Shown: in pieces, positions 1 through 51,054 of the stretch
Position numbering within the stretch: position 1 is the first letter of the stretch
How the letters are laid out: every line of letters begins with the position of its first letter
From: Bacteroidales bacterium
Lineage (GTDB): Bacteria; Bacteroidota; Bacteroidia; Bacteroidales; WCHB1-69
Reading direction: 5' to 3'
Assembly: GCA_017650305.1 (NCBI GenBank)
Contig: JAGCFD010000041.1
Span: 1 to 51,054 of the forward strand
DNA length: 51,054 nucleotides
Notes under the pieces: generated by a model
What the model was told of the DNA's origin: nothing
The model's database searches: none
What the model saw: only the letters and a program-made list of their open reading frames with translations
Position numbers and translations under genes: made by a program

Positions 1-39
1 AAAAATCCTTTATCTTCAAAAAAGAGACCTTATTTTTTA

Positions 40-47
40 TATCTTTG
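40..47 (+). promoter_or_regulatory. Bacteroidota -7 box before fusA
   Basis: TATCTTTG matches the phylum consensus TAnnTTTG. It lies 46 bases before the fusA start, implying a short AT-rich leader. No clear -33 element is visible. Confidence 0.7.
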
Positions 48-93
48 CAAATTGTTTGTTTGAAACTTAAATAATTGAAAATCAAATAGTTAT

Positions 94-2160
94 ATGGCTA
101 AAAGTATATCAAAACTGAGAAATATAGGTATCGCGGCGCATATTGATGCCGGAAAAACCACCTGTTCGGAGCGAATTCTCTACTTTACCGGCGTGAACCG
201 CAAGATTGGTGAAACCCACGACGGTCAGGCAACGATGGATTTCATGAAACAGGAGCAGGAACGCGGCATCACCATCGCGTCGGCTTCCATCACCGCCGAG
301 TGGAAAGGCCACCAAATCAACTTGATAGACACTCCAGGGCACGTGGATTTCACCATAGAGGTGGAGCGTTCCCTGCGTGTCATCGACGGCATGGTGGCGG
401 TCTTTTGCGCCGTGGGAGGCGTGGAACCGCAGAGCGAAACCGTCTGGAACCAGGCCGACAAGTACCGCGTGCCCCGTATAGCATTTGTCAACAAGATGGA
501 CCGTACGGGCGCCGACTTCCAGGAAGTGGCCGCCCAGATGGAGAAATACTTGGGCACCAACGCCGTCCCTATCCAAATACCTATGGGTGCGGAGAGCGAG
601 TTCCAAGGCTGCATCGACCTGGTGAAGATGAAAGCGTTGACCTTCTCCGAAAAGGAGGTCTTTGAAAACGACATCCCTGCCGAGTTCGCCAATGCTGCTT
701 CTGAAGCTCGCAAGAATCTCATTGAGAAATTGGCCGACTTTGACGACGATATTGCCGATGCCTACCTGGAAGAGCGCGAGGTCACGGTAGAACAGCTCCG
801 TAAAGCCATCCGCGAAACCACCATCAAGCTGATGATCACCCCGGTGCTCTGTGGCGCTGCCTATAAGAATAAAGGTATCCAGCCGCTGTTGGATGCCGTC
901 ATTGACTACCTGCCCTCCCCCACCGACATTGGCGCCGTGGTCGCGCATGACCCTTACGATGCCGACAAGACGCACACCCGCAATCCTTCCAACAATGAAC
1001 ATTTCTCCGCCTTGGCCTTCAAACTCATCAACGATCCTTACGTGGGCCAGCAGACCTTCATCCGCATCTTCAGCGGCAAACTGACCAGCGGCATGAGCCT
1101 GTATAATAGCAATAAGGACAAAAACGAGCGTGTGGGCCGCATCTTCCGCATCAAGGCCAAAGAGCGCGAGGAGATCTCTGAGGCGGGCACTGGCGAAATC
1201 GTGGCGCTCGTGGGCATGAAGTTCACCCGCACCGGTGATACCCTCTGCGAGGAGCAATTCCCGGTCTTGCTGGAGTCCATCTCCGTGCCTCCCGCCGTCA
1301 TCGAGATGAAGGTCACCCCCACAGACACCAAGAATCGTGACAAGCTGGGCGAGGCATTGGCCAAGCTGAGCAACGAGGACCCCTCCTTCCACGCGCATTA
1401 TGACGATGAGACCGAAGAGACCATCATCGCCGGCATGGGCGAACTCCACCTCGAAATCATCATCGACCGTCTGAAGGACGAATTCAAGGTCCCCATCGAG
1501 GTCGGTGCGCCGAGTGTCTCCTTCCGTGAGACCATCACCCAACCCTTCGAGTGCAACTACAAGCACGTCAAGCAGACCGGCGGCCATGGCCAGTTCGCCC
1601 ACACCGTCATACGCTTTGAGCCCAATCCGGGACAAGGCTTCGAGTTTGTCGACATCACCAAGGGCGGCGTTGTGCCGAGAGAGTACATCCCCTCCATTGA
1701 GAAGGGTTTGCGGGCGGCCATGGAGAAGAGTCCGCTGGCCGGCTACCCCGTCGTTGATGTGCGCTGTGTGCTGGTGGATGGCAACTACCACCCCGTAGAT
1801 TCCAGTGACATGGCCTTTCAGCTCTGTGCGGCCCAGTGCTTTAAGCAAGCATACAACAAGATGGCACCTGTGCTTATGGAGCCCGTGATGAAGGTGGAAG
1901 TCAACACGCCTGACGAATACATCGGCAACATCACCCGCGACATCAACAAGCGCCGTGGCCGGATTGAGAACATGCGCCGTTTTCGCAAAGGCTCCCAGAA
2001 GCTGGACGGTTTTATTCCGTTGATGGAGATGTTTGGCTATGCCACCGCCCTGCGTAATGTGACCAGCGGCCGCGCCAACTACTCCATGGAGTTTTATCAA
2101 TACATGCGCATGCCCGCCGCCAAGCAGGAGGAGATTGTGGCAGAACGACGCAAGCAGTAG
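94..2160 (+). CDS. fusA: Elongation factor G
   Basis: Ribosomal translocase: a GTPase that moves tRNAs and mRNA after peptide bond formation and works with RRF in ribosome recycling. The 688-residue protein has all the G motifs: AHIDAGKT (15-22), RGITI (57-61), DTPGH (79-83), NKMD (133-136) and a GAAYKNKG G5-type segment near 280. Domains II-V follow to a normal C-terminus. The ATG at 94 has a promoter box at 40-47. It stands alone, without the rpsL-rpsG-tuf genes of a str operon, so it may be the main EF-G in a relocated position or a second paralogue of the kind some Bacteroidota carry. The switch motifs are intact, so an active GTPase is expected. Confidence 0.96.
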
Positions 2161-2166
2161 TCTCCC

Positions 2167-2562
2167 CTACCTCGTCCTCATATTTGAATTTAACACTCTA
2201 ATTGGGGTTATGTATAATTCGTTAAAGTTATACAACAACCCCAATCGCTTTTCTGCAATTCCTAAATAATTCCGCAACTGAGCTTTATGCCTGTCTATTA
2301 ACATAGAAACAGACTTGAGCTCTAAAATTATTTTATCATAGCAGACAAAATCAGCATAATAATGATGGCATAGACGCTGTCCCCGATAATAGACATCGTA
2401 GCACACTTCTCGCTCGAAAGGTATTCCCAAGTATTCTAGTTCTATAGCCATCGCTTCTTGGTATAGTTTCTCATGCAATCCGACACCCAATCTTTTGTGG
2501 ACCTCAAATGCGGCTTTGTTGATTGCCGCAGATTCCTGTTTAAATATAAAATCTTGTATCAT
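2167..2562 (-). CDS. GxxExxY family protein (PD-(D/E)XK-like)
   Basis: Small protein of about 131 residues whose family is named for a GxxExxY motif, visible here as GLHEKLY near residue 27. A later YADFVCYD...ILELKS segment (about 68-84) has the spaced D and ExK residues of the PD-(D/E)XK nuclease fold. The molecular function of the family is not established. The ATG at 2562 is preferred; a TTG eight codons upstream would add a hydrophobic stretch unlike the family. It converges on fusA with a 6-base gap and is flanked upstream by a GCGGAAA-rich inverted repeat. Confidence 0.85.
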   Translation of the reverse strand: MIQDFIFKQESAAINKAAFEVHKRLGVGLHEKLYQEAMAIELEYLGIPFEREVCYDVYYRGQRLCHHYYADFVCYDKIILELKSVSMLIDRHKAQLRNYLGIAEKRLGLLYNFNELYITPIRVLNSNMRTR

Positions 2563-2682
2563 GTTAAATATAACGGAAAAAATCAAATAATATTACACTC
2601 TATTAAAAATATTTTTTATAATTAGTAAATTTTACAACTAATAGTAAAAAAAACGAACAGGTTTATGATAAAAATTATTGAT

Positions 2683-2780
2683 GCGGAAACAGGCGGAAAT
2701 AGCGGAATACGCGGAAATTATTTCATCAACATCCTTCCTTATGTTTCCGCATTTCTTCCGCAGTTTCTGCATTTTTCCGC
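2683..2780. repeat. GCGGAAA-unit inverted repeat (long imperfect hairpin)
   Basis: Four copies of GCGGAAA-like units, 9-10 bases apart (2683-2717), are followed after about 25 bases by four reverse-complement units, TTTCCGC or near variants (2743-2780). The two halves can fold into one long imperfect hairpin or several alternative ones. It sits in the gap between the GxxExxY gene and nqrD, which is otherwise AT-rich. Function unknown. Confidence 0.7.
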
Positions 2781-2834
2781 AATATCGTTAATTTAATAGG
2801 AGAAGTACCATGAATATCTCTACCGAAAAAATTG

Positions 2835-2842
2835 TACATTTG
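2835..2842 (+). promoter_or_regulatory. -7 box before nqrD
   Basis: TACATTTG, 17 bases before the nqrD ATG. It gives the nqrDEF group its own promoter and a very short leader. Confidence 0.65.
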
Positions 2843-2859
2843 CCGCCTAAATATACTAT

Positions 2860-3453
2860 ATGATCAAGCAATATCTCGGACCACTCAGCAAAGACAACCC
2901 GATTCTGGTGCAGACATTGGGAGTATGTTCAGCCTTGGCTGTCACTGCGCAACTAAAACCAGCCGTAGTGATGGCGTTGTCCGTGATGGTGGTGTGTGCC
3001 TGCTCTAACTTCATCATCTCCCTGATGCGCAACACGATACCGCCACGCATCCGCATCATCGTGCAGTTGCTGGTGGTTTCCTTTTTTGTCATTCTCGTGG
3101 ATTTACTGCTGCAGTCGTACCTCTATGAAGTAAGCAAGATGCTTTCAGTATTCGTAGGCTTGATCATCACCAACTGCATCATCATGGGACGGTTGGAGGC
3201 ATTTGCCTTGTCGCACAAACCCCTGCCCTCGCTCATAGACGGAGTGATGAACGGTCTCGGCTACGGTCTGGTGCTCGTCGTGGTAGCCTTCTTCCGCGAA
3301 CTATTCGGCTCCGGCACGTTGTGGAACTACCAAATCGTCCCCGATAGCTGGTACACAGCTGGTTATCTCAACAACGGACTGATGATCCTCCCGCCCATGG
3401 CGCTGATATTGGTGGGAACAATCGTGTGGATAAGCAGGAGGAAGGCGAGTTAA
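2860..3453 (+). CDS. nqrD: Na+-translocating NADH:quinone oxidoreductase subunit D
   Basis: Integral membrane subunit of the sodium-pumping NADH:quinone oxidoreductase, which passes electrons from NADH to quinone while exporting Na+. The 197-residue protein has about six hydrophobic segments. Two conserved cysteines, Cys23 (GVCSALAVT) and Cys106 (TNCIIMGR), sit where Vibrio NqrD has the cysteines that hold an intramembrane 2Fe-2S cluster shared with NqrE. The GLGYGLVL stretch and the length also fit NqrD rather than RnfE. nqrE and nqrF follow on the same strand, but nqrA, nqrB and nqrC are not upstream. Confidence 0.95.
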   Translation: MIKQYLGPLSKDNPILVQTLGVCSALAVTAQLKPAVVMALSVMVVCACSNFIISLMRNTIPPRIRIIVQLLVVSFFVILVDLLLQSYLYEVSKMLSVFVGLIITNCIIMGRLEAFALSHKPLPSLIDGVMNGLGYGLVLVVVAFFRELFGSGTLWNYQIVPDSWYTAGYLNNGLMILPPMALILVGTIVWISRRKAS

Positions 3454-3512
3454 TAGATAATAGTTAATAGATAATAGTTAATAGTTCTAAGTTCATAGTT
3501 CAAAGTCATTAA
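3454..3512 (+). repeat. Short intergenic repeats (GATAATAGTTAAT type)
   Basis: Three near copies of an AGATAATAGTTAAT unit followed by AGTTCATAGTTCAAAGTC fill the nqrD-nqrE gap. It belongs to the family of transcription-oriented short repeats seen in at least ten gaps of this window. Confidence 0.7.
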
Positions 3513-4124
3513 ATGTCTGATATTTTCAACATATTCGTCCGTTCGGTGTTTGTCGACAATATGATCTTCGCCTACTTTTTGGGGATGTGCTCTTATCTGG
3601 CCGTTTCCAAGAACGCGAAGACTGCCTTTGGACTGGGCTTGGCCGTATGCTTTGTGCTGACCGTCACCGTGCCCGTCAACTACCTGATCGACAAATACCT
3701 GCTGCGGGAGGGGGCATTGACATGGCTTGGCTGTCGGTTTGCCACCGTGGATCTCTCTTACTTGTCGCTGATTCTCTTCATTGCCGTGATTGCCGGCATC
3801 GTGCAATTGTTGGAGATGGTGTTTGAGCGTTATCTGCCGGCGCTGAACATGGCGTTGGGCATCTTCTTGCCGCTCATTGCGGTCAACTGTGCTATCCTGG
3901 GCGGCTCGCTCTTCATGCAGGAGCGCAACTTCCCGACCGTGGCACACAGCCTGTCATACGCGGTCGGTTCGGGACTCGGCTGGCTGTTAGCCATTACCGC
4001 CTTCGCAGCCATCCGCGAACGCCTCAAATACGCGAAAATACCGCCCGCGCTACAAGGCAACGGCATCGCATACATCATCACAGGGCTGTTGGGAATGGGC
4101 TTTATGTGCTTTTTGGGAATGTGA
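3513..4124 (+). CDS. nqrE: Na+-translocating NADH:quinone oxidoreductase subunit E
   Basis: Membrane partner of NqrD in the sodium pump. The 203-residue protein has about six transmembrane segments arranged in the inverted topology known for the D/E pair. Cys26 (LGMCSYLAVS) and Cys126 (AVNCAILGG) match the cluster-binding cysteines of NqrE. The wording around the second cysteine (NCAILGGSLFMQER) is characteristic of NqrE. It follows nqrD after 59 bases of short repeats, so the two are probably cotranscribed. Confidence 0.95.
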   Translation: MSDIFNIFVRSVFVDNMIFAYFLGMCSYLAVSKNAKTAFGLGLAVCFVLTVTVPVNYLIDKYLLREGALTWLGCRFATVDLSYLSLILFIAVIAGIVQLLEMVFERYLPALNMALGIFLPLIAVNCAILGGSLFMQERNFPTVAHSLSYAVGSGLGWLLAITAFAAIRERLKYAKIPPALQGNGIAYIITGLLGMGFMCFLGM

Positions 4125-4129
4125 AAAAT

Positions 4130-4240
4130 ATAGATAATAGATAATAGATAATGGTTGGTTATTCATGGCTAATGGCTAACGGCCAAAGTTCATTGTTAAC
4201 AGTTAATAGATAATAGATAATAGTTATTAGGGTAGTAATC
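4130..4240 (+). repeat. Short intergenic repeats between nqrE and nqrF
   Basis: Repeated GATAATA, AGTTAATAG and GCTAATGGCTAACGG units fill the first half of the 219-base gap. The remaining 100 bases are AT-rich, and I see no clear promoter box in them. Confidence 0.65.
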
Positions 4241-4343
4241 TAGGGAAAAGAACTGGAGAAAAGCAAACAACAACATCATAAATTAATACTTAATAATTTA
4301 ATAGTTTCATAATTCAATAAATAGCAGTTGGCAGGTTGATAAG

Positions 4344-5585
4344 ATGAATGTACTGACATTGGTAGCGGCGATCATAATCTTTTTGGTAATCATCTGGTTA
4401 CTGGTGGGCATTCTGTTGTTTGCCCGCAAGAAGATGATTCCGGAAGGAACGGTGAAGATCAACATCAACGGCAGACGGGAGATTGAGCATGAGAGAGGGT
4501 GCACACTCCTGCAGGCGCTCTCTGACGGAAAGGTCTTCGTGCCTTCTGCGTGCGGCGGAGGCGGCTCTTGTGGCACGTGTCGCGGCAAAGTGCTCTCTGG
4601 TGGCGGCGAAATTCTGCCCACCGAACTGGCCCACATCACCCGCAAAGAGGCGGCCAACCACTACCGCCTCTTCTGTCAAGTCAAGGTGCGCGAGGACATG
4701 GAAATCGAGATCCCCGAGAGTTTCTTCGGCATCAAGAAGTGGGAATGTACGGTCGTATCCAATCACAACGTGGCCACTTTCATCAAAGAGCTGGTGCTCC
4801 GGCTACCCGACGGCGAGGTGATGAACTTCCGCTCCGGCGGCTACATCCAGATCGACATTCCAGCCTGCACAGTGCCCTTTGCCGACATGGATATTGAGGA
4901 ACCCTATCGTGCCGACTGGCAGAAGATGGGGCTTTTTGACCTGCGGATGAAGAACAGCACCCCGACTGTCCGTGCCTACTCCATGGCCAACTATCCCGCT
5001 GAAAACGGCATTGTCATGCTCAACGTGCGCATCGCCACCCCACCCTTCAATCGCAAGAAAGGGCGGATGGAGAAGGTCAACCCCGGCGTGGCGTCATCCT
5101 ATATCTACAGCCTGAAGCCGGGCGACAAAGTCTTTGTATCAGGGCCTTACGGCGACTTCTTCGTGGAGGACACCGAGCGCGAGATGATGTTCATCGGGGG
5201 TGGCGCAGGCATGGCGCCCATGCGCTCGCACATCTTCGACCAGTTCAAGGTGAAAGGCACGAAACGCAAGACCACCTTCTGGTATGGCGGCCGCTCGCGA
5301 AAAGAGCTGTTCTACATGGACGAATTCGAGCAGCTCGCGGCTAAACATGACAACTTCGGATTTCACGTCGCGCTCTCCGACGCACTACCCGAAGACCACT
5401 GGACAGGCCCCACTGGATTTATCCATGAGGTTATCTATCAACAATATCTGAAAGATCATCCTGCTCCTGAAGACATCGAATACTACATCTGCGGTCCGCC
5501 CATGATGCTGCAAGCCGTTTTAAAGATGCTCGACAGCTTAGGCGTCACGCCGGAGATGATACACTATGATGATTTTGGTGGATGA
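4344..5585 (+). CDS. nqrF: Na+-translocating NADH:quinone oxidoreductase subunit F
   Basis: Electron-input subunit that oxidises NADH through FAD and a 2Fe-2S centre. One N-terminal membrane helix (about 4-26) anchors a ferredoxin domain whose cluster ligands are Cys70, Cys76, Cys79 and Cys111, the same spacing as in Vibrio NqrF. An FAD domain follows with RAYS at 210-213, then an NADH domain with [11 protein letters not shown] and a closing CGPPMM motif. The 413-residue length is normal. It is the third gene of an nqrDEF group; the missing nqrABC genes must be elsewhere if the complex is functional. Confidence 0.96.
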
Positions 5586-5635
5586 GAGTTGTCAGTTTTT
5601 TAGTGAACAGTGATCTGTGATCAGTTTGGGGTTAG
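5586..5635 (+). repeat. Short repeats after nqrF (AACAGTGATCNGTGATCAG type)
   Basis: TTAGTGAACAGTGATCTGTGATCAG-like units directly after nqrF. The same word family recurs after fumC at 14962. No hairpin terminator is evident here. Confidence 0.55.
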
Positions 5636-5715
5636 GAGCAGACTGCATCCTTACAGCTTGATGGGGAATTCGGGATTATTTTTTCACTCATCATTGTCTG
5701 TTGCTGATTTTTTTA

Positions 5716-5723
5716 TATTTTTG
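5716..5723 (+). promoter_or_regulatory. -7 box before the PolyVal kinase-like gene
   Basis: TATTTTTG, 57 bases before the ATG at 5780, in an AT-rich stretch. Confidence 0.6.
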
Positions 5724-5779
5724 CAGTTGTTAAATATGAAGAGGGATAGTCGGGTTTAAGATGTTTTTTATTATAGAGC

Positions 5780-6418
5780 ATGACCAATGACATTTTTGAA
5801 CAACTTTCACAAAGAAGCAGTGATGAGGAAACTGCGGAAAATCGCAGAATCCATGAAGTCGCCGATGAACTCCGTCGCCGCTGCAGACTATATGAAGCGC
5901 AATTTAGAGGCGGCGAAAAAGATGTAAATGCATTTGACAAAGAACAACGCATTACTGAACAGTATGCCAAAGAAAAAGGCATCTGGTTGTCTATGGCTGA
6001 CATACACAAATTGGGGGTTCCCGGTCCCAGCGGAAACGAAAACGATTTGTATGTTTCAGATGATCTTGTTTATAAAGTCAACAATCTGTTGAATTGTGGC
6101 AGCATTTTGCGCTTTTTAGACAGAACAATGTGGCATAATGAACTTTTTTACGACACTTCTTACACTTTGTTTGGATTTTGCGGATTCGAAGGTCGCACAG
6201 TCATGCCTGTGGTACAACAGCAACTGATCAAGAATGCACGGCCTGCCACCCAAATTGAGATAGACACCTATATGGCTGCTATTGGTTTTGACAATGGTGG
6301 AATCCAAGGCAAGTTTGAAAACAACCAATATGAAGTTTGGGATTTGTTACCACGGAATGTCTTGAAAGATGAGGAGGGCGACATCTATATCATCGATGCA
6401 GAAATCAATCACAAATAA
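5780..6418 (+). CDS. Protein with a PolyVal-type kinase-like domain
   Basis: A 212-residue protein. Residues about 1-70 are charged and probably helical. Residues about 80-210 resemble the serine/threonine/tyrosine kinase-like domain described in polyvalent proteins of phages and conjugative elements. Visible hallmarks are a short GPSGNEN glycine loop, VYKVNN with a candidate ATP-binding lysine, YTLFGFCGFEG, VVQQQ in the hinge, EIDTYMAAIGF, and an LLPRNVL...IYIIDAEI end that corresponds to the catalytic-loop asparagine and metal-binding aspartate. In known examples the domain is usually one module of a very large protein; here it is nearly alone. Substrate unknown. It has its own promoter and no operon partner. 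Confidence 0.65.
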   Translation: MTNDIFEQLSQRSSDEETAENRRIHEVADELRRRCRLYEAQFRGGEKDVNAFDKEQRITEQYAKEKGIWLSMADIHKLGVPGPSGNENDLYVSDDLVYKVNNLLNCGSILRFLDRTMWHNELFYDTSYTLFGFCGFEGRTVMPVVQQQLIKNARPATQIEIDTYMAAIGFDNGGIQGKFENNQYEVWDLLPRNVLKDEEGDIYIIDAEINHK

Positions 6419-6474
6419 CAGGGAACGACTGAGCAAATCCGTTTGTCAATATTGCGGAAATGAAATGGTTTTTC

Positions 6475-6482
6475 TATCTTTG
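6475..6482 (+). promoter_or_regulatory. Orphan -7 box pointing into the 3' end of a minus-strand gene
   Basis: TATCTTTG is a perfect consensus, but no plus-strand gene starts downstream. A transcript from it would run antisense to the gene at 6543-7313. It may be a chance match. Confidence 0.3.
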
Positions 6483-6542
6483 TTAGTTAAATTTATATAA
6501 ACCTACTTTGACATCGTTGTTATCGTTGAAACTTACCATAAT

Positions 6543-7313
6543 TTATGGTTCAAGCTTAAGAGTTAACACACCGTCTTTTGCTTCTTTAATAAAATCATTG
6601 AAAGATTCAGTCCATTTCTCCCAGTGCTCTTTTTCAATAGCGAAACGCTGTTCATCCGTCATTATATATTCAGGCATAAACGTCGTATAGACTATCGCCA
6701 TTGCATACACTCTGTCCTTATCTCTTTCGCCATCTTGATGGAATTCTCCTTCAAGATCAGAGCGAGTAAAACAAACACCATCTCTTACTCGGAATCCTTG
6801 CTTGGCACCTTCACCATATTCATCAATGTTTTTGTTGATGGCATCATTGATTTCAATTGGCATTGCAATGTCATTTCTTGACAAATAGCAGCACGCAATA
6901 TCATTGGAAGAAAGCGATTCGTCTTTTAGAAATCTCTCATTGTATCTATGCAGGAAGTGACTTGTATAAGCGTGAATTTGACGAATTAACTGCATAGGGC
7001 TACTTGGAGTATGGCGATAACCACTTGCTCCCCATTTAACAACAAATCGCTGCCTGTCAAAGAACACATCTACAAAGGAATCTGATTTGGGATGCTCAAC
7101 GCAACTAAGATTGTCAGCCCAAAAGAAGATGACATACTTATTGTTTGTACTTGGAACAGTGTATTCATACCATTTCCATACAGGGAACTTTTTTGCCTTA
7201 CGAAACTCCTTGATAGCCTTCGGCAAGAAATACACCTTTCTGTATTCCACTTTCTTCAAGTCATTAGCCAAGTGGTCATACATTTCCTTGTAAGTCATTG
7301 AGGGCGTAATCAT
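6543..7313 (-). CDS. Hypothetical protein, 256 residues
   Basis: I do not recognise a named family. The protein looks soluble: no signal peptide or membrane segment is visible. The N-terminal half is basic and aromatic (KYVIFFWADN, VDVFFDRQRFVVKWG). A central helix carries a HAYTSHFLHRYNERF motif with regularly spaced H, R and E residues that could be catalytic or metal-binding. The C-terminus (EHWEKWTESFNDF) is probably helical. The ATG at 7313 has a promoter box on the minus strand at 7384-7391. It lies in an accessory-looking stretch and converges with the kinase-like gene. Confidence 0.8.
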   Translation of the reverse strand: MITPSMTYKEMYDHLANDLKKVEYRKVYFLPKAIKEFRKAKKFPVWKWYEYTVPSTNNKYVIFFWADNLSCVEHPKSDSFVDVFFDRQRFVVKWGASGYRHTPSSPMQLIRQIHAYTSHFLHRYNERFLKDESLSSNDIACCYLSRNDIAMPIEINDAINKNIDEYGEGAKQGFRVRDGVCFTRSDLEGEFHQDGERDKDRVYAMAIVYTTFMPEYIMTDEQRFAIEKEHWEKWTESFNDFIKEAKDGVLTLKLEP

Positions 7314-7383
7314 ATATGCTATAAACCGTCTGTCTTATTTAGTTTTTAGGTTGCAAAAAAGAGTTGCCACAATAAACAGCGTG

Positions 7384-7391
7384 CAAAAGTA
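7384..7391 (-). promoter_or_regulatory. -7 box for the 256-residue hypothetical gene
   Basis: CAAAAGTA on the plus strand reads TACTTTTG on the minus strand, about 70 bases before the ATG at 7313. It is divergent from the box at 7403. Confidence 0.55.
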
Positions 7392-7402
7392 CATTTTTTT
7401 CG

Positions 7403-7410
7403 TATCTTTG
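7403..7410 (+). promoter_or_regulatory. -7 box before the DUF6150 gene
   Basis: Perfect TATCTTTG, 20 bases before the ATG at 7431; the leader is very short. Confidence 0.65.
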
Positions 7411-7430
7411 CCGTCGCAAAATCATCGGAT

Positions 7431-7769
7431 ATGAAAAAAACATTATTTCTTCTTCTCGCTCTGACGCTAGGATTTTGCCACCTTCAGGCGCAGAAAGTCT
7501 ATTCCACCAACTACAAGTCCGAGGCCGATGTGAAGGTGTATGTGACCGAGTACCGTTCCGAGGCGGATATCATCGTCTATAAGACCCAATACAGCTATGA
7601 GGCCAAGGAAAACAAGGGAATCTGGTATTTCACGCCATACCAGAGCGAGGCCAAAAAGAAAATCTATTTCACGGAATACCGGTCGGAGGCTGACATCAAA
7701 GTATATTTCACAACGTACAAGAGCGAAGCCGGCTGGAAAGACAAGTCGAAGATGCACCTGCTCTATTAG
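7431..7769 (+). CDS. Secreted tyrosine-rich repeat protein (DUF6150-like)
   Basis: A 112-residue secreted protein. Residues 1-20 are a clear signal peptide ending in LQAQ. The rest is six units of about 13 residues with the pattern K-V-Y-x-T-x-Y-x-S-E-A-D, for example KVYVTEYRSEAD. Alternating hydrophobic and polar residues suggest short beta strands, perhaps a small solenoid or fibre. The pattern matches what I know as DUF6150, a Bacteroidota family without assigned function. One unit (residues about 53-68) carries a 3-residue insertion. It is monocistronic and has its own promoter. Confidence 0.75.
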   Translation: MKKTLFLLLALTLGFCHLQAQKVYSTNYKSEADVKVYVTEYRSEADIIVYKTQYSYEAKENKGIWYFTPYQSEAKKKIYFTEYRSEADIKVYFTTYKSEAGWKDKSKMHLLY

Positions 7770-7852
7770 AAAGTTGAGTGACTTTTAAAAGCATCTTCAT
7801 AGTTTATTGTTTTATTTATTGTCAATTAACAGCGAAATATTCAGATTTTATT

Positions 7853-7860
7853 TATTTTTG
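7853..7860 (+). promoter_or_regulatory. -7 box for the structured leader
   Basis: TATTTTTG in an AT-rich stretch. Transcription starting a few bases downstream would produce a leader of about 270 nt before the lipoprotein ATG at 8138. Confidence 0.55.
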
Positions 7861-7865
7861 CAGCG

Positions 7866-8137
7866 TCAAAATGACAGCCGTTCTTTCTTTAAGACTATCC
7901 TAATATAGGAGCGTATAACTTTCCTTGTCTTTTGAAATTTCCACTTATACAAAGGCACAACAAGTTGTAAAGTTGTATTGCTCACGTGGCTACGTGGGCT
8001 TTACTTTATTGTTGTGCAAGGTCGTGGAAAACCTCAAAAGGCAAGAAAGTCGAGCCTGCGTTTCTTTTTGTTTGAAACCCACCTTTTATGGTCTCGGAAG
8101 GTGCGTGAGAATGCCGCGTGAGAGCATGAGATTATTT
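7866..8137 (+). ncRNA. Candidate structured leader RNA upstream of the PKD lipoprotein
   Basis: The 368-base gap 7770-8137 holds an elaborate fold. Outer stem: 7924-7935 pairs with 8034-8045 (12 pairs, one G-U), and after a small internal loop 7938-7944 pairs with 8024-8030 (7 pairs). Nested inside, 7955-7963 pairs with 8009-8017 (9 pairs) and 7967-7972 with 7999-8004 (6 pairs), capped by hairpin CACGT-GGCT-ACGTG at 7983-7996. Downstream are 8060-8064 with 8074-8078 and 8080-8085 with 8098-8103. The stretch is open in the lipoprotein frame, but only from a TTG, and the translation has no secretion features. It is therefore read as RNA: a cis-regulatory leader, a processed small RNA, or a palindromic mobile repeat. 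Confidence 0.55.
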
Positions 8138-9004
8138 ATGAAAAATCGCCTCGTAAAATGGATTGCTACACCATTAGTGCCTATTGTAGTATCTCTAGTG
8201 TTGTTTTCTGCGTGTGAAAAGCCCATGCCCAAAGCTAGTTTTGAATTTTACATCACAAATGGCAGTTATTATGCAACTTGTCATCTGTATAATTATTCTT
8301 TAGAATCAGACACATACGAATGGACATTGCATTGCCCTGATGGCACCATTGAGACCAGTTATTCATTCGAGACATCGTTCAGGTGTTACCAAACTGGAAC
8401 ATACAAGATAACATTGGTAGCGAAAAACCGTAATGGAAGTGATGTCGCTTCAAAGAACTTCACTATTTATTTTAATGGAGGTGGAGGAGGCGATGACAAT
8501 CCCACAGCCTCCGCATACACCATCACTTGGCTACGTCTTGAGGAAATCCCGATGTTGGACGGGAACAACGCTTCCTGGGACACTGGCCTTTTTGGAAATG
8601 GGAATCCCGATATCAAGTTTAAAATCCAAAATTCAACCAACACAACAACATACTACACCAGCCCAGTAAAAAGCGATGTTTCATCATCAGATTTACCGGT
8701 AACATGGTACAATGTAAACACCACACTTGAAAAAGGTGTAGAATACCGCATAGTATTCATTGATCAAGATGAAGGCATTGACGACGATGACATCATGGTT
8801 AATTGTGTCTGGAAACAACTTGGATATTTCTCCCCTGATGCTACTTCCTTCACTTGGATTTCCACAGACGGCACCGTCAGGTTCACAGTAGGTTTGTCTT
8901 GGATTTACAGCAAGGAAGGTAATGACAACCTCACACAAGGTGTATTGGACAATGAAAGAACCGAAGGGGACAACACACCTATCCATCCTCAACAACCAAA
9001 CTAA
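8138..9004 (+). CDS. PKD-domain lipoprotein
   Basis: Cell-surface or periplasmic lipoprotein of 288 residues. The ATG at 8138 is chosen because MKNRLVKWIATPLVP starts a signal peptide ending in the lipobox LFSAC (Cys26); the upstream in-frame extension would bury it. Residues about 33-115 form a PKD-like immunoglobulin fold with the typical YEWTLHCPDG and GTYKITLVAKN strands. A Gly-rich linker (GGGGG, about 117-122) joins a second beta domain (about 128-270) of unknown type, followed by a polar tail. It is probably a surface-anchored binding protein. It is preceded by the structured leader and followed by a strong hairpin at 9081-9117. Confidence 0.8.
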   Translation: MKNRLVKWIATPLVPIVVSLVLFSACEKPMPKASFEFYITNGSYYATCHLYNYSLESDTYEWTLHCPDGTIETSYSFETSFRCYQTGTYKITLVAKNRNGSDVASKNFTIYFNGGGGGDDNPTASAYTITWLRLEEIPMLDGNNASWDTGLFGNGNPDIKFKIQNSTNTTTYYTSPVKSDVSSSDLPVTWYNVNTTLEKGVEYRIVFIDQDEGIDDDDIMVNCVWKQLGYFSPDATSFTWISTDGTVRFTVGLSWIYSKEGNDNLTQGVLDNERTEGDNTPIHPQQPN

Positions 9005-9080
9005 TTGCTGGCTTAAAGTTCTGCTTAAAAATATTCTTAGGAAGTGGCTAAACATTTACATTAACCTAAGATGTAATATG

Positions 9081-9117
9081 GAGCTTATATGCATGGTGCT
9101 TTCATGCATATAAGCTC
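9081..9117 (+). terminator. Perfect 15-bp hairpin after the lipoprotein gene
   Basis: GAGCTTATATGCATG (9081-9095), a 7-base loop, then CATGCATATAAGCTC (9103-9117), followed by TAAAATTTTA. The poor T-run makes it a weak intrinsic terminator or an mRNA-stabilising 3' end. The rest of the 290-base gap (9005-9294) shows nothing else apart from the promoter box at 9258. Confidence 0.6.
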
Positions 9118-9257
9118 TAAAATTTTATAGATCAAGTATCTATTTAGAATAGCGCCCAAATTTGTTCGCGTCTGTCGTGCCTCACGCATGGCGAAGATCA
9201 TCAGATCCAAGCAAATCCTTTGTTTTTTTCAAGATGACAACATATCGTAAAATTGTG

Positions 9258-9265
9258 TACATTTG
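9258..9265 (+). promoter_or_regulatory. -7 box before the YtxH-like gene
   Basis: TACATTTG, 29 bases before the ATG at 9295. Confidence 0.6.
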
Positions 9266-9294
9266 CAGCCGTTAAACACAAAAAACTACTCGAT

Positions 9295-9522
9295 ATGAAA
9301 GCATCTGAAATTTTAGCATTCGTAGCTGGTGCAGCTGCTGCCACTGGCATCACCCTGCTCTGTACAACAGACAAAGGCAAAGAGTTGTGCAAAAAGGTAT
9401 CCAGCAAACTGACCAAAGAAGAGATCGACAAACTCATTGAGAAACTGAAGAATCGCAGAGACGAAGCCCCCAGTGAAGAAGATGTGGTCTTCGACGACAT
9501 CATCAACGAAGACAATGAGTAA
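9295..9522 (+). CDS. YtxH-like small membrane protein
   Basis: A 75-residue protein. An N-terminal hydrophobic helix with small residues (FVAGAAAATGITLL, about 8-21) is followed by TDKGKELCKK and a charged, probably coiled-coil region that ends in acidic residues. This is the layout of YtxH/gas-vesicle-type general stress proteins. The ATG at 9295 is preferred because it places the membrane helix at the N-terminus and follows a promoter box at 9258; an upstream in-frame TTG overlaps that box. It is the first gene of a small envelope cluster with the holin-like and basic proteins downstream. Confidence 0.7.
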   Translation: MKASEILAFVAGAAAATGITLLCTTDKGKELCKKVSSKLTKEEIDKLIEKLKNRRDEAPSEEDVVFDDIINEDNE

Positions 9523-9530
9523 TCTACCAT

Positions 9531-9573
9531 GCGGAAAGTGCGACTGACTCCAGCTTGCACTTTTCGCTTTTTT
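9531..9573 (+). terminator. Intrinsic terminator after the YtxH-like gene
   Basis: Stem GCGGAAAGTGC (9531-9541) pairs with GCACTTTTCGC (9557-9567) with one G-U, followed by six T. It may attenuate read-through into the holin-like gene, which has no obvious promoter of its own. Confidence 0.75.
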
Positions 9574-9602
9574 CATAGAAAAGGACGTTACATAAACTCA
9601 TT

Positions 9603-10061
9603 ATGGATTTAATACACAGGCTGTTTCGCAAATCACCACGCAACGAGAAGACTGCGCAGGATGTGAAGACCTACCTTACGGAATATTACGATCTGTTTAA
9701 ATTGGAATTGTTGGGAAAATCATCCCAGCTACTCTCCGTCATCTTTTCGATGCTAATCGTCATCGTATGTGCCTTGGTGGTGATTGTATATCTCTCCTCA
9801 GCTATTATCAAGTGTCTTACCGCCGTGTTGGGCGCAGGATGGGCTTACGCCATCGTGTGCGGCATCCTCATCATCACGATCATTGTAGTATGGTGTTTCA
9901 AGGACTCCCTCTTCGTCAAGCCGCTTGTCAGAAAATTCAGCAGGATCTTGTATCCCTCTCATGATGCAGAAGTGGCGGAGATTTTAAATGACGAAGAGCC
10001 ATCTCCTATTGGTTCGCCACAAGGTCCTGATAATTATACGGAAGGAGGTTCCCATGAGTAA
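9603..10061 (+). CDS. Phage holin-family / DUF1469-like membrane protein
   Basis: A 152-residue membrane protein with two strong hydrophobic helices (about 42-72 and 78-100) after a basic, charged N-terminus (LTEYYDLFKLELLGK), and an acidic, Pro/Gly-rich cytoplasmic tail. This is the layout of the Phage_holin_3_6 (formerly DUF1469) group. Such proteins occur on many bacterial chromosomes outside prophages, and no phage gene is nearby, so a cell-envelope role is more likely than lysis. The downstream gene overlaps its stop by 8 bases (ATGAGTAA), implying translational coupling. Confidence 0.7.
   Translation: MDLIHRLFRKSPRNEKTAQDVKTYLTEYYDLFKLELLGKSSQLLSVIFSMLIVIVCALVVIVYLSSAIIKCLTAVLGAGWAYAIVCGILIITIIVVWCFKDSLFVKPLVRKFSRILYPSHDAEVAEILNDEEPSPIGSPQGPDNYTEGGSHE
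10042..10050 (+). promoter_or_regulatory. Shine-Dalgarno-like site before the gene at 10054
   Basis: AAGGAGGTT ends 3 bases before the ATG at 10054. Strong SD sequences are unusual in Bacteroidota. Here the site lies inside the upstream coding region and may help reinitiation at the overlapping start. Confidence 0.45.
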
Positions 10062-10419
10062 AAAAAGAGCTACAGCACCGTATAACAGTCTGAAGGAGAT
10101 TGAATACCGCAAGCAACAACTTCGGGAGCAAATCAGTCGCCAAGAACGCATCTTGATGAAAGATGTGGATGCTTACGAAGACGACATTGAGACCTTCAAG
10201 CGTCTATGGTCCAAGGTAAAGGGCGCGCGCCATTTGAAGGACAACCTCAATGTGTCCGGCATTGCTCAAGCCGTGCGCACGGTTCGTTCAATTCCTTTCA
10301 GCGGTAAAACAGCCACCAAGCGCACAGGCAAGACATCTCGTTGGATGACAGCCTTCGCGCTCGGCACCGAAGTAGTCAACTGGATTATCCAGCGGCGAAG
10401 AAACCGGAAAAACAAATAG
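10054..10419 (+). CDS. Basic helical protein of unknown function
   Basis: A 121-residue protein with a very basic composition. The N-terminal half (KEIEYRKQQLREQISRQ) is strongly predicted to be coiled coil. A central region rich in G, K and R is followed by a short moderately hydrophobic segment (AFALGTEVVNWII) and an RRRNRKNK tail. I do not recognise a named domain. The ATG at 10054 is selected because of the 8-base overlap with the holin-like gene and the SD-like site. Its position suggests it works with the two small membrane proteins upstream. Confidence 0.7.
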   Translation: MSKKRATAPYNSLKEIEYRKQQLREQISRQERILMKDVDAYEDDIETFKRLWSKVKGARHLKDNLNVSGIAQAVRTVRSIPFSGKTATKRTGKTSRWMTAFALGTEVVNWIIQRRRNRKNK

Positions 10420-10443
10420 CATCAAGCCAAACGCAAAATTATG

Positions 10444-10451
10444 TACTTTTG
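10444..10451 (+). promoter_or_regulatory. -7 box before fbaA
   Basis: TACTTTTG, about 70 bases before the fbaA ATG at 10522. Confidence 0.65.
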
Positions 10452-10521
10452 CACACAATATTGCAAAATACAAACTCCAAACAACGATCTAAAACAATCA
10501 TTCATTAATAATCACAAAACA

Positions 10522-11601
10522 ATGACAGAAAAAATCTCATCTAAGGTAAAACCCGGCGTGGTTTACGGAAAAGACTTACAGGAAATCTTCAGAATCGCGA
10601 AAGCCAACAAATTTGCGCTTCCGGCAGTCAATGTGGTAGGCACAGACTCTATGAATGCAGTAATGGAAGCAGCTGCTGCCGTCAATTCGCCCGTCATGAT
10701 TCAGTTCTCCAATGGTGGCGGTGTTTTTGTGGGCGGCAAGTCGCTGAGCAATGACGCACAGGCTGCAGCCATCCGCGGCACGATTGCAGGCGCCAAACAC
10801 GTGCACACGATGGCAGAGGCTTACGGCATCCCCGTGGTGCTGCATACTGACCATGCTGCGAAAAAACTGCTCCCCTGGATTGACGGTCTTCTTGATGCTG
10901 GCGAGAAATACTATGCCAAACACGGAAAGCCTCTCTTCAGCTCCCACATGCTCGACCTTTCCGAAGAGCCTCTGAAAGAGAATATTGAGATTTGTAAAAA
11001 GTATCTCACCCGTATGGCCAAGATCGAGATGACCCTCGAAATCGAACTCGGCATCACCGGTGGTGAGGAGGATGGCGTGGACAACACTGGCATTGACAGC
11101 TCCCGTCTCTACACCCAACCAGAAGATGTGGCATTCGCTTACGAAGAGCTGAGCAAAATCAGCCCGAACTTCACCATCGCTGCTTCCTTCGGCAATGTGC
11201 ATGGCGTTTACAAACCCGGCAACGTGAAGTTGGAGCCCATTATCCTGCACAATTCTCAAGTGTACATCCAAAACAAATTCAACACTGGTGAGAATCCCGT
11301 CAACTTCGTCTTCCATGGTGGTTCCGGCTCCGAGCCTGCCAAAATCAAGGAAGCTATCGATTACGGTGTAGTCAAGATGAACATCGACACCGACACCCAA
11401 TGGGCTTTCTGGGAGGGCGTCATGAACTACTACAAGAAAAACGAAGCTTATCTCCAGTCCCAGATCGGCAACCCTGAGGGCGAAGACAAACCCAACAAAA
11501 AGTACTATGACCCGCGTGTCTTTTTGCGCGAAGGTGAAAAGTCTGTCGTGGAGCGTCTCAAGATCGCCTTCAGCGACCTGAACTGCATTGACAGATACTA
11601 A
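10522..11601 (+). CDS. fbaA: Class II fructose-bisphosphate aldolase
   Basis: Zinc-dependent glycolytic and gluconeogenic enzyme that reversibly splits fructose 1,6-bisphosphate into glyceraldehyde 3-phosphate and dihydroxyacetone phosphate. The 359-residue length from the ATG at 10522 equals that of the E. coli class IIA type. LHTDHAAKK carries the catalytic Asp110 and a zinc-binding His111; further zinc ligands lie in the LEIELGITGGEEDG, GNVHGVYKPG and VFHGGSGS segments, and the last two also bind phosphate. Upstream in-frame codons from 10441 are rejected because they overlap the promoter box. It is transcribed alone and followed by a perfect 13-bp hairpin. Confidence 0.96.
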   Translation: MTEKISSKVKPGVVYGKDLQEIFRIAKANKFALPAVNVVGTDSMNAVMEAAAAVNSPVMIQFSNGGGVFVGGKSLSNDAQAAAIRGTIAGAKHVHTMAEAYGIPVVLHTDHAAKKLLPWIDGLLDAGEKYYAKHGKPLFSSHMLDLSEEPLKENIEICKKYLTRMAKIEMTLEIELGITGGEEDGVDNTGIDSSRLYTQPEDVAFAYEELSKISPNFTIAASFGNVHGVYKPGNVKLEPIILHNSQVYIQNKFNTGENPVNFVFHGGSGSEPAKIKEAIDYGVVKMNIDTDTQWAFWEGVMNYYKKNEAYLQSQIGNPEGEDKPNKKYYDPRVFLREGEKSVVERLKIAFSDLNCIDRY

Positions 11602-11614
11602 AAAATACTTTTTC

Positions 11615-11653
11615 GTCATCGCGCAGCTTTCGACAGAAACGCTGCGCGATGAC
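11615..11653 (+). terminator. Perfect 13-bp inverted repeat after fbaA
   Basis: GTCATCGCGCAGC (11615-11627) and GCTGCGCGATGAC (11641-11653) are exact reverse complements around a 13-base loop. The following ATATTTTA is a weak T-run. It ends 12 bases before the porin gene, so it may be a terminator or an operator for that gene. Confidence 0.7.
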
Positions 11654-11665
11654 ATATTTTAAAGC

Positions 11666-13564
11666 ATGAGAAAGATACTGGCATATTTCCTCGTCTGCTT
11701 CTGCGCACTGTGCTTGATGCCTGACATTCAAGCTCAGGAGGATATCCCCACCCCGAAAGACAGCACCAATGCCTCTGCAGTATCGCCTGACTTCATGCCG
11801 GTATTCCTCACCACACTTCCTCCTGAACAGTTCGAGATGGTCCAATACAAACCTCTTGACACCAACATATTCTACACACCACAGACAAACCCATTGTCTG
11901 ATCCACTGAATATGTACCAAAACCTGGGCATCTTCTCTCAGGCACATAAAAACATGATTTTTGAATTTGAGCGGCCCATCGGCTTTTCCATGATCACCCT
12001 CCCATTTCCACTATATTTCAGGAGGCAATCGGATCTGCACTACTTTGACGTGGCCACCTCATATACCAAACTCAACTACACCTACGGGCTTGCATCCGAG
12101 AACAGCTTTCAAGCGTTGCATACCCAGAAGGTTCGCCAGTTCAAGTTCACCTTCGACCTGAACGGCTATAGTAACAAAGGATACTTCATCCATCAAGGCA
12201 CGAACATGTTTACCATGAATGTGTTCGGGCACTATCAAACACCCAAAAACAGATATGGCGTGTTTGTTTCCTATCTGCTTAATCATGGAAAATATTCCGA
12301 AAACGGTGGCATAACCGATCATGCAGAGTTCGCGGACCGCGACCCTCTTTCAGCCAAGACGTTGGATTATAGCAATCACAGCGTGCTCTTTAGCAACGCA
12401 TCCTCACTGATAAACACACACGACACATACCTGATGCAATATTTTAACATGGAAGGCAAAAGAAAGGGATTCTACTTCGGAACCCTAACCCACACCTTCC
12501 AGTTTAAGAGCATTAGCAGTTTATTTTATGACCATGATCTGAATAATGACTTCTATCAGAACCAATACTATATTAATACAGACACCACCCGTGACACCAT
12601 CAAATATTACGCTATCTCCAATGCACTGCAGTGGTCAAACTACCGCCCTTTTGACACGGTAAGCAGCCAACACTACTTCTTCCGCATCGCCGGCGGCGCC
12701 CGGCACGAATATGTCGGGGCTTTCATGCCTTACTACCGTGGCAATACCATGACCTTGTTTGCCCGCACTAACATAAGGCTCTTCACCGTATGGGATATCT
12801 TTGGAAGCATCTCCTACTCTTTCTTCGGCTACAACAAGAATGACGCGCGCGCATCTGTCAAGGCCACATTCGCCATAAGTCGGAAAAACAGTCATTACTT
12901 AGGATTTTCAGCAGACTTTTACCGTATCTCGCCAGACTATTTTTACAGTTATTACATTGGCAACAACAGCCTGTGGTACAACGACTGGCCCAAACAGAAC
13001 ATCCTGAAACTCAGCGCCTACTGGACACGAACATCATATAAGCTGAGTTTCAACTACTATATGATGCACAATTATATCTTCATGAACAGTCATTATGAAC
13101 CGGAGATTTATAAGAAAGGCATTAATGTGATCCAACTGCAAGCCGAAGCGCCTGTCAGAATACATAATTTCTCGATGGACGTCAATCTGGCATTGCAGCA
13201 CTCTACCAAGTCTTATATTGCTGTCCCGCTATTTGCCGGCAAACTCTCTGCAGCTTACTGTTTCCGAATTTTCAAGAAAAGGCTGAAGATTCAGTTGGGT
13301 GGCGACTTGATGTTCAACACATCCTACTATGCTGACATCTACAATCCTCTCCTGCACCAGTTCTGTTATCAGGAAGAGACCAAAGTGGGAAACTATCTCT
13401 ATCTTGACCTACATATATCGTTCCGAGTCAAACGAATATCATTTTTTGTCAGGGGCAGCAATCTGTTAGCCGGACTGATTGGATACAACTATTTCACAAC
13501 GCCATATTATCCGATGCAGGCACAAAGTTTCAGGGTCGGCATTAATTGGAGATTTTACGATTAA
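11666..13564 (+). CDS. Putative outer-membrane porin (Porin_10-like)
   Basis: A 632-residue outer-membrane protein. A signal peptide (about 1-23, ending IQAQ) is followed by a proline-rich linker. The rest is beta-barrel-like sequence with frequent alternating aromatic residues (YFDVATSYTKLNYTYG, FYFGTLTHTF) and a C-terminal strand ending in an aromatic-rich segment (FRVGINWRFYD). The sequence style matches the Bacteroidota putative porin family (Porin_10). It probably forms a diffusion or substrate channel; the substrate cannot be read from sequence. It lies 26 bases before fumC, so porin and fumarase may share a transcript. Confidence 0.8.
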   Translation: MRKILAYFLVCFCALCLMPDIQAQEDIPTPKDSTNASAVSPDFMPVFLTTLPPEQFEMVQYKPLDTNIFYTPQTNPLSDPLNMYQNLGIFSQAHKNMIFEFERPIGFSMITLPFPLYFRRQSDLHYFDVATSYTKLNYTYGLASENSFQALHTQKVRQFKFTFDLNGYSNKGYFIHQGTNMFTMNVFGHYQTPKNRYGVFVSYLLNHGKYSENGGITDHAEFADRDPLSAKTLDYSNHSVLFSNASSLINTHDTYLMQYFNMEGKRKGFYFGTLTHTFQFKSISSLFYDHDLNNDFYQNQYYINTDTTRDTIKYYAISNALQWSNYRPFDTVSSQHYFFRIAGGARHEYVGAFMPYYRGNTMTLFARTNIRLFTVWDIFGSISYSFFGYNKNDARASVKATFAISRKNSHYLGFSADFYRISPDYFYSYYIGNNSLWYNDWPKQNILKLSAYWTRTSYKLSFNYYMMHNYIFMNSHYEPEIYKKGINVIQLQAEAPVRIHNFSMDVNLALQHSTKSYIAVPLFAGKLSAAYCFRIFKKRLKIQLGGDLMFNTSYYADIYNPLLHQFCYQEETKVGNYLYLDLHISFRVKRISFFVRGSNLLAGLIGYNYFTTPYYPMQAQSFRVGINWRFYD

Positions 13565-13590
13565 AACACTATAAATAAAATACTTGCAAT

Positions 13591-14961
13591 ATGGATTATA
13601 GAATTGAAAAAGATACATTAGGCGAAATGCGTGTGGAGAATGACAAGCTATGGGGAGCGCAGACGCAGCGAGCCATGGAGAATTTTGTCATCGGCAAGAA
13701 GAAGATGCCCATCGAAATCATCTATGGCATCGTGACGGCCAAAAAGGCTGCCGCCATGGCCAATTGCGATGCTGGCGTGCTTACCCAAGAAAAATGCGAT
13801 CTTATTGTTCGAGCCTGTGACGAGATTTTGGCAGGGCAATGGGACGACCAATTCCCATTGCGAATTTGGCAGACAGGCTCCGGCACGCAGACCAATATGA
13901 ATGTCAATGAGGTGATTGCCCACAGAGGGAATCAGTTGCATGGTGGCAGGCTGGATGATGCCACATTGTTTCTATCGCCAAACGACGATGTCAACAAATC
14001 ACAATCCACCAACGACATCTTTCCCACGGGCATGCGTATTGCGGCCACGAGGATTATCTTGGAGAAAACAGTGCCCGCTATTGAAAAGATGATGGAGACC
14101 TACCGAGAGAAGATTGCCGAATATGCGGAAATCAAGAAGATCGGTCGCACGCACCTCATGGATGCCACTCCCCTCACCTTAGGCCAGGAACTCTCGGGAC
14201 ACCTTTCCCAGTTAGAACATGGTCTGGAGACCATTCGCTATGCGATGAAGCATCTGATGGAGCTGCCCATTGGCGGCACGGCCGTCGGCGACGGGCTCAA
14301 CACCCCGGAAGGTTATGACAAAAATGCATTGAACTATATCAACAAATTCACAGGACTTTCATTCACCAACACGCCAAACAAGTTCGAGGCGATGGCGACC
14401 CACGACTCCATGGCAGAGATGTCTGGCGCGTTGAAGAGGCTGGCCGTATCTTTGATGAAGATCGCCAACGACTTCCGTCTGCTCAATTCGGGACCGCGTT
14501 GTGGATTCGGAGAGATTGTGCTGCCGGCCAATGAGCCTGGCTCTTCCATCATGCCGGGCAAGGTAAATCCGACACAATGCGAGGCGCTCTCGCAAGTGTG
14601 CTGTCAAGTGATCGGAAACGATGTGGCCATCTCAACCGGAGCCATGCAGGGACATCTGCAACTCAACGTCTTCATGCCGCTTATCGGACGCAACTTGCTA
14701 CAGTCTGCCCGTCTGCTGGCTGATGTCATCAACTCCTTCAACGACCATTGTCTCAAAGGCATCACACCCAACTTGGAACGCATCCAGATGCATCTTAACA
14801 ACTCCTTGATGCTCGTCACCAAACTCAGCCCGCATATTGGCTACTACAACGCTGCTAAGATTGCCCAGAAAGCCCACCATGACGGCACTACCCTGCGCGA
14901 AGCTGCTCTCCAACTTGGATTGGTCAGCGAAAAGGAGTTTGACGAGTGGATGAAATTGTGA
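13591..14961 (+). CDS. fumC: Class II fumarate hydratase
   Basis: Iron-independent enzyme that interconverts fumarate and malate in the TCA cycle or, in anaerobes, in the reductive branch to succinate. The 456-residue protein keeps the superfamily signature GSSIMPGKVNPTQ at 317-329, with the catalytic-loop Ser318, and the TGSGTQTNMN and GRTHLMDATP active-site segments. Length and motifs fit FumC rather than aspartase: the early WQTGSGTQTNMNVNEV region and KIGRTH follow FumC. It follows the porin gene by 26 bases. Downstream is 213 bases of short repeats and no recognisable terminator. Confidence 0.95.
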   Translation: MDYRIEKDTLGEMRVENDKLWGAQTQRAMENFVIGKKKMPIEIIYGIVTAKKAAAMANCDAGVLTQEKCDLIVRACDEILAGQWDDQFPLRIWQTGSGTQTNMNVNEVIAHRGNQLHGGRLDDATLFLSPNDDVNKSQSTNDIFPTGMRIAATRIILEKTVPAIEKMMETYREKIAEYAEIKKIGRTHLMDATPLTLGQELSGHLSQLEHGLETIRYAMKHLMELPIGGTAVGDGLNTPEGYDKNALNYINKFTGLSFTNTPNKFEAMATHDSMAEMSGALKRLAVSLMKIANDFRLLNSGPRCGFGEIVLPANEPGSSIMPGKVNPTQCEALSQVCCQVIGNDVAISTGAMQGHLQLNVFMPLIGRNLLQSARLLADVINSFNDHCLKGITPNLERIQMHLNNSLMLVTKLSPHIGYYNAAKIAQKAHHDGTTLREAALQLGLVSEKEFDEWMKL

Positions 14962-15172
14962 TCAGTGATCAGTGATCAGTGAAGAGTGAACAGTGATCAG
15001 TTGTTAGTTTACGGTTTAAAAGGTTAAAGGGTTAGAAGGTTAGGAGGTTAGGAAGTTAAAGGGTTAAAAGGTTAAGGAGTTAGTAAGTTAAAGTCAAAAG
15101 TCAAAGTTCAAAGTTTAAAAGGCCAACGGCTAATAGCCAATAGCTAACGGCCAATAGTTCAAAGTCAAAGTC
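14962..15172 (+). repeat. 213-bp gap made of short oriented repeats
   Basis: The gap between fumC and the PrsW-like gene consists almost entirely of three repeat blocks: GATCAGTGATCAGTGAA-type, then about nine units of (A)GGTTAAR, then AAAGTCAAAGTTCAAAG and GCTAATAGCCAATAGCTAACGG types. Unit size is 7-9 bases. No promoter box or open frame of note is present. This is the largest example in the window. Confidence 0.8.
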
Positions 15173-15174
15173 TC

Positions 15175-15855
15175 ATGTACATCATCCTCATCGCTTCCTT
15201 GTTGCCGGTTGTCTTATTGATGGCCTACATTTATTCCAAGGACAAGTACAAAAAAGAACCACTTTCCATGATCTTGAAAGCGCTCCTGGGTGGCGTATTG
15301 GCAGCCCTTTTGGACGTGCTCATTCTAAGCATCACCGGTTTAAATGGGATCAGGTTCAGCGATCCATTGATCAACTCCGCCTATATGGCATTCGGTCTCG
15401 CAGGATTCCCGGAAGAGTTGTGCAAGTTCATCTTTCTCTTCCTCTTCATCTGGCGGAGCCAACATTTTGACGAATACTATGATGGCATTGAATATGGGGC
15501 CTTTACCGGTCTTGGATTTGCGGCATTGGAGAACTTCAACTATGTGGCCCAATATGGTCTGCAGGTGGCCGTGTCGCGCGCCCTCTTTGCCGTTCCCGCC
15601 CATTGCTTTTTTGGCATTATCATGGGCTATTTCTTCGCATACGCCAAGTTCAGACCCTGGTATAGGACAAGATACCTGATCCTGTCACTAATCATCCCTG
15701 TCATCATGCATGGCATCTATGATTTTCTGCTGATGTACAATGATGCTTTGAAAAATGTAAGTCTTGCCTACATCCTCTATGCAGCTTGGTTTGTCTTTTT
15801 CTTCTTCTTGTTCCGTTTTGCAAAGAAAAGACTTACCAAGATGATTGGCAAGTAG
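15175..15855 (+). CDS. PrsW-family intramembrane protease
   Basis: A 226-residue integral membrane protein with about seven helices and the conserved features of PrsW-type glutamic/metal-dependent proteases of the CPBP/Abi superfamily: FPEELCKF with Glu80-Glu81, GIEYGAF with Glu106, ALEN with Glu119-Asn120, PAHCFFG with His143 and MHGIYDF with His179. In Bacillus, PrsW starts site-1 cleavage of an anti-sigma factor; the substrate here is unknown and no anti-sigma gene is adjacent. The gene is preceded by the repeat-filled gap and its stop codon abuts the uvrA stop on the other strand without a spacer. Confidence 0.85.
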   Translation: MYIILIASLLPVVLLMAYIYSKDKYKKEPLSMILKALLGGVLAALLDVLILSITGLNGIRFSDPLINSAYMAFGLAGFPEELCKFIFLFLFIWRSQHFDEYYDGIEYGAFTGLGFAALENFNYVAQYGLQVAVSRALFAVPAHCFFGIIMGYFFAYAKFRPWYRTRYLILSLIIPVIMHGIYDFLLMYNDALKNVSLAYILYAAWFVFFFFLFRFAKKRLTKMIGK

Positions 15856-18687
15856 TTACTTCTTCATCTTTTCTTGCAAGGCTTGGGCTGTGTAAGAGCG
15901 TTTTCTTTCAATCAATTTCTCAGGGGTCCCCTCAAAAACCACCTGGCCGCCCTTTTCACCACCTTCTGGACCAAGATCGATTATCCAATCCGCGCATTTG
16001 ATCAGTTCCGTATTATGCTCGATAACCCAGATGGAGTTGTTGCGTTCAATAATACGGTTAAAGGCGGCATACAATTTATGGATATCATGAAAATGAAGTC
16101 CTGTGGTAGGTTCGTCAAAGATAAAAAGTTTGTTCTGATCCTTATCTTCTTGAGACAGATAATAGGCCAGTTTTACACGTTGTGCTTCACCTCCAGACAA
16201 AGTAGACGAAGACTGTCCAAGCACCAGATAATCGAGGCCAACGTCTTCGAGAGGTATCAGGCGGCGAAGAATGTTCTTGACAAGATCTGTCATAGGCAAC
16301 TCCCGGAAGAATGCAATGGCCTCGCTAACAGTCATTTGGAGAATATCGAAGACAGTCTTGTCGTTAACCTTTACGTCAAGGGCTTCATCGCGGAAGCGTT
16401 TGCCTTCGCATGATGGGCACACGAGTTCCACATCGGCCATGAACTGCATGTTGATACGGATCACACCCTCGCCCTCGCACTCCTCACAACGGCCGCCAGC
16501 CACATTGAAGGAGAAGAAGGCAGAACGGTAGTTGCGCTGTTTTGATAATGGCTGGGTGGCGAAGAGTTCGCGAATGTAATCGTAAGCCTTGACGTATGTA
16601 ACTGGATTAGAGCGAGTGGAACGCCCAATCGGGTCCTGGTCAACAAAAACGACTTCACGAATCTTATTCATGTCGGCCTCAATCTTTGAGTATCGTCCAG
16701 GCTTCACATTTCCTTGGTCAAGCATTTTCTGCAGACCGGGATAGACAACATTGGAAATCAGGCTGCTCTTGCCGGAGCCACTCACGCCGGTGATGACCAC
16801 CAGGCACTCCAGAGGCAGTTTCACATCAATATTTTTGAGGTTATGTTCACGGGCGCCGAACACTTCCACATAATTGCGCCACTTGCGACGGCTTTTGGGC
16901 ATGGGAATAGAAAGACAATCCTGAGAATCGTAACCTCCCAAGATGCCACGCATATAAGAAGCTGTGAGATTGTCTTTTGCATTTAGCAGTTGTTCAATAT
17001 TGCCATGAAACACCACCTCGCCACCATTTTGGCCAGCTAATGGGCCGATATCGATAATGTAGTCGGCGGCGCGGATGATGGCGTCGTCATGTTCCACTAT
17101 CACAACGGTGTTGCCGATGTCGCGGAGATGTTTCAACACATTGATCAGATTCTGGGTGTCGCGCGGGTGCAGGCCAATGCTGGGTTCATCCAGCACATAG
17201 AGAGAACCCACCAGGCTGCTGCCGAGGGAGGTGGCCAGGTTGATACGCTGGGCTTCGCCACCAGACAGGGAACTGCAAGAGCGCTCCAATGTCAGATAGC
17301 CCAAACCAACCTCATTCAAAACACCGATGCGGTTGGTCAACTCACGCACCAGCAATTCAGCGATTTTCTTCTCAGCATCATTGGCATAGTGAAACTTCTG
17401 AAAATAGACATAGAGATCCGACAACTGCATGGTAACCAGCTCAATGATGTTCTTACCGTTAACCTTCACGTAAGAAGCGTCGGGGCGCAGACGATGCCCA
17501 CGGCAGTCGGGACAAACCTCTCGACCGCGATAGCGGGCCCGCAAGACTCTATATTGGATTTTATAGGCATTGGCATCCACAAACTGGAAAAACTGTTCAA
17601 TACCCTCCACATGATGGTCAGGATCCCCATGCCATAGCAAGTCTAGTTCTTCTTCTGTCAAATCTTCAATAGGACAATGAAGACGAAAGCCTCTTTTAGA
17701 GGCGTTGCGCATGAAGTACGTTTTCCACTCTTTCAAGACATCCCCATGCCAGCAAGCCACAGCGTCTTCAGCCACAGATAGCGAACGATCGGGAAACACC
17801 AGGTCGGCATTCACACCCTCGATACTGCCAGAACCCAAACAGGTCTTACAAGCACCGTATGGATTGTTGAAACTGAAGAGGTTAACAGACGGCTCCTCAA
17901 AAGAGATACCATCCGCTTCAAAACGATTGTTAAAGGTTTTCTGTGTGATGGTATCGCCCTCCACCTGAATCACGCATCCCCCCTTGCCCTCATTAAAGGC
18001 TGTCTGAAGTGAATCATGAAGACGTGCTCCGTTAGAGTCGAGATTCTCTGATTTGAAACGGTCCACAAGCAGGAACATCACATCCACACGGGTTGCCTTC
18101 TTTCCATTAAGGAACTCATCGATGTCGAAAAGTTTCTTGTCATAGACCACACGGCTAAAGCCCTGCAGTTTCAGCATGCCAAGTTGCTCAATAAGCGTTC
18201 TGCCTTCCGGAATGTAAACCGGGGAGAGTACATACACCCGTTTCCCAGGAGGCACGGACATCACATATTCGGCAACGTCCTCCACAAAATCGCGACGGAC
18301 CTCCCTCCCACTCACTGGCGAGTAGGTATGACCGATACGGGCAAAGAGCAATTTGAGGTACTCATAAATCTCCGTCACCGTTCCGACCGTGGAACGAGGG
18401 TTGTGAGACATACTATATTGTTGTATGGCAATGGCCGGCGGAATGCCCTTGACCGACTTGACTTCTGGCTTGTGCATTTTGCCCATAAACTGGCGGGCGT
18501 ATGAACTAAGGCTCTCCACATAGCGCCGTTGGCCTTCTGCATACAGCGTGTCAAAGGCCAACGAAGACTTGCCGGATCCGGAAAGTCCTGTCACCACGAC
18601 CAGCTTGTTGCGGGGTATGTCCACATCAATGTTCTTCAGGTTGTTAACCTTCACGCCCCGAAGCTCTATCATCTTCTCATTTGCCAT
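15856..18687 (-). CDS. uvrA: Excinuclease ABC subunit A
   Basis: DNA damage sensor of nucleotide excision repair, acting as a dimer with UvrB. The 943-residue protein has two ABC ATPase units: Walker [10 protein letters not shown] (about 33-41) and GVSGSGKSS in the second half, two LSGGEAQR signatures, and cysteine-rich zinc modules ([14 protein letters not shown], and CEECEGEG...CPSCEGKRF). The ATG at 18687 is used; two codons upstream is a TTG. It follows the DUF721 gene by about 49 bases on the same strand, so they probably share a transcript. UvrA paralogues exist in this phylum; the full set of motifs supports the repair protein. Confidence 0.95.
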
Positions 18688-18736
18688 TATCAATATTTTT
18701 CTAAACGAACAAGAATTCTGTCAAACATCCACATCT

Positions 18737-19027
18737 TTAAAAGAATACAATATCCTTGACAACGGGAAAAGCGTAATCTGCATTGATCCGATTGAGAATC
18801 GTTGTCTTCTGCCCCATAAGTTCAAAACGCAGCGCGGCATTATTCACTTTGACACGCATCACCCCGTTGGTGATCGTCTCGCATGTCGAATATTTTGCAC
18901 AGACCTCGCCGACATATTGCGGCCAATTTTCGACCACAATTCGTTCGGCATACAATTGTTGTTTGCCATTTTTCCGCACAAAATTTTGCAATAATTCTTT
19001 GACAGAGTGTATATTATCAGAATTCAT
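18737..19027 (-). CDS. DUF721 / DciA-like protein
   Basis: A 96-residue protein of the DUF721 family. DciA, a member of the same family, is the ancestral loader or partner of the replicative helicase in bacteria without DnaC or DnaI. Visible features are the N-terminal helix [11 protein letters not shown], the W-x-x-Y-V-G core ([15 protein letters not shown]) and the strand [17 protein letters not shown]. The compact length is normal for Bacteroidota members. It has a promoter at 19049 that diverges from the trpS promoter, and uvrA follows. A role in replication is inferred from the family only; dnaB is about 22 kb away. Confidence 0.8.
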
Positions 19028-19048
19028 CCCTTGACATTTTCAAGACGG

Positions 19049-19056
19049 CAAATATA
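19049..19056 (-). promoter_or_regulatory. -7 box for the DUF721-uvrA unit
   Basis: Reads TATATTTG on the minus strand, 22 bases before the ATG at 19027. Its partner for trpS lies 25 bases away in the opposite direction. Confidence 0.6.
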
Positions 19057-19080
19057 CAAAAATGAAGCCAGCTTTTTGTG

Positions 19081-19088
19081 TATATTTG
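19081..19088 (+). promoter_or_regulatory. -7 box before trpS
   Basis: TATATTTG, 23 bases before the trpS ATG at 19111. Confidence 0.65.
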
Positions 19089-19110
19089 CGGCCTGAAAAA
19101 TATTTATAAT

Positions 19111-20106
19111 ATGGATACAGTTGTTAGCGGCATTAGGCCGACCGGATTATTACATTTAGGCAACTATTTCGGTGCCTTAAGAAACTTTATCAAGATGCAA
19201 GAAGAGGCGCGTTGTTTCTTCTTTATCGCAGACTATCACTCACTCACCACGCATCCCACTCCGACTGACTTGCAGACCAATGTGAAGAATGTGTTGATTG
19301 ATTATATGGCTGCGGGACTGGACCCGGAGAAGGCCACCATCTACGTTCAGAGCGATGTGCCGCAGGTATGCGAGCTGAGTCTGTTGCTCTCCATGAACGT
19401 CTATGTCGGCGAGTTGCAGCGCGTGGCCTCTTTCAAGGAAAAGGTGCGCCGCCAACCGCAAAATGTGAACGCTGGCTTGCTCAACTACCCTGTGTTGATG
19501 GCTGCAGACATCCTTTTGCACCGCGCCGACAAGGTGCCCGTGGGCAAAGACCAGGAACAGCACTTGGAGATGACCCGCGACTTCGCACAGCGGTTCAACC
19601 ATATCTACAAGCATGAATACTTCAAGCTGCCCGTAGCCTACAACTTTGGCAACGAGCTGGTCAAGATACCCGGACTGGACGGCTCCACCAAAATGTCCAA
19701 GTCTGACAACGAAGGCTCCTGCATCTACCTGGCCGACCCGCCTGAGGTCGTCCGCAAGAAAGTGATGAAGGCCGTTTCAGACAGCGGTCCCACCGAGCCC
19801 GGACAACCCAAGTCACAGGCTGTGGAGAACCTCTTCGCCCTGATGAAGGCTGTCTCCGCCCCCGACACGCTGCAGTATTTCGAGGAGCAGTATCAGAACT
19901 GCGCCATCCGCTACGGAGACATGAAGAAGCAGCTGGCCGCTGACATGATCGCCTTCATCCAGCCTATTTACGAACGCATTCAAGAGTTGCGTTCCAAAGA
20001 CGACTACATCAGCAAGGTTGCTAAGATGGGTGCTGAGAAGGCGCAGGAAAGCGCGGCCAAGACCATCAAGGAAGTGCGTGAGATTATCGGATTCAAACCC
20101 CTGTAA
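19111..20106 (+). CDS. trpS: Tryptophanyl-tRNA synthetase
   Basis: Class I aminoacyl-tRNA synthetase that charges tRNA-Trp. The protein is 331 residues from the ATG at 19111; an earlier in-frame ATG at 19078 overlaps the promoter box and is rejected. The class I signatures are PTGLLHLGN (10-18, HIGH equivalent) and KMSKS (194-198). The C-terminal helices (EVREIIGFKPL) are typical. The VWA-domain gene starts 3 bases after the stop, so both belong to one transcript although their functions are unrelated. Confidence 0.96.
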   Translation: MDTVVSGIRPTGLLHLGNYFGALRNFIKMQEEARCFFFIADYHSLTTHPTPTDLQTNVKNVLIDYMAAGLDPEKATIYVQSDVPQVCELSLLLSMNVYVGELQRVASFKEKVRRQPQNVNAGLLNYPVLMAADILLHRADKVPVGKDQEQHLEMTRDFAQRFNHIYKHEYFKLPVAYNFGNELVKIPGLDGSTKMSKSDNEGSCIYLADPPEVVRKKVMKAVSDSGPTEPGQPKSQAVENLFALMKAVSAPDTLQYFEEQYQNCAIRYGDMKKQLAADMIAFIQPIYERIQELRSKDDYISKVAKMGAEKAQESAAKTIKEVREIIGFKPL

Positions 20107-20109
20107 ACC

Positions 20110-22206
20110 ATGTCGTTACTGACAGAACATTCCCTTTGGCTAATACCACTCGCCATCGCATTGGGCGTTGGTTATGCGCTCTTTTTATATTTTCGCAACC
20201 ACAACATCGAGTTCGAGAAGGGGCACCGTATCGCCATGGCCTGCTTGCGCGGCCTGGCCGTCACCTTGATCGCCCTTTTACTTCTCTCCCCCATGCTGAA
20301 GCGGACCGTCAAGGAAACCGACAAGCCCGTAATCATCGTGGCGGTGGACAACAGCGAGTCGTTGCGTGCCGCGCCAGACTCCAGCTTCTACCTCAAGGAC
20401 TATGCCGCCCGCGTGGGCGAGCTCATCGCCGACATCGGCTCGCAATATGAGGTCAAGACATACCTGGTGGGAGACGAGAACCGCCTTACGCCCGACAACG
20501 AAGCGCTGCAGATACCGCTGACCGACAAGTCCACCAACCTTGCCTCCCTCTTTGAAGAGATGGACATGCTCTACGCTAACCGCAACGTGGGGGCCGTAGT
20601 CATGCTCAGCGACGGCATCTTCAACACTGGCGCCAATCCTTATTACAAAGCCGAAAAGGTGAAATATCCCATCTATACAGTTGGCCTGGGCAGCACCGAG
20701 TTGAGCACAGACCTGCTTATCGCCGATGTGGACTACAACAAGCAAGCCCTCAAAGGCAACTTTTTCCCTGTAGAAATCAAGGTGGCAGCCAACAAGTTAG
20801 CTGGCAAACGCGCCGAACTGACGGTCTCTGAAAACGGCAACACCATCCTCACCAAGACCATCCAGATCAGTGGCAAGCAGCATTTCGAGACGGTAAAGCT
20901 CAGCATCGAAGCTAAGAATTCCGGTCTCCATGGCTACACCATCGACTTGACTGAGCTTGACGGAGAAGTGACCTACAAGAACAACCACACCAAATTCTAT
21001 GTGGAAGTCATCGAGCAGCGCGACAAAGTAGCCATCGTCTATCAGTCGCCCCACCCCGATGTGGCCGCCATCAAAGAGGCGCTGGAGAAGACCGACAACT
21101 ACGATGTCACCGCATCCTCTATCGACCAATTCAACGGCACCCCATCCGACTACAGCCTGTTTGTTTTGCATCAGCTGCCGGCAGTCGGACAATCCGCCGC
21201 CAACCTGCTGTCACAGATACGCAAAAGCGGCATCTCCACGCTCTACATCTTGGGCCCGAAAAGCGACCTCAACAGCTTCAACGGGCTGAATTGCGGTGTC
21301 TCCATCACACAATCCAAAGCCCTGACCAATCAGGCAGTACCCGTTTACAACGAAAACTTCACCAGTTTTTCCTTCTCTGAAGAGACACGCCAAATCATGG
21401 GACGTTATCCTCCCGTCAAGACCATCTTCGGCACCTACAAGACCGCTGTCTCCGCCAACATCTTCCTCTATCAGAAGGTTAGCGGCGTTGACACCAAATA
21501 CCCCCTGATTGTCTTTAATGAGAGCAATGGCACTCGCAGCGGCGTCATCACCGGTTCCGGCATCTGGTCGTGGAAGCTTTACAATTATATGTATAAAGAG
21601 AACCACGAAGCCTTCGATGAGATCATCAACAAGACGGCGCTTTATTTGGCCTCCCGCAAAGACAAGAGCCAGTTCCGGGTGCAGCACGCGCAGGTGTTCC
21701 GCGAGAATGGCGACGTAGAATTCACCGCTGAGCTATACAACGACAGCTATGAAGCCATCAACGAGCCCGATGTCAAGATGAGCATCAAGGGTCATGGCGA
21801 CACCACCTACGAGGCCCAGTTCTCCAAGCAGAACAACGGCTACTACCTGAACGTCGGCGAGCTGCCAACGGGTTCCTACCAATGGACCGCCACCACCCAG
21901 GTGGGCAACAAGAAGTTGTCGAAGAGCGGACAGTTCACCGTACAGGAGGTGATGCTGGAGACAGCCAACCTGATCGCCGACCACGACCTGCTAAAGAGCA
22001 TCTCCACCGCCACCAACGGCCAGTTCTTCACCCGCGACGAGATGAAGAATGTGACCAAGGCGATCAAAAACAATGAAAATATAAAGACCATCGCCACTTA
22101 TAAGAAACGCTACAAGATGCTGCTCAGCTCACCTTGGTACCTGGCCGCCATCCTGCTGCTGTTCGGCGTGGAATGGTTCTTGAGAAAGTGGAACGGAGGA
22201 TACTGA
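20110..22206 (+). CDS. VWA-like membrane protein
   Basis: A 698-residue inner-membrane protein. Two hydrophobic helices near the N-terminus (about 9-28 and 44-63) precede a von Willebrand A-like domain with MIDAS residues DNSES (80-84), a Thr near 142 and LSDG (166-169). A long beta-rich periplasmic part (about 190-640) follows, then a C-terminal helix (SPWYLAAILLLFGVEWFL) and a short basic tail. The layout fits BatA/BatB-related VWA proteins of Bacteroidota, which often sit with MoxR ATPases, DUF58 and DUF4159 genes. Only a DUF4159 gene is present nearby. Function unknown; adhesion-like or complex-assembly roles are inferred from the family. Confidence 0.8.
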   Translation: MSLLTEHSLWLIPLAIALGVGYALFLYFRNHNIEFEKGHRIAMACLRGLAVTLIALLLLSPMLKRTVKETDKPVIIVAVDNSESLRAAPDSSFYLKDYAARVGELIADIGSQYEVKTYLVGDENRLTPDNEALQIPLTDKSTNLASLFEEMDMLYANRNVGAVVMLSDGIFNTGANPYYKAEKVKYPIYTVGLGSTELSTDLLIADVDYNKQALKGNFFPVEIKVAANKLAGKRAELTVSENGNTILTKTIQISGKQHFETVKLSIEAKNSGLHGYTIDLTELDGEVTYKNNHTKFYVEVIEQRDKVAIVYQSPHPDVAAIKEALEKTDNYDVTASSIDQFNGTPSDYSLFVLHQLPAVGQSAANLLSQIRKSGISTLYILGPKSDLNSFNGLNCGVSITQSKALTNQAVPVYNENFTSFSFSEETRQIMGRYPPVKTIFGTYKTAVSANIFLYQKVSGVDTKYPLIVFNESNGTRSGVITGSGIWSWKLYNYMYKENHEAFDEIINKTALYLASRKDKSQFRVQHAQVFRENGDVEFTAELYNDSYEAINEPDVKMSIKGHGDTTYEAQFSKQNNGYYLNVGELPTGSYQWTATTQVGNKKLSKSGQFTVQEVMLETANLIADHDLLKSISTATNGQFFTRDEMKNVTKAIKNNENIKTIATYKKRYKMLLSSPWYLAAILLLFGVEWFLRKWNGGY

Positions 22207-22318
22207 GAGGAGTTATGAGTTAAGAGTTAAGAGTTAAGAGTTAAAAATTAAAAATTAAGAGGTTGATGGCTAAGGGCCAAAGGCTAATAACTAAAAGTCA
22301 AAGTTCAAAGTCAAAGTC
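22207..22318 (+). repeat. Short intergenic repeats (GAGTTAA and AAAGTCAAAG types)
   Basis: GAGTTAAGAGTTAAGAGTTAA is followed by AAAATTA, GGCTAAGGGCCAAAGGCTAA and AAAGTCAAAGTTCAAAGTC units, in the same orientation as the flanking genes. Confidence 0.75.
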
Positions 22319-22324
22319 TATAAA

Positions 22325-22975
22325 ATGTCCATGAAAAAACTACATATCATCCTATTACTGTGCATGGCATGGGTAACTGGCTCAGGGCAGCAGATTGCCT
22401 TGCTGAAGTATAATGGTGGGGGTGACTGGTATGCCAACCCCACTTCGCTGCCCAACCTGATCGCCTTCTGCAACCAGAACTTAGGCATGTCGTTAGAGAG
22501 CAAGCCGGCCACCGTAGAGGTCGGTAGCAGCGACATATTCCAATATCCCTTTGTGCACATGACAGGCCACGGCAATGTGGTCTTCAGCGAATCGGAAGTG
22601 GCCAACCTGCGCATGTACCTGATGGCCGGTGGCTTTCTCCACGCCGATGACAACTATGGTATGTCCACTTACATTCGCCGCGAGATGAAGAAGGTATTCC
22701 CGGAGTTGGAATTGGTGGAACTGCCCTTCAACCATCCGATCTTCCATCAGAAGTACGACTTCCCGAACGGACTGCCCAAGATTCACGAGCACGACAACAA
22801 GCCGCCCCAAGCCTTTGCTCTTTTCTATGAGGGACGCATGGTCTTCCTCTTCACCTATGAGTGCGACTTGGGCGATGGCTGGGAGGACTTCGTCGTACAC
22901 AAAGACTCCGAGGCCACCCGCACCAAGGCTTTGCAGATGGGCGCGAACATCATCCAGTATGTGTTTAGCTATTAG
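22325..22975 (+). CDS. Secreted DUF4159 protein
   Basis: A 216-residue protein with a signal peptide (MKKLHIILLLCMAWVTGSGQQ, starting at the second Met). The mature part has the DUF4159 layout: an early ALLKYNGGGDWY segment, YPFVHMTGHGNVVF, the hallmark FLHADDNYG (about 98-106) and ELPFNHPIFH with conserved histidines. The fold is thought to be ThuA-like/glutamine amidotransferase-like, but no activity is established. In Bacteroidota this family is often next to VWA and BatA genes, as here. The start could be at 22325 or at the Met two codons later. Confidence 0.85.
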   Translation: MSMKKLHIILLLCMAWVTGSGQQIALLKYNGGGDWYANPTSLPNLIAFCNQNLGMSLESKPATVEVGSSDIFQYPFVHMTGHGNVVFSESEVANLRMYLMAGGFLHADDNYGMSTYIRREMKKVFPELELVELPFNHPIFHQKYDFPNGLPKIHEHDNKPPQAFALFYEGRMVFLFTYECDLGDGWEDFVVHKDSEATRTKALQMGANIIQYVFSY

Positions 22976-23040
22976 CTATTGGCCGTTAGCCATTGGCTAT
23001 TGGCTATATAACCGTTTATTTTTCAAATTCTTAATTTCTT
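22973..23040 (+). repeat. Short repeats (TTAGCTATTGGCCGTTAGCCATTGG type)
   Basis: Alternating GCTATTGGC and GTTAGCCATTGGC units overlap the DUF4159 stop codon and form small palindromes. The same words recur after the GH3 gene at 30559. Confidence 0.65.
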
Positions 23041-23045
23041 AGTTC

Positions 23046-23903
23046 ATGAAAAAAAATCTTATTATCACCATAATGCTGTTCCTCTGCGTGGGAATCTCTT
23101 TCGCCCAGAAGGACACCATCACGGTCATCTCCTTCAACATCCGCTACAACAACCCCGGGGATGGCGACAACATCTGGGACAACCGCAAGGCGGCGGTGGT
23201 CAAGATGGTCAAGATGGAGCAGCCCGATTTTTTGTGCGTTCAGGAGGCGTATATGTCACAGTTGAGCTATATGCTTGACAACCTGCCGGAATACCAATAC
23301 ATTGGCGTGGGCCGTGACGATGGCAAGATCGGCGGCGAGCACATGGCCATCCTCTACCGGGCCGACCGCTACGAGTGGGTAATACATGGCGATTTCTGGC
23401 TCAGCGAGACACCAGACGTTTGCTCCCGAGGCTGGGATGCCGCCTGCCACCGCATCGTGACATGGGGTTTCTTCAAAGACAAGAAGACCGGAAAATATCT
23501 ATACTGCTTCAACACGCACTTAGACCATGTGGGCGAGGTCGCCCGCCGCGAGTCCGTGAAACTCATCACTAAGCGCATCAAGCAGGAAGCCCTCGACAAG
23601 AAATCCAACAAAGCCTTCGACAAGAAAGCTCCCATCTTCCTGACTGGCGACTTCAACTCCGGCATTGAGAGCGAGATCTTCGAACCGCTGAAGAAGATCA
23701 TGAGTCAGGCCCGCGAGGATGCGCCCGTCACCGATCATCGTGGCACCTTCAACGGCTGGGGCAACGCGCCCAACAACATCGTCATCGACCACATCTTCTA
23801 CAAGAACGCCACCCCGATCCTCTTCCAGACCCTCGACACCGACAAATACGGCCGCTGGCTCATCTCAGACCACTACCCCGTAAAATGCGTGTTTGTGAGA
23901 TAA
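23046..23903 (+). CDS. Secreted endonuclease/exonuclease/phosphatase-family hydrolase
   Basis: A 285-residue exported enzyme. The signal peptide is residues 1-20 (GISFAQ). The EEP fold is complete: Asn31 in SFNIRY, Glu67 in CVQEAY, His158 and Asp160 in NTHLDHVG, Asp202 and Asn204 in GDFNS, and Asp275-His276 in SDHYPV. These are the metal and catalytic residues of the DNase I/phosphatase superfamily. Within the superfamily it resembles the small secreted Bacteroidota proteins annotated only as EEP family; nuclease, sphingomyelinase-like or phosphodiesterase activity cannot be distinguished. It has no downstream co-directional gene until pyrE, which has its own promoter. Confidence 0.88.
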   Translation: MKKNLIITIMLFLCVGISFAQKDTITVISFNIRYNNPGDGDNIWDNRKAAVVKMVKMEQPDFLCVQEAYMSQLSYMLDNLPEYQYIGVGRDDGKIGGEHMAILYRADRYEWVIHGDFWLSETPDVCSRGWDAACHRIVTWGFFKDKKTGKYLYCFNTHLDHVGEVARRESVKLITKRIKQEALDKKSNKAFDKKAPIFLTGDFNSGIESEIFEPLKKIMSQAREDAPVTDHRGTFNGWGNAPNNIVIDHIFYKNATPILFQTLDTDKYGRWLISDHYPVKCVFVR

Positions 23904-23910
23904 ACATCCC

Positions 23911-23956
23911 TCTCTTTTTATCAACATGTTGATTATAAAAAAAAAACAAAAAGAGA
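23911..23956. repeat. Inverted repeat with a central palindrome after the EEP gene
   Basis: TCTCTTTTT (23911-23919) and AAAAAGAGA (23948-23956) flank a perfect palindrome ATCAACATGTTGAT (23920-23933). It may act as a bidirectional terminator-like structure or an operator for pyrE. Confidence 0.4.
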
Positions 23957-23977
23957 ATTATCGTCTTTAAAAAATAG

Positions 23978-23985
23978 TATATTTG
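23978..23985 (+). promoter_or_regulatory. -7 box before pyrE-atpHAG
   Basis: TATATTTG, 23 bases before the pyrE ATG at 24008. Confidence 0.65.
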
Positions 23986-24007
23986 CCGCCTGCAAATTCT
24001 ATATAAT

Positions 24008-24562
24008 ATGGTAATAGATGAATTAAAACAATCCGAAGCATTACTGGAAGGACATTTTCTACTCTCTTCCGGACGTCATAGCGACCGTTACTGTCAATGT
24101 GCCAAATTGTTACAATACCCAGACAGAGCTGAGCGCGTCATCAAAGTCATCACTGAACAGGTCAAAGACTTGAACATCGACATGGTGGTGGGACCGGCCA
24201 TGGGCGGCATCATTGTAGCCTACGAGCTGGGCCGTCAGTTAGGCAAACCCGCCATCTTCACCGAGCGAGTGGACAATGTTATGACCCTGCGCCGCGGCTT
24301 TGAGGTGAAGCCGGGCCAACGCCTCCTCATCACCGAGGATGTGGTCACCACGGGCAAGTCCTCCTTAGAGACCATCGAGGTGCTCAAGTCCTTCGGCGCC
24401 GAGGTGATCGGCATCGCCTGCTTAGTGGACCGCAGCGCTAACAGCCTGCCCTACCCCGTTTACAGTGCCACAAAGCTGAACATCCAGAGCTGGGAAGCCG
24501 ACGAGTGTCCGCTCTGCAAAGAAGGTAAGCCTTACGTTAAACCCGGCAGCAGAAAATTCTAA
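24008..24562 (+). CDS. pyrE: Orotate phosphoribosyltransferase
   Basis: Pyrimidine biosynthesis enzyme that joins orotate to PRPP, giving orotidine 5'-phosphate. The 184-residue protein has the PRPP-binding loop [14 protein letters not shown] (106-119) and the early [12 protein letters not shown] substrate segment. A C-terminal CPLCKEGKP pair of cysteines is typical of the shorter bacterial PyrE subgroup. It is the first gene of a transcript that runs, after 20 bases, into atpH, an unusual link between nucleotide synthesis and ATP synthase. Confidence 0.95.
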
Positions 24563-24582
24563 GCTTCCAACCCAGAAACAGC

Positions 24583-25140
24583 ATGAAAAATCCTAAAGTA
24601 GCAAGCCGATACGCCAAAGCATTGTACGACTATGCGGGCGAGAACCAGCAAATTGACGTAGTCAAAGACGATCTTACCATGATAACCCAAGTTCTGAAAG
24701 AGAACCAGGAACTGCAAATCGTACTGAACAGTCCCGTCATCGTGCCTTCCAAAAAATACGCCATCTTCGCACAGGTCTTTGCCAATGCGCTCAGCGATAC
24801 GACCTTCAACTTTTTGGGGGTCATCATCAAAAAGAAGAGAGAGCCTGCCATCGCCACCATCTGCGAGGAGTACATCAAACTGTATAACCAAGCGCATAAC
24901 ATCAAGGTGGCCACGCTGACTACGGCACAGCCCATCAGCACAGTCCTTCTAGAAAAAATCAAAGAGTTACTGGCGGAGAAGACCCAATCCACCATCCAAA
25001 TCAAACAGGTGGTGGATCCCGAGATTATCGGCGGCTTCCTCATCAAATTCGACGACAACTACATCGACGCCAGCGTCCTGTCTAAAATCAACAAGTTGAA
25101 ACAGGAATTCGCTCACAACATTTATCAAGTTAATTATTAA
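24583..25140 (+). CDS. atpH: F1F0 ATP synthase subunit delta
   Basis: Peripheral-stalk subunit (OSCP type) that links the F1 head to subunit b. The 185-residue protein begins KVASRYAKALYDYA, the typical family start, and ends with DPEIIGGFLIKFDDNYIDASVLSKINKLK, which matches the conserved C-terminal segment. It lies 20 bases after pyrE and 10 bases before atpA. The genes normally found just upstream, atpB, atpE and atpF for the membrane F0 part, are absent. Confidence 0.94.
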   Translation: MKNPKVASRYAKALYDYAGENQQIDVVKDDLTMITQVLKENQELQIVLNSPVIVPSKKYAIFAQVFANALSDTTFNFLGVIIKKKREPAIATICEEYIKLYNQAHNIKVATLTTAQPISTVLLEKIKELLAEKTQSTIQIKQVVDPEIIGGFLIKFDDNYIDASVLSKINKLKQEFAHNIYQVNY

Positions 25141-25150
25141 TTGAACATAT

Positions 25151-26749
25151 ATGGCAGAAATTAAACCATCTGAAGTAACCTCCATACTTCGTCAACAATT
25201 ACAGAATGTCAATCTGAAGACCGAAATGGAAGAGACCGGCACCGTCCTCCTCGTGGGTGACGGCATCGCCCGTGTCTATGGTCTGCAGAATGTACGCTCC
25301 GGCGAGTTGGTCACCTTTGAGACCATGTCGGGTGCCGACAACATCACGGGTATCGCCCTCAACCTGGAGGAAGACAATGTGGGTGTCGTCTTGTTAGGCG
25401 ACTCCAAGAGTTTGAATGAAGGCGACATTTGCAAGCGTACCGGCCGCATTGCCTCCATCAAGGTAGGTGAAGGCTTGCTGGGCCGTGTCATCAACACCTT
25501 GGGCGAACCTATCGACGGCAAAGGTGCCATTGAGGGTGAACTTTGCGAGATGCCCATCGAGCGCAAGGCCCCTGGTGTCATCTTCCGTCAACCGGTGAAA
25601 GAGCCGTTGCAGACGGGCCTCAAGGCTGTGGACGCCATGATCCCCATCGGTCGTGGCCAGCGTGAGCTGATCATCGGCGACCGTCAGACTGGCAAGACCG
25701 CCATCGCCTTGGATACCATCATCAACCAGAAAGAGTTCTACGACCAGGGAAAGCCTGTTTATTGTATCTATGTGGCTGTTGGTCAGAAAGGTTCTTCCGT
25801 GGCTTCCATCGTGAAGACGCTAACAGAGCGCGGCGCCATGCCGTACACAATCGTGGTCACGGCCACTGCCTCCGATGCTGCCGCCATGCAGTTCTATGCA
25901 CCCTTCGCTGGCGCCGCCATCGGTGAGTACTTCCGCGACACGGGCCGCAGCGCCCTCATCATCTACGACGACCTCTCCAAACAGGCCGTCGCCTATCGTG
26001 AGGTCTCCTTGCTGCTCCGCCGTCCGCCCGGACGTGAAGCCTACCCCGGCGATGTCTTCTATCTGCACTCCCGTCTGCTCGAAAGAGCTGCCAAGATCAT
26101 CGAGTCCGATGAGATTGCGGCCAAGATGAACGACCTGCCCGCCAGTTTGAAGGGCAAGGTGAAAGGCGGCGGCTCCCTGACCGCTCTGCCTATCATCGAG
26201 ACGCAGGCCGGCGACGTGTCCGCCTACATCCCCACCAACGTGATCTCCATCACCGATGGCCAGATCTTCTTGGAGACCTCCCTCTTCAACGCAGGTGTGC
26301 GCCCCGCCATCAACGTCGGTATTTCCGTGTCCCGTGTCGGCGGCAACGCCCAGATCAAGTCCATGAAGAAGGTGGCCGGAACCCTGAAACTCGACCAGGC
26401 ACAATACCGCGAGATGGAATCTTTCGCCAAGTTCGGATCCGACGTGGACGCCGCCACACAATATGTGCTCGACAAGGGCGCACGTAACGTGGAAATCCTG
26501 AAACAGCCGCAATATACGCCGTACAAAGTGGAAGAACAGATTGCCATCATCTTCTGCGGTTCCAAAGGCCTGCTCCAGAATGTGCCCATCGCCGACATCC
26601 GCAAGTTCGAAATCACCTTCCTCAACTACATGCATGATCATCATGAGGACGTGCTAAGCGTATTACGTTCAGGCAAGATTGACGAGGATGTCATGAAGCA
26701 GCTGGAGAACGCTTGCGCCGAAGTGGTCAAATCATTTGAAGTGAAGTAA
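25151..26749 (+). CDS. atpA: F1F0 ATP synthase subunit alpha
   Basis: Regulatory nucleotide-binding subunit of the F1 hexamer. The 532-residue protein has the Walker A motif GDRQTGKT (176-183), the [14 protein letters not shown] segment, the [12 protein letters not shown] Walker B region, and [26 protein letters not shown] around the conserved contact region. Length is slightly above the E. coli 513, normal for the phylum. It sits between atpH and atpG; the beta and epsilon genes are not in the window. Confidence 0.97.
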
Positions 26750-26751
26750 TT

Positions 26752-27630
26752 ATGGGAAACCTCAAAGAAATACGAACCCGCATCAGCTCCATCGAGTCCA
26801 CGCAGAAGATCACCAGCTCCATGAAGTTGGTGTCGGCTGCCAAACTAAGGCGTGCACAGAGTTCTATCCTGTCGCTTCGCCCCTACTCCGAGAAGCTGAA
26901 TGAGATTTTGGCAGACCTGTCGAGCGCCTCTGCATCCATGGATGGAATGCCGCTCTTTGAGCAGCGCCACCCCGAGAAGATCGTCTTGGTGGTCATCACC
27001 TCCAACAAGGGACTTTGCGGAGCCTTTAATGCCAACATCATCAAAGCGGTCAACCAACTGGTGAATTCGCAATATGCGGAACAGCATAAAGCCGGCAACC
27101 TGCAGTTGATCTGCTTAGGCAAGAAAGGACGCGAGCAACTGTCTCGTCTCTACCCTGTCATGCAAAGCAATGAGGCGCTGATCGACAACCCCGACTTCAC
27201 AGAAGTTGCGGCCATCTGCGACCAGCTGACACAGCAATTCCTGAAGGGTGAAATCGACAAGGTGGACATCGTCTACAACCAGTTCCTGAATGCTGCCACG
27301 CAACGGGTTACGGTAGAACCGTTCCTGCCCATCACCAATATAGCCAGCGAGCAGGAGACCGCCTCCAGCAACGACTACATCATCGAACCGTCGCCGCAAG
27401 AGGTGCTGGAAGAACTGATCCCGAAGATTATGCGTACGCAGCTGTACAAGACCCTGTGCGACTCTATCGCCTCCGAGCACGGCGCCCGTATGATCTCCAT
27501 GACCAAAGCCACCGACAACGCCACGGAGATCTTGCGTGATCTGAAGCTGAAGTACAACAACGCCCGCCAGTCCTCCATTACCAACGAGCTGATTGAAATC
27601 GTCAGCGGTGCCGAAGCGCTGAAAGGATAA
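26752..27630 (+). CDS. atpG: F1F0 ATP synthase subunit gamma
   Basis: Central rotor shaft of F1. The 292-residue protein shows the two long terminal helices with the usual words: KEIRTRISSIESTQKITSSMKLVSAAKLRRAQ at the start (about 4-36) and EHGARMISMTKATDNATEIL...YNNARQSSITNELIEIVSGAEAL at the end. It starts 2 bases after atpA and is followed by a strong terminator, so the transcript pyrE-atpH-atpA-atpG ends here without atpD or atpC. Confidence 0.96.
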   Translation: MGNLKEIRTRISSIESTQKITSSMKLVSAAKLRRAQSSILSLRPYSEKLNEILADLSSASASMDGMPLFEQRHPEKIVLVVITSNKGLCGAFNANIIKAVNQLVNSQYAEQHKAGNLQLICLGKKGREQLSRLYPVMQSNEALIDNPDFTEVAAICDQLTQQFLKGEIDKVDIVYNQFLNAATQRVTVEPFLPITNIASEQETASSNDYIIEPSPQEVLEELIPKIMRTQLYKTLCDSIASEHGARMISMTKATDNATEILRDLKLKYNNARQSSITNELIEIVSGAEALKG

Positions 27631-27652
27631 TTCAGTTGATTGTCAAACTATT

Positions 27653-27681
27653 AAAGGCCCCCTCTCGGAGGCCTTTTTTTT
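27653..27681 (+). terminator. Intrinsic terminator of the pyrE-atpHAG transcript
   Basis: AAAGGCC (27653-27659) pairs with GGCCTTT (27670-27676) around a 10-base loop, followed by an eight-T run. Confidence 0.85.
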
Positions 27682-27743
27682 ACATACTTTCATCATTAAC
27701 TCTTTGTGTTCTTTGTATTCTTTGTGCTCTTTGTGGTTCCCGT

Positions 27744-27908
27744 CTTCGTGTCCTTTGTGCCTTCGTGGTTTTCTCCCTTTGTGTCCTTTGTGCCTTTGCG
27801 GTTTTCTCTCTTTGTGTCCTTTGTGCCTTCGTGGTTTTCTCTCTTTGTGTCCTTTGTGCCTTTGCGGTTTTCTCTCTTTGTGCCCTTCGTGCCTTTGTGG
27901 TTTCCCGC
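27744..27908. repeat. 33-bp tandem repeat, five copies
   Basis: Five head-to-tail 33-bp units (27744, 27777, 27810, 27843, 27876), each built from CTTTGTG/CCTTTGTG words plus TTCGTGGTTTTCTC, with alternating TTCGTGG and TTTGCGG variants. Degenerate copies extend from about 27700 to 27922. Because 33 is divisible by 3, several frames stay open on both strands; none looks like a real protein. The stop codon of the minus-strand gene lies at the edge. This accounts for the 288-base gap with the terminator. Confidence 0.85.
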
Positions 27909-27918
27909 CTTCGTGGTT

Positions 27919-28680
27919 TCAGTACTCCAGCACCTCCGAGTCCCCGAATATCTCCACCAGTCCGCCTCCATCGGCTGAGACCCACGTGGTGATGCTGACA
28001 TTCACATAGATCCTTCCCTGACCATTCAACTTAACGTTGGCCCGTTCCGCCAGCAGGTCAGTGGCATTGATGTCGCCTGCACCCGTATTGTTGACACGCA
28101 AGTTCGATGTCCAGCCCGTGACTTCCATATATCCCGCCCCTTCGCTCTCAATCTCCACACTGCCGGCTTCACAATCAACATGAACGGTTCCGGACGAACG
28201 GTTCCGGATTCGCACCTTGGCGTTTGCAAACATATCTTCGTAAGGTTCGAAAAAGAGGAACAGACTCCCCTCTCCGGCATTGTCGGCATAGAAAGTGGAG
28301 CCTGACAAGGTCCCCAGGTCCATCACCCCTGGACCATCGTTACATGCCTCCACCAAGAAGGGGGCGTAGACCACAATCCGGTACTTGCCTGACGCATGCT
28401 TGGTAACCGTTCCTTTCAGATAAATTTTCAGTACGCCCTTTTCCACTTCGGTCGCCACCAGCGGAATCAAAGACTCTTCCATCTCGACAAGCACTTTGTA
28501 GTGCTGTCCTTGCACATACCGGATGTCCAGAAACGAGCGGTTGTAGATAGAGTTAAATGCTGGCACAGTCCGTCTCTCCGTAACCTGCCGGGCATTCGCC
28601 ATGCCCAAACAGAGAAAGAGCACCCCCAACAGCCAAAAGTTCTTGCGATTGCGTTTACAATATATGTATATAGCTTTCAT
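27919..28680 (-). CDS. Exported head-GIN (DUF2807-type) protein
   Basis: A protein of about 253 residues from the ATG at 28680, which follows a promoter box at 28707. An N-terminal signal peptide (NFWLLGVLFLCLGMANA, ending near residue 30) precedes a beta-helix-like region with many short strands and repeated GAG/GEG turns (EIESEGAGYMEVTGW, LRVNNTGAGDINATDL, ANVKLNGQGRIYVNV). This is the pattern of the putative auto-transporter adhesin head-GIN domain (DUF2807). Role unknown; binding at the cell surface or periplasm is inferred. Its 3' end runs into the 33-bp repeat. Confidence 0.8.
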   Translation of the reverse strand: MKAIYIYCKRNRKNFWLLGVLFLCLGMANARQVTERRTVPAFNSIYNRSFLDIRYVQGQHYKVLVEMEESLIPLVATEVEKGVLKIYLKGTVTKHASGKYRIVVYAPFLVEACNDGPGVMDLGTLSGSTFYADNAGEGSLFLFFEPYEDMFANAKVRIRNRSSGTVHVDCEAGSVEIESEGAGYMEVTGWTSNLRVNNTGAGDINATDLLAERANVKLNGQGRIYVNVSITTWVSADGGGLVEIFGDSEVLEY

Positions 28681-28706
28681 TATGAATCCCAGCAAATAAT
28701 GGAGAG

Positions 28707-28714
28707 CAAAGATA
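28707..28714 (-). promoter_or_regulatory. -7 box for the head-GIN gene
   Basis: Reads TATCTTTG on the minus strand, 27 bases before the ATG at 28680. Confidence 0.65.
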
Positions 28715-28735
28715 TACTTTTTTGTTGAAATCAAG

Positions 28736-28776
28736 ACAATAGATAATAGCTAACAGCTAACAGCTAATAGCTACTA
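28736..28776 (+). repeat. Short repeats before the GH3 gene
   Basis: AGATAATAGCTAACAGCTAACAGCTAATAGCTA: four to five units of AGCTAACA/AGCTAATA between divergent genes. Confidence 0.65.
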
Positions 28777-28819
28777 GTCCACTTTCTTAAAAAATGTGAA
28801 TAACTACGCCAAAAAAATG

Positions 28820-28827
28820 TATCTTTG
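28820..28827 (+). promoter_or_regulatory. -7 box before the GH3 gene
   Basis: Perfect TATCTTTG, 37 bases before the ATG at 28864. Confidence 0.65.
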
Positions 28828-28863
28828 CGGCTTCATTTCAGTACTAACCTAATTTTACAGAAA

Positions 28864-30558
28864 ATGGAATTGAAAAGAATGTTGGTCGCCAATGCATTGT
28901 TGGGCATGGCAGGCGGAATCCAATACCGCAGTTTGAAGAAAGCCACCAAGAACCCCAGGCTTTCCAGCGAACAGACATTAAGAAATATTTTGACGTATGC
29001 CAAGGATACAGTCTATGGCAAAGAACACGACTTCGACTATATCTTACAAGCTCCAAATGATACGGAATTATACAAACGCTATCAGGAAAAAGTTGGGGTG
29101 AACGACTACGAGAACCTGCGTCCTTATGTGGAGCGCCACAAACATGGCGAAGAGAACATCTTGTTCCCAGGCAAGCCAATCTTGTATGCAACCACTTCCG
29201 GCACCACCTCTGAGCCGAAATGGATTCCCATCACGCAGGAGTATCTGAGCAACATCTACGGCAAGATGACCAAGGTGTGGCTCTACAACTTCATCCAGAA
29301 CAGGCATAAAGTCTTCAGCGGAAAGATTTTGTCCATCGTTGGCAAAGTCATCGAAGGCTACGCGCCCGACGGCACCGTCTTCGGCTCCGTGTCCGGCGTC
29401 ACCCAACGCGACTGCCCCAACTTCGTGAAGGTGCTCTACTCCAATCCGCAGTGTGTATACGGCATTGCAGACTACAATGCCCGCTACTATGTACTCATGC
29501 GCATGGGCATCGAGCAGGATATCACGCTCATCGTGACTGCCAACCCCTCAACCATCGTGGAGTTACAAAACAATGTTAACAAGTTTTATGACGAATATGT
29601 GAACGACATTGAGCATGGAACTCTGAAGGCTGACCTGAATATCGATCCCAAGATTCGTGCTGAAATCGAGGCTTGCCTGAAGCCCAACCCAGAGCGTGCA
29701 GCTGAATTGCGCGCCATGAAGGCGAAGTATGGGAATGTTCTCCCCAAGCATTACTGGCCTAACCTTCAGATTCTCAACACTTGGAAATGCGGTAACACAA
29801 AAGTATATCTTGACAAGTTCAAAGACTCCTTCCCTAAGACAATGCTGCATCAGGAGTTTGGCTATTTCGCCTCCGAATGCCGTTTCGGATTGGTCATGGA
29901 TGACACCGTCAACACAGTGCTCTTCCCCCACTTCCACTACTACGAGTTCATCGACGAGGCCGACCTGGATAGCAAGAACCCCACATACCTGCAACTGCAC
30001 GAGCTCAAGGAAGGCAAGCGCTATTGCCCGTTTGTGACCACCTTCGCCGGCCTGTACCGATACAACATGAACGACCTGTTAGAGGTTGGCCCCAACTTCC
30101 AAAATACACCGACCGTGCATCTCATCCAAAAGGTGAACGGCATTGTCACCATCACCGGTGAGAAGTTGCATGAGCGGCAGTTCATCGAGGCTGTACACGA
30201 GGCAGAGAAAGAGACCGGACTGAAAACCCGCTTCTTCATCGGTTTTGCCGACCTGAACATTCTCGGATATCAATTCTACTATGAATTTGAGGATCAAAGC
30301 GTTACTCAGGAGCAGGCAGAGAAATTCACCGAGAAGGTGGATGAGATCCTGATGCGTATCAACGTGGAGTACAAGACCAAGCGCGACTCCCTGCGTTTGA
30401 AGATGCCTTTGACGCACCGCATGATCCCCGAGTCCTTCGAGACATTTAAGGCACAGTGCATTGCCGAGGGCGCCCGCGATGGCCAGTTCAAGCTCCAGCT
30501 GCTCATGCAAGATGAGAAACGCCACGATAAATTCAAGAAGTTAGTGCTGGCAGACTAG
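28864..30558 (+). CDS. GH3-family acyl-adenylate synthetase
   Basis: A 564-residue member of the GH3 family, named after plant auxin-responsive enzymes that adenylate a carboxylic acid and transfer it to an amino acid. The first nucleotide-binding motif is ATTSGTTSEPKW (109-120). Later hallmark segments are HQEFGYFASECRFG, FAGLYRYNMNDLLEVG and VNGIVTITGEKLHERQF. The start at 28864 follows a promoter box; a TTG-initiated extension overlapping that box is rejected. Bacteroidota often carry one such gene, with unknown substrate. It stands alone, converging with the kam operon. Confidence 0.88.
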   Translation: MELKRMLVANALLGMAGGIQYRSLKKATKNPRLSSEQTLRNILTYAKDTVYGKEHDFDYILQAPNDTELYKRYQEKVGVNDYENLRPYVERHKHGEENILFPGKPILYATTSGTTSEPKWIPITQEYLSNIYGKMTKVWLYNFIQNRHKVFSGKILSIVGKVIEGYAPDGTVFGSVSGVTQRDCPNFVKVLYSNPQCVYGIADYNARYYVLMRMGIEQDITLIVTANPSTIVELQNNVNKFYDEYVNDIEHGTLKADLNIDPKIRAEIEACLKPNPERAAELRAMKAKYGNVLPKHYWPNLQILNTWKCGNTKVYLDKFKDSFPKTMLHQEFGYFASECRFGLVMDDTVNTVLFPHFHYYEFIDEADLDSKNPTYLQLHELKEGKRYCPFVTTFAGLYRYNMNDLLEVGPNFQNTPTVHLIQKVNGIVTITGEKLHERQFIEAVHEAEKETGLKTRFFIGFADLNILGYQFYYEFEDQSVTQEQAEKFTEKVDEILMRINVEYKTKRDSLRLKMPLTHRMIPESFETFKAQCIAEGARDGQFKLQLLMQDEKRHDKFKKLVLAD

Positions 30559-30592
30559 CCATTAGCCATTGGCTATTGGCTTTTAGCTAGCC
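30559..30592. repeat. Short palindromic repeats after the GH3 gene
   Basis: GCCATTAGCCATTGGCTATTGGC, able to form small hairpins. It shares words with 22973-23040. Confidence 0.55.
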
Positions 30593-30607
30593 AACAACGA
30601 ATAATTC

Positions 30608-30644
30608 AAAAGAGAGACCGCGCCATGGCACGATCCCTCTTTTC
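30608..30644. terminator. Bidirectional terminator between GH3 and kamE
   Basis: AAAAGAG (30608-30614) and CTCTTTT (30637-30643) flank a GC-rich centre, giving T-runs on both strands for the two converging genes. Confidence 0.6.
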
Positions 30645-30668
30645 TTAAGAAGCAATTTGTTTCTACGA

Positions 30669-31463
30669 CTATTTATTGCCGTGCATCCTTCTGTCCATCT
30701 CCTGGGCAATGTAAGATGCCACGTCGTCGGCATAGGTGTTAGTGCCGAATCCGGCGTCAAAGCCTAATTCCTTGGCCAACTCGTGCGTGATGCGCGGGCC
30801 TCCGCAAATCACGATGAGTTTGTCGCGCAAGCCTTCAGCCTCCAACATCTCGATGAGCTCCGTCATGTTCTTGATGTGGACATCCTTCTGGGTCACCGTT
30901 TGGGACACCAGCAGAGCGTCCGCGTGCATCTCCACCGCCTTGGCGATGAACTCCTCATTCGGCACTTGGCTACCCATATTCAAGGCATCGAACATTTCGT
31001 AACGCTCAATGCCATAGTGACCGGCATAGCCTTTCATGTTCATGATAGCATCGATACCGACCGTGTGCGCATCCGTACCCGTGCTGGCACCCACCACGAC
31101 AATCTTACGACCGATGTGCTCCCGGATAAAGTCGTCCGTCTCGTCCATGGACCATACAGTGGACTCCACTTTCGGCACATAGATGGTCGAATAGTCTACC
31201 GTATGAACCGTGGAGCCATAACAGTTAAAGAAGGTAAAACCTTCTGTCAGCTCTTTGCTATAGACGACCAGCGGGTTCTCAAAACCCATCTTCTTCATCA
31301 ATTGCTTGGCAGCTTCTATGGCCTCATCGCCGGCAGGAACCGGTAATGTGAAACTTATTTGGGTCTTACCATCATTCATCGTGTCACCATAAGGTTTCAC
31401 TTTGGTAAGGTCTAATGTCTGATCAAAATCCTTTTGATCCATTGAATATAATCCACCACTCAT
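30669..31463 (-). CDS. kamE: D-lysine 5,6-aminomutase beta subunit
   Basis: Cobalamin-binding subunit of the B12- and PLP-dependent enzyme that moves the terminal amino group of D-lysine (or beta-lysine) to C5 in lysine fermentation. The 264-residue protein has the base-off B12 motif DAHTVG with Asp131, His133 and Gly136. Lys144 is placed exactly where the clostridial enzyme forms its PLP imine. The Rossmann part contains IVVVGASTGTD, ALLVSQTVTQ and IVICGGPRIT. It is the last gene of a transcript with kamD and an unknown gene. Confidence 0.95.
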   Translation of the reverse strand: MSGGLYSMDQKDFDQTLDLTKVKPYGDTMNDGKTQISFTLPVPAGDEAIEAAKQLMKKMGFENPLVVYSKELTEGFTFFNCYGSTVHTVDYSTIYVPKVESTVWSMDETDDFIREHIGRKIVVVGASTGTDAHTVGIDAIMNMKGYAGHYGIERYEMFDALNMGSQVPNEEFIAKAVEMHADALLVSQTVTQKDVHIKNMTELIEMLEAEGLRDKLIVICGGPRITHELAKELGFDAGFGTNTYADDVASYIAQEMDRRMHGNK

Positions 31464-31521
31464 TTTTTTCTTATTAAATTATTAAATACTAATCTATTAA
31501 ACCATTCAAAATATAAATATG

Positions 31522-32070
31522 TTAGCTCTTCGCGCCTACGAAATAGTCTTCCTTATTCTCAAACAAGAGATTAAAGGAGGTCATACTGCCGTAGATGCGG
31601 GAGATATACTGTTGCAGATTCACTTTTTCCTCATCAGTCAGATGGTCGTTGCTGTTGATGTTCTGTTCGAGCACCCTCAGTCGGTCGCGCATCATCACAA
31701 TCTTGTGGAAGAAGGTCTCTATCGGAATCTCTTTGGCTTGGAGTTCCTTGTTGGCGGGTTGGAGCAACATAGTACCACCCTGCCATTTGCGGCCCAAGTC
31801 CACCTTGTGTTCGATGGCGTTGTACTTGTTCAGCACAAAGGTCATCATACGCTCCACGTCTTTGACGCTGAGGACAGGTTTCTGGTCATCCGGCATTTCA
31901 CCGGGCATGATCACTTCCAAGGAGACGGAGGTCTTGGCAAACTCAATCTCGCCACCGCGCACAAAGATGATCTTGTAGGTCAGCGCGTTGTTCTGACTGA
32001 TGATGCCCTCGCCATATTTCTCGTGGTTCACCCTTGTCCCTACCGGAAGATTATCAACATCGTATTCCAT
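31522..32070 (-). CDS. Unknown protein between kamD and kamE
   Basis: A 182-residue soluble protein that I cannot assign to a named family. The first 50 residues (LPVGTRVNHEKYGEGIISQ...IIFVRGGEIEFAK) look like a small SH3/tudor-like barrel, comparable to the C-terminal barrel of UvrD-type helicases. The middle is low in hydrophobic residues and the C-terminal part (RDRLRVLEQNINSNDHLTDEEKVNLQQYISRIYG) is helical. It has no signal or membrane segment. Its place between the two aminomutase subunit genes suggests a role in maturation, reactivation or assembly of this B12 enzyme, but this is only inferred from context. Confidence 0.8.
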   Translation of the reverse strand: MEYDVDNLPVGTRVNHEKYGEGIISQNNALTYKIIFVRGGEIEFAKTSVSLEVIMPGEMPDDQKPVLSVKDVERMMTFVLNKYNAIEHKVDLGRKWQGGTMLLQPANKELQAKEIPIETFFHKIVMMRDRLRVLEQNINSNDHLTDEEKVNLQQYISRIYGSMTSFNLLFENKEDYFVGAKS

Positions 32071-32118
32071 AATTCTTTAACTGATAACTGAAAACTTCTA
32101 ACTATTAACTACATAGAA
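32071..32118 (-). repeat. Short repeats in the kamD-unknown gap
   Basis: On the minus strand the gap reads AGTTAATAGTTAGAAGTTTTCAG-like words, again oriented with transcription. Confidence 0.55.
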
Positions 32119-33675
32119 CTACCATCTTTCCTTCATCATCTTGATGAATGGGTTGAAGTAGTACTCGCCTTTAGTAACGACACCGCCGAGGCCCTTGCCA
32201 CCGTTCATCGGACGTTTCACGTCGCCGAAGATACCCTTCTCCAGTGCAGTGAACATGCCCTCCTTCTCAATCTGCTTAAGCAGGTCGATGGTGTTGTTCA
32301 AGACCGTCTTGGCGCGTTCGCGACAGATACCACCCTCGCGAAACTCCATCTCCTCGCCAATGCTACGCATATCATTAAAGATATAGCGAGCATTCTCGAT
32401 AGAGAGATAACGGTCGCTCATGAAAGGCGTGTGGATAGCCTCTGTCGGCATACCCAGCAGTTGGATACCTTGGTGAGTCCAGATACCGATCATGTTGAAG
32501 AGCGCATCCTGAATGTGGCCGCGGAAGATGTTGCCAGTCATGAACTTGGTAGGAGGCATATACTTCAGCGTAGCTTTCGGGAAGATCTCGCGGGTCATCT
32601 GTGCCTGTGCCAACTCCAAGAGAAAGCCATTCTCCAGCATCGGGTCCATCTCGAAGGCGTGTCCGAGTCCCATCTGCTCCTCCGGGAGAGCGGCCATCAA
32701 GGCCAGCTGCTCGTTGATGAGGTCGGAGGCGAGCACCGTATGGGCAGCCTCGACAGCATCGGCTGTGGTCAGATAGTTATCCTCGCCCGTGTTGATGATG
32801 ACGCCGGCATATCCGTTGATGATACGGGAAAAGTACTGGTCGATGAGGGTACGCTGCGGGTTGATGTCGCGGAAGAGGATGCCGTACAGAGCATCATTCA
32901 ACATCACATCAAGACGCTCCAAGGCGCCCATGGCAGCGATTTCCGGCATACAGAGACCGGAGCAGTAGTTACAGAGGCGGATGTAGCGGCCAACCTCTTC
33001 GCCCACCTCATCGAGGGCCTTGCGCATGATGCGGAAGTTCTCCTGAGTGGCAAAAGTACCACCAAACCCTTCGGTCGTGGCACCGTATGGCACATAGTCG
33101 AGCAGACTCTGGCCAGTGGTACGAATCACTGCGATGACGTCAGCGCCCTGGCGAGCACCTGCCTGTGCTTGGACCACATCCTCATAGATGTTACCGGTAG
33201 CCACAATAATGTAGAGGTACGGTTTCGGGCCCTCGCCAATGGTGGAGAGATACTCGTTACGCTTGGCCACATTACCCTTGATGCGTGTCAAGCAAGCCTC
33301 AATGAAGGGCTGCACAGCCTTCTGGATGTCTGCCAACGGATGAATGGGCAATGTGGTTATGTCCAGCTTGCCACCAGCGATTGCCTCGGCAATATCTTGT
33401 GGCGACTTGCCCGTCTCCAAAATGGCATTGCCAAGATAATACAGCACACCTTGGCTGAGCACACCTTTTTCCAACAAGGCATCCACCACCCTGTTAGGCA
33501 GCGGAACCTCGTTTTCATCAACGCCATCGATGCCCATCAAACGACACAGTGTGCGTTCCACCGTAACCGTAGTATAGCCATCCACAAACTGCTGAATCTG
33601 TTCAGCAATGTTTTTAGCCAATCGTTTAGCATCGTCGACTTGATCAAAATTTAATCCTAATTTACTCTTTCTCAT
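32119..33675 (-). CDS. kamD: D-lysine 5,6-aminomutase alpha subunit
   Basis: Large catalytic subunit of lysine 5,6-aminomutase; with KamE it forms the adenosylcobalamin- and PLP-dependent radical enzyme. The 518-residue protein matches the family length and shows its conserved blocks: KLGLNFDQVDDAKRLAKNIA at the start, DVIAVIRTTGQSLLDYVPYGATTEG, ENFRIMRKALDEVGEEVGRYIRL, and the FMTGNIFRGHIQDALFN region near the centre of the TIM barrel. It lies downstream of a glycosyltransferase gene (18-base gap) and upstream of the unknown gene and kamE. Other lysine-fermentation genes (kamA, kdd, kce, kal) are not in the window. Confidence 0.95.
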   Translation of the reverse strand: MRKSKLGLNFDQVDDAKRLAKNIAEQIQQFVDGYTTVTVERTLCRLMGIDGVDENEVPLPNRVVDALLEKGVLSQGVLYYLGNAILETGKSPQDIAEAIAGGKLDITTLPIHPLADIQKAVQPFIEACLTRIKGNVAKRNEYLSTIGEGPKPYLYIIVATGNIYEDVVQAQAGARQGADVIAVIRTTGQSLLDYVPYGATTEGFGGTFATQENFRIMRKALDEVGEEVGRYIRLCNYCSGLCMPEIAAMGALERLDVMLNDALYGILFRDINPQRTLIDQYFSRIINGYAGVIINTGEDNYLTTADAVEAAHTVLASDLINEQLALMAALPEEQMGLGHAFEMDPMLENGFLLELAQAQMTREIFPKATLKYMPPTKFMTGNIFRGHIQDALFNMIGIWTHQGIQLLGMPTEAIHTPFMSDRYLSIENARYIFNDMRSIGEEMEFREGGICRERAKTVLNNTIDLLKQIEKEGMFTALEKGIFGDVKRPMNGGKGLGGVVTKGEYYFNPFIKMMKERW

Positions 33676-33693
33676 AAATTTATATTTTTTCTT

Positions 33694-34440
33694 TTATCGA
33701 TTTTCAAAAATGTTGAAATGTGCCAGATGCCATTTCTGCAAACGATACTGCAATGCAGTACATAGCACGCCCAAGCCATACTTCATACTTCTTCTGAAAT
33801 TGATGGAAGATGCCTCGGGAAAATATTTCGTGGGACAGGTAATCTCCGCAATCTCAGCACCAGCATAAAATATCTGTGCCAGCATCTGATTGTCAAAGAC
33901 AAAATCGTCCGAATTGGCCATATAGTTGATCTTTCTCAGAATATCGGCCGAGAAGGCGCGATAGCCGGTATGGTACTCTGACAGTTTCTCATTCATCACC
34001 AGATTCTGGAAAAGGGTCAGGCAACGATTGAAAAAGTACTTATACCGGGGCATGCCGCCGCGAATGGCGCCTTTGCCTAAAATGCGGGAGCCGAGCACCA
34101 CAGGATAAACGTCATTGACAATCAAATAGGCCATCGACTCAATCAGTTTGGGAGTATATTGATAGTCCGGGTGAAGCATAATGACCACATCGGCATCCAA
34201 TGCCAACGCCTGGTTATAGCAACTCTTCTGATTTGCGCCATATCCCTTGTTTTCAGCATGATGAATGATATGGCGGATGCCCAATTCGCGTGCGATCTCA
34301 AGGGTGTCATCCGAGGAATGGTCGTCCACGAGTATCACCTCATCCACAATATGCAAAGGTATTTCCTCGTATGTTTTACGAAGAGTCAGCGCCGCATTAT
34401 AAGCGGGCAGTACAACGCATATTTTCCGATCTTTAAGCAT
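33694..34440 (-). CDS. Family 2 glycosyltransferase (DPM1-like)
   Basis: A 248-residue cytoplasmic GT-A enzyme. N-terminal VVLPAYNAALTL, then VDDHSSDDT and NKGYGANQ are typical of GT2 polyprenyl-phosphate sugar transferases; HPDYQY holds the DxD-like metal site. RAFSADILRKINY follows in the acceptor region. There is no C-terminal membrane part, unlike longer DPM/GtrB proteins. It probably makes a lipid-linked sugar or an envelope glycan. It is the first gene of a transcript with kamD-unknown-kamE, an odd pairing with amino acid fermentation. Confidence 0.85.
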   Translation of the reverse strand: MLKDRKICVVLPAYNAALTLRKTYEEIPLHIVDEVILVDDHSSDDTLEIARELGIRHIIHHAENKGYGANQKSCYNQALALDADVVIMLHPDYQYTPKLIESMAYLIVNDVYPVVLGSRILGKGAIRGGMPRYKYFFNRCLTLFQNLVMNEKLSEYHTGYRAFSADILRKINYMANSDDFVFDNQMLAQIFYAGAEIAEITCPTKYFPEASSINFRRSMKYGLGVLCTALQYRLQKWHLAHFNIFENR

Positions 34441-34478
34441 GACTTATCAGAAGATATAGACCACTACATCGCAGCCTG

Positions 34479-34486
34479 CAAAAATA
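34479..34486 (-). promoter_or_regulatory. -7 box for the glycosyltransferase-kam operon
   Basis: Reads TATTTTTG on the minus strand, 39 bases before the ATG at 34440. The leader is too short to hold a cobalamin riboswitch. Confidence 0.6.
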
Positions 34487-34600
34487 CGAAAAAAATGTTT
34501 CGGAGAGAACAGATTTATCCATTGTTTTTTTCAACCGCTTGGCACGCCCGTCCATCATTTTTTTTTCTGAGAGATTGTGCTTTTGTTTCCCAAAATTGAG

Positions 34601-34608
34601 TAAATTTG
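34601..34608 (+). promoter_or_regulatory. -7 box upstream of the phosphate cotransporter
   Basis: TAAATTTG, 204 bases before the cotransporter ATG, leaving a leader of about 200 nt that contains the small reading frame at 34654. The 371-base gap 34441-34811 holds this box, the divergent box at 34479 and that small frame. Confidence 0.55.
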
Positions 34609-34653
34609 CCGCGCCAATTAGGTTCGCCTGTCGACAAGGCCGATGCATCATTT

Positions 34654-34815
34654 ATGACACATACCATATCACAAATAGCCAAACGACATATCTGCCAAAA
34701 AATCATGGCTGACAATCTTAATTGCGACCTTTTCAAACATACTTCGGATGGTGTGGACTTCGGCTCATACCATCTTTTTTTATACTATATGGACACTACA
34801 TTATTCAAATCATGA
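34654..34815 (+). CDS. Possible 53-residue leader peptide overlapping the cotransporter start
   Basis: An ATG-initiated frame of 53 codons lies in the leader of the cotransporter and its TGA overlaps that gene's ATG in the ATGA arrangement, which allows translational coupling. The product (MTHTISQIAKRHICQ...) has no signal, membrane helix or recognisable motif. It may be a real small gene, a regulatory leader peptide, or chance. No SD sequence is seen. Confidence 0.3.
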   Translation: MTHTISQIAKRHICQKIMADNLNCDLFKHTSDGVDFGSYHLFLYYMDTTLFKS

Positions 34816-36491
34816 ACATTATCAGCATACTAACAGCCATTTTGATGCTCACAGCCGGCATTGGTGTCTTCTTGGTAGCATGCAAGGCCTTAAGCACCAA
34901 TCTTGAAAATGCGAACAGTCAGAAGTTGAAGGAACTATTCGCCAAAACAGGAAAAAACAAATGGTTAGGTGTAGGCATCGGCACCTTAGGCACAGCGGCC
35001 ATACAAAGTTCCGGCGCCGTCACGGTGATGGTAATCGGTTTCGTCAATGTAGGTATCATGTCGTTGGCCCAAGCAGCCACAATCATTTACGGTGCCAATA
35101 TCGGTACAACCATTACAGCTCAGATTGTTGCTTTGGGTATGTTTGGTGGAAATGGCATCTCCGCCACCATCATCTTCTCCGCTTTTGCGGGCATTGGAGC
35201 CTTCATGAGCATGGGGGCTCGGCAAGAACGCTGGAAACAAATAGGTGGCATCCTGACTGGCTTCGGGTTGCTGTTCGTGGGTCTGCACATCATGTCTAAC
35301 GCGATGGCTAATTTTGCATCCTTGGATTCCGTTAAAAACTTTCTTGCCAGCATATCCAATCCGATTCTCTTAGTGCTGATAGGAACCTTGCTGACCGCTC
35401 TCATCCAATCTTCTTCCGTCTTGACCTCCATTGCCATCACGATGGTGTTCAGCGGACTTATCTCATTGGATCAAGGTATCTATATGACCATGGGTTCCAA
35501 CATCGGTTCCTGCGTGGTGGCAATCATCGCGGGTATGAGCAGCGGAACCAACGCCAAACGCACTGCGCTCATACACCTTTTCTTCAACGTGATGGGCGTG
35601 ATTCTCTTTCTCTTCATCGCTTTGCTGTTGCATATCTTTTCAGGCGGTTCGGCAAGTTTCGGCACTGTCATTGACAAAGTATTTCCTTACGCACCGCAAC
35701 TGCAATTGGCGCTCTTCCACACTGTTTTCAATGTATGCACCACCTTGGTGGCACTTCCCATGACCAACATGTTGGTAAACACGGCAACTCGCCTTATCCC
35801 TGGCAACACTGTGATGCAGACCGAAGACCTGCCCCATCTCTACTATCTTGATGAGACCATGTTGCGCACGCCCGTTGTCGCAGTACGCCAAGTAAAGGCA
35901 GAAATCGAGAATATGGCCGATATGGCCATGCAGAATTTCCAAAGGGCCATTCACATTGTCACCACCTTGAAATATGATGACATCGACAAATTCCGCAGCA
36001 CGGAAAAAGAGCTCAACTACCTGAATGGCGAAGTGACGAGTTACGTTGCGCGACTGTCTGGGAAGCCATTGAATAAATCTGATGTCAAGTTCCTGAACAC
36101 CTCTGTCAAGAGCGTCAGCGACCTGGAGCGTATTGGCGACTATGCTGAAAATATTGTTGAGTACGCTGACAGTCTCAAAGCGCAGAAGAACACCTTCTCG
36201 GAGCCTGCCATCAAGGAGATCAACGAGATGTACACTCTGCTTGAGACTCTTTACGGACATGTCCGGAATGCCTATCACAATCTGGACTTCGACGAGCTGG
36301 AAAAAGCCTACCAGGTTGAGGATCGCATTGACCTTTTCACCGAAACTATGGAAGCACAGCACATTCAGCGACTGATTTCCGGAGAGTGCACACCTCAAGT
36401 GGGTGCAGAATACATCTCATTGGCGCAGAATGCCGAGCGTATCGGTGACCACTTGATCAACGTGGGCAAGAGCATCCGCAAGTTCGCATAA
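34812..36491 (+). CDS. Na+/phosphate cotransporter with PhoU-like tail
   Basis: A 559-residue NptA/PNaS-family carrier importing phosphate with Na+. The inverted repeat is marked by two QSS motifs, AAIQSSGAVTVM (about 57-68) and ALIQSSSVLTSI (near 200), each followed by a glycine-rich helix (GANIGTT and GSNIGSC). About eight membrane segments end near 350. The C-terminal part (about 370-555) is a PhoU-like helical domain (SVKSVSDLERIGDYAENI, SLAQNAERIGDHLINV). The ATG at 34812 starts directly at the first helix. It could use the sodium gradient made by Na+-NQR. Confidence 0.92.
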   Translation: MNIISILTAILMLTAGIGVFLVACKALSTNLENANSQKLKELFAKTGKNKWLGVGIGTLGTAAIQSSGAVTVMVIGFVNVGIMSLAQAATIIYGANIGTTITAQIVALGMFGGNGISATIIFSAFAGIGAFMSMGARQERWKQIGGILTGFGLLFVGLHIMSNAMANFASLDSVKNFLASISNPILLVLIGTLLTALIQSSSVLTSIAITMVFSGLISLDQGIYMTMGSNIGSCVVAIIAGMSSGTNAKRTALIHLFFNVMGVILFLFIALLLHIFSGGSASFGTVIDKVFPYAPQLQLALFHTVFNVCTTLVALPMTNMLVNTATRLIPGNTVMQTEDLPHLYYLDETMLRTPVVAVRQVKAEIENMADMAMQNFQRAIHIVTTLKYDDIDKFRSTEKELNYLNGEVTSYVARLSGKPLNKSDVKFLNTSVKSVSDLERIGDYAENIVEYADSLKAQKNTFSEPAIKEINEMYTLLETLYGHVRNAYHNLDFDELEKAYQVEDRIDLFTETMEAQHIQRLISGECTPQVGAEYISLAQNAERIGDHLINVGKSIRKFA

Positions 36492-36507
36492 ACGAGTGGC
36501 ATAGAAA

Positions 36508-36530
36508 AGGGGCTTTGCCAGCCCCTAATC
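36508..36530. terminator. Hairpin between the cotransporter and the aldo/keto reductase genes
   Basis: AGGGGCT (36508-36514), 5-base loop, AGCCCCT (36520-36526). On the minus strand the stem is followed by TTTTC, so it suits the tat operon better; on the plus strand the T-run is missing. Confidence 0.6.
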
Positions 36531-36562
36531 CAAATAGCACTATATCTCATGGCCGTGCATAC

Positions 36563-37957
36563 TCACGACCGTTTCAGTTGTTCCACAAATTCGTCCACGC
36601 GACGCATCTCTGCTGGAATATCGATACGTTGCGGACAATGGGAGACACACTGGTTGCAACCGATGCAGTGACTTGCCTGGCGCAACTTTGGCACGCTGCG
36701 GTCATAGCCGATCAGGAAAGCCCTGCGGAGTTTGTTGTAGTGGGATCCGGGATGTTCAGGATTGGGCATACTGCCCTCATTAATACATTTGTTATAATGT
36801 GAAAAGATGGCGGGGATATTCAGTCCGTAAGGGCATGGCATACAATAGCTGCAAGTAGTACAAGGAATGCTCTTGAGGTTATAGACCTCATCCGCTATCT
36901 GCATGAGAAAATCATTCTCCTCCGGCGTGATCGGGCGCAATGGAGAATAGGTGGCAACATTCTGGACGAGATGTTCGGTATAGCTCATACCACTGAGCAC
37001 TGTCAACACACCCTCGGGAGTACCCGCATAGCGGAAGGCCCAACGCGCGACAGGAGTCTCAGGCTCCCGTTCTTGCATACGCTTCACAATGAACTCGGGC
37101 AAAGTACCCAAACGGCCTCCCAGCAATGGCTCCATGATAACGGCAGGTATATTGCGTTTCCGCAACTCTTCATACAGGTAGCTGGCATCAGTATTGCGCT
37201 CATTGATCTCATTGGCATAGTTCCAGTCGAGGTAGTTCAGCTCAATCTGAACAAAATCCCAATGGTATTTGCCCTCGTCATGCCATTTCAGCAGCATGTC
37301 GAAAATGGCAATGTCACCATGATATGAAAAGCCCAAATTGCGAATCCTCCCCTTCTCCTTCTGCTCCACAAGCCAGTCGAGTATGCCATTGTCCATATAT
37401 CGGCCGTTGAAGGTCTGCATCGCATCAAGATCATTGGCACTCATCCCGACACTGTGCAACAGGAGGTAGTCCACATAGTCGGTTCTCAGTTCCTTTAGTG
37501 ACTTCTCGAAGATGCCCATAGAAGCCTCTCTTGACCAAGCGGCAGGACTTTGGTTCGACAACTTGGTGGCGATATAGTAGCGATTACGAGGATGTCGCGA
37601 AAGGGCAATGCCCGTGCTCCGTTCAGAGAGCCCTTGGCAATAGACGGGAGCGGTGTCAAAATAGTTGACTCCGTGCTCAATAGCGTAGTCGACCTGCTGA
37701 TTGACAAGTTCCTGATTGATGGGAGAATCGGGATTCTCGCGCATGGTGCCACCCGCCTCCACTGGCAGACGCATCATGCCATAGCCCAGCAGGGAAATCT
37801 TGTCGCCCGTATTGGGATTTGTACGGTAGGTCATCGAACCTTGACCATCCAAGGTGGTGACTCCCTGCGCGGGCGTTTCGGTTTTGCGACAGGCGGCCAA
37901 CAAAGATGCTGCCAGAGCAGCTCCGCCCAAATGTTTTATAAAATCTCTTCTATCCAT
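36563..37957 (-). CDS. Tat-exported aldo/keto reductase lipoprotein with two 4Fe-4S motifs
   Basis: A 464-residue protein. The N-terminus has a twin-arginine signal (RRDFIK, residues 3-8) followed by the lipobox LLAAC with Cys23, so export by Tat and lipid anchoring are expected. The aldo/keto reductase tetrad is Asp101, Tyr106, Lys132 and His168. C-terminal ferredoxin-type cysteines are Cys366/369/372/375 and Cys431/434/437/441. Folded with cofactors before export is the usual reason for the Tat route. It is the last gene of the tatA-tatC-polyferredoxin operon. The substrate is unknown. Confidence 0.9.
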   Translation of the reverse strand: MDRRDFIKHLGGAALAASLLAACRKTETPAQGVTTLDGQGSMTYRTNPNTGDKISLLGYGMMRLPVEAGGTMRENPDSPINQELVNQQVDYAIEHGVNYFDTAPVYCQGLSERSTGIALSRHPRNRYYIATKLSNQSPAAWSREASMGIFEKSLKELRTDYVDYLLLHSVGMSANDLDAMQTFNGRYMDNGILDWLVEQKEKGRIRNLGFSYHGDIAIFDMLLKWHDEGKYHWDFVQIELNYLDWNYANEINERNTDASYLYEELRKRNIPAVIMEPLLGGRLGTLPEFIVKRMQEREPETPVARWAFRYAGTPEGVLTVLSGMSYTEHLVQNVATYSPLRPITPEENDFLMQIADEVYNLKSIPCTTCSYCMPCPYGLNIPAIFSHYNKCINEGSMPNPEHPGSHYNKLRRAFLIGYDRSVPKLRQASHCIGCNQCVSHCPQRIDIPAEMRRVDEFVEQLKRS

Positions 37958-37978
37958 AGTTTTGATGAAGTCTAAAGG

Positions 37979-39448
37979 TTATTGTAAATGATGCATTACG
38001 TTGCCCTCCACGTAGATGGCACTGAATGGACGTGCTGGGCACAGGTGTTCACAAGCGCCACAGCCGATACACTTCTGCGTATCAATGGATGGCACTTGGG
38101 CACCTTCATAGTCCACCATCTGGATGGCGCCGGTGGGGCAATGACGTGCGCAGTTGCCACAGCTAACCCCATCCGTCAATGGGATGCAGTTGTCTTTCAA
38201 CCACACCGCATAGCCGGCATGCACTTCTGTCTTCTCCTCCGGTGTGATGCGACGAATGGCGCCCGTGGGACACACTTGGCTACAGCGAGTACATTCGGGA
38301 CGGCAATATCCGCGTTCAAAAGACATCTCCGGCTGCATGAAATTCATCAGACTTTTTGACGGACGCAACACATTATTCGGACAAGCTGAAACGCATAGCT
38401 GACAAGCTGTGCAGTGATGTCGCATATTCTGTGCGGATATGGATCCAGGAGGCGTGATCGGCGTTTTACGATCCGGCAGTATCTTATCTTCTATAACGGC
38501 CAGGCCACCGTCCACTTTGATCTTCGGCTCGGCAGAAGCCACCGCGGCAGTCATGAGACCAGCGCCCAGCAAGAAGGAACGTCGAGCCTCGTCCACCGTC
38601 TCATCCTTTTGCGCGGGAGCCACGGCTGTCTTGGGCATCCGGCCATAATGAAGCGCATCAAAATTGCATTTCTCCAGGCAATCGCCACAAACCACGCAGC
38701 GGGAATAATCCACCTTCATGTTTTTGAAATCTATAGCCGAGGCTTTGCAATTCTTCTCGCACAAGCCGCATTGTTTGCATTTGTCAGAATCAAAATGCAC
38801 TTTCAGGAAGGAGTAACGGGCGAAGAAGCTAAGGAACGTGCCCACCGGACAAATCGTGTTGCAATAGGTTCTCCCATGACGCCACGCCAAGACCGCCAAC
38901 ACCAACAAAGTAACGATGGCAACCACAAAAGTAGTCACACTGCGCATCCAGATCTCGACCTCTGAAAAGTTATAGAGGTTGTGTCCGGCCTCATAGTGCG
39001 CCAACGCATTGTTGAGCATGTCATAGAGCGGCTTGAAGAGGCTGTTTACTATCCTACCGTAAGCGCTATATGGTGCCAAGAGGGTCGTCACAGGGGTCAC
39101 GCCGACAATCAGCAGCACCACAAAGACACCCAGCACGATATAGCGAAGCCATTTCTTTTCCGGAGAATAGGAAAAACGATTTTTCTTGAACTTGCCATGA
39201 ACCCATGAAAAGCAGTCCTGCATGATGCCTAATGGACAGATGACACTGCAATATACTCTTCCGAGCAGAAGTGTCAATAGCAAAAGCAACAACACGACAA
39301 TAACATTGAATGAGAGCACGGCTGGCAAGAACTGGATCTTTGCCACAAAGCCAAACCACAGATTGATGTGCCAGCATACTCCCAAGAAAAGCAACGTGAC
39401 CAGCAAAAGCATCACTATGGCCAAAATTGTTCTGATTTTTTTCAACAT
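37979..39448 (-). CDS. Membrane polyferredoxin (NapH-like) fused to a periplasmic-type ferredoxin part
   Basis: A 489-residue protein in two halves. The first (1-270) is NapH/YccM-like: about four or five helices, two CxxxCP motifs (Cys67-Cys71 and Cys196-Cys200) and two 4Fe-4S sets (Cys224/227/230/234 and Cys251/254/257/261). At 289-305 there is an internal ARRSFLLGAGLMTAAVASA stretch that looks like a Tat signal. The second half (about 340-475) has four more cysteine clusters, like NapG-type ferredoxins. It could carry electrons between quinol and the exported reductase encoded just downstream. Whether the internal RR motif is used is unknown. Confidence 0.88.
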   Translation of the reverse strand: MLKKIRTILAIVMLLLVTLLFLGVCWHINLWFGFVAKIQFLPAVLSFNVIVVLLLLLLTLLLGRVYCSVICPLGIMQDCFSWVHGKFKKNRFSYSPEKKWLRYIVLGVFVVLLIVGVTPVTTLLAPYSAYGRIVNSLFKPLYDMLNNALAHYEAGHNLYNFSEVEIWMRSVTTFVVAIVTLLVLAVLAWRHGRTYCNTICPVGTFLSFFARYSFLKVHFDSDKCKQCGLCEKNCKASAIDFKNMKVDYSRCVVCGDCLEKCNFDALHYGRMPKTAVAPAQKDETVDEARRSFLLGAGLMTAAVASAEPKIKVDGGLAVIEDKILPDRKTPITPPGSISAQNMRHHCTACQLCVSACPNNVLRPSKSLMNFMQPEMSFERGYCRPECTRCSQVCPTGAIRRITPEEKTEVHAGYAVWLKDNCIPLTDGVSCGNCARHCPTGAIQMVDYEGAQVPSIDTQKCIGCGACEHLCPARPFSAIYVEGNVMHHLQ

Positions 39449-39491
39449 ATACTTGAAGTTTAGGTTATACTAAGGTAATAAGGGTTAAAAA

Positions 39492-40274
39492 TCATTGATT
39501 TCTCTTCACAATCCAGACACTCAGCTCATAAAGCAGCCAGATGGGGACAGAGACGAGCATCAGGGTAAAAGCATCGCCAGTGGGAGTGATCACAGCCGCC
39601 AGAATCACGATGATGACAATGGCGTGACGACGATAGCGCCGGAGCATGTCGGCCGTGACAACCCCTATGCGAGCCAAGAAATAGGCCAGAATCGGTATCT
39701 CAAACAGCAGCCCCATAATCAGACTCATTGAAAGAATCGCTCCGATATAGGATGGAAGTGAGATCTGATTCACAACGCCTTCATATACCTGATACGTGCC
39801 CAGAAAACGGAATGTAAACGGGAAGATAACAAAGTAGTTAAGCAATATGCCACAGACAAAAAGCAGAATGGCACTCACCAGAACAGAACCCAAATATCGT
39901 CGCTCACGATCGTACAGCGCCGGCAAGACAAAACCATACAACTTATACACGATATAGGGAGAAGCCAAAACCAGCCCTCCCCAGAAAGCAGCCTGCATGT
40001 GCACGATAAACTGCGCTGCCAACTCAACATTGATAAACGATACATTCATAGCCTCTGGACAGAGCGAAGGCCAATGCAGCCACTCAGACAAACGACACAT
40101 CAGACGATATGAGATGAAGTCAGAAGTCGCAGGGGCAAAGGGTATGGTGAAGAGAGCCTTCTTCAAAGCAAAAAGCACAACAAAACAGACCGCCCATACT
40201 ATCAATGACCGGACAAGGACGGTGCGAAGCTCGTCAAGATGATCCCAAAAAGAAGGCGACGACTCTGATGCCAT
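39492..40274 (-). CDS. tatC: Twin-arginine translocase subunit TatC
   Basis: Core receptor of the Tat pathway, which exports folded proteins with RR signals. The 260-residue protein has six helices and family marks: FWDHLDELR at the N-terminus (about 9-17), the FEIP motif (about 189-192) and TPTGD at the start of the last helices. It begins immediately after the tatA stop with no spacer, so the two are translationally linked. Two iron-sulfur genes follow in the same operon. Confidence 0.95.
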   Translation of the reverse strand: MASESSPSFWDHLDELRTVLVRSLIVWAVCFVVLFALKKALFTIPFAPATSDFISYRLMCRLSEWLHWPSLCPEAMNVSFINVELAAQFIVHMQAAFWGGLVLASPYIVYKLYGFVLPALYDRERRYLGSVLVSAILLFVCGILLNYFVIFPFTFRFLGTYQVYEGVVNQISLPSYIGAILSMSLIMGLLFEIPILAYFLARIGVVTADMLRRYRRHAIVIIVILAAVITPTGDAFTLMLVSVPIWLLYELSVWIVKRNQ

Positions 40275-40499
40275 CTATTCAGGTGTGTCGGTAGACTTAG
40301 GTGTCTCGTCTTGCTTGGCAGACATCCCTTTCTCATCATCCGTGGCTTTCTCCACCTCATTCATCCCCTCCTTGAAACTGCGGACACCCTTGCCAAGGCC
40401 TCTCATCAGTTCAGGAATCTTCCTGCCACCAAAAAGTAGCAACACCACCAGAACAATCACAATGATTTCTGTTGTCCCAATACGTAAAAGTGTTATCAT
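40275..40499 (-). CDS. tatA: Twin-arginine translocase subunit TatA
   Basis: Pore-forming subunit of the Tat system. The 74-residue protein has one N-terminal helix (EIIVIVLVVLLLF), the FGGRKIPELMRGLGKG hinge and amphipathic helix with the conserved F-G, and a charged tail rich in D, E and K. The length is typical. It is the first gene of an operon tatA-tatC-polyferredoxin-aldo/keto reductase with a promoter box at 40615. Confidence 0.95.
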   Translation of the reverse strand: MITLLRIGTTEIIVIVLVVLLLFGGRKIPELMRGLGKGVRSFKEGMNEVEKATDDEKGMSAKQDETPKSTDTPE

Positions 40500-40614
40500 A
40501 AGCTTTTCTTATTGTTTAGTTAGAATATATCCTTATGGTAATGTTGAGGTGCAGGAGAATGGCGACATTTAACTATGACTATTACTCTACGAGAAGCAGC
40601 ACGACAACAACGTG

Positions 40615-40622
40615 CAAAAATA
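40615..40622 (-). promoter_or_regulatory. -7 box for the tat operon
   Basis: Reads TATTTTTG on the minus strand, 116 bases before the tatA ATG. Confidence 0.55.
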
Positions 40623-40650
40623 CAAAAAAAATTGACTTCAACACAGGCTT

Positions 40651-40712
40651 TTGTCTATTAGCCTTAAGCCATCAACTCCCAACTTCTAACTGACAACAGA
40701 TAACTCCTAACT
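40651..40712 (-). repeat. Short repeats after the rRNA/tRNA methyltransferase gene
   Basis: On the minus strand, GAAGTTAGGAGTTATCTG, TTAGAAGTTGGGAGTTGA and GGCTTAAGGC words follow the stop codon. This is the same repeat family, again reading in the direction of transcription. Confidence 0.6.
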
Positions 40713-41252
40713 TCAAACTTCCCTTTCCAACTTCTGCTTCACCACCTCCCAAAGCACCATGCCAGCGGCGATAGTGACATTCATCGAGTGTTTAGTGCCA
40801 AATTGAGGAATCTCAATGGCCATGTCGCAAAGCGGCAGAATTTCGTCTGATATGCCAAAGACCTCATTGCCCATGACGAGACAAAGTTTTGGATATTGTT
40901 GAAAATCAATTTGTTGAAGAAACACCGATGTATCTGTCTGTTCCACGATAGCGATCGTATAATGTTCATCATGGAGTCGACGAACCAAGTCGGCTACATT
41001 CTCCACATATTCCCACTCCACACTCTCGGTCGCCCCGAGGGCGGTTTTGGCAATCTCTTTCTGAGGTGGGCAAGCTGTGATGCCGCAGAGATAGAGTTTT
41101 TCCACATTCATCGCATCGCAGGTACGGAAAATCGAACCCACATTGCTCATACTGCGGATACTATCCAGAACCATGACGACAGGAAATTTATCCTGGCTTT
41201 TGAATTCTTCTGGAGTCACACGATGCAACTCCTCCATAGACAACTTCTTCAT
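40713..41252 (-). CDS. TrmH/SpoU-family RNA 2'-O-methyltransferase
   Basis: A 179-residue SPOUT enzyme using S-adenosylmethionine to methylate a ribose in rRNA or tRNA. The three family motifs are SNVGSIFRTCDA (motif 1, about 36-47), LVMGNEVFGISDE (motif 2, about 125-137) and IPQFGTKHSMNVTIAAGMVLWE (motif 3, about 148-169), which form the deep trefoil knot and cofactor pocket. The compact size, without an N-terminal RNA-binding domain, fits TrmH/TrmL-like members. It lies 27 bases downstream of dnaB on the same strand. The exact target is unknown. Confidence 0.88.
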   Translation of the reverse strand: MKKLSMEELHRVTPEEFKSQDKFPVVMVLDSIRSMSNVGSIFRTCDAMNVEKLYLCGITACPPQKEIAKTALGATESVEWEYVENVADLVRRLHDEHYTIAIVEQTDTSVFLQQIDFQQYPKLCLVMGNEVFGISDEILPLCDMAIEIPQFGTKHSMNVTIAAGMVLWEVVKQKLEREV

Positions 41253-41279
41253 ACAGACAAGTATTAGATACCCAGCATG

Positions 41280-42875
41280 TTAATAGGGCATGTCTTCAGT
41301 ATAATTGGAATCGGGGTTAGGCACGTCGTCTGATGGTTTTGGCGAATCATTGATGGATGACTCCACCACATCGAAGTTGGCATTCGGACGGATAAGGGGC
41401 ATCATGGGCATAGCAGCCGTTTTTGCGTCACCCTCCTCGCCACCTTCAAAATACTCGGCATCAAGGTCCAGGAACTTGGTGTACTGGGCTTGGAACCGAA
41501 CGCGCAATGCGCCTGTGCTGCCATGTCTGTTCTTCTCAAACATGATCTCTGCCAAGCCACGCGCCGGGGTATTATCCTCAAACACTTCCAGCTTGTAGTA
41601 TTCGGGTCTGTAGATAAAGAGCACCATGTCGGCATCCTGTTCAATAGCACCTGACTCACGAAGGTCAGAAAGCTGAGGACGTTTGGAAGTAGCACGTGTC
41701 TCAGGCTGGCGGCTAAGCTGTGACAATGCGATGACTGGCACATTCAAGTCCTTGGCCAGAGCTTTCAACGAACGGGAAATATAGCTAATCTCCTGCTCTC
41801 GGTTACCGCCCTTGGAACTATCGGAACCGACTGTCATCAGCTGGAGATAGTCAACCACAATCATCTGGATATCATATTGATGCTTCAGCCTGCGGCACTT
41901 AGCACGCAGGTCGAAAATAGAGATGGCAGGGGTGTCGTCAATGATCAACTTGGAAGTCTCCAACTTGCCGATGCTGTCCATCAACTTAATCCACTCATCG
42001 TCACTCAGGTCGCCCTTTGCTATCTTCTCCGCATTGATGCCTGATTCAAGAGCAAACAGACGCTGTGCCAGCTGATTCGAGGACATTTCCAAAGAGAAGA
42101 ACGCCACTGGTTTGTCATACTGAATGGCCGCATTGCGAGCTACTGACAGCACAAAGGATGTTTTACCCATACCAGGACGAGCAGCCAGGATAATCAGGTC
42201 GGTCTTCTGCCATCCGCCCGTCTTCTGGTCGATTGTACGAATACCGGAAGGGACGCCATGCATGTCAGATCCCGCATTACGCAACTCATTGAGTTCCTTC
42301 AATGTAGACTGCACTACCTGATGTAGTGGTTTACTATCTCTTTTGAAGTTTTGTTCTATAATGCTGAATATTTTTGTCTCCGCCAAGTCCAACAGATCCA
42401 GCACATCGTTAGACTCATCATAGGCATCCTCGATGATGGAGCTACAATTCCTGATTAACTCTCTCAGCACATATTTTTCCATCACAATCCGGGCATGATA
42501 CTGGATATTGGCAGAAGATGTGACACGGTTTGTCAGAGATGCCAGATAGGCGGCGCCGCCAACGGCATCCAGCATCTTGTCTTTGCGAAGCTGATTAGTC
42601 ACGGTCAACAGATCAACAGGCTGCTCGGCACGATAGAGTTCCTCTATGGCACGGAATATTTGCTGATGAGCTTCCTTGTAGAACATCTGAAATGTAAGAG
42701 TTCCCAAAATAACGCTGACGGTTTCCGAATCAATCATCAATCCTCCCAGCACTGCCTCTTCAAATTCGACAGCTTGAGGGGTTAATTTGCCCGTCGTCCC
42801 CATCACATTCTCAATTCGGTTATAGGAAGCAGGCCTCTGCATTTTGGCATTATCAGATGTACGTTCTTTCTCCAT
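41280..42875 (-). CDS. dnaB: Replicative DNA helicase DnaB
   Basis: Hexameric helicase that unwinds DNA at the replication fork. The 531-residue protein has an N-terminal primase-interacting domain (LTPQAVEFEEAVLGGLMID, from about residue 30) and a RecA-like C-terminal domain with Walker A AARPGMGKTSF, FSLEMSSNQLAQR, the DYLQLM Walker B region and QLSRQPETR...SDLRESGAIEQDADMV. The ATG at 42875 is used; a TTG seven codons upstream is less likely. The C-terminal tail is extended and acidic, as in other Bacteroidota. It is cotranscribed with the methyltransferase gene. Confidence 0.95.
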   Translation of the reverse strand: MEKERTSDNAKMQRPASYNRIENVMGTTGKLTPQAVEFEEAVLGGLMIDSETVSVILGTLTFQMFYKEAHQQIFRAIEELYRAEQPVDLLTVTNQLRKDKMLDAVGGAAYLASLTNRVTSSANIQYHARIVMEKYVLRELIRNCSSIIEDAYDESNDVLDLLDLAETKIFSIIEQNFKRDSKPLHQVVQSTLKELNELRNAGSDMHGVPSGIRTIDQKTGGWQKTDLIILAARPGMGKTSFVLSVARNAAIQYDKPVAFFSLEMSSNQLAQRLFALESGINAEKIAKGDLSDDEWIKLMDSIGKLETSKLIIDDTPAISIFDLRAKCRRLKHQYDIQMIVVDYLQLMTVGSDSSKGGNREQEISYISRSLKALAKDLNVPVIALSQLSRQPETRATSKRPQLSDLRESGAIEQDADMVLFIYRPEYYKLEVFEDNTPARGLAEIMFEKNRHGSTGALRVRFQAQYTKFLDLDAEYFEGGEEGDAKTAAMPMMPLIRPNANFDVVESSINDSPKPSDDVPNPDSNYTEDMPY

Positions 42876-42930
42876 AGAAATCTGTTCTTTTGACAATTAA
42901 ATAATATCGGACATTTTGTTTTCCGGACGG

Positions 42931-42938
42931 CAAATGTA
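42931..42938 (-). promoter_or_regulatory. -7 box for dnaB
   Basis: Reads TACATTTG on the minus strand, 56 bases before the ATG at 42875. Confidence 0.6.
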
Positions 42939-42965
42939 TATATTTTTTTGAAATCGGAGGGGCGT

Positions 42966-44036
42966 TTAACGCAATTTTATTTTCTGTCCTAACGATAAAA
43001 TGCTTTCCTCCTTGATATGGTTGATTTTACAAAGTTTTGCCACGGTAGTATGATAGCGTTTTGCAATAGAATAGAGCGTGTCGCCTCTTTTGACCACATG
43101 CACAGCCGGCGTACTCTTGGAACTGCTGGTCTTGGCGGAAGGCTTGGAAGATGGCGAGGCATTGGGATTTGCAGTGGCGGTCTTCGCAGTGTCGGCACTG
43201 TTATCCGCAACCGTGGTCACTTCGCCGCTACGGTTATGATTGACGACCGTAATTCTGTTAGCCGAACGGTCGATATTCTGGTAGGCGGCGTTCATGTCCG
43301 TTACTGTAATGGAGATATCCTTGTTAACAGTTCTATCTTGCTTATTGTGGCTGAGCAACCACCGATATGTATCGGGAAGGTAGAACATCTTGGCAAGCTG
43401 CGAGTGGTTGATACCCTTGAAGCGGTCAAAGCGCAAGAGGTTGGTGGGACCGCATTTCTTCATGGCGGCCACGATATTTTCCGACTGGGTGATAGGCACT
43501 GCGTTGTCTGCAGTTCCGTGTATAATCCAGAGAGGAAGTGTGTTAAGGCCACAGAACTCCTTACGCGAACTGCCTCCGCACAGAGCCATCGCTGCCGAAA
43601 ACTTTTCCGGATAGGTGGCTGCCACCTCGAAGGTGCCATAGCCGCCCAGGCTCATGCCCACAATGGATATTCTATTGGTGTCCAAGCTATAGTGAGCCTC
43701 CACATACTCCATCACCTTCAGCACCTTGCGGGCATTCCATGGGCCTCCCGGGTTTTGTGGCGCAATTATCAGCGCGTTGATGTCCCGCCCCATGGAAATG
43801 GCGTCCAAACAGCCATATTTGCGGACCCTGCTCAAATCAGTTCCACAGAGACTATGTCCGTGCAGGAACACTATCACAGGCATGGTATCCTGCTTCTCGG
43901 TATAAGTGTCAGGCACCGACACCCAGAAATTGTAAGCGTCATCAACCACACCACGATAGGCATGAAATGTATAATCACGCTGTGAAAATAGCGCAAAAGG
44001 TATTAAAACGAGTAATATCGTCCAAATTTTTCTCAT
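42966..44036 (-). CDS. Secreted alpha/beta-hydrolase esterase with C-terminal LysM
   Basis: A 356-residue exported enzyme. The signal peptide is about residues 1-19 (ALFSQ). An alpha/beta-hydrolase domain has the nucleophile Ser129 in GMSLGG, with Asp177 (HGTAD) and His211 (GINHS) as likely triad members; the oxyanion region is FLHGHSLCG. A Ser/Thr/Pro-rich linker (about 245-305) leads to one LysM domain (about 310-356: HVVKRGDTLYSIAKRYHTT). LysM binds peptidoglycan or chitin-like sugars, so the esterase may be held at the wall or act on glycan esters. The ATG at 44036 begins the signal peptide; a TTG lies three codons earlier. Confidence 0.85.
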   Translation of the reverse strand: MRKIWTILLVLIPFALFSQRDYTFHAYRGVVDDAYNFWVSVPDTYTEKQDTMPVIVFLHGHSLCGTDLSRVRKYGCLDAISMGRDINALIIAPQNPGGPWNARKVLKVMEYVEAHYSLDTNRISIVGMSLGGYGTFEVAATYPEKFSAAMALCGGSSRKEFCGLNTLPLWIIHGTADNAVPITQSENIVAAMKKCGPTNLLRFDRFKGINHSQLAKMFYLPDTYRWLLSHNKQDRTVNKDISITVTDMNAAYQNIDRSANRITVVNHNRSGEVTTVADNSADTAKTATANPNASPSSKPSAKTSSSKSTPAVHVVKRGDTLYSIAKRYHTTVAKLCKINHIKEESILSLGQKIKLR

Positions 44037-44066
44037 AAAAAGCAATTTTTAGATACCGGCAGAATG

Positions 44067-45107
44067 CTATTCTTCAGGCATCGTTGTGTTAAACAAATTC
44101 TTGATCATCTTGGCATAGACCCCCTCGGTATAGACCTCTTCGTCTGGAGCGGGCTTCAGCTTGATAATGACAGCATCTTCCTGTCCTTCAACTGGTTTAT
44201 AACCGACGATGGCTTCATTGGATGCGATGATGCTGGGAGCGATTCTGGTAAAAGCCAAAAAGTCGGCCCATGTCTCCACATCCTCCAGCGTTTCATCAAT
44301 CATAAATTTCTTGCCATTATGCAGCACTACCTGGGTGCTCTGATCATCATATTTCATAAAATAGGCCACAAGGTCTTGATTGAGTTTTTGACTCGACCCC
44401 ATTCTGTAAAGATAGATATAGTTCTTCGGCTCCTTATCCTTCTCATAATAGACAGTACTGCGGATTTTTCCATTAGAATCATAATAATCCCAGTTTCCAA
44501 TCCGGTGACCGTTCAGGAGTTCGCCGGTCGAGGACATCTTTCCTGAAGGATAATAGGCAGTACAGCGGCCATTCTGGCGACCTTCTATGTAGCGTTCCTC
44601 CAAACAGACCTTTCCATCCTCGTAATAGGTTTTATGCACACCATCCAGATGACCATTCAGATAATGACGTTCTTCCAGCAGGACACCTGTTTGGGTGGAA
44701 TAGGTCTTCCAGTCGCCATTACGGACCCCCTTGCTGTAGTTTTCCTCGGAAATCAGCACTTCCTGATTGGAATAGTAAAGCCATCTGCCATCCTTCAACT
44801 GATCCACGAACATACCTTCGGATGCTTTTTTCCCATTGGTATGGAACATGACGGTATGGACCTTGTGCACTCCTTCTATGAACTCCGATTTGCTCTTCAA
44901 TGTGCCGTTGGCGTGATAGTAAGAGAAGACCCCGTACGGCACATCATTGCGGAACTGTCCCTCGTAAGCCAGTTTTCCTTTCTCATACTTACGCCAGACG
45001 CCCTGCTTACGACCGGAGGCATCGCGTTTGTTGATGCCGGCGGTATCCACCTGGGCGCACAAAGTTATTGAACATAAGGATAATATGATAAGCAAAATAT
45101 TTTTCAT
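44067..45107 (-). CDS. Exported MORN-repeat protein
   Basis: A 346-residue protein with a signal peptide (1-18, ITLCAQ). From about 30 to 230 it has about nine MORN-type repeats of about 23 residues, with the pattern G-x-W-x-x-Y...G-x-L-x-x-E/K (GVWRKYEKGKLAYEGQ, GDWKTYSTQTGVLLEE, GNWDYYDSNGKIRS). The C-terminal 110 residues are a separate, non-repeat domain (VVLHNGKKFMIDETLEDVETWADFL). Such variants are often annotated as YwqK-like antitoxins, but export and the lack of a toxin partner make that unlikely here. It is followed after 30 bases by the LysM esterase gene. Confidence 0.85.
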   Translation of the reverse strand: MKNILLIILSLCSITLCAQVDTAGINKRDASGRKQGVWRKYEKGKLAYEGQFRNDVPYGVFSYYHANGTLKSKSEFIEGVHKVHTVMFHTNGKKASEGMFVDQLKDGRWLYYSNQEVLISEENYSKGVRNGDWKTYSTQTGVLLEERHYLNGHLDGVHKTYYEDGKVCLEERYIEGRQNGRCTAYYPSGKMSSTGELLNGHRIGNWDYYDSNGKIRSTVYYEKDKEPKNYIYLYRMGSSQKLNQDLVAYFMKYDDQSTQVVLHNGKKFMIDETLEDVETWADFLAFTRIAPSIIASNEAIVGYKPVEGQEDAVIIKLKPAPDEEVYTEGVYAKMIKNLFNTTMPEE

Positions 45108-45128
45108 AGATTAATTTTTTCAAAAACG

Positions 45129-45136
45129 CAAAAATA
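45129..45136 (-). promoter_or_regulatory. -7 box for the MORN-esterase unit
   Basis: Reads TATTTTTG on the minus strand, 22 bases before the ATG at 45107. Confidence 0.6.
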
Positions 45137-45185
45137 GAAAATTCTATTATATGGGTTATAATTTTTTTTAAGACGAAAAAAAGTT

Positions 45186-45193
45186 TATCTTTG
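45186..45193 (+). promoter_or_regulatory. -7 box before dnaN
   Basis: Perfect TATCTTTG, 28 bases before the dnaN ATG at 45221. Confidence 0.7.
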
Positions 45194-45220
45194 CGCTTTC
45201 ATTTTTAAAACAGAAAAACT

Positions 45221-46348
45221 ATGAAGTTTATCATTTCTAGAAATGTGTTATTTCACAATCTAAGTGCCATCAGCGGCGTGCTTGGCTCTAACAATTCGCT
45301 GCCTATTTTGGACAACTTTCTCTTCACGATCAAGGATGAGAAACTGTATTTGATGGCCTCAGACATGGACTCCACCATGACTGCCGTAATAGATCTCGAC
45401 AATGTAGAAGGAGAAGGCAGTGTGGCTGTCCCGTCCAAGATTCTTCTGGACACTTTGAAGCTGATACCGGAAACGCCGATCGTCTTCGCTATAGACCAGG
45501 AAAAGAGCATTTTCAAGTTCACGGCAGCCAACGGAGAGTATGATGCACCATGTTTCAACGGAGATGAGTTCCCGCGTCCCAATGAGATTACGGATCCGCA
45601 CTTCTTCGACATTCCTTCGGCAGTGCTTCACCGCGCCATCAGCAAAACGCTGTTCGCCACTGGCACCGACGAGCTTCGCCCGACCATGATGGGCGTCTTC
45701 TGCGAGCTGTCTGAGGAAGGCATCTCCTTCGTTTCCACGGATGCGCACAAGCTGGTACGCTACATCAACCGCTCCATCAACAACGATGAATATGTATCCT
45801 TCATTCTGCCTAAGAAACCGTTAGGCCACTTGAAGAACATCCTGCCGGGCATCAATGAAGACATCCATGTGACCTACTCACAGGAGACCAATCACATCTG
45901 TTTCAACTTCGGAAACTTCACCCTTTACTCATCCCTCAAGGAAGGCAAATACCCCAACTATGAGAGCGTGATCCCGAAGAACAACACGAATGTGCTGACC
46001 ATCTCCCGCGAAGAGTTCCTGAAATCCATTCGAAGAGTGGGAATCTTCTCCAACCAATCCACTTTCCAAATCCGCATCTCCCTTTCCGAGTCCTCCACCA
46101 ACATCAAGGCGGAAGATATGGATTTCTCCAACAAGGCAGAGGAGAGCATCAATGGAGAGTACGTTGGCGAGCCCATGGAGATTGGTTTCAACGCCAAATT
46201 CTTGAGCGAAATGTTAGGCAACATCGACACAGCCGAGATCCGTCTGGAGATGTCAACCCCCAAGAGCGCGGCATTGCTCTTCCCAGCCGAGGAAGACTCT
46301 GAGAAGGAGTCTCTCTTGATGCTCATCATGCCTGTGATGTTGAACTAA
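45221..46348 (+). CDS. dnaN: DNA polymerase III sliding clamp (beta subunit)
   Basis: Ring-shaped processivity factor for DNA polymerase III. The 375-residue protein begins MKFIISRNVLFHNLSAISGV and has three clamp domains. Family segments include NSLPILDNFLF, DELRPTMMGVFCEL, DAHKLVRY and the C-terminal MLIMPVMLN, whose M-P-M/V-x-L end is the conserved clamp terminus. dnaA and gyrB are not adjacent, as often in this phylum. The stop codon is only about 9 bases before the mature RNase P RNA sequence begins. Confidence 0.95.
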   Translation: MKFIISRNVLFHNLSAISGVLGSNNSLPILDNFLFTIKDEKLYLMASDMDSTMTAVIDLDNVEGEGSVAVPSKILLDTLKLIPETPIVFAIDQEKSIFKFTAANGEYDAPCFNGDEFPRPNEITDPHFFDIPSAVLHRAISKTLFATGTDELRPTMMGVFCELSEEGISFVSTDAHKLVRYINRSINNDEYVSFILPKKPLGHLKNILPGINEDIHVTYSQETNHICFNFGNFTLYSSLKEGKYPNYESVIPKNNTNVLTISREEFLKSIRRVGIFSNQSTFQIRISLSESSTNIKAEDMDFSNKAEESINGEYVGEPMEIGFNAKFLSEMLGNIDTAEIRLEMSTPKSAALLFPAEEDSEKESLLMLIMPVMLN

Positions 46349-46357
46349 CAGAGACAC

Positions 46358-46697
46358 AAAGGAACCTCGTTGTCGCTGCCATCTCCGGATGGGAGAGGAA
46401 AGTCCGGGCAACACAGAGCGCCATACTTCCTAACGGGAAGGCATCTTTCGGGATGACAGACAGTGCCACAGAAAAGATACCGCCGGCGCAAGCCGGTAAG
46501 GGTGAAATCGCGAGGCAAGAGCTCACGCCAGTGTTCAGTGATGACGCTGAGGGTAAACCTTATGGGTTGAAAGACCAAATAAACCGAGGCTTGAGGGTTG
46601 CTCGCCCGACTCGGAGGGTAGGTTGATTGAGACACAGGGTGACCTGCGTCCTAGATAAATGACAACATAGTACAGAACCCGGCTTATAGGTTCCTTT
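46358..46697 (+). ncRNA. rnpB: RNase P RNA, bacterial type A
   Basis: Catalytic RNA of ribonuclease P, which removes 5' leaders from tRNA precursors. The terminal helix P1 forms between AAAGGAACCT (46358-46367) and AGGTTCCTTTT (46688-46698). Universal segments are present in order: GAGGAAAGTCCGGGC (about 46394), ACAGAAAAGATACCGCC (J/P4 region), GGTAAGGGTGAAA, and near the 3' end GATAAATGA...ACAGAACCCGGCTTAT. The length of about 340 nt fits type A. No promoter box is visible between it and dnaN, so it may be transcribed through dnaN and processed, or have a promoter within dnaN. Confidence 0.95.
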
Positions 46698-46703
46698 TCT
46701 ACA

Positions 46704-46732
46704 ACGCGGTGTATAAAAGCACCGCGTTTTTT
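46704..46732 (+). terminator. Intrinsic terminator of rnpB
   Basis: ACGCGGTG (46704-46711), 8-base loop, CACCGCGT (46720-46727), then a run of T. Strong. Confidence 0.9.
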
Positions 46733-46739
46733 CATGCTC

Positions 46740-47105
46740 CTACCACCTCGGCTTAAAAGAATCCTGAATGTGCTTGACACTCGACACCCCTTCGTCCAAA
46801 ATCACGGAGACCACATCAAAACGGACCTCTTTGCTGATGCCCATCTTCATCACATAGCCATTGGCGGCCCGAATCATATTGCGCTGTTTCTGCAGCGTCA
46901 CAAATGTCTCGGGCTCCCCGAAGAGATTATTCTTGCGCGTCTTCACCTCAACAAAGACTATAAAGTCGTCGTTCTCAACCACTAAGTCCAACTCAAGATG
47001 TCCCCAATGGAGATTTCGTTCCAACAAGCGGTACCCCTGGCCTTGCAGATATTCCCAGGCCAAGTCTTCGCCTTTCTTTCCTTTTTCTAAATTCTCATTT
47101 TTCAT
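46740..47105 (-). CDS. yraN: YraN-family (UPF0102) nuclease-like protein
   Basis: A 121-residue member of UPF0102, a PD-(D/E)XK nuclease-fold family resembling Holliday junction resolvases, with no firmly known role. Key segments are GKKGEDLAWEYLQGQGYRLLERN (about 9-31), then GHLELDLV with the acidic pair (Glu/Asp near 38-40), and VFVEVKTRKNN (about 50-60), which holds the ExK. The start overlaps the DUF2851 3' end by 11 bases, so the two are translationally coupled. Confidence 0.92.
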   Translation of the reverse strand: MKNENLEKGKKGEDLAWEYLQGQGYRLLERNLHWGHLELDLVVENDDFIVFVEVKTRKNNLFGEPETFVTLQKQRNMIRAANGYVMKMGISKEVRFDVVSVILDEGVSSVKHIQDSFKPRW

Positions 47106-48399
47106 AGTTTTCTTTTTTATTGATGACCGATGATTTCACAATGCAATCCCCTATGGCACAATCCAGACACTGTCTCGGCCTGCAATATGTGTCATACAGT
47201 TCTATAAGCGCCTGAGAATCAGCTGCATGTTCGCATGGAAACCCTGCATCGACAAGTCCCCTCGTAATCCGGTTGTCTTCAAACGGAATCTCCTCCAGCA
47301 TACTCAGTGTGTCTTCCAGCAACTCATCTTCACCACGGAATTTACGATAGGCAAACAACAACGGCACAATCACGTTGATGAAAAGCAGTGAAATTGTCAT
47401 CTCCCCCACCGCCGTGCTATGCCGAGATGTTGGCTTGTTGAAATGATAATGCGTGGCCCAGTAGTCATCAGCCGAAACTGAAAAACGGCGCCACCAATAT
47501 GACATGGAAGTATTGACAGTCAGTTCGCCCCAAAGGTCAGGGATTTCGTGCAGCAGCCTCCCAAATTGCGACAATCGCACACAAGGGAAATTCTGCGGTC
47601 GGAGTCGCAAAAGATTCCAATGATGCATCTCTATGGGTACCAGCTGGTACTTGTATCGCAGGTAGTCATATTCCGACTTCAGCTGTCTGTAGTAGTCATC
47701 TCCTTCCTGAACCTCCAACATGCCCGCTTGGCCAAACACCAGAGACTGCACTTGCAATGCGGAGGCACTATGACGCGCAATCACCTTGTAGGGAAGGCTC
47801 TTGGCCATCAGCTCGAAAGCATCCGCGTTGGCCTTAAGTCCGAACCCTCTCGCCAAACATCGGTACAACGCCTCCTGCCAGTCACCTCGGCATTGCCCCA
47901 CCGTCTCACGCACTTGAGATTGTTTCCGCAACAGCCGTTCCATCAACACCGTTTCCATTTGGCCACGAATCATCAACAGAGAGATGCCCTGAAGGAAAGA
48001 GTGGCACGGGATCACCTCCAGCGCACTTGTCAAGCGCAGATATTGCTCATACATCCCTTCCTGAATCAAGCCCTTCAACTCCAGTGTCGGGAAAAGTTCC
48101 CCGGGAAGCCGCTCTACTTCCCTATCATGTTCATAAACCACATGCAATGCCACCATTTTATATTTCTCATCATGCTGATGATGGTGTCGATACCAATCAG
48201 AACTACGCACATGGACTTCCACGTCTCCCGCCCACGTGATATTGCCGATGCGGACCACCGCACCCTTGAAATCAGGTCCTGCATCCCTGTTCAAAAGTCC
48301 GGCTGAGACAACAGTCAACAACTCGTTCGATGTGGTACGCAAATTCTCCGCATCAAACAATTGATACTGCCATATATAATGTAAAAACGCCTCTTTCAT
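47095..48399 (-). CDS. DUF2851 protein
   Basis: A 434-residue member of DUF2851, a family common in Bacteroidota whose function is unknown. The start (EAFLHYIWQYQLFD, about 3-16) and the segment NRDAGPDFKGAVVRIGNITWAGDVEVHVRSSDW (about 37-69) are the family hallmarks. The latter resembles a restriction-endonuclease-like core with D, E and H residues. The C-terminus has a cysteine set, YCRPRQCLDCAIGDC, that could bind a metal. It precedes and overlaps yraN, another nuclease-fold gene, so a joint DNA role is possible but only inferred. Confidence 0.88.
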   Translation of the reverse strand: MKEAFLHYIWQYQLFDAENLRTTSNELLTVVSAGLLNRDAGPDFKGAVVRIGNITWAGDVEVHVRSSDWYRHHHQHDEKYKMVALHVVYEHDREVERLPGELFPTLELKGLIQEGMYEQYLRLTSALEVIPCHSFLQGISLLMIRGQMETVLMERLLRKQSQVRETVGQCRGDWQEALYRCLARGFGLKANADAFELMAKSLPYKVIARHSASALQVQSLVFGQAGMLEVQEGDDYYRQLKSEYDYLRYKYQLVPIEMHHWNLLRLRPQNFPCVRLSQFGRLLHEIPDLWGELTVNTSMSYWWRRFSVSADDYWATHYHFNKPTSRHSTAVGEMTISLLFINVIVPLLFAYRKFRGEDELLEDTLSMLEEIPFEDNRITRGLVDAGFPCEHAADSQALIELYDTYCRPRQCLDCAIGDCIVKSSVINKKENYEK

Positions 48400-48419
48400 G
48401 TTTTCATCATTTAGAGGCG

Positions 48420-48427
48420 CAAAAATA
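48420..48427 (-). promoter_or_regulatory. -7 box for the DUF2851-yraN unit
   Basis: Reads TATTTTTG on the minus strand, 21 bases before the ATG at 48399. Confidence 0.6.
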
Positions 48428-48589
48428 CATCAATTATTATTATTTTGCAAGTATTATTTTAAAATAATTTAAAGTTTACAATTAAATGTTAAAAAAAAAG
48501 AGATGAGTGTATACGTGATAGCACAACAAAGATGAGACCAACGGCGAAATCAACCGTTTTCATTAAGTTTTAGGCTGCTTTACTGAGAC

Positions 48590-48840
48590 CCCTGCCCAAA
48601 GAGCACGCGGGCGGGGATGCCGACATGCGGTGCGGACGCGGCGTGAATGGACGGCCTCCAACAGCGGCGTGCAAAGGCGCTTGCGTTTACAAAAATGCAT
48701 GCCTTCGGAATTTCTTTCCTTATGCTTCATGCTGCATTTTTGTTCCCGTTTGCCGCCGCTGTCAGAGGGCGGACAGAGCGGGCAGCATTCATGTCGGCTT
48801 GACCTTTTGTCAACTTTTCTGTCAAGAGAAAAGTTGGAGA
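48590..48840. repeat. GC-rich nested-hairpin element in a 600-bp gap
   Basis: The gap 48400-48998 has no credible gene. Its centre is GC-rich, unlike its surroundings, and carries nested inverted repeats: ACAGCGGCG (48661-48669) with CGCCGCTGT (48754-48762), and inside it ACAAAAATGCA (48689-48699) with TGCATTTTTGT (48733-48743). A separate perfect hairpin, CAACTTTTCT/AGAAAAGTTG (48811-48836), follows. Short frames across it have a cysteine-rich, unnatural composition. It looks like a degenerate or non-autonomous repeat element. The remainder of the gap is AT-rich and featureless. Confidence 0.6.
48811..48836. repeat. Perfect 10-bp hairpin within the GC-rich element
   Basis: CAACTTTTCT and AGAAAAGTTG separated by 6 bases. 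The nearest downstream T-run, ATTAAATTTTT, begins 5 bases later; it could be a terminator reading rightward. Confidence 0.55.
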
Positions 48841-48998
48841 ATTAAATTTTTGGGGAGTCAATTGCCAAAATGCCTTAGCCCTTCTTCTGCCAAGCAATTA
48901 TCAATTTTGTGAAACACATTGAGTCACAAACATTCTGGGTGCCATAATGTATATAAGCACTAAATCAAATTATTCGTTGCCCCCCCTCGCTTTCAGCG

Positions 48999-49589
48999 CT
49001 ATATCGTGATAATCTTCAGCATCTCCCAGAGCAGGCGCGTGGGCAGGCCCATGACGTTATAGAAGGAGCCCTGGATGGCCCGGATGCCCACACAGCCAAT
49101 CCACTCCTGCACCCCGTAGGCACCGGCTTTGTCCAAAGGGCGGTATTTTTCTACATAATAGCACATCTCCTCGTCAGAAAGGGTATCGAACATGACATCC
49201 GTGGCGCGGTAGTCCGTGAGCGTCTTCCGGGGTGTGGCGACGGTCAGTCCGCTATAGACGGCATGGGTGTTCCCGGACAGCGCACGCAACATGGCCAACG
49301 CCTCGGCATCATCATGCGGCTTCCCCAAAATCTTCCCGTCCTGAACCACGATCGTGTCACAGGCAATGAATATCGTATGGTCAGGATATTGGGAGAGATC
49401 TATGGGAGAGAGTTTCAGTCGGGACAGATATTGCACCACGTCCGCCGGCGGCAGCGTGGGATCAAAAGACTCCTCCACCTCGGCGGCAAGAATTTCAAAC
49501 TCAACGCCCATGTCCGTCAGCAGTTCCCTGCGGCGCGGCGATTTGGAGGCAAGATACACCTTATAGTTTTTCAGTTCATCTAATAGCAT
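48999..49589 (-). CDS. maf: Maf-family nucleoside triphosphate pyrophosphatase
   Basis: House-cleaning enzyme of the Maf/YhdE group that hydrolyses dTTP, UTP or modified nucleotides to monophosphates. The 196-residue protein has the start motif LASKSPRRRELL (about 13-24), the FIACDTIVV segment with the catalytic Asp (about 78), GKPHDDAEALAMLRALSG, and DKAGAYGVQEW (about 154-164). These match the dTTP/UTP pyrophosphatase subgroup. It has its own promoter, divergent from the sialidase gene. Confidence 0.93.
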   Translation of the reverse strand: MLLDELKNYKVYLASKSPRRRELLTDMGVEFEILAAEVEESFDPTLPPADVVQYLSRLKLSPIDLSQYPDHTIFIACDTIVVQDGKILGKPHDDAEALAMLRALSGNTHAVYSGLTVATPRKTLTDYRATDVMFDTLSDEEMCYYVEKYRPLDKAGAYGVQEWIGCVGIRAIQGSFYNVMGLPTRLLWEMLKIITI

Positions 49590-49609
49590 AGCCCTCGTTT
49601 TTGCGCCTG

Positions 49610-49617
49610 CAAAAGTA
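49610..49617 (-). promoter_or_regulatory. -7 box for maf
   Basis: Reads TACTTTTG on the minus strand, 21 bases before the ATG at 49589. Confidence 0.6.
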
Positions 49618-49679
49618 CGAAAAAACAGACAACATTCATAAAAGTCATCTCTCTATTATCCATCCGAAACAAAAATATA

Positions 49680-49687
49680 TATCTTTG
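49680..49687 (+). promoter_or_regulatory. -7 box before the sialidase gene
   Basis: Perfect TATCTTTG, 38 bases before the ATG at 49725. Confidence 0.65.
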
Positions 49688-49724
49688 CACCGCAAAAACA
49701 CCGATAGAAATCACCCTGACAACT

Positions 49725-51054
49725 ATGAGAAATCAAATATACCCTCGATATGCTTTAGAGAGCATCAGCACCTGTAAACTGCTGATCATCTGTCTATTGC
49801 TTATCCCATTGGGGTTGTGCGCGCAGTCCAACACACCCGCAGGATCCAGCATGCCGCGCAAGGGCTTCATGACACGCACCACGATTTACCATCCTGGCGA
49901 CCACAACTCGAAGAACTACCGTATCCCAGCCATCGTCACGGCGGGCGACGGCTCCTTGGTGGTGGCCACCGACAAGCGAAAGTACAACGACATCGACCTT
50001 CCCGAGGACATCGACATCCTCCTCAACCGCAGCACCGACGGCGGGCGCACGTGGAGCGAGCCGCTGACCCTGGCGGAGGGCACGGGCGTGGGCCATGGCT
50101 ACGGCGACTGCGCCTTGGTACGCACCAACGAAGAGGGCGGACTCCTGGCCGTCTTTGTGGGCGGCGTGGGCTTCTGGCAGTCGCGACCCGACAACCCGCT
50201 GCGCACCTACCTCTGCCGCAGTCACGACTACGGCCGCACGTGGAGCCAGCCGAAGGACATCACCCACTTCATCCTCGGTCCCGACTGTGTGATTCCGGAG
50301 CACCGTAGCTGGTGGTCATCGTTCTTCGCCTCGGGCGCGGGCCTGCGCACCTCGTCAGGACGACTGATGTTCGTGGCCGCCGTGCGCGAGGATTCCCTCT
50401 GGATGGCCTGCAACTACGTTTTCTACTCCGACGACGACGGCGAAACGTGGCAGTGCTCGCAAAAAGCCTCTCCGAGAGGCGACGAAGCCAAGGTGGTGGA
50501 ACTCTCCGACGGACGTATTCTGATGAGCATCCGTGCAGAGGGCCATCGGCTTTACAACATCTCCGAGGACGGCGGAGTCACCTGGCGCGACACCACCTCT
50601 GTGTGGCCCGAATTGGAAGCGCCGGCCTGCAACGGCGACATCCTCCGCTGCACCGCTCCCAATGGGCGGATGTTACTGCTACACTCACTGCCATACGGCA
50701 AGGAACGCAAAGACGTCACCGTCTTCGTCAGCTTCGACGAAGGGAAGACCTGGCCCGTGCACCGCACCATCGTCCCCTACCCTTCGGCCTACTCCTCGCT
50801 CTGCCAGCTCCCCGACGGCACCATCGGCCTTTACGTGGAGGAGGCCCTCAACGACGGTGTGAACTACTCCATGGTGTTCTACAACTTCAGCCTCGAGTGG
50901 CTGCTGGGCGAAGAACGCCATAAGAGCTACGAACCCACAACCCCTTACTACACCCAGGCGCGACAATATTTCATCAACCAAGACTATGCCACAGCTTACA
51001 AGTACTTGGAGAAAGAGTTGGCCGAGCACCCCAAAAATGGCTATGCCTGGTTTT
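49725..51054 (+). CDS. Exo-alpha-sialidase (GH33), 3' end outside the window
   Basis: Exported glycosidase expected to release terminal sialic acids. The reading frame from the ATG at 49725 stays open for 443 codons to the window edge. A signal peptide (about 1-34, LGLCAQ) precedes the six-bladed propeller: YRIP at 65-68 with the first triad arginine, and five Asp-boxes (STDGGRTW 103-110, SHDYGRTW 166-173, SDDDGETW 235-242, SEDGGVTW 280-287, SFDEGKTW 336-343). SIRAEGHR (near 269) and YSSLCQLPDG with Tyr356 fit the remaining arginine and nucleophile regions. From about 405 a helical segment (YFINQDYATAYKYLEKELAEHPKNGYAW) looks like the start of TPR repeats, unusual for a sialidase. Confidence 0.88.
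   Translation, partial: MRNQIYPRYALESISTCKLLIICLLLIPLGLCAQSNTPAGSSMPRKGFMTRTTIYHPGDHNSKNYRIPAIVTAGDGSLVVATDKRKYNDIDLPEDIDILLNRSTDGGRTWSEPLTLAEGTGVGHGYGDCALVRTNEEGGLLAVFVGGVGFWQSRPDNPLRTYLCRSHDYGRTWSQPKDITHFILGPDCVIPEHRSWWSSFFASGAGLRTSSGRLMFVAAVREDSLWMACNYVFYSDDDGETWQCSQKASPRGDEAKVVELSDGRILMSIRAEGHRLYNISEDGGVTWRDTTSVWPELEAPACNGDILRCTAPNGRMLLLHSLPYGKERKDVTVFVSFDEGKTWPVHRTIVPYPSAYSSLCQLPDGTIGLYVEEALNDGVNYSMVFYNFSLEWLLGEERHKSYEPTTPYYTQARQYFINQDYATAYKYLEKELAEHPKNGYAWF

Follow-up and report, generated by a model that had tools for sequence, protein, structure and literature searches.

A structured leader RNA before a predicted surface lipoprotein gene belongs to a Bacteroidota RNA family and is probably a transcription-attenuation leader

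The window analyzed here is a whole stretch of 51,054 nucleotides from contig JAGCFD010000041.1 of a Bacteroidales bacterium (GenBank assembly GCA_017650305.1), and its positions 7853-8137, which lie between a promoter box and the ATG of a predicted surface lipoprotein gene, raise the question of what kind of element forms so elaborate a fold in such a place. The initial annotation considered the fold to be selected rather than due to chance, recognized no known riboswitch class in it, and offered three options: a new cis-regulatory RNA, a stand-alone small RNA, or a palindromic mobile repeat captured before a gene. When positions 7860-8140 were folded, the minimum free energy (MFE) was -88.4 kcal/mol, compared to a mean of -67.6 (sd, 4.7) for shuffled sequences (z, -4.39), and none of 200 dinucleotide shuffles was as low. 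The parts of the region, all on the + strand, are as follows.

7853..7860, +: -7 promoter box TATTTTTG (Bacteroidota TAnnTTTG), seen in the sequence
7908..7913, +: GGAGCG, 3' strand of a P0-like hairpin (7879-7885 with 7907-7913) of the MFE fold
7925..8045, +: RNA core, matched by covariance model R2 with 117.5 bits and an E of 1.8e-24
7925..7935, +: P1, 5' strand; pairs with 8034-8044; permutation z of -42
7929..7934, +: hairpin A, 5' strand CUUUUG; can pair with 7950-7955; z of -7.5, 0 of 200 permutations (150 RNAs)
7938..7944, +: loop A, UUUCCAC; kissing partner of loop B
7950..7955, +: hairpin A, 3' strand CAAAGG; partner of 7929-7934
7955..7963, +: P3, 5' strand; pairs with 8009-8017; z of -34
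7967..7971, +: P4 lower stem, 5' strand GUAAA; consensus pairing with 8000-8004
7980..7987, +: segment 1, P4 5' arm GCUCACGU; pairs with segment 2
7992..7999, +: segment 2, P4 3' arm ACGUGGGC; common to P4 and the tail helix P4'
8000..8004, +: P4 lower stem, 3' strand UUUAC; partner of 7967-7971
8009..8017, +: P3, 3' strand; partner of 7955-7963
8019..8022, +: hairpin B, 5' strand AGGU; pairs with 8031-8034; z of -7.3 (150 RNAs)
8024..8030, +: loop B, GUGGAAA; kissing partner of loop A
8031..8034, +: hairpin B, 3' strand ACCU; partner of 8019-8022
8034..8044, +: P1, 3' strand; partner of 7925-7935
8053..8061, +: segment 3, tail AGCCUGCGU; complementary to segment 2 (helix P4')
8062..8069, +: U-rich run UUCUUUUU directly after the tail, backed by T-run counts across members
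8090..8095, +: segment 4, GGUCUC, likely the P6 3' strand; can pair with the tail region GAGCC (8052-8056)
8138..9004, +: predicted surface lipoprotein gene, with a lipobox-like FSAC and a weak PKD match (E of 3.5e-4; 21.0 bits, under the Pfam cut-off of 23.5)

The -7 box was present where it had been annotated, and the annotated CACGT/ACGTG tetraloop hairpin was recovered in the MFE fold at 7980-7987 with 7992-7999, with a 4-base loop. Of the inner stem described at 7955-7963 with 8009-8017, the MFE fold paired 7955-7962 with 8010-8017. For the second inner stem, annotated at 7967-7972 with 7999-8004, the MFE register was shifted to 7967-7973 with 8003-8009, but the homologues backed the annotated one, at 7967-7971 with 8000-8004, and 97.6% of the cells of this P4 lower stem were paired in 49 sequences. 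Two further hairpins had been expected up to 8103; one was found at 8060-8064 with 8074-8078, but the second was instead a longer hairpin at 8084-8131. The interrupted outer stem proposed at 7924-7944 with 8024-8045 did appear in the MFE fold, as 7925-7935 with 8034-8044 and 7938-7944 with 8024-8030, prolonged by 7918-7923 with 8045-8050, but comparison of the homologues favors reading it as helix P1 and a separate kissing contact between the loops of hairpins A and B. As read from alignments, GGAGCG at 7908-7913 could alternatively pair with CGUUUC at 8059-8064, and an AGC..GCU P0-like motif was found within the 40 nt 5' of the core in 106 of 150 members. The element extends 3' of the core through the tail and the U-run (8053-8069), and its end is probably near 8095.

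A blastn search of 40 genomes of the genus found six strong copies in four other genomes (78 to 84% identity) and three more distant copies, and the alignment of these first homologues had the same fold; at 10 of its 43 pairs, one or more sequences had replaced both bases. A covariance model built from ten sequences (R1) matched 34 of the 40 genus genomes at an E of ≤0.01 and 74 of 104 genomes of the same family at an E of ≤0.001. A model built from 49 members (R2) matched, at an E of ≤1e-5, at least 125 of 393 genomes of the order, at least 32 of 395 genomes of the phylum, and 3 of 197 genomes in another class of the phylum; in searches of more than 40 genomes, few candidates were scored per genome (9 for the order and phylum, 34 for the family, and 18 for the other class and for a control), so that the order and phylum tallies, as well as the copy numbers, are floors. 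Copies per matching genome ranged from 1 to 23. At an E of ≤0.001, 23 matches were found in an Alistipes senegalensis MAG, 12 in a Bacteroides sp. MAG, and 8 in a Prevotella sp. MAG, while among isolates Chryseobacterium defluvii had 3, Myroides odoratimimus and Flavobacterium soli 2 each, and Belliella kenyensis 1. In the control, the order of a MAG titled Clostridiales, 2 of 197 genomes were matched at an E of ≤0.001 (42 and 35 bits), one of them at an E of ≤1e-5. We rejected both as members of the family, as both were without the AGGU/ACCU hairpin and the kissing loops. At three control loci, Shine-Dalgarno-like sites preceded 9 of 16 open reading frames (ORFs), which fits a non-Bacteroidota origin. 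A DNA pattern scan of named genomes returned at least 118 stretches; among the 80 matches listed, 78 came from titled Bacteroidota taxa and the other two from one unnamed bacterium and the Clostridiales MAG mentioned above. The latter was attributed to chance, the covariance model finding nothing there at an E of ≤0.001. In the viral collection, the pattern was found in 8 stretches.

The base changes among these copies were then compared to those of shuffled alignments. In 49 homologues, 96.9% of the pair cells were standard, versus 73.5% after shuffling and 34 to 44% after sliding, and 422 cells carried double changes, versus 122 in shuffles. In 100 sequences, 95.5% of 3,577 pair cells were standard, versus 65.7% shuffled and 35 to 42% slid, and 1,059 cells carried double changes, versus 322 in shuffles; alignments A3 to A5 and A7 were fitted to the model, which favors the model helices (A4 being 51 loci without L059 and L072, and A5 being 100 of 126 loci, L039 to L145, L264 to L281, and L290). 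These results uphold the view that the fold was selected, and the covariance-model search that had been suggested as a check thus produced both homologues and compensated helices. It is close to certain that this RNA family exists and occupies mRNA leaders.

Single helices were examined with 200 permutations within four groups of 150 RNAs, from which duplicate cores had been removed and L339 left out. None of the 200 was as low as the native value for P1, P3, and hairpins A and B, with the z values given above, or for the kissing contact (z, -26), the tail helix (z, -10.9; extended, -15.4), and P6 (z, -6.5). The covariance model did not include the tail, either of hairpins A and B, or P6 as a helix. 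The P4 arms, permuted against each other, likewise gave 0 of 200 as low, with a mean of 73.6 that was spoiled by the program's no-duplex value. In the 100 sequences, both sides changed in 9 of the 10 model pairs of P1, the two P4 arms paired in 98.9% of the cells, and the kissing loops paired in 99.3% of the cells, with double changes in all 7 of their pairs; the native kissing pair beat 20 swaps in 97 of the 100 members. In hairpin B, AGGU/ACCU was read as AGGC/GCCU in relatives. Comparison of the sequences shows that hairpin A, the long P3-P4 hairpin, and hairpin B all lie within P1. Because hairpin A and P1 overlap in the window and share bases, both cannot be complete, and this overlap is possibly a second switch. 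The best conserved stretches were P4 and hairpin B, which are both paired in the model, and the strong conservation of P4 would need no further cause, since one sequence must fit several partners.

We also determined how the RNA is oriented to its surroundings. The paired columns held 217 G-U cells versus 17 A-C cells (130 versus 16 without the conserved wobble), a count that the fitting of the alignments to the model may tilt; with G-U so far above A-C, the sense strand is taken to be the selected RNA form. TAnnTTTG boxes were found at -150 to -25 from the core in 110 of 145 cases, compared to 8 of 145 in a control interval at -400 to -275. An ORF of at least 55 amino acids started within 480 nt 3' of the RNA at 113 of 124 loci, in 89 of these 113 at a distance of 20 to 126 nt, and an ORF of at least 100 amino acids started within 480 nt downstream at 98 of 110 loci, compared to 38 of 110 for the mirror image. 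Over all, the distance from the RNA to the chosen ATG was 1 to 473 nt. The initial annotation had warned that a TTG-started frame through the region might be misannotated as protein; that frame (7925..9004) exists and is not conserved, and we rejected a coding explanation of the leader, since 109 of 112 homologous leaders had an in-frame stop between the core and the ATG. Of the options first proposed, a new cis-regulatory RNA is the best supported, by the compensatory changes, the lack of an Rfam match (see below), the promoter upstream, and the same-strand gene downstream. Several copies outside the Bacteroidales (within L120 to L144) were seen between a small divergent gene, in some cases HTH-like, and a SusC/RagA-like receptor gene starting 250 to 440 nt downstream. 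Among L265 to L281, GGAGG-like stretches within the A-rich upstream leader of several copies and a well-conserved ACCUC in hairpin B recall Shine-Dalgarno and anti-Shine-Dalgarno sequences, which would be odd in a phylum making so little use of them.

Downstream of the core, the tail repeats the sense of the P4 5' arm and is followed by the U-run. Four consecutive segments can therefore be named that pair 1:2 (P4), 2:3 (P4', then the U-run), and 3:4 (P6), the last being the weakest helix (tail with downstream duplex, -9.1 kcal/mol in the window). Arm to arm, the tail helix was stronger than P4, both in the window (-15.0 versus -12.5 kcal/mol) and in the means (-15.1 versus -12.8), but when the lower stem was counted, P4 was stronger than P4' in 76 of 100 members (means, -18.6 versus -16.6) and the tail was stronger in 24. 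The two helices are thus of nearly equal strength. With the conserved CGUGG/CCACG block left out of account, the tail paired better than the 30-swap median in 69 of 96 cases and better than every swap in 10. On reading, the tail was also seen to follow P4: both had changed in Myroides (CAUGGGC with ACCCAUGCC), in a Prevotella copy (GUGUGAGC with GCUCACAC), and at locus L384 (GGACGC with GCGUCC), and in Myroides and L384 these were sequence swaps that kept the tail paired. A run of at least six T occurred in the 34 nt 3' of the core in 77 of 100 members, compared to 17 of 399 control windows, and at least four T occurred within -4 to +6 nt of the tail-duplex end in 94 of 100; 5 of 100 were without even four T. 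The U-run of the window is broken by a C, and on reading, the U-runs of some members outside the Bacteroidales are weak. The locus and its relatives thus carry helices that exclude each other, with a U-run at one of the two, and the tail covaries with the P4 3' arm; a promoter lies upstream and a gene downstream on the same strand.

Together, these features suggest that the leader RNA, as a member of a Bacteroidota-wide structured family, is probably a cis-acting transcription-attenuation leader. The 5' leader of the lipoprotein mRNA would span about 7866-8137, its start being placed by the -7 box. As the polymerase leaves the core, P4 (gene on) would compete with P4' (intrinsic-terminator-like, gene off), and a signal that stabilizes the P1/kissing/P3 domain, or a bound protein or small molecule, would determine whether the gene is read. 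Many surface genes and some phage-defense genes may have their expression set in this way. Attenuation, with the termination that we infer, explains most economically the tail, the U-run after it, and the way in which the tail competes with P4. In its favor, the ATG of the methylase group comes straight after the U-run, so that a second promoter would find no space there. It is weakened by the loop that P4' must close (about 50 to 70 nt, long for an intrinsic terminator), by the greater strength of P4 with its lower stem, and by the lack of a shared metabolic theme among the downstream genes, which is unusual for a riboswitch.

Control of translation is an unlikely alternative, in which P6 and the tail would hide or free the initiation region and the U-run would be an S1-type ribosome-binding stretch. 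Bacteroidota hardly use Shine-Dalgarno sequences, and this idea would fit that habit, the P6 signal, and the methylase group, in which the ATG directly follows the U-run; the U-run, however, coincides with the P4' duplex end (94 of 100) whatever the distance to the ATG. For Flavobacterium psychrophilum, scarce Shine-Dalgarno use is stated in a transcriptome paper (PMC9723704). Also improbable is a trans-acting, terminated small RNA of ~200 nt as the main product, with the gene expressed only by read-through. The U-runs and the many paralogues per genome, such as those of the Alistipes senegalensis and Bacteroides sp. MAGs, would agree with this, but the downstream gene is usually close and of a biased kind, and the unpaired parts are alike while the stems differ, which is the reverse of a trans-pairing seed; in addition, the loops already pair mutually. 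A stand-alone small RNA, one of the options first proposed, could still arise as a by-product of termination.

The type of downstream gene, which had been named as a point to check, leaned to exported or surface proteins. By a hydropathy rule rather than SignalP, a signal-peptide-like start was found in 61 of 99 downstream proteins (≥100 amino acids), compared to 10 of 84 upstream neighbors; in a second set, from Alistipes and other named genomes, the share was lower, at 21 of 46. For domain searches, 100 of 113 downstream ORFs were used (set A6; nine were excluded as near-duplicate or truncated and four as short and doubtful), as were 100 of 107 upstream ORFs (set A8). Among the 25 of 120 Pfam families listed for the downstream proteins, there were BspA-type repeats (7), TonB-dependent receptor plugs (7), MmeI-type methylases (6), PLD-like (5) and SNF2-related (5) domains, and type III restriction helicase domains (4), and T9SS sorting domains were found in 6 proteins with Pfam and 7 with NCBIfam. 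Among the 25 of 96 families listed for the upstream neighbors, there was no recurring surface family, and many were housekeeping, such as phosphoglycerate kinase, carbamoyltransferase, and dihydroorotate dehydrogenase.

Defense genes gave a different picture. At an E of ≤1e-5, 106 PADLOC families were matched downstream versus 161 upstream (100 proteins each), the latter including GajB, Avs2, and candidate PDC models; the commonest families matched 7 members downstream and 3 upstream (among the 25 families listed per scan), and many of the matches were to generic helicase or methylase models. When proteins picked by eye were scanned, 12 of 20 were matched (7 of 10 at an E of ≤0.01 and 5 of 10 at an E of ≤0.001). 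ZorA was matched twice downstream (E of 1e-163 and 6e-102), and other matches were HsdR-like, type IV restriction-like, Mrr, AbiEi-like, an AbiL-like AAA protein, and a reverse transcriptase; the AbiEi-like, AbiL-like, and reverse transcriptase genes start 288 to 473 nt after the RNA, a looser link. The reverse transcriptase, which starts 473 nt after the copy at L141, is of the retron/DRT type (RVT_1, E of 6e-21). In the genome of the window itself, which is 84.65% complete, two copies of the RNA were found, the second (L290:2001-2121, contig C4) lying 88 nt before a type IIG restriction enzyme-methyltransferase gene (E of 5e-99). The link to defense genes is a proposal drawn from single strong matches, the PADLOC families being more numerous upstream than downstream.

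The genes behind the RNA thus do not form one pathway but comprise BspA repeats, SusC, T9SS, restriction, Zorya, Abi, and more. They lean to a theme of exposure to the outside, which was measured for exported proteins and is proposed for the phage-defense half. We offer as a tentative extension, less probable than attenuation itself, that a bistable leader class forms a phylum-wide RNA regulon that puts surface and phage-defense genes under a common signal, tuning phage receptors and restriction, Zorya, or Abi together. If so, a single class of RNA that occurs as many as 23 times in a genome, before surface genes and some defense genes, would be a large unrecognized regulon. To our knowledge, few leader RNAs are understood in this phylum, which is dominant in the gut and rumen. 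The covarying kissing loops and the four-segment switch make the mechanism directly testable by point mutations, and the alignments allow a covariance model for general annotation of the family.

The many copies could also suggest a palindromic mobile DNA repeat (MITE-like) captured before genes, as had been considered initially. We compared 18 copies (L264 to L281) from two genomes, each of which carries nine or more. They had much of the leader, P0, P4, the tail, and P6 in common, but P1, the kissing loops, and P3 differed with the pairing kept, and their downstream genes differed as well, which argues against a recently spread repeat. We also fetched ten relatives around the downstream holin gene and ran the covariance model on eight; no RNA was found in the stretches of these eight. 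In the three that also held nqrF (G015, G026, and G012), this gene neighbors the ytxH-holin pair, with no match to the four genes of 5586-9296 and a gap of ~230 nt in G015, ~760 nt in G026, and ~1,800 nt with other sequence in G012. The missing of 5586-9296 at the same place in three relatives indicates that the leader and the lipoprotein gene are part of an accessory insert. This absence and a weak score of the opposite strand in 8 of 51 loci would accord with a mobile repeat, but the copies of one genome share unpaired parts and have different, compensated stems, their orientation to promoter and gene is fixed rather than independent of it, the copies are not near-identical, and G-U far exceeds A-C, making this origin very improbable. 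The insert sits between nqrF and a YtxH-like gene, and directly upstream of the leader, at 7431-7769, a short protein with a signal-like start and YxSEADxxVY-type repeats was seen. Elsewhere in the window, 46357-46702 is a bacterial class A RNase P RNA (253 bits). At another locus, a tmRNA gene (L060:1386-1776), a typical island site, lies near the copy preceding a PLD-SNF2 helicase gene.

That the RNA is a divergent member of a known family of the same phylum (6S-flavo, Flavo-1, Bacteroidales-1, or the like), as its rod-like, 6S-resembling overall shape might hint, is the least probable explanation, since with Rfam 15 no match at the gathering score was found over the RNA in the window or in 49 loci carrying it, and in a relaxed search the best E-value in the window was 1.1 and none of 20 diverse loci had a match with an E of ≤1. 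The impression that no known riboswitch class is present agrees with this. Flavo-1 (RF01705) and Bacteroidales-1 (RF01693) are structured RNAs of Bacteroidota (PMC2864571); the present RNAs have no Rfam match, and unlike Flavo-1, which is reported in either orientation to transcripts (PMC9723704), they keep one orientation. Four palindromic candidates, HMP2_4078, HMP2_4205, HMP2_1065, and HMP2_1032, are described in a human-microbiome survey as mostly or only from Bacteroidetes and 80 to 132 bp long, three of the four being predicted terminators (PMC8040213), and judged from that description, they may overlap with our family. The available parts of the F. psychrophilum (PMC9723704) and Bacteroides thetaiotaomicron (PMC7366714) transcriptome papers report structured or long 5' untranslated regions and contained nothing that could be matched to the element. 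The family is apparently undescribed, being absent from Rfam 15 and not found in literature searches.

Among known systems, loop-loop contacts have their textbook case in the purine riboswitch, and the present RNAs resemble orphan riboswitch-like classes in that a loop-loop contact holds a covarying junction together next to the expression platform; the comparison did reveal a conserved folded domain, with a possible expression platform adjoining it. Unlike those of riboswitches, the loops and stems here vary freely in sequence, and the genes do not belong to one metabolic pathway. Transcription-attenuation leaders are known as trp-type four-segment attenuators and as terminator riboswitches. 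Compared to trp-type attenuators, the U-run here follows the 2:3 helix, no conserved reading frame runs into the gene (109 of 112 being stopped), a kissing-loop domain is present, and the downstream genes have no common pathway. With transcription-attenuation leaders in general, the family shares the 1:2, 2:3, and 3:4 pairings, the U-run, the promoter upstream, and the gene downstream.
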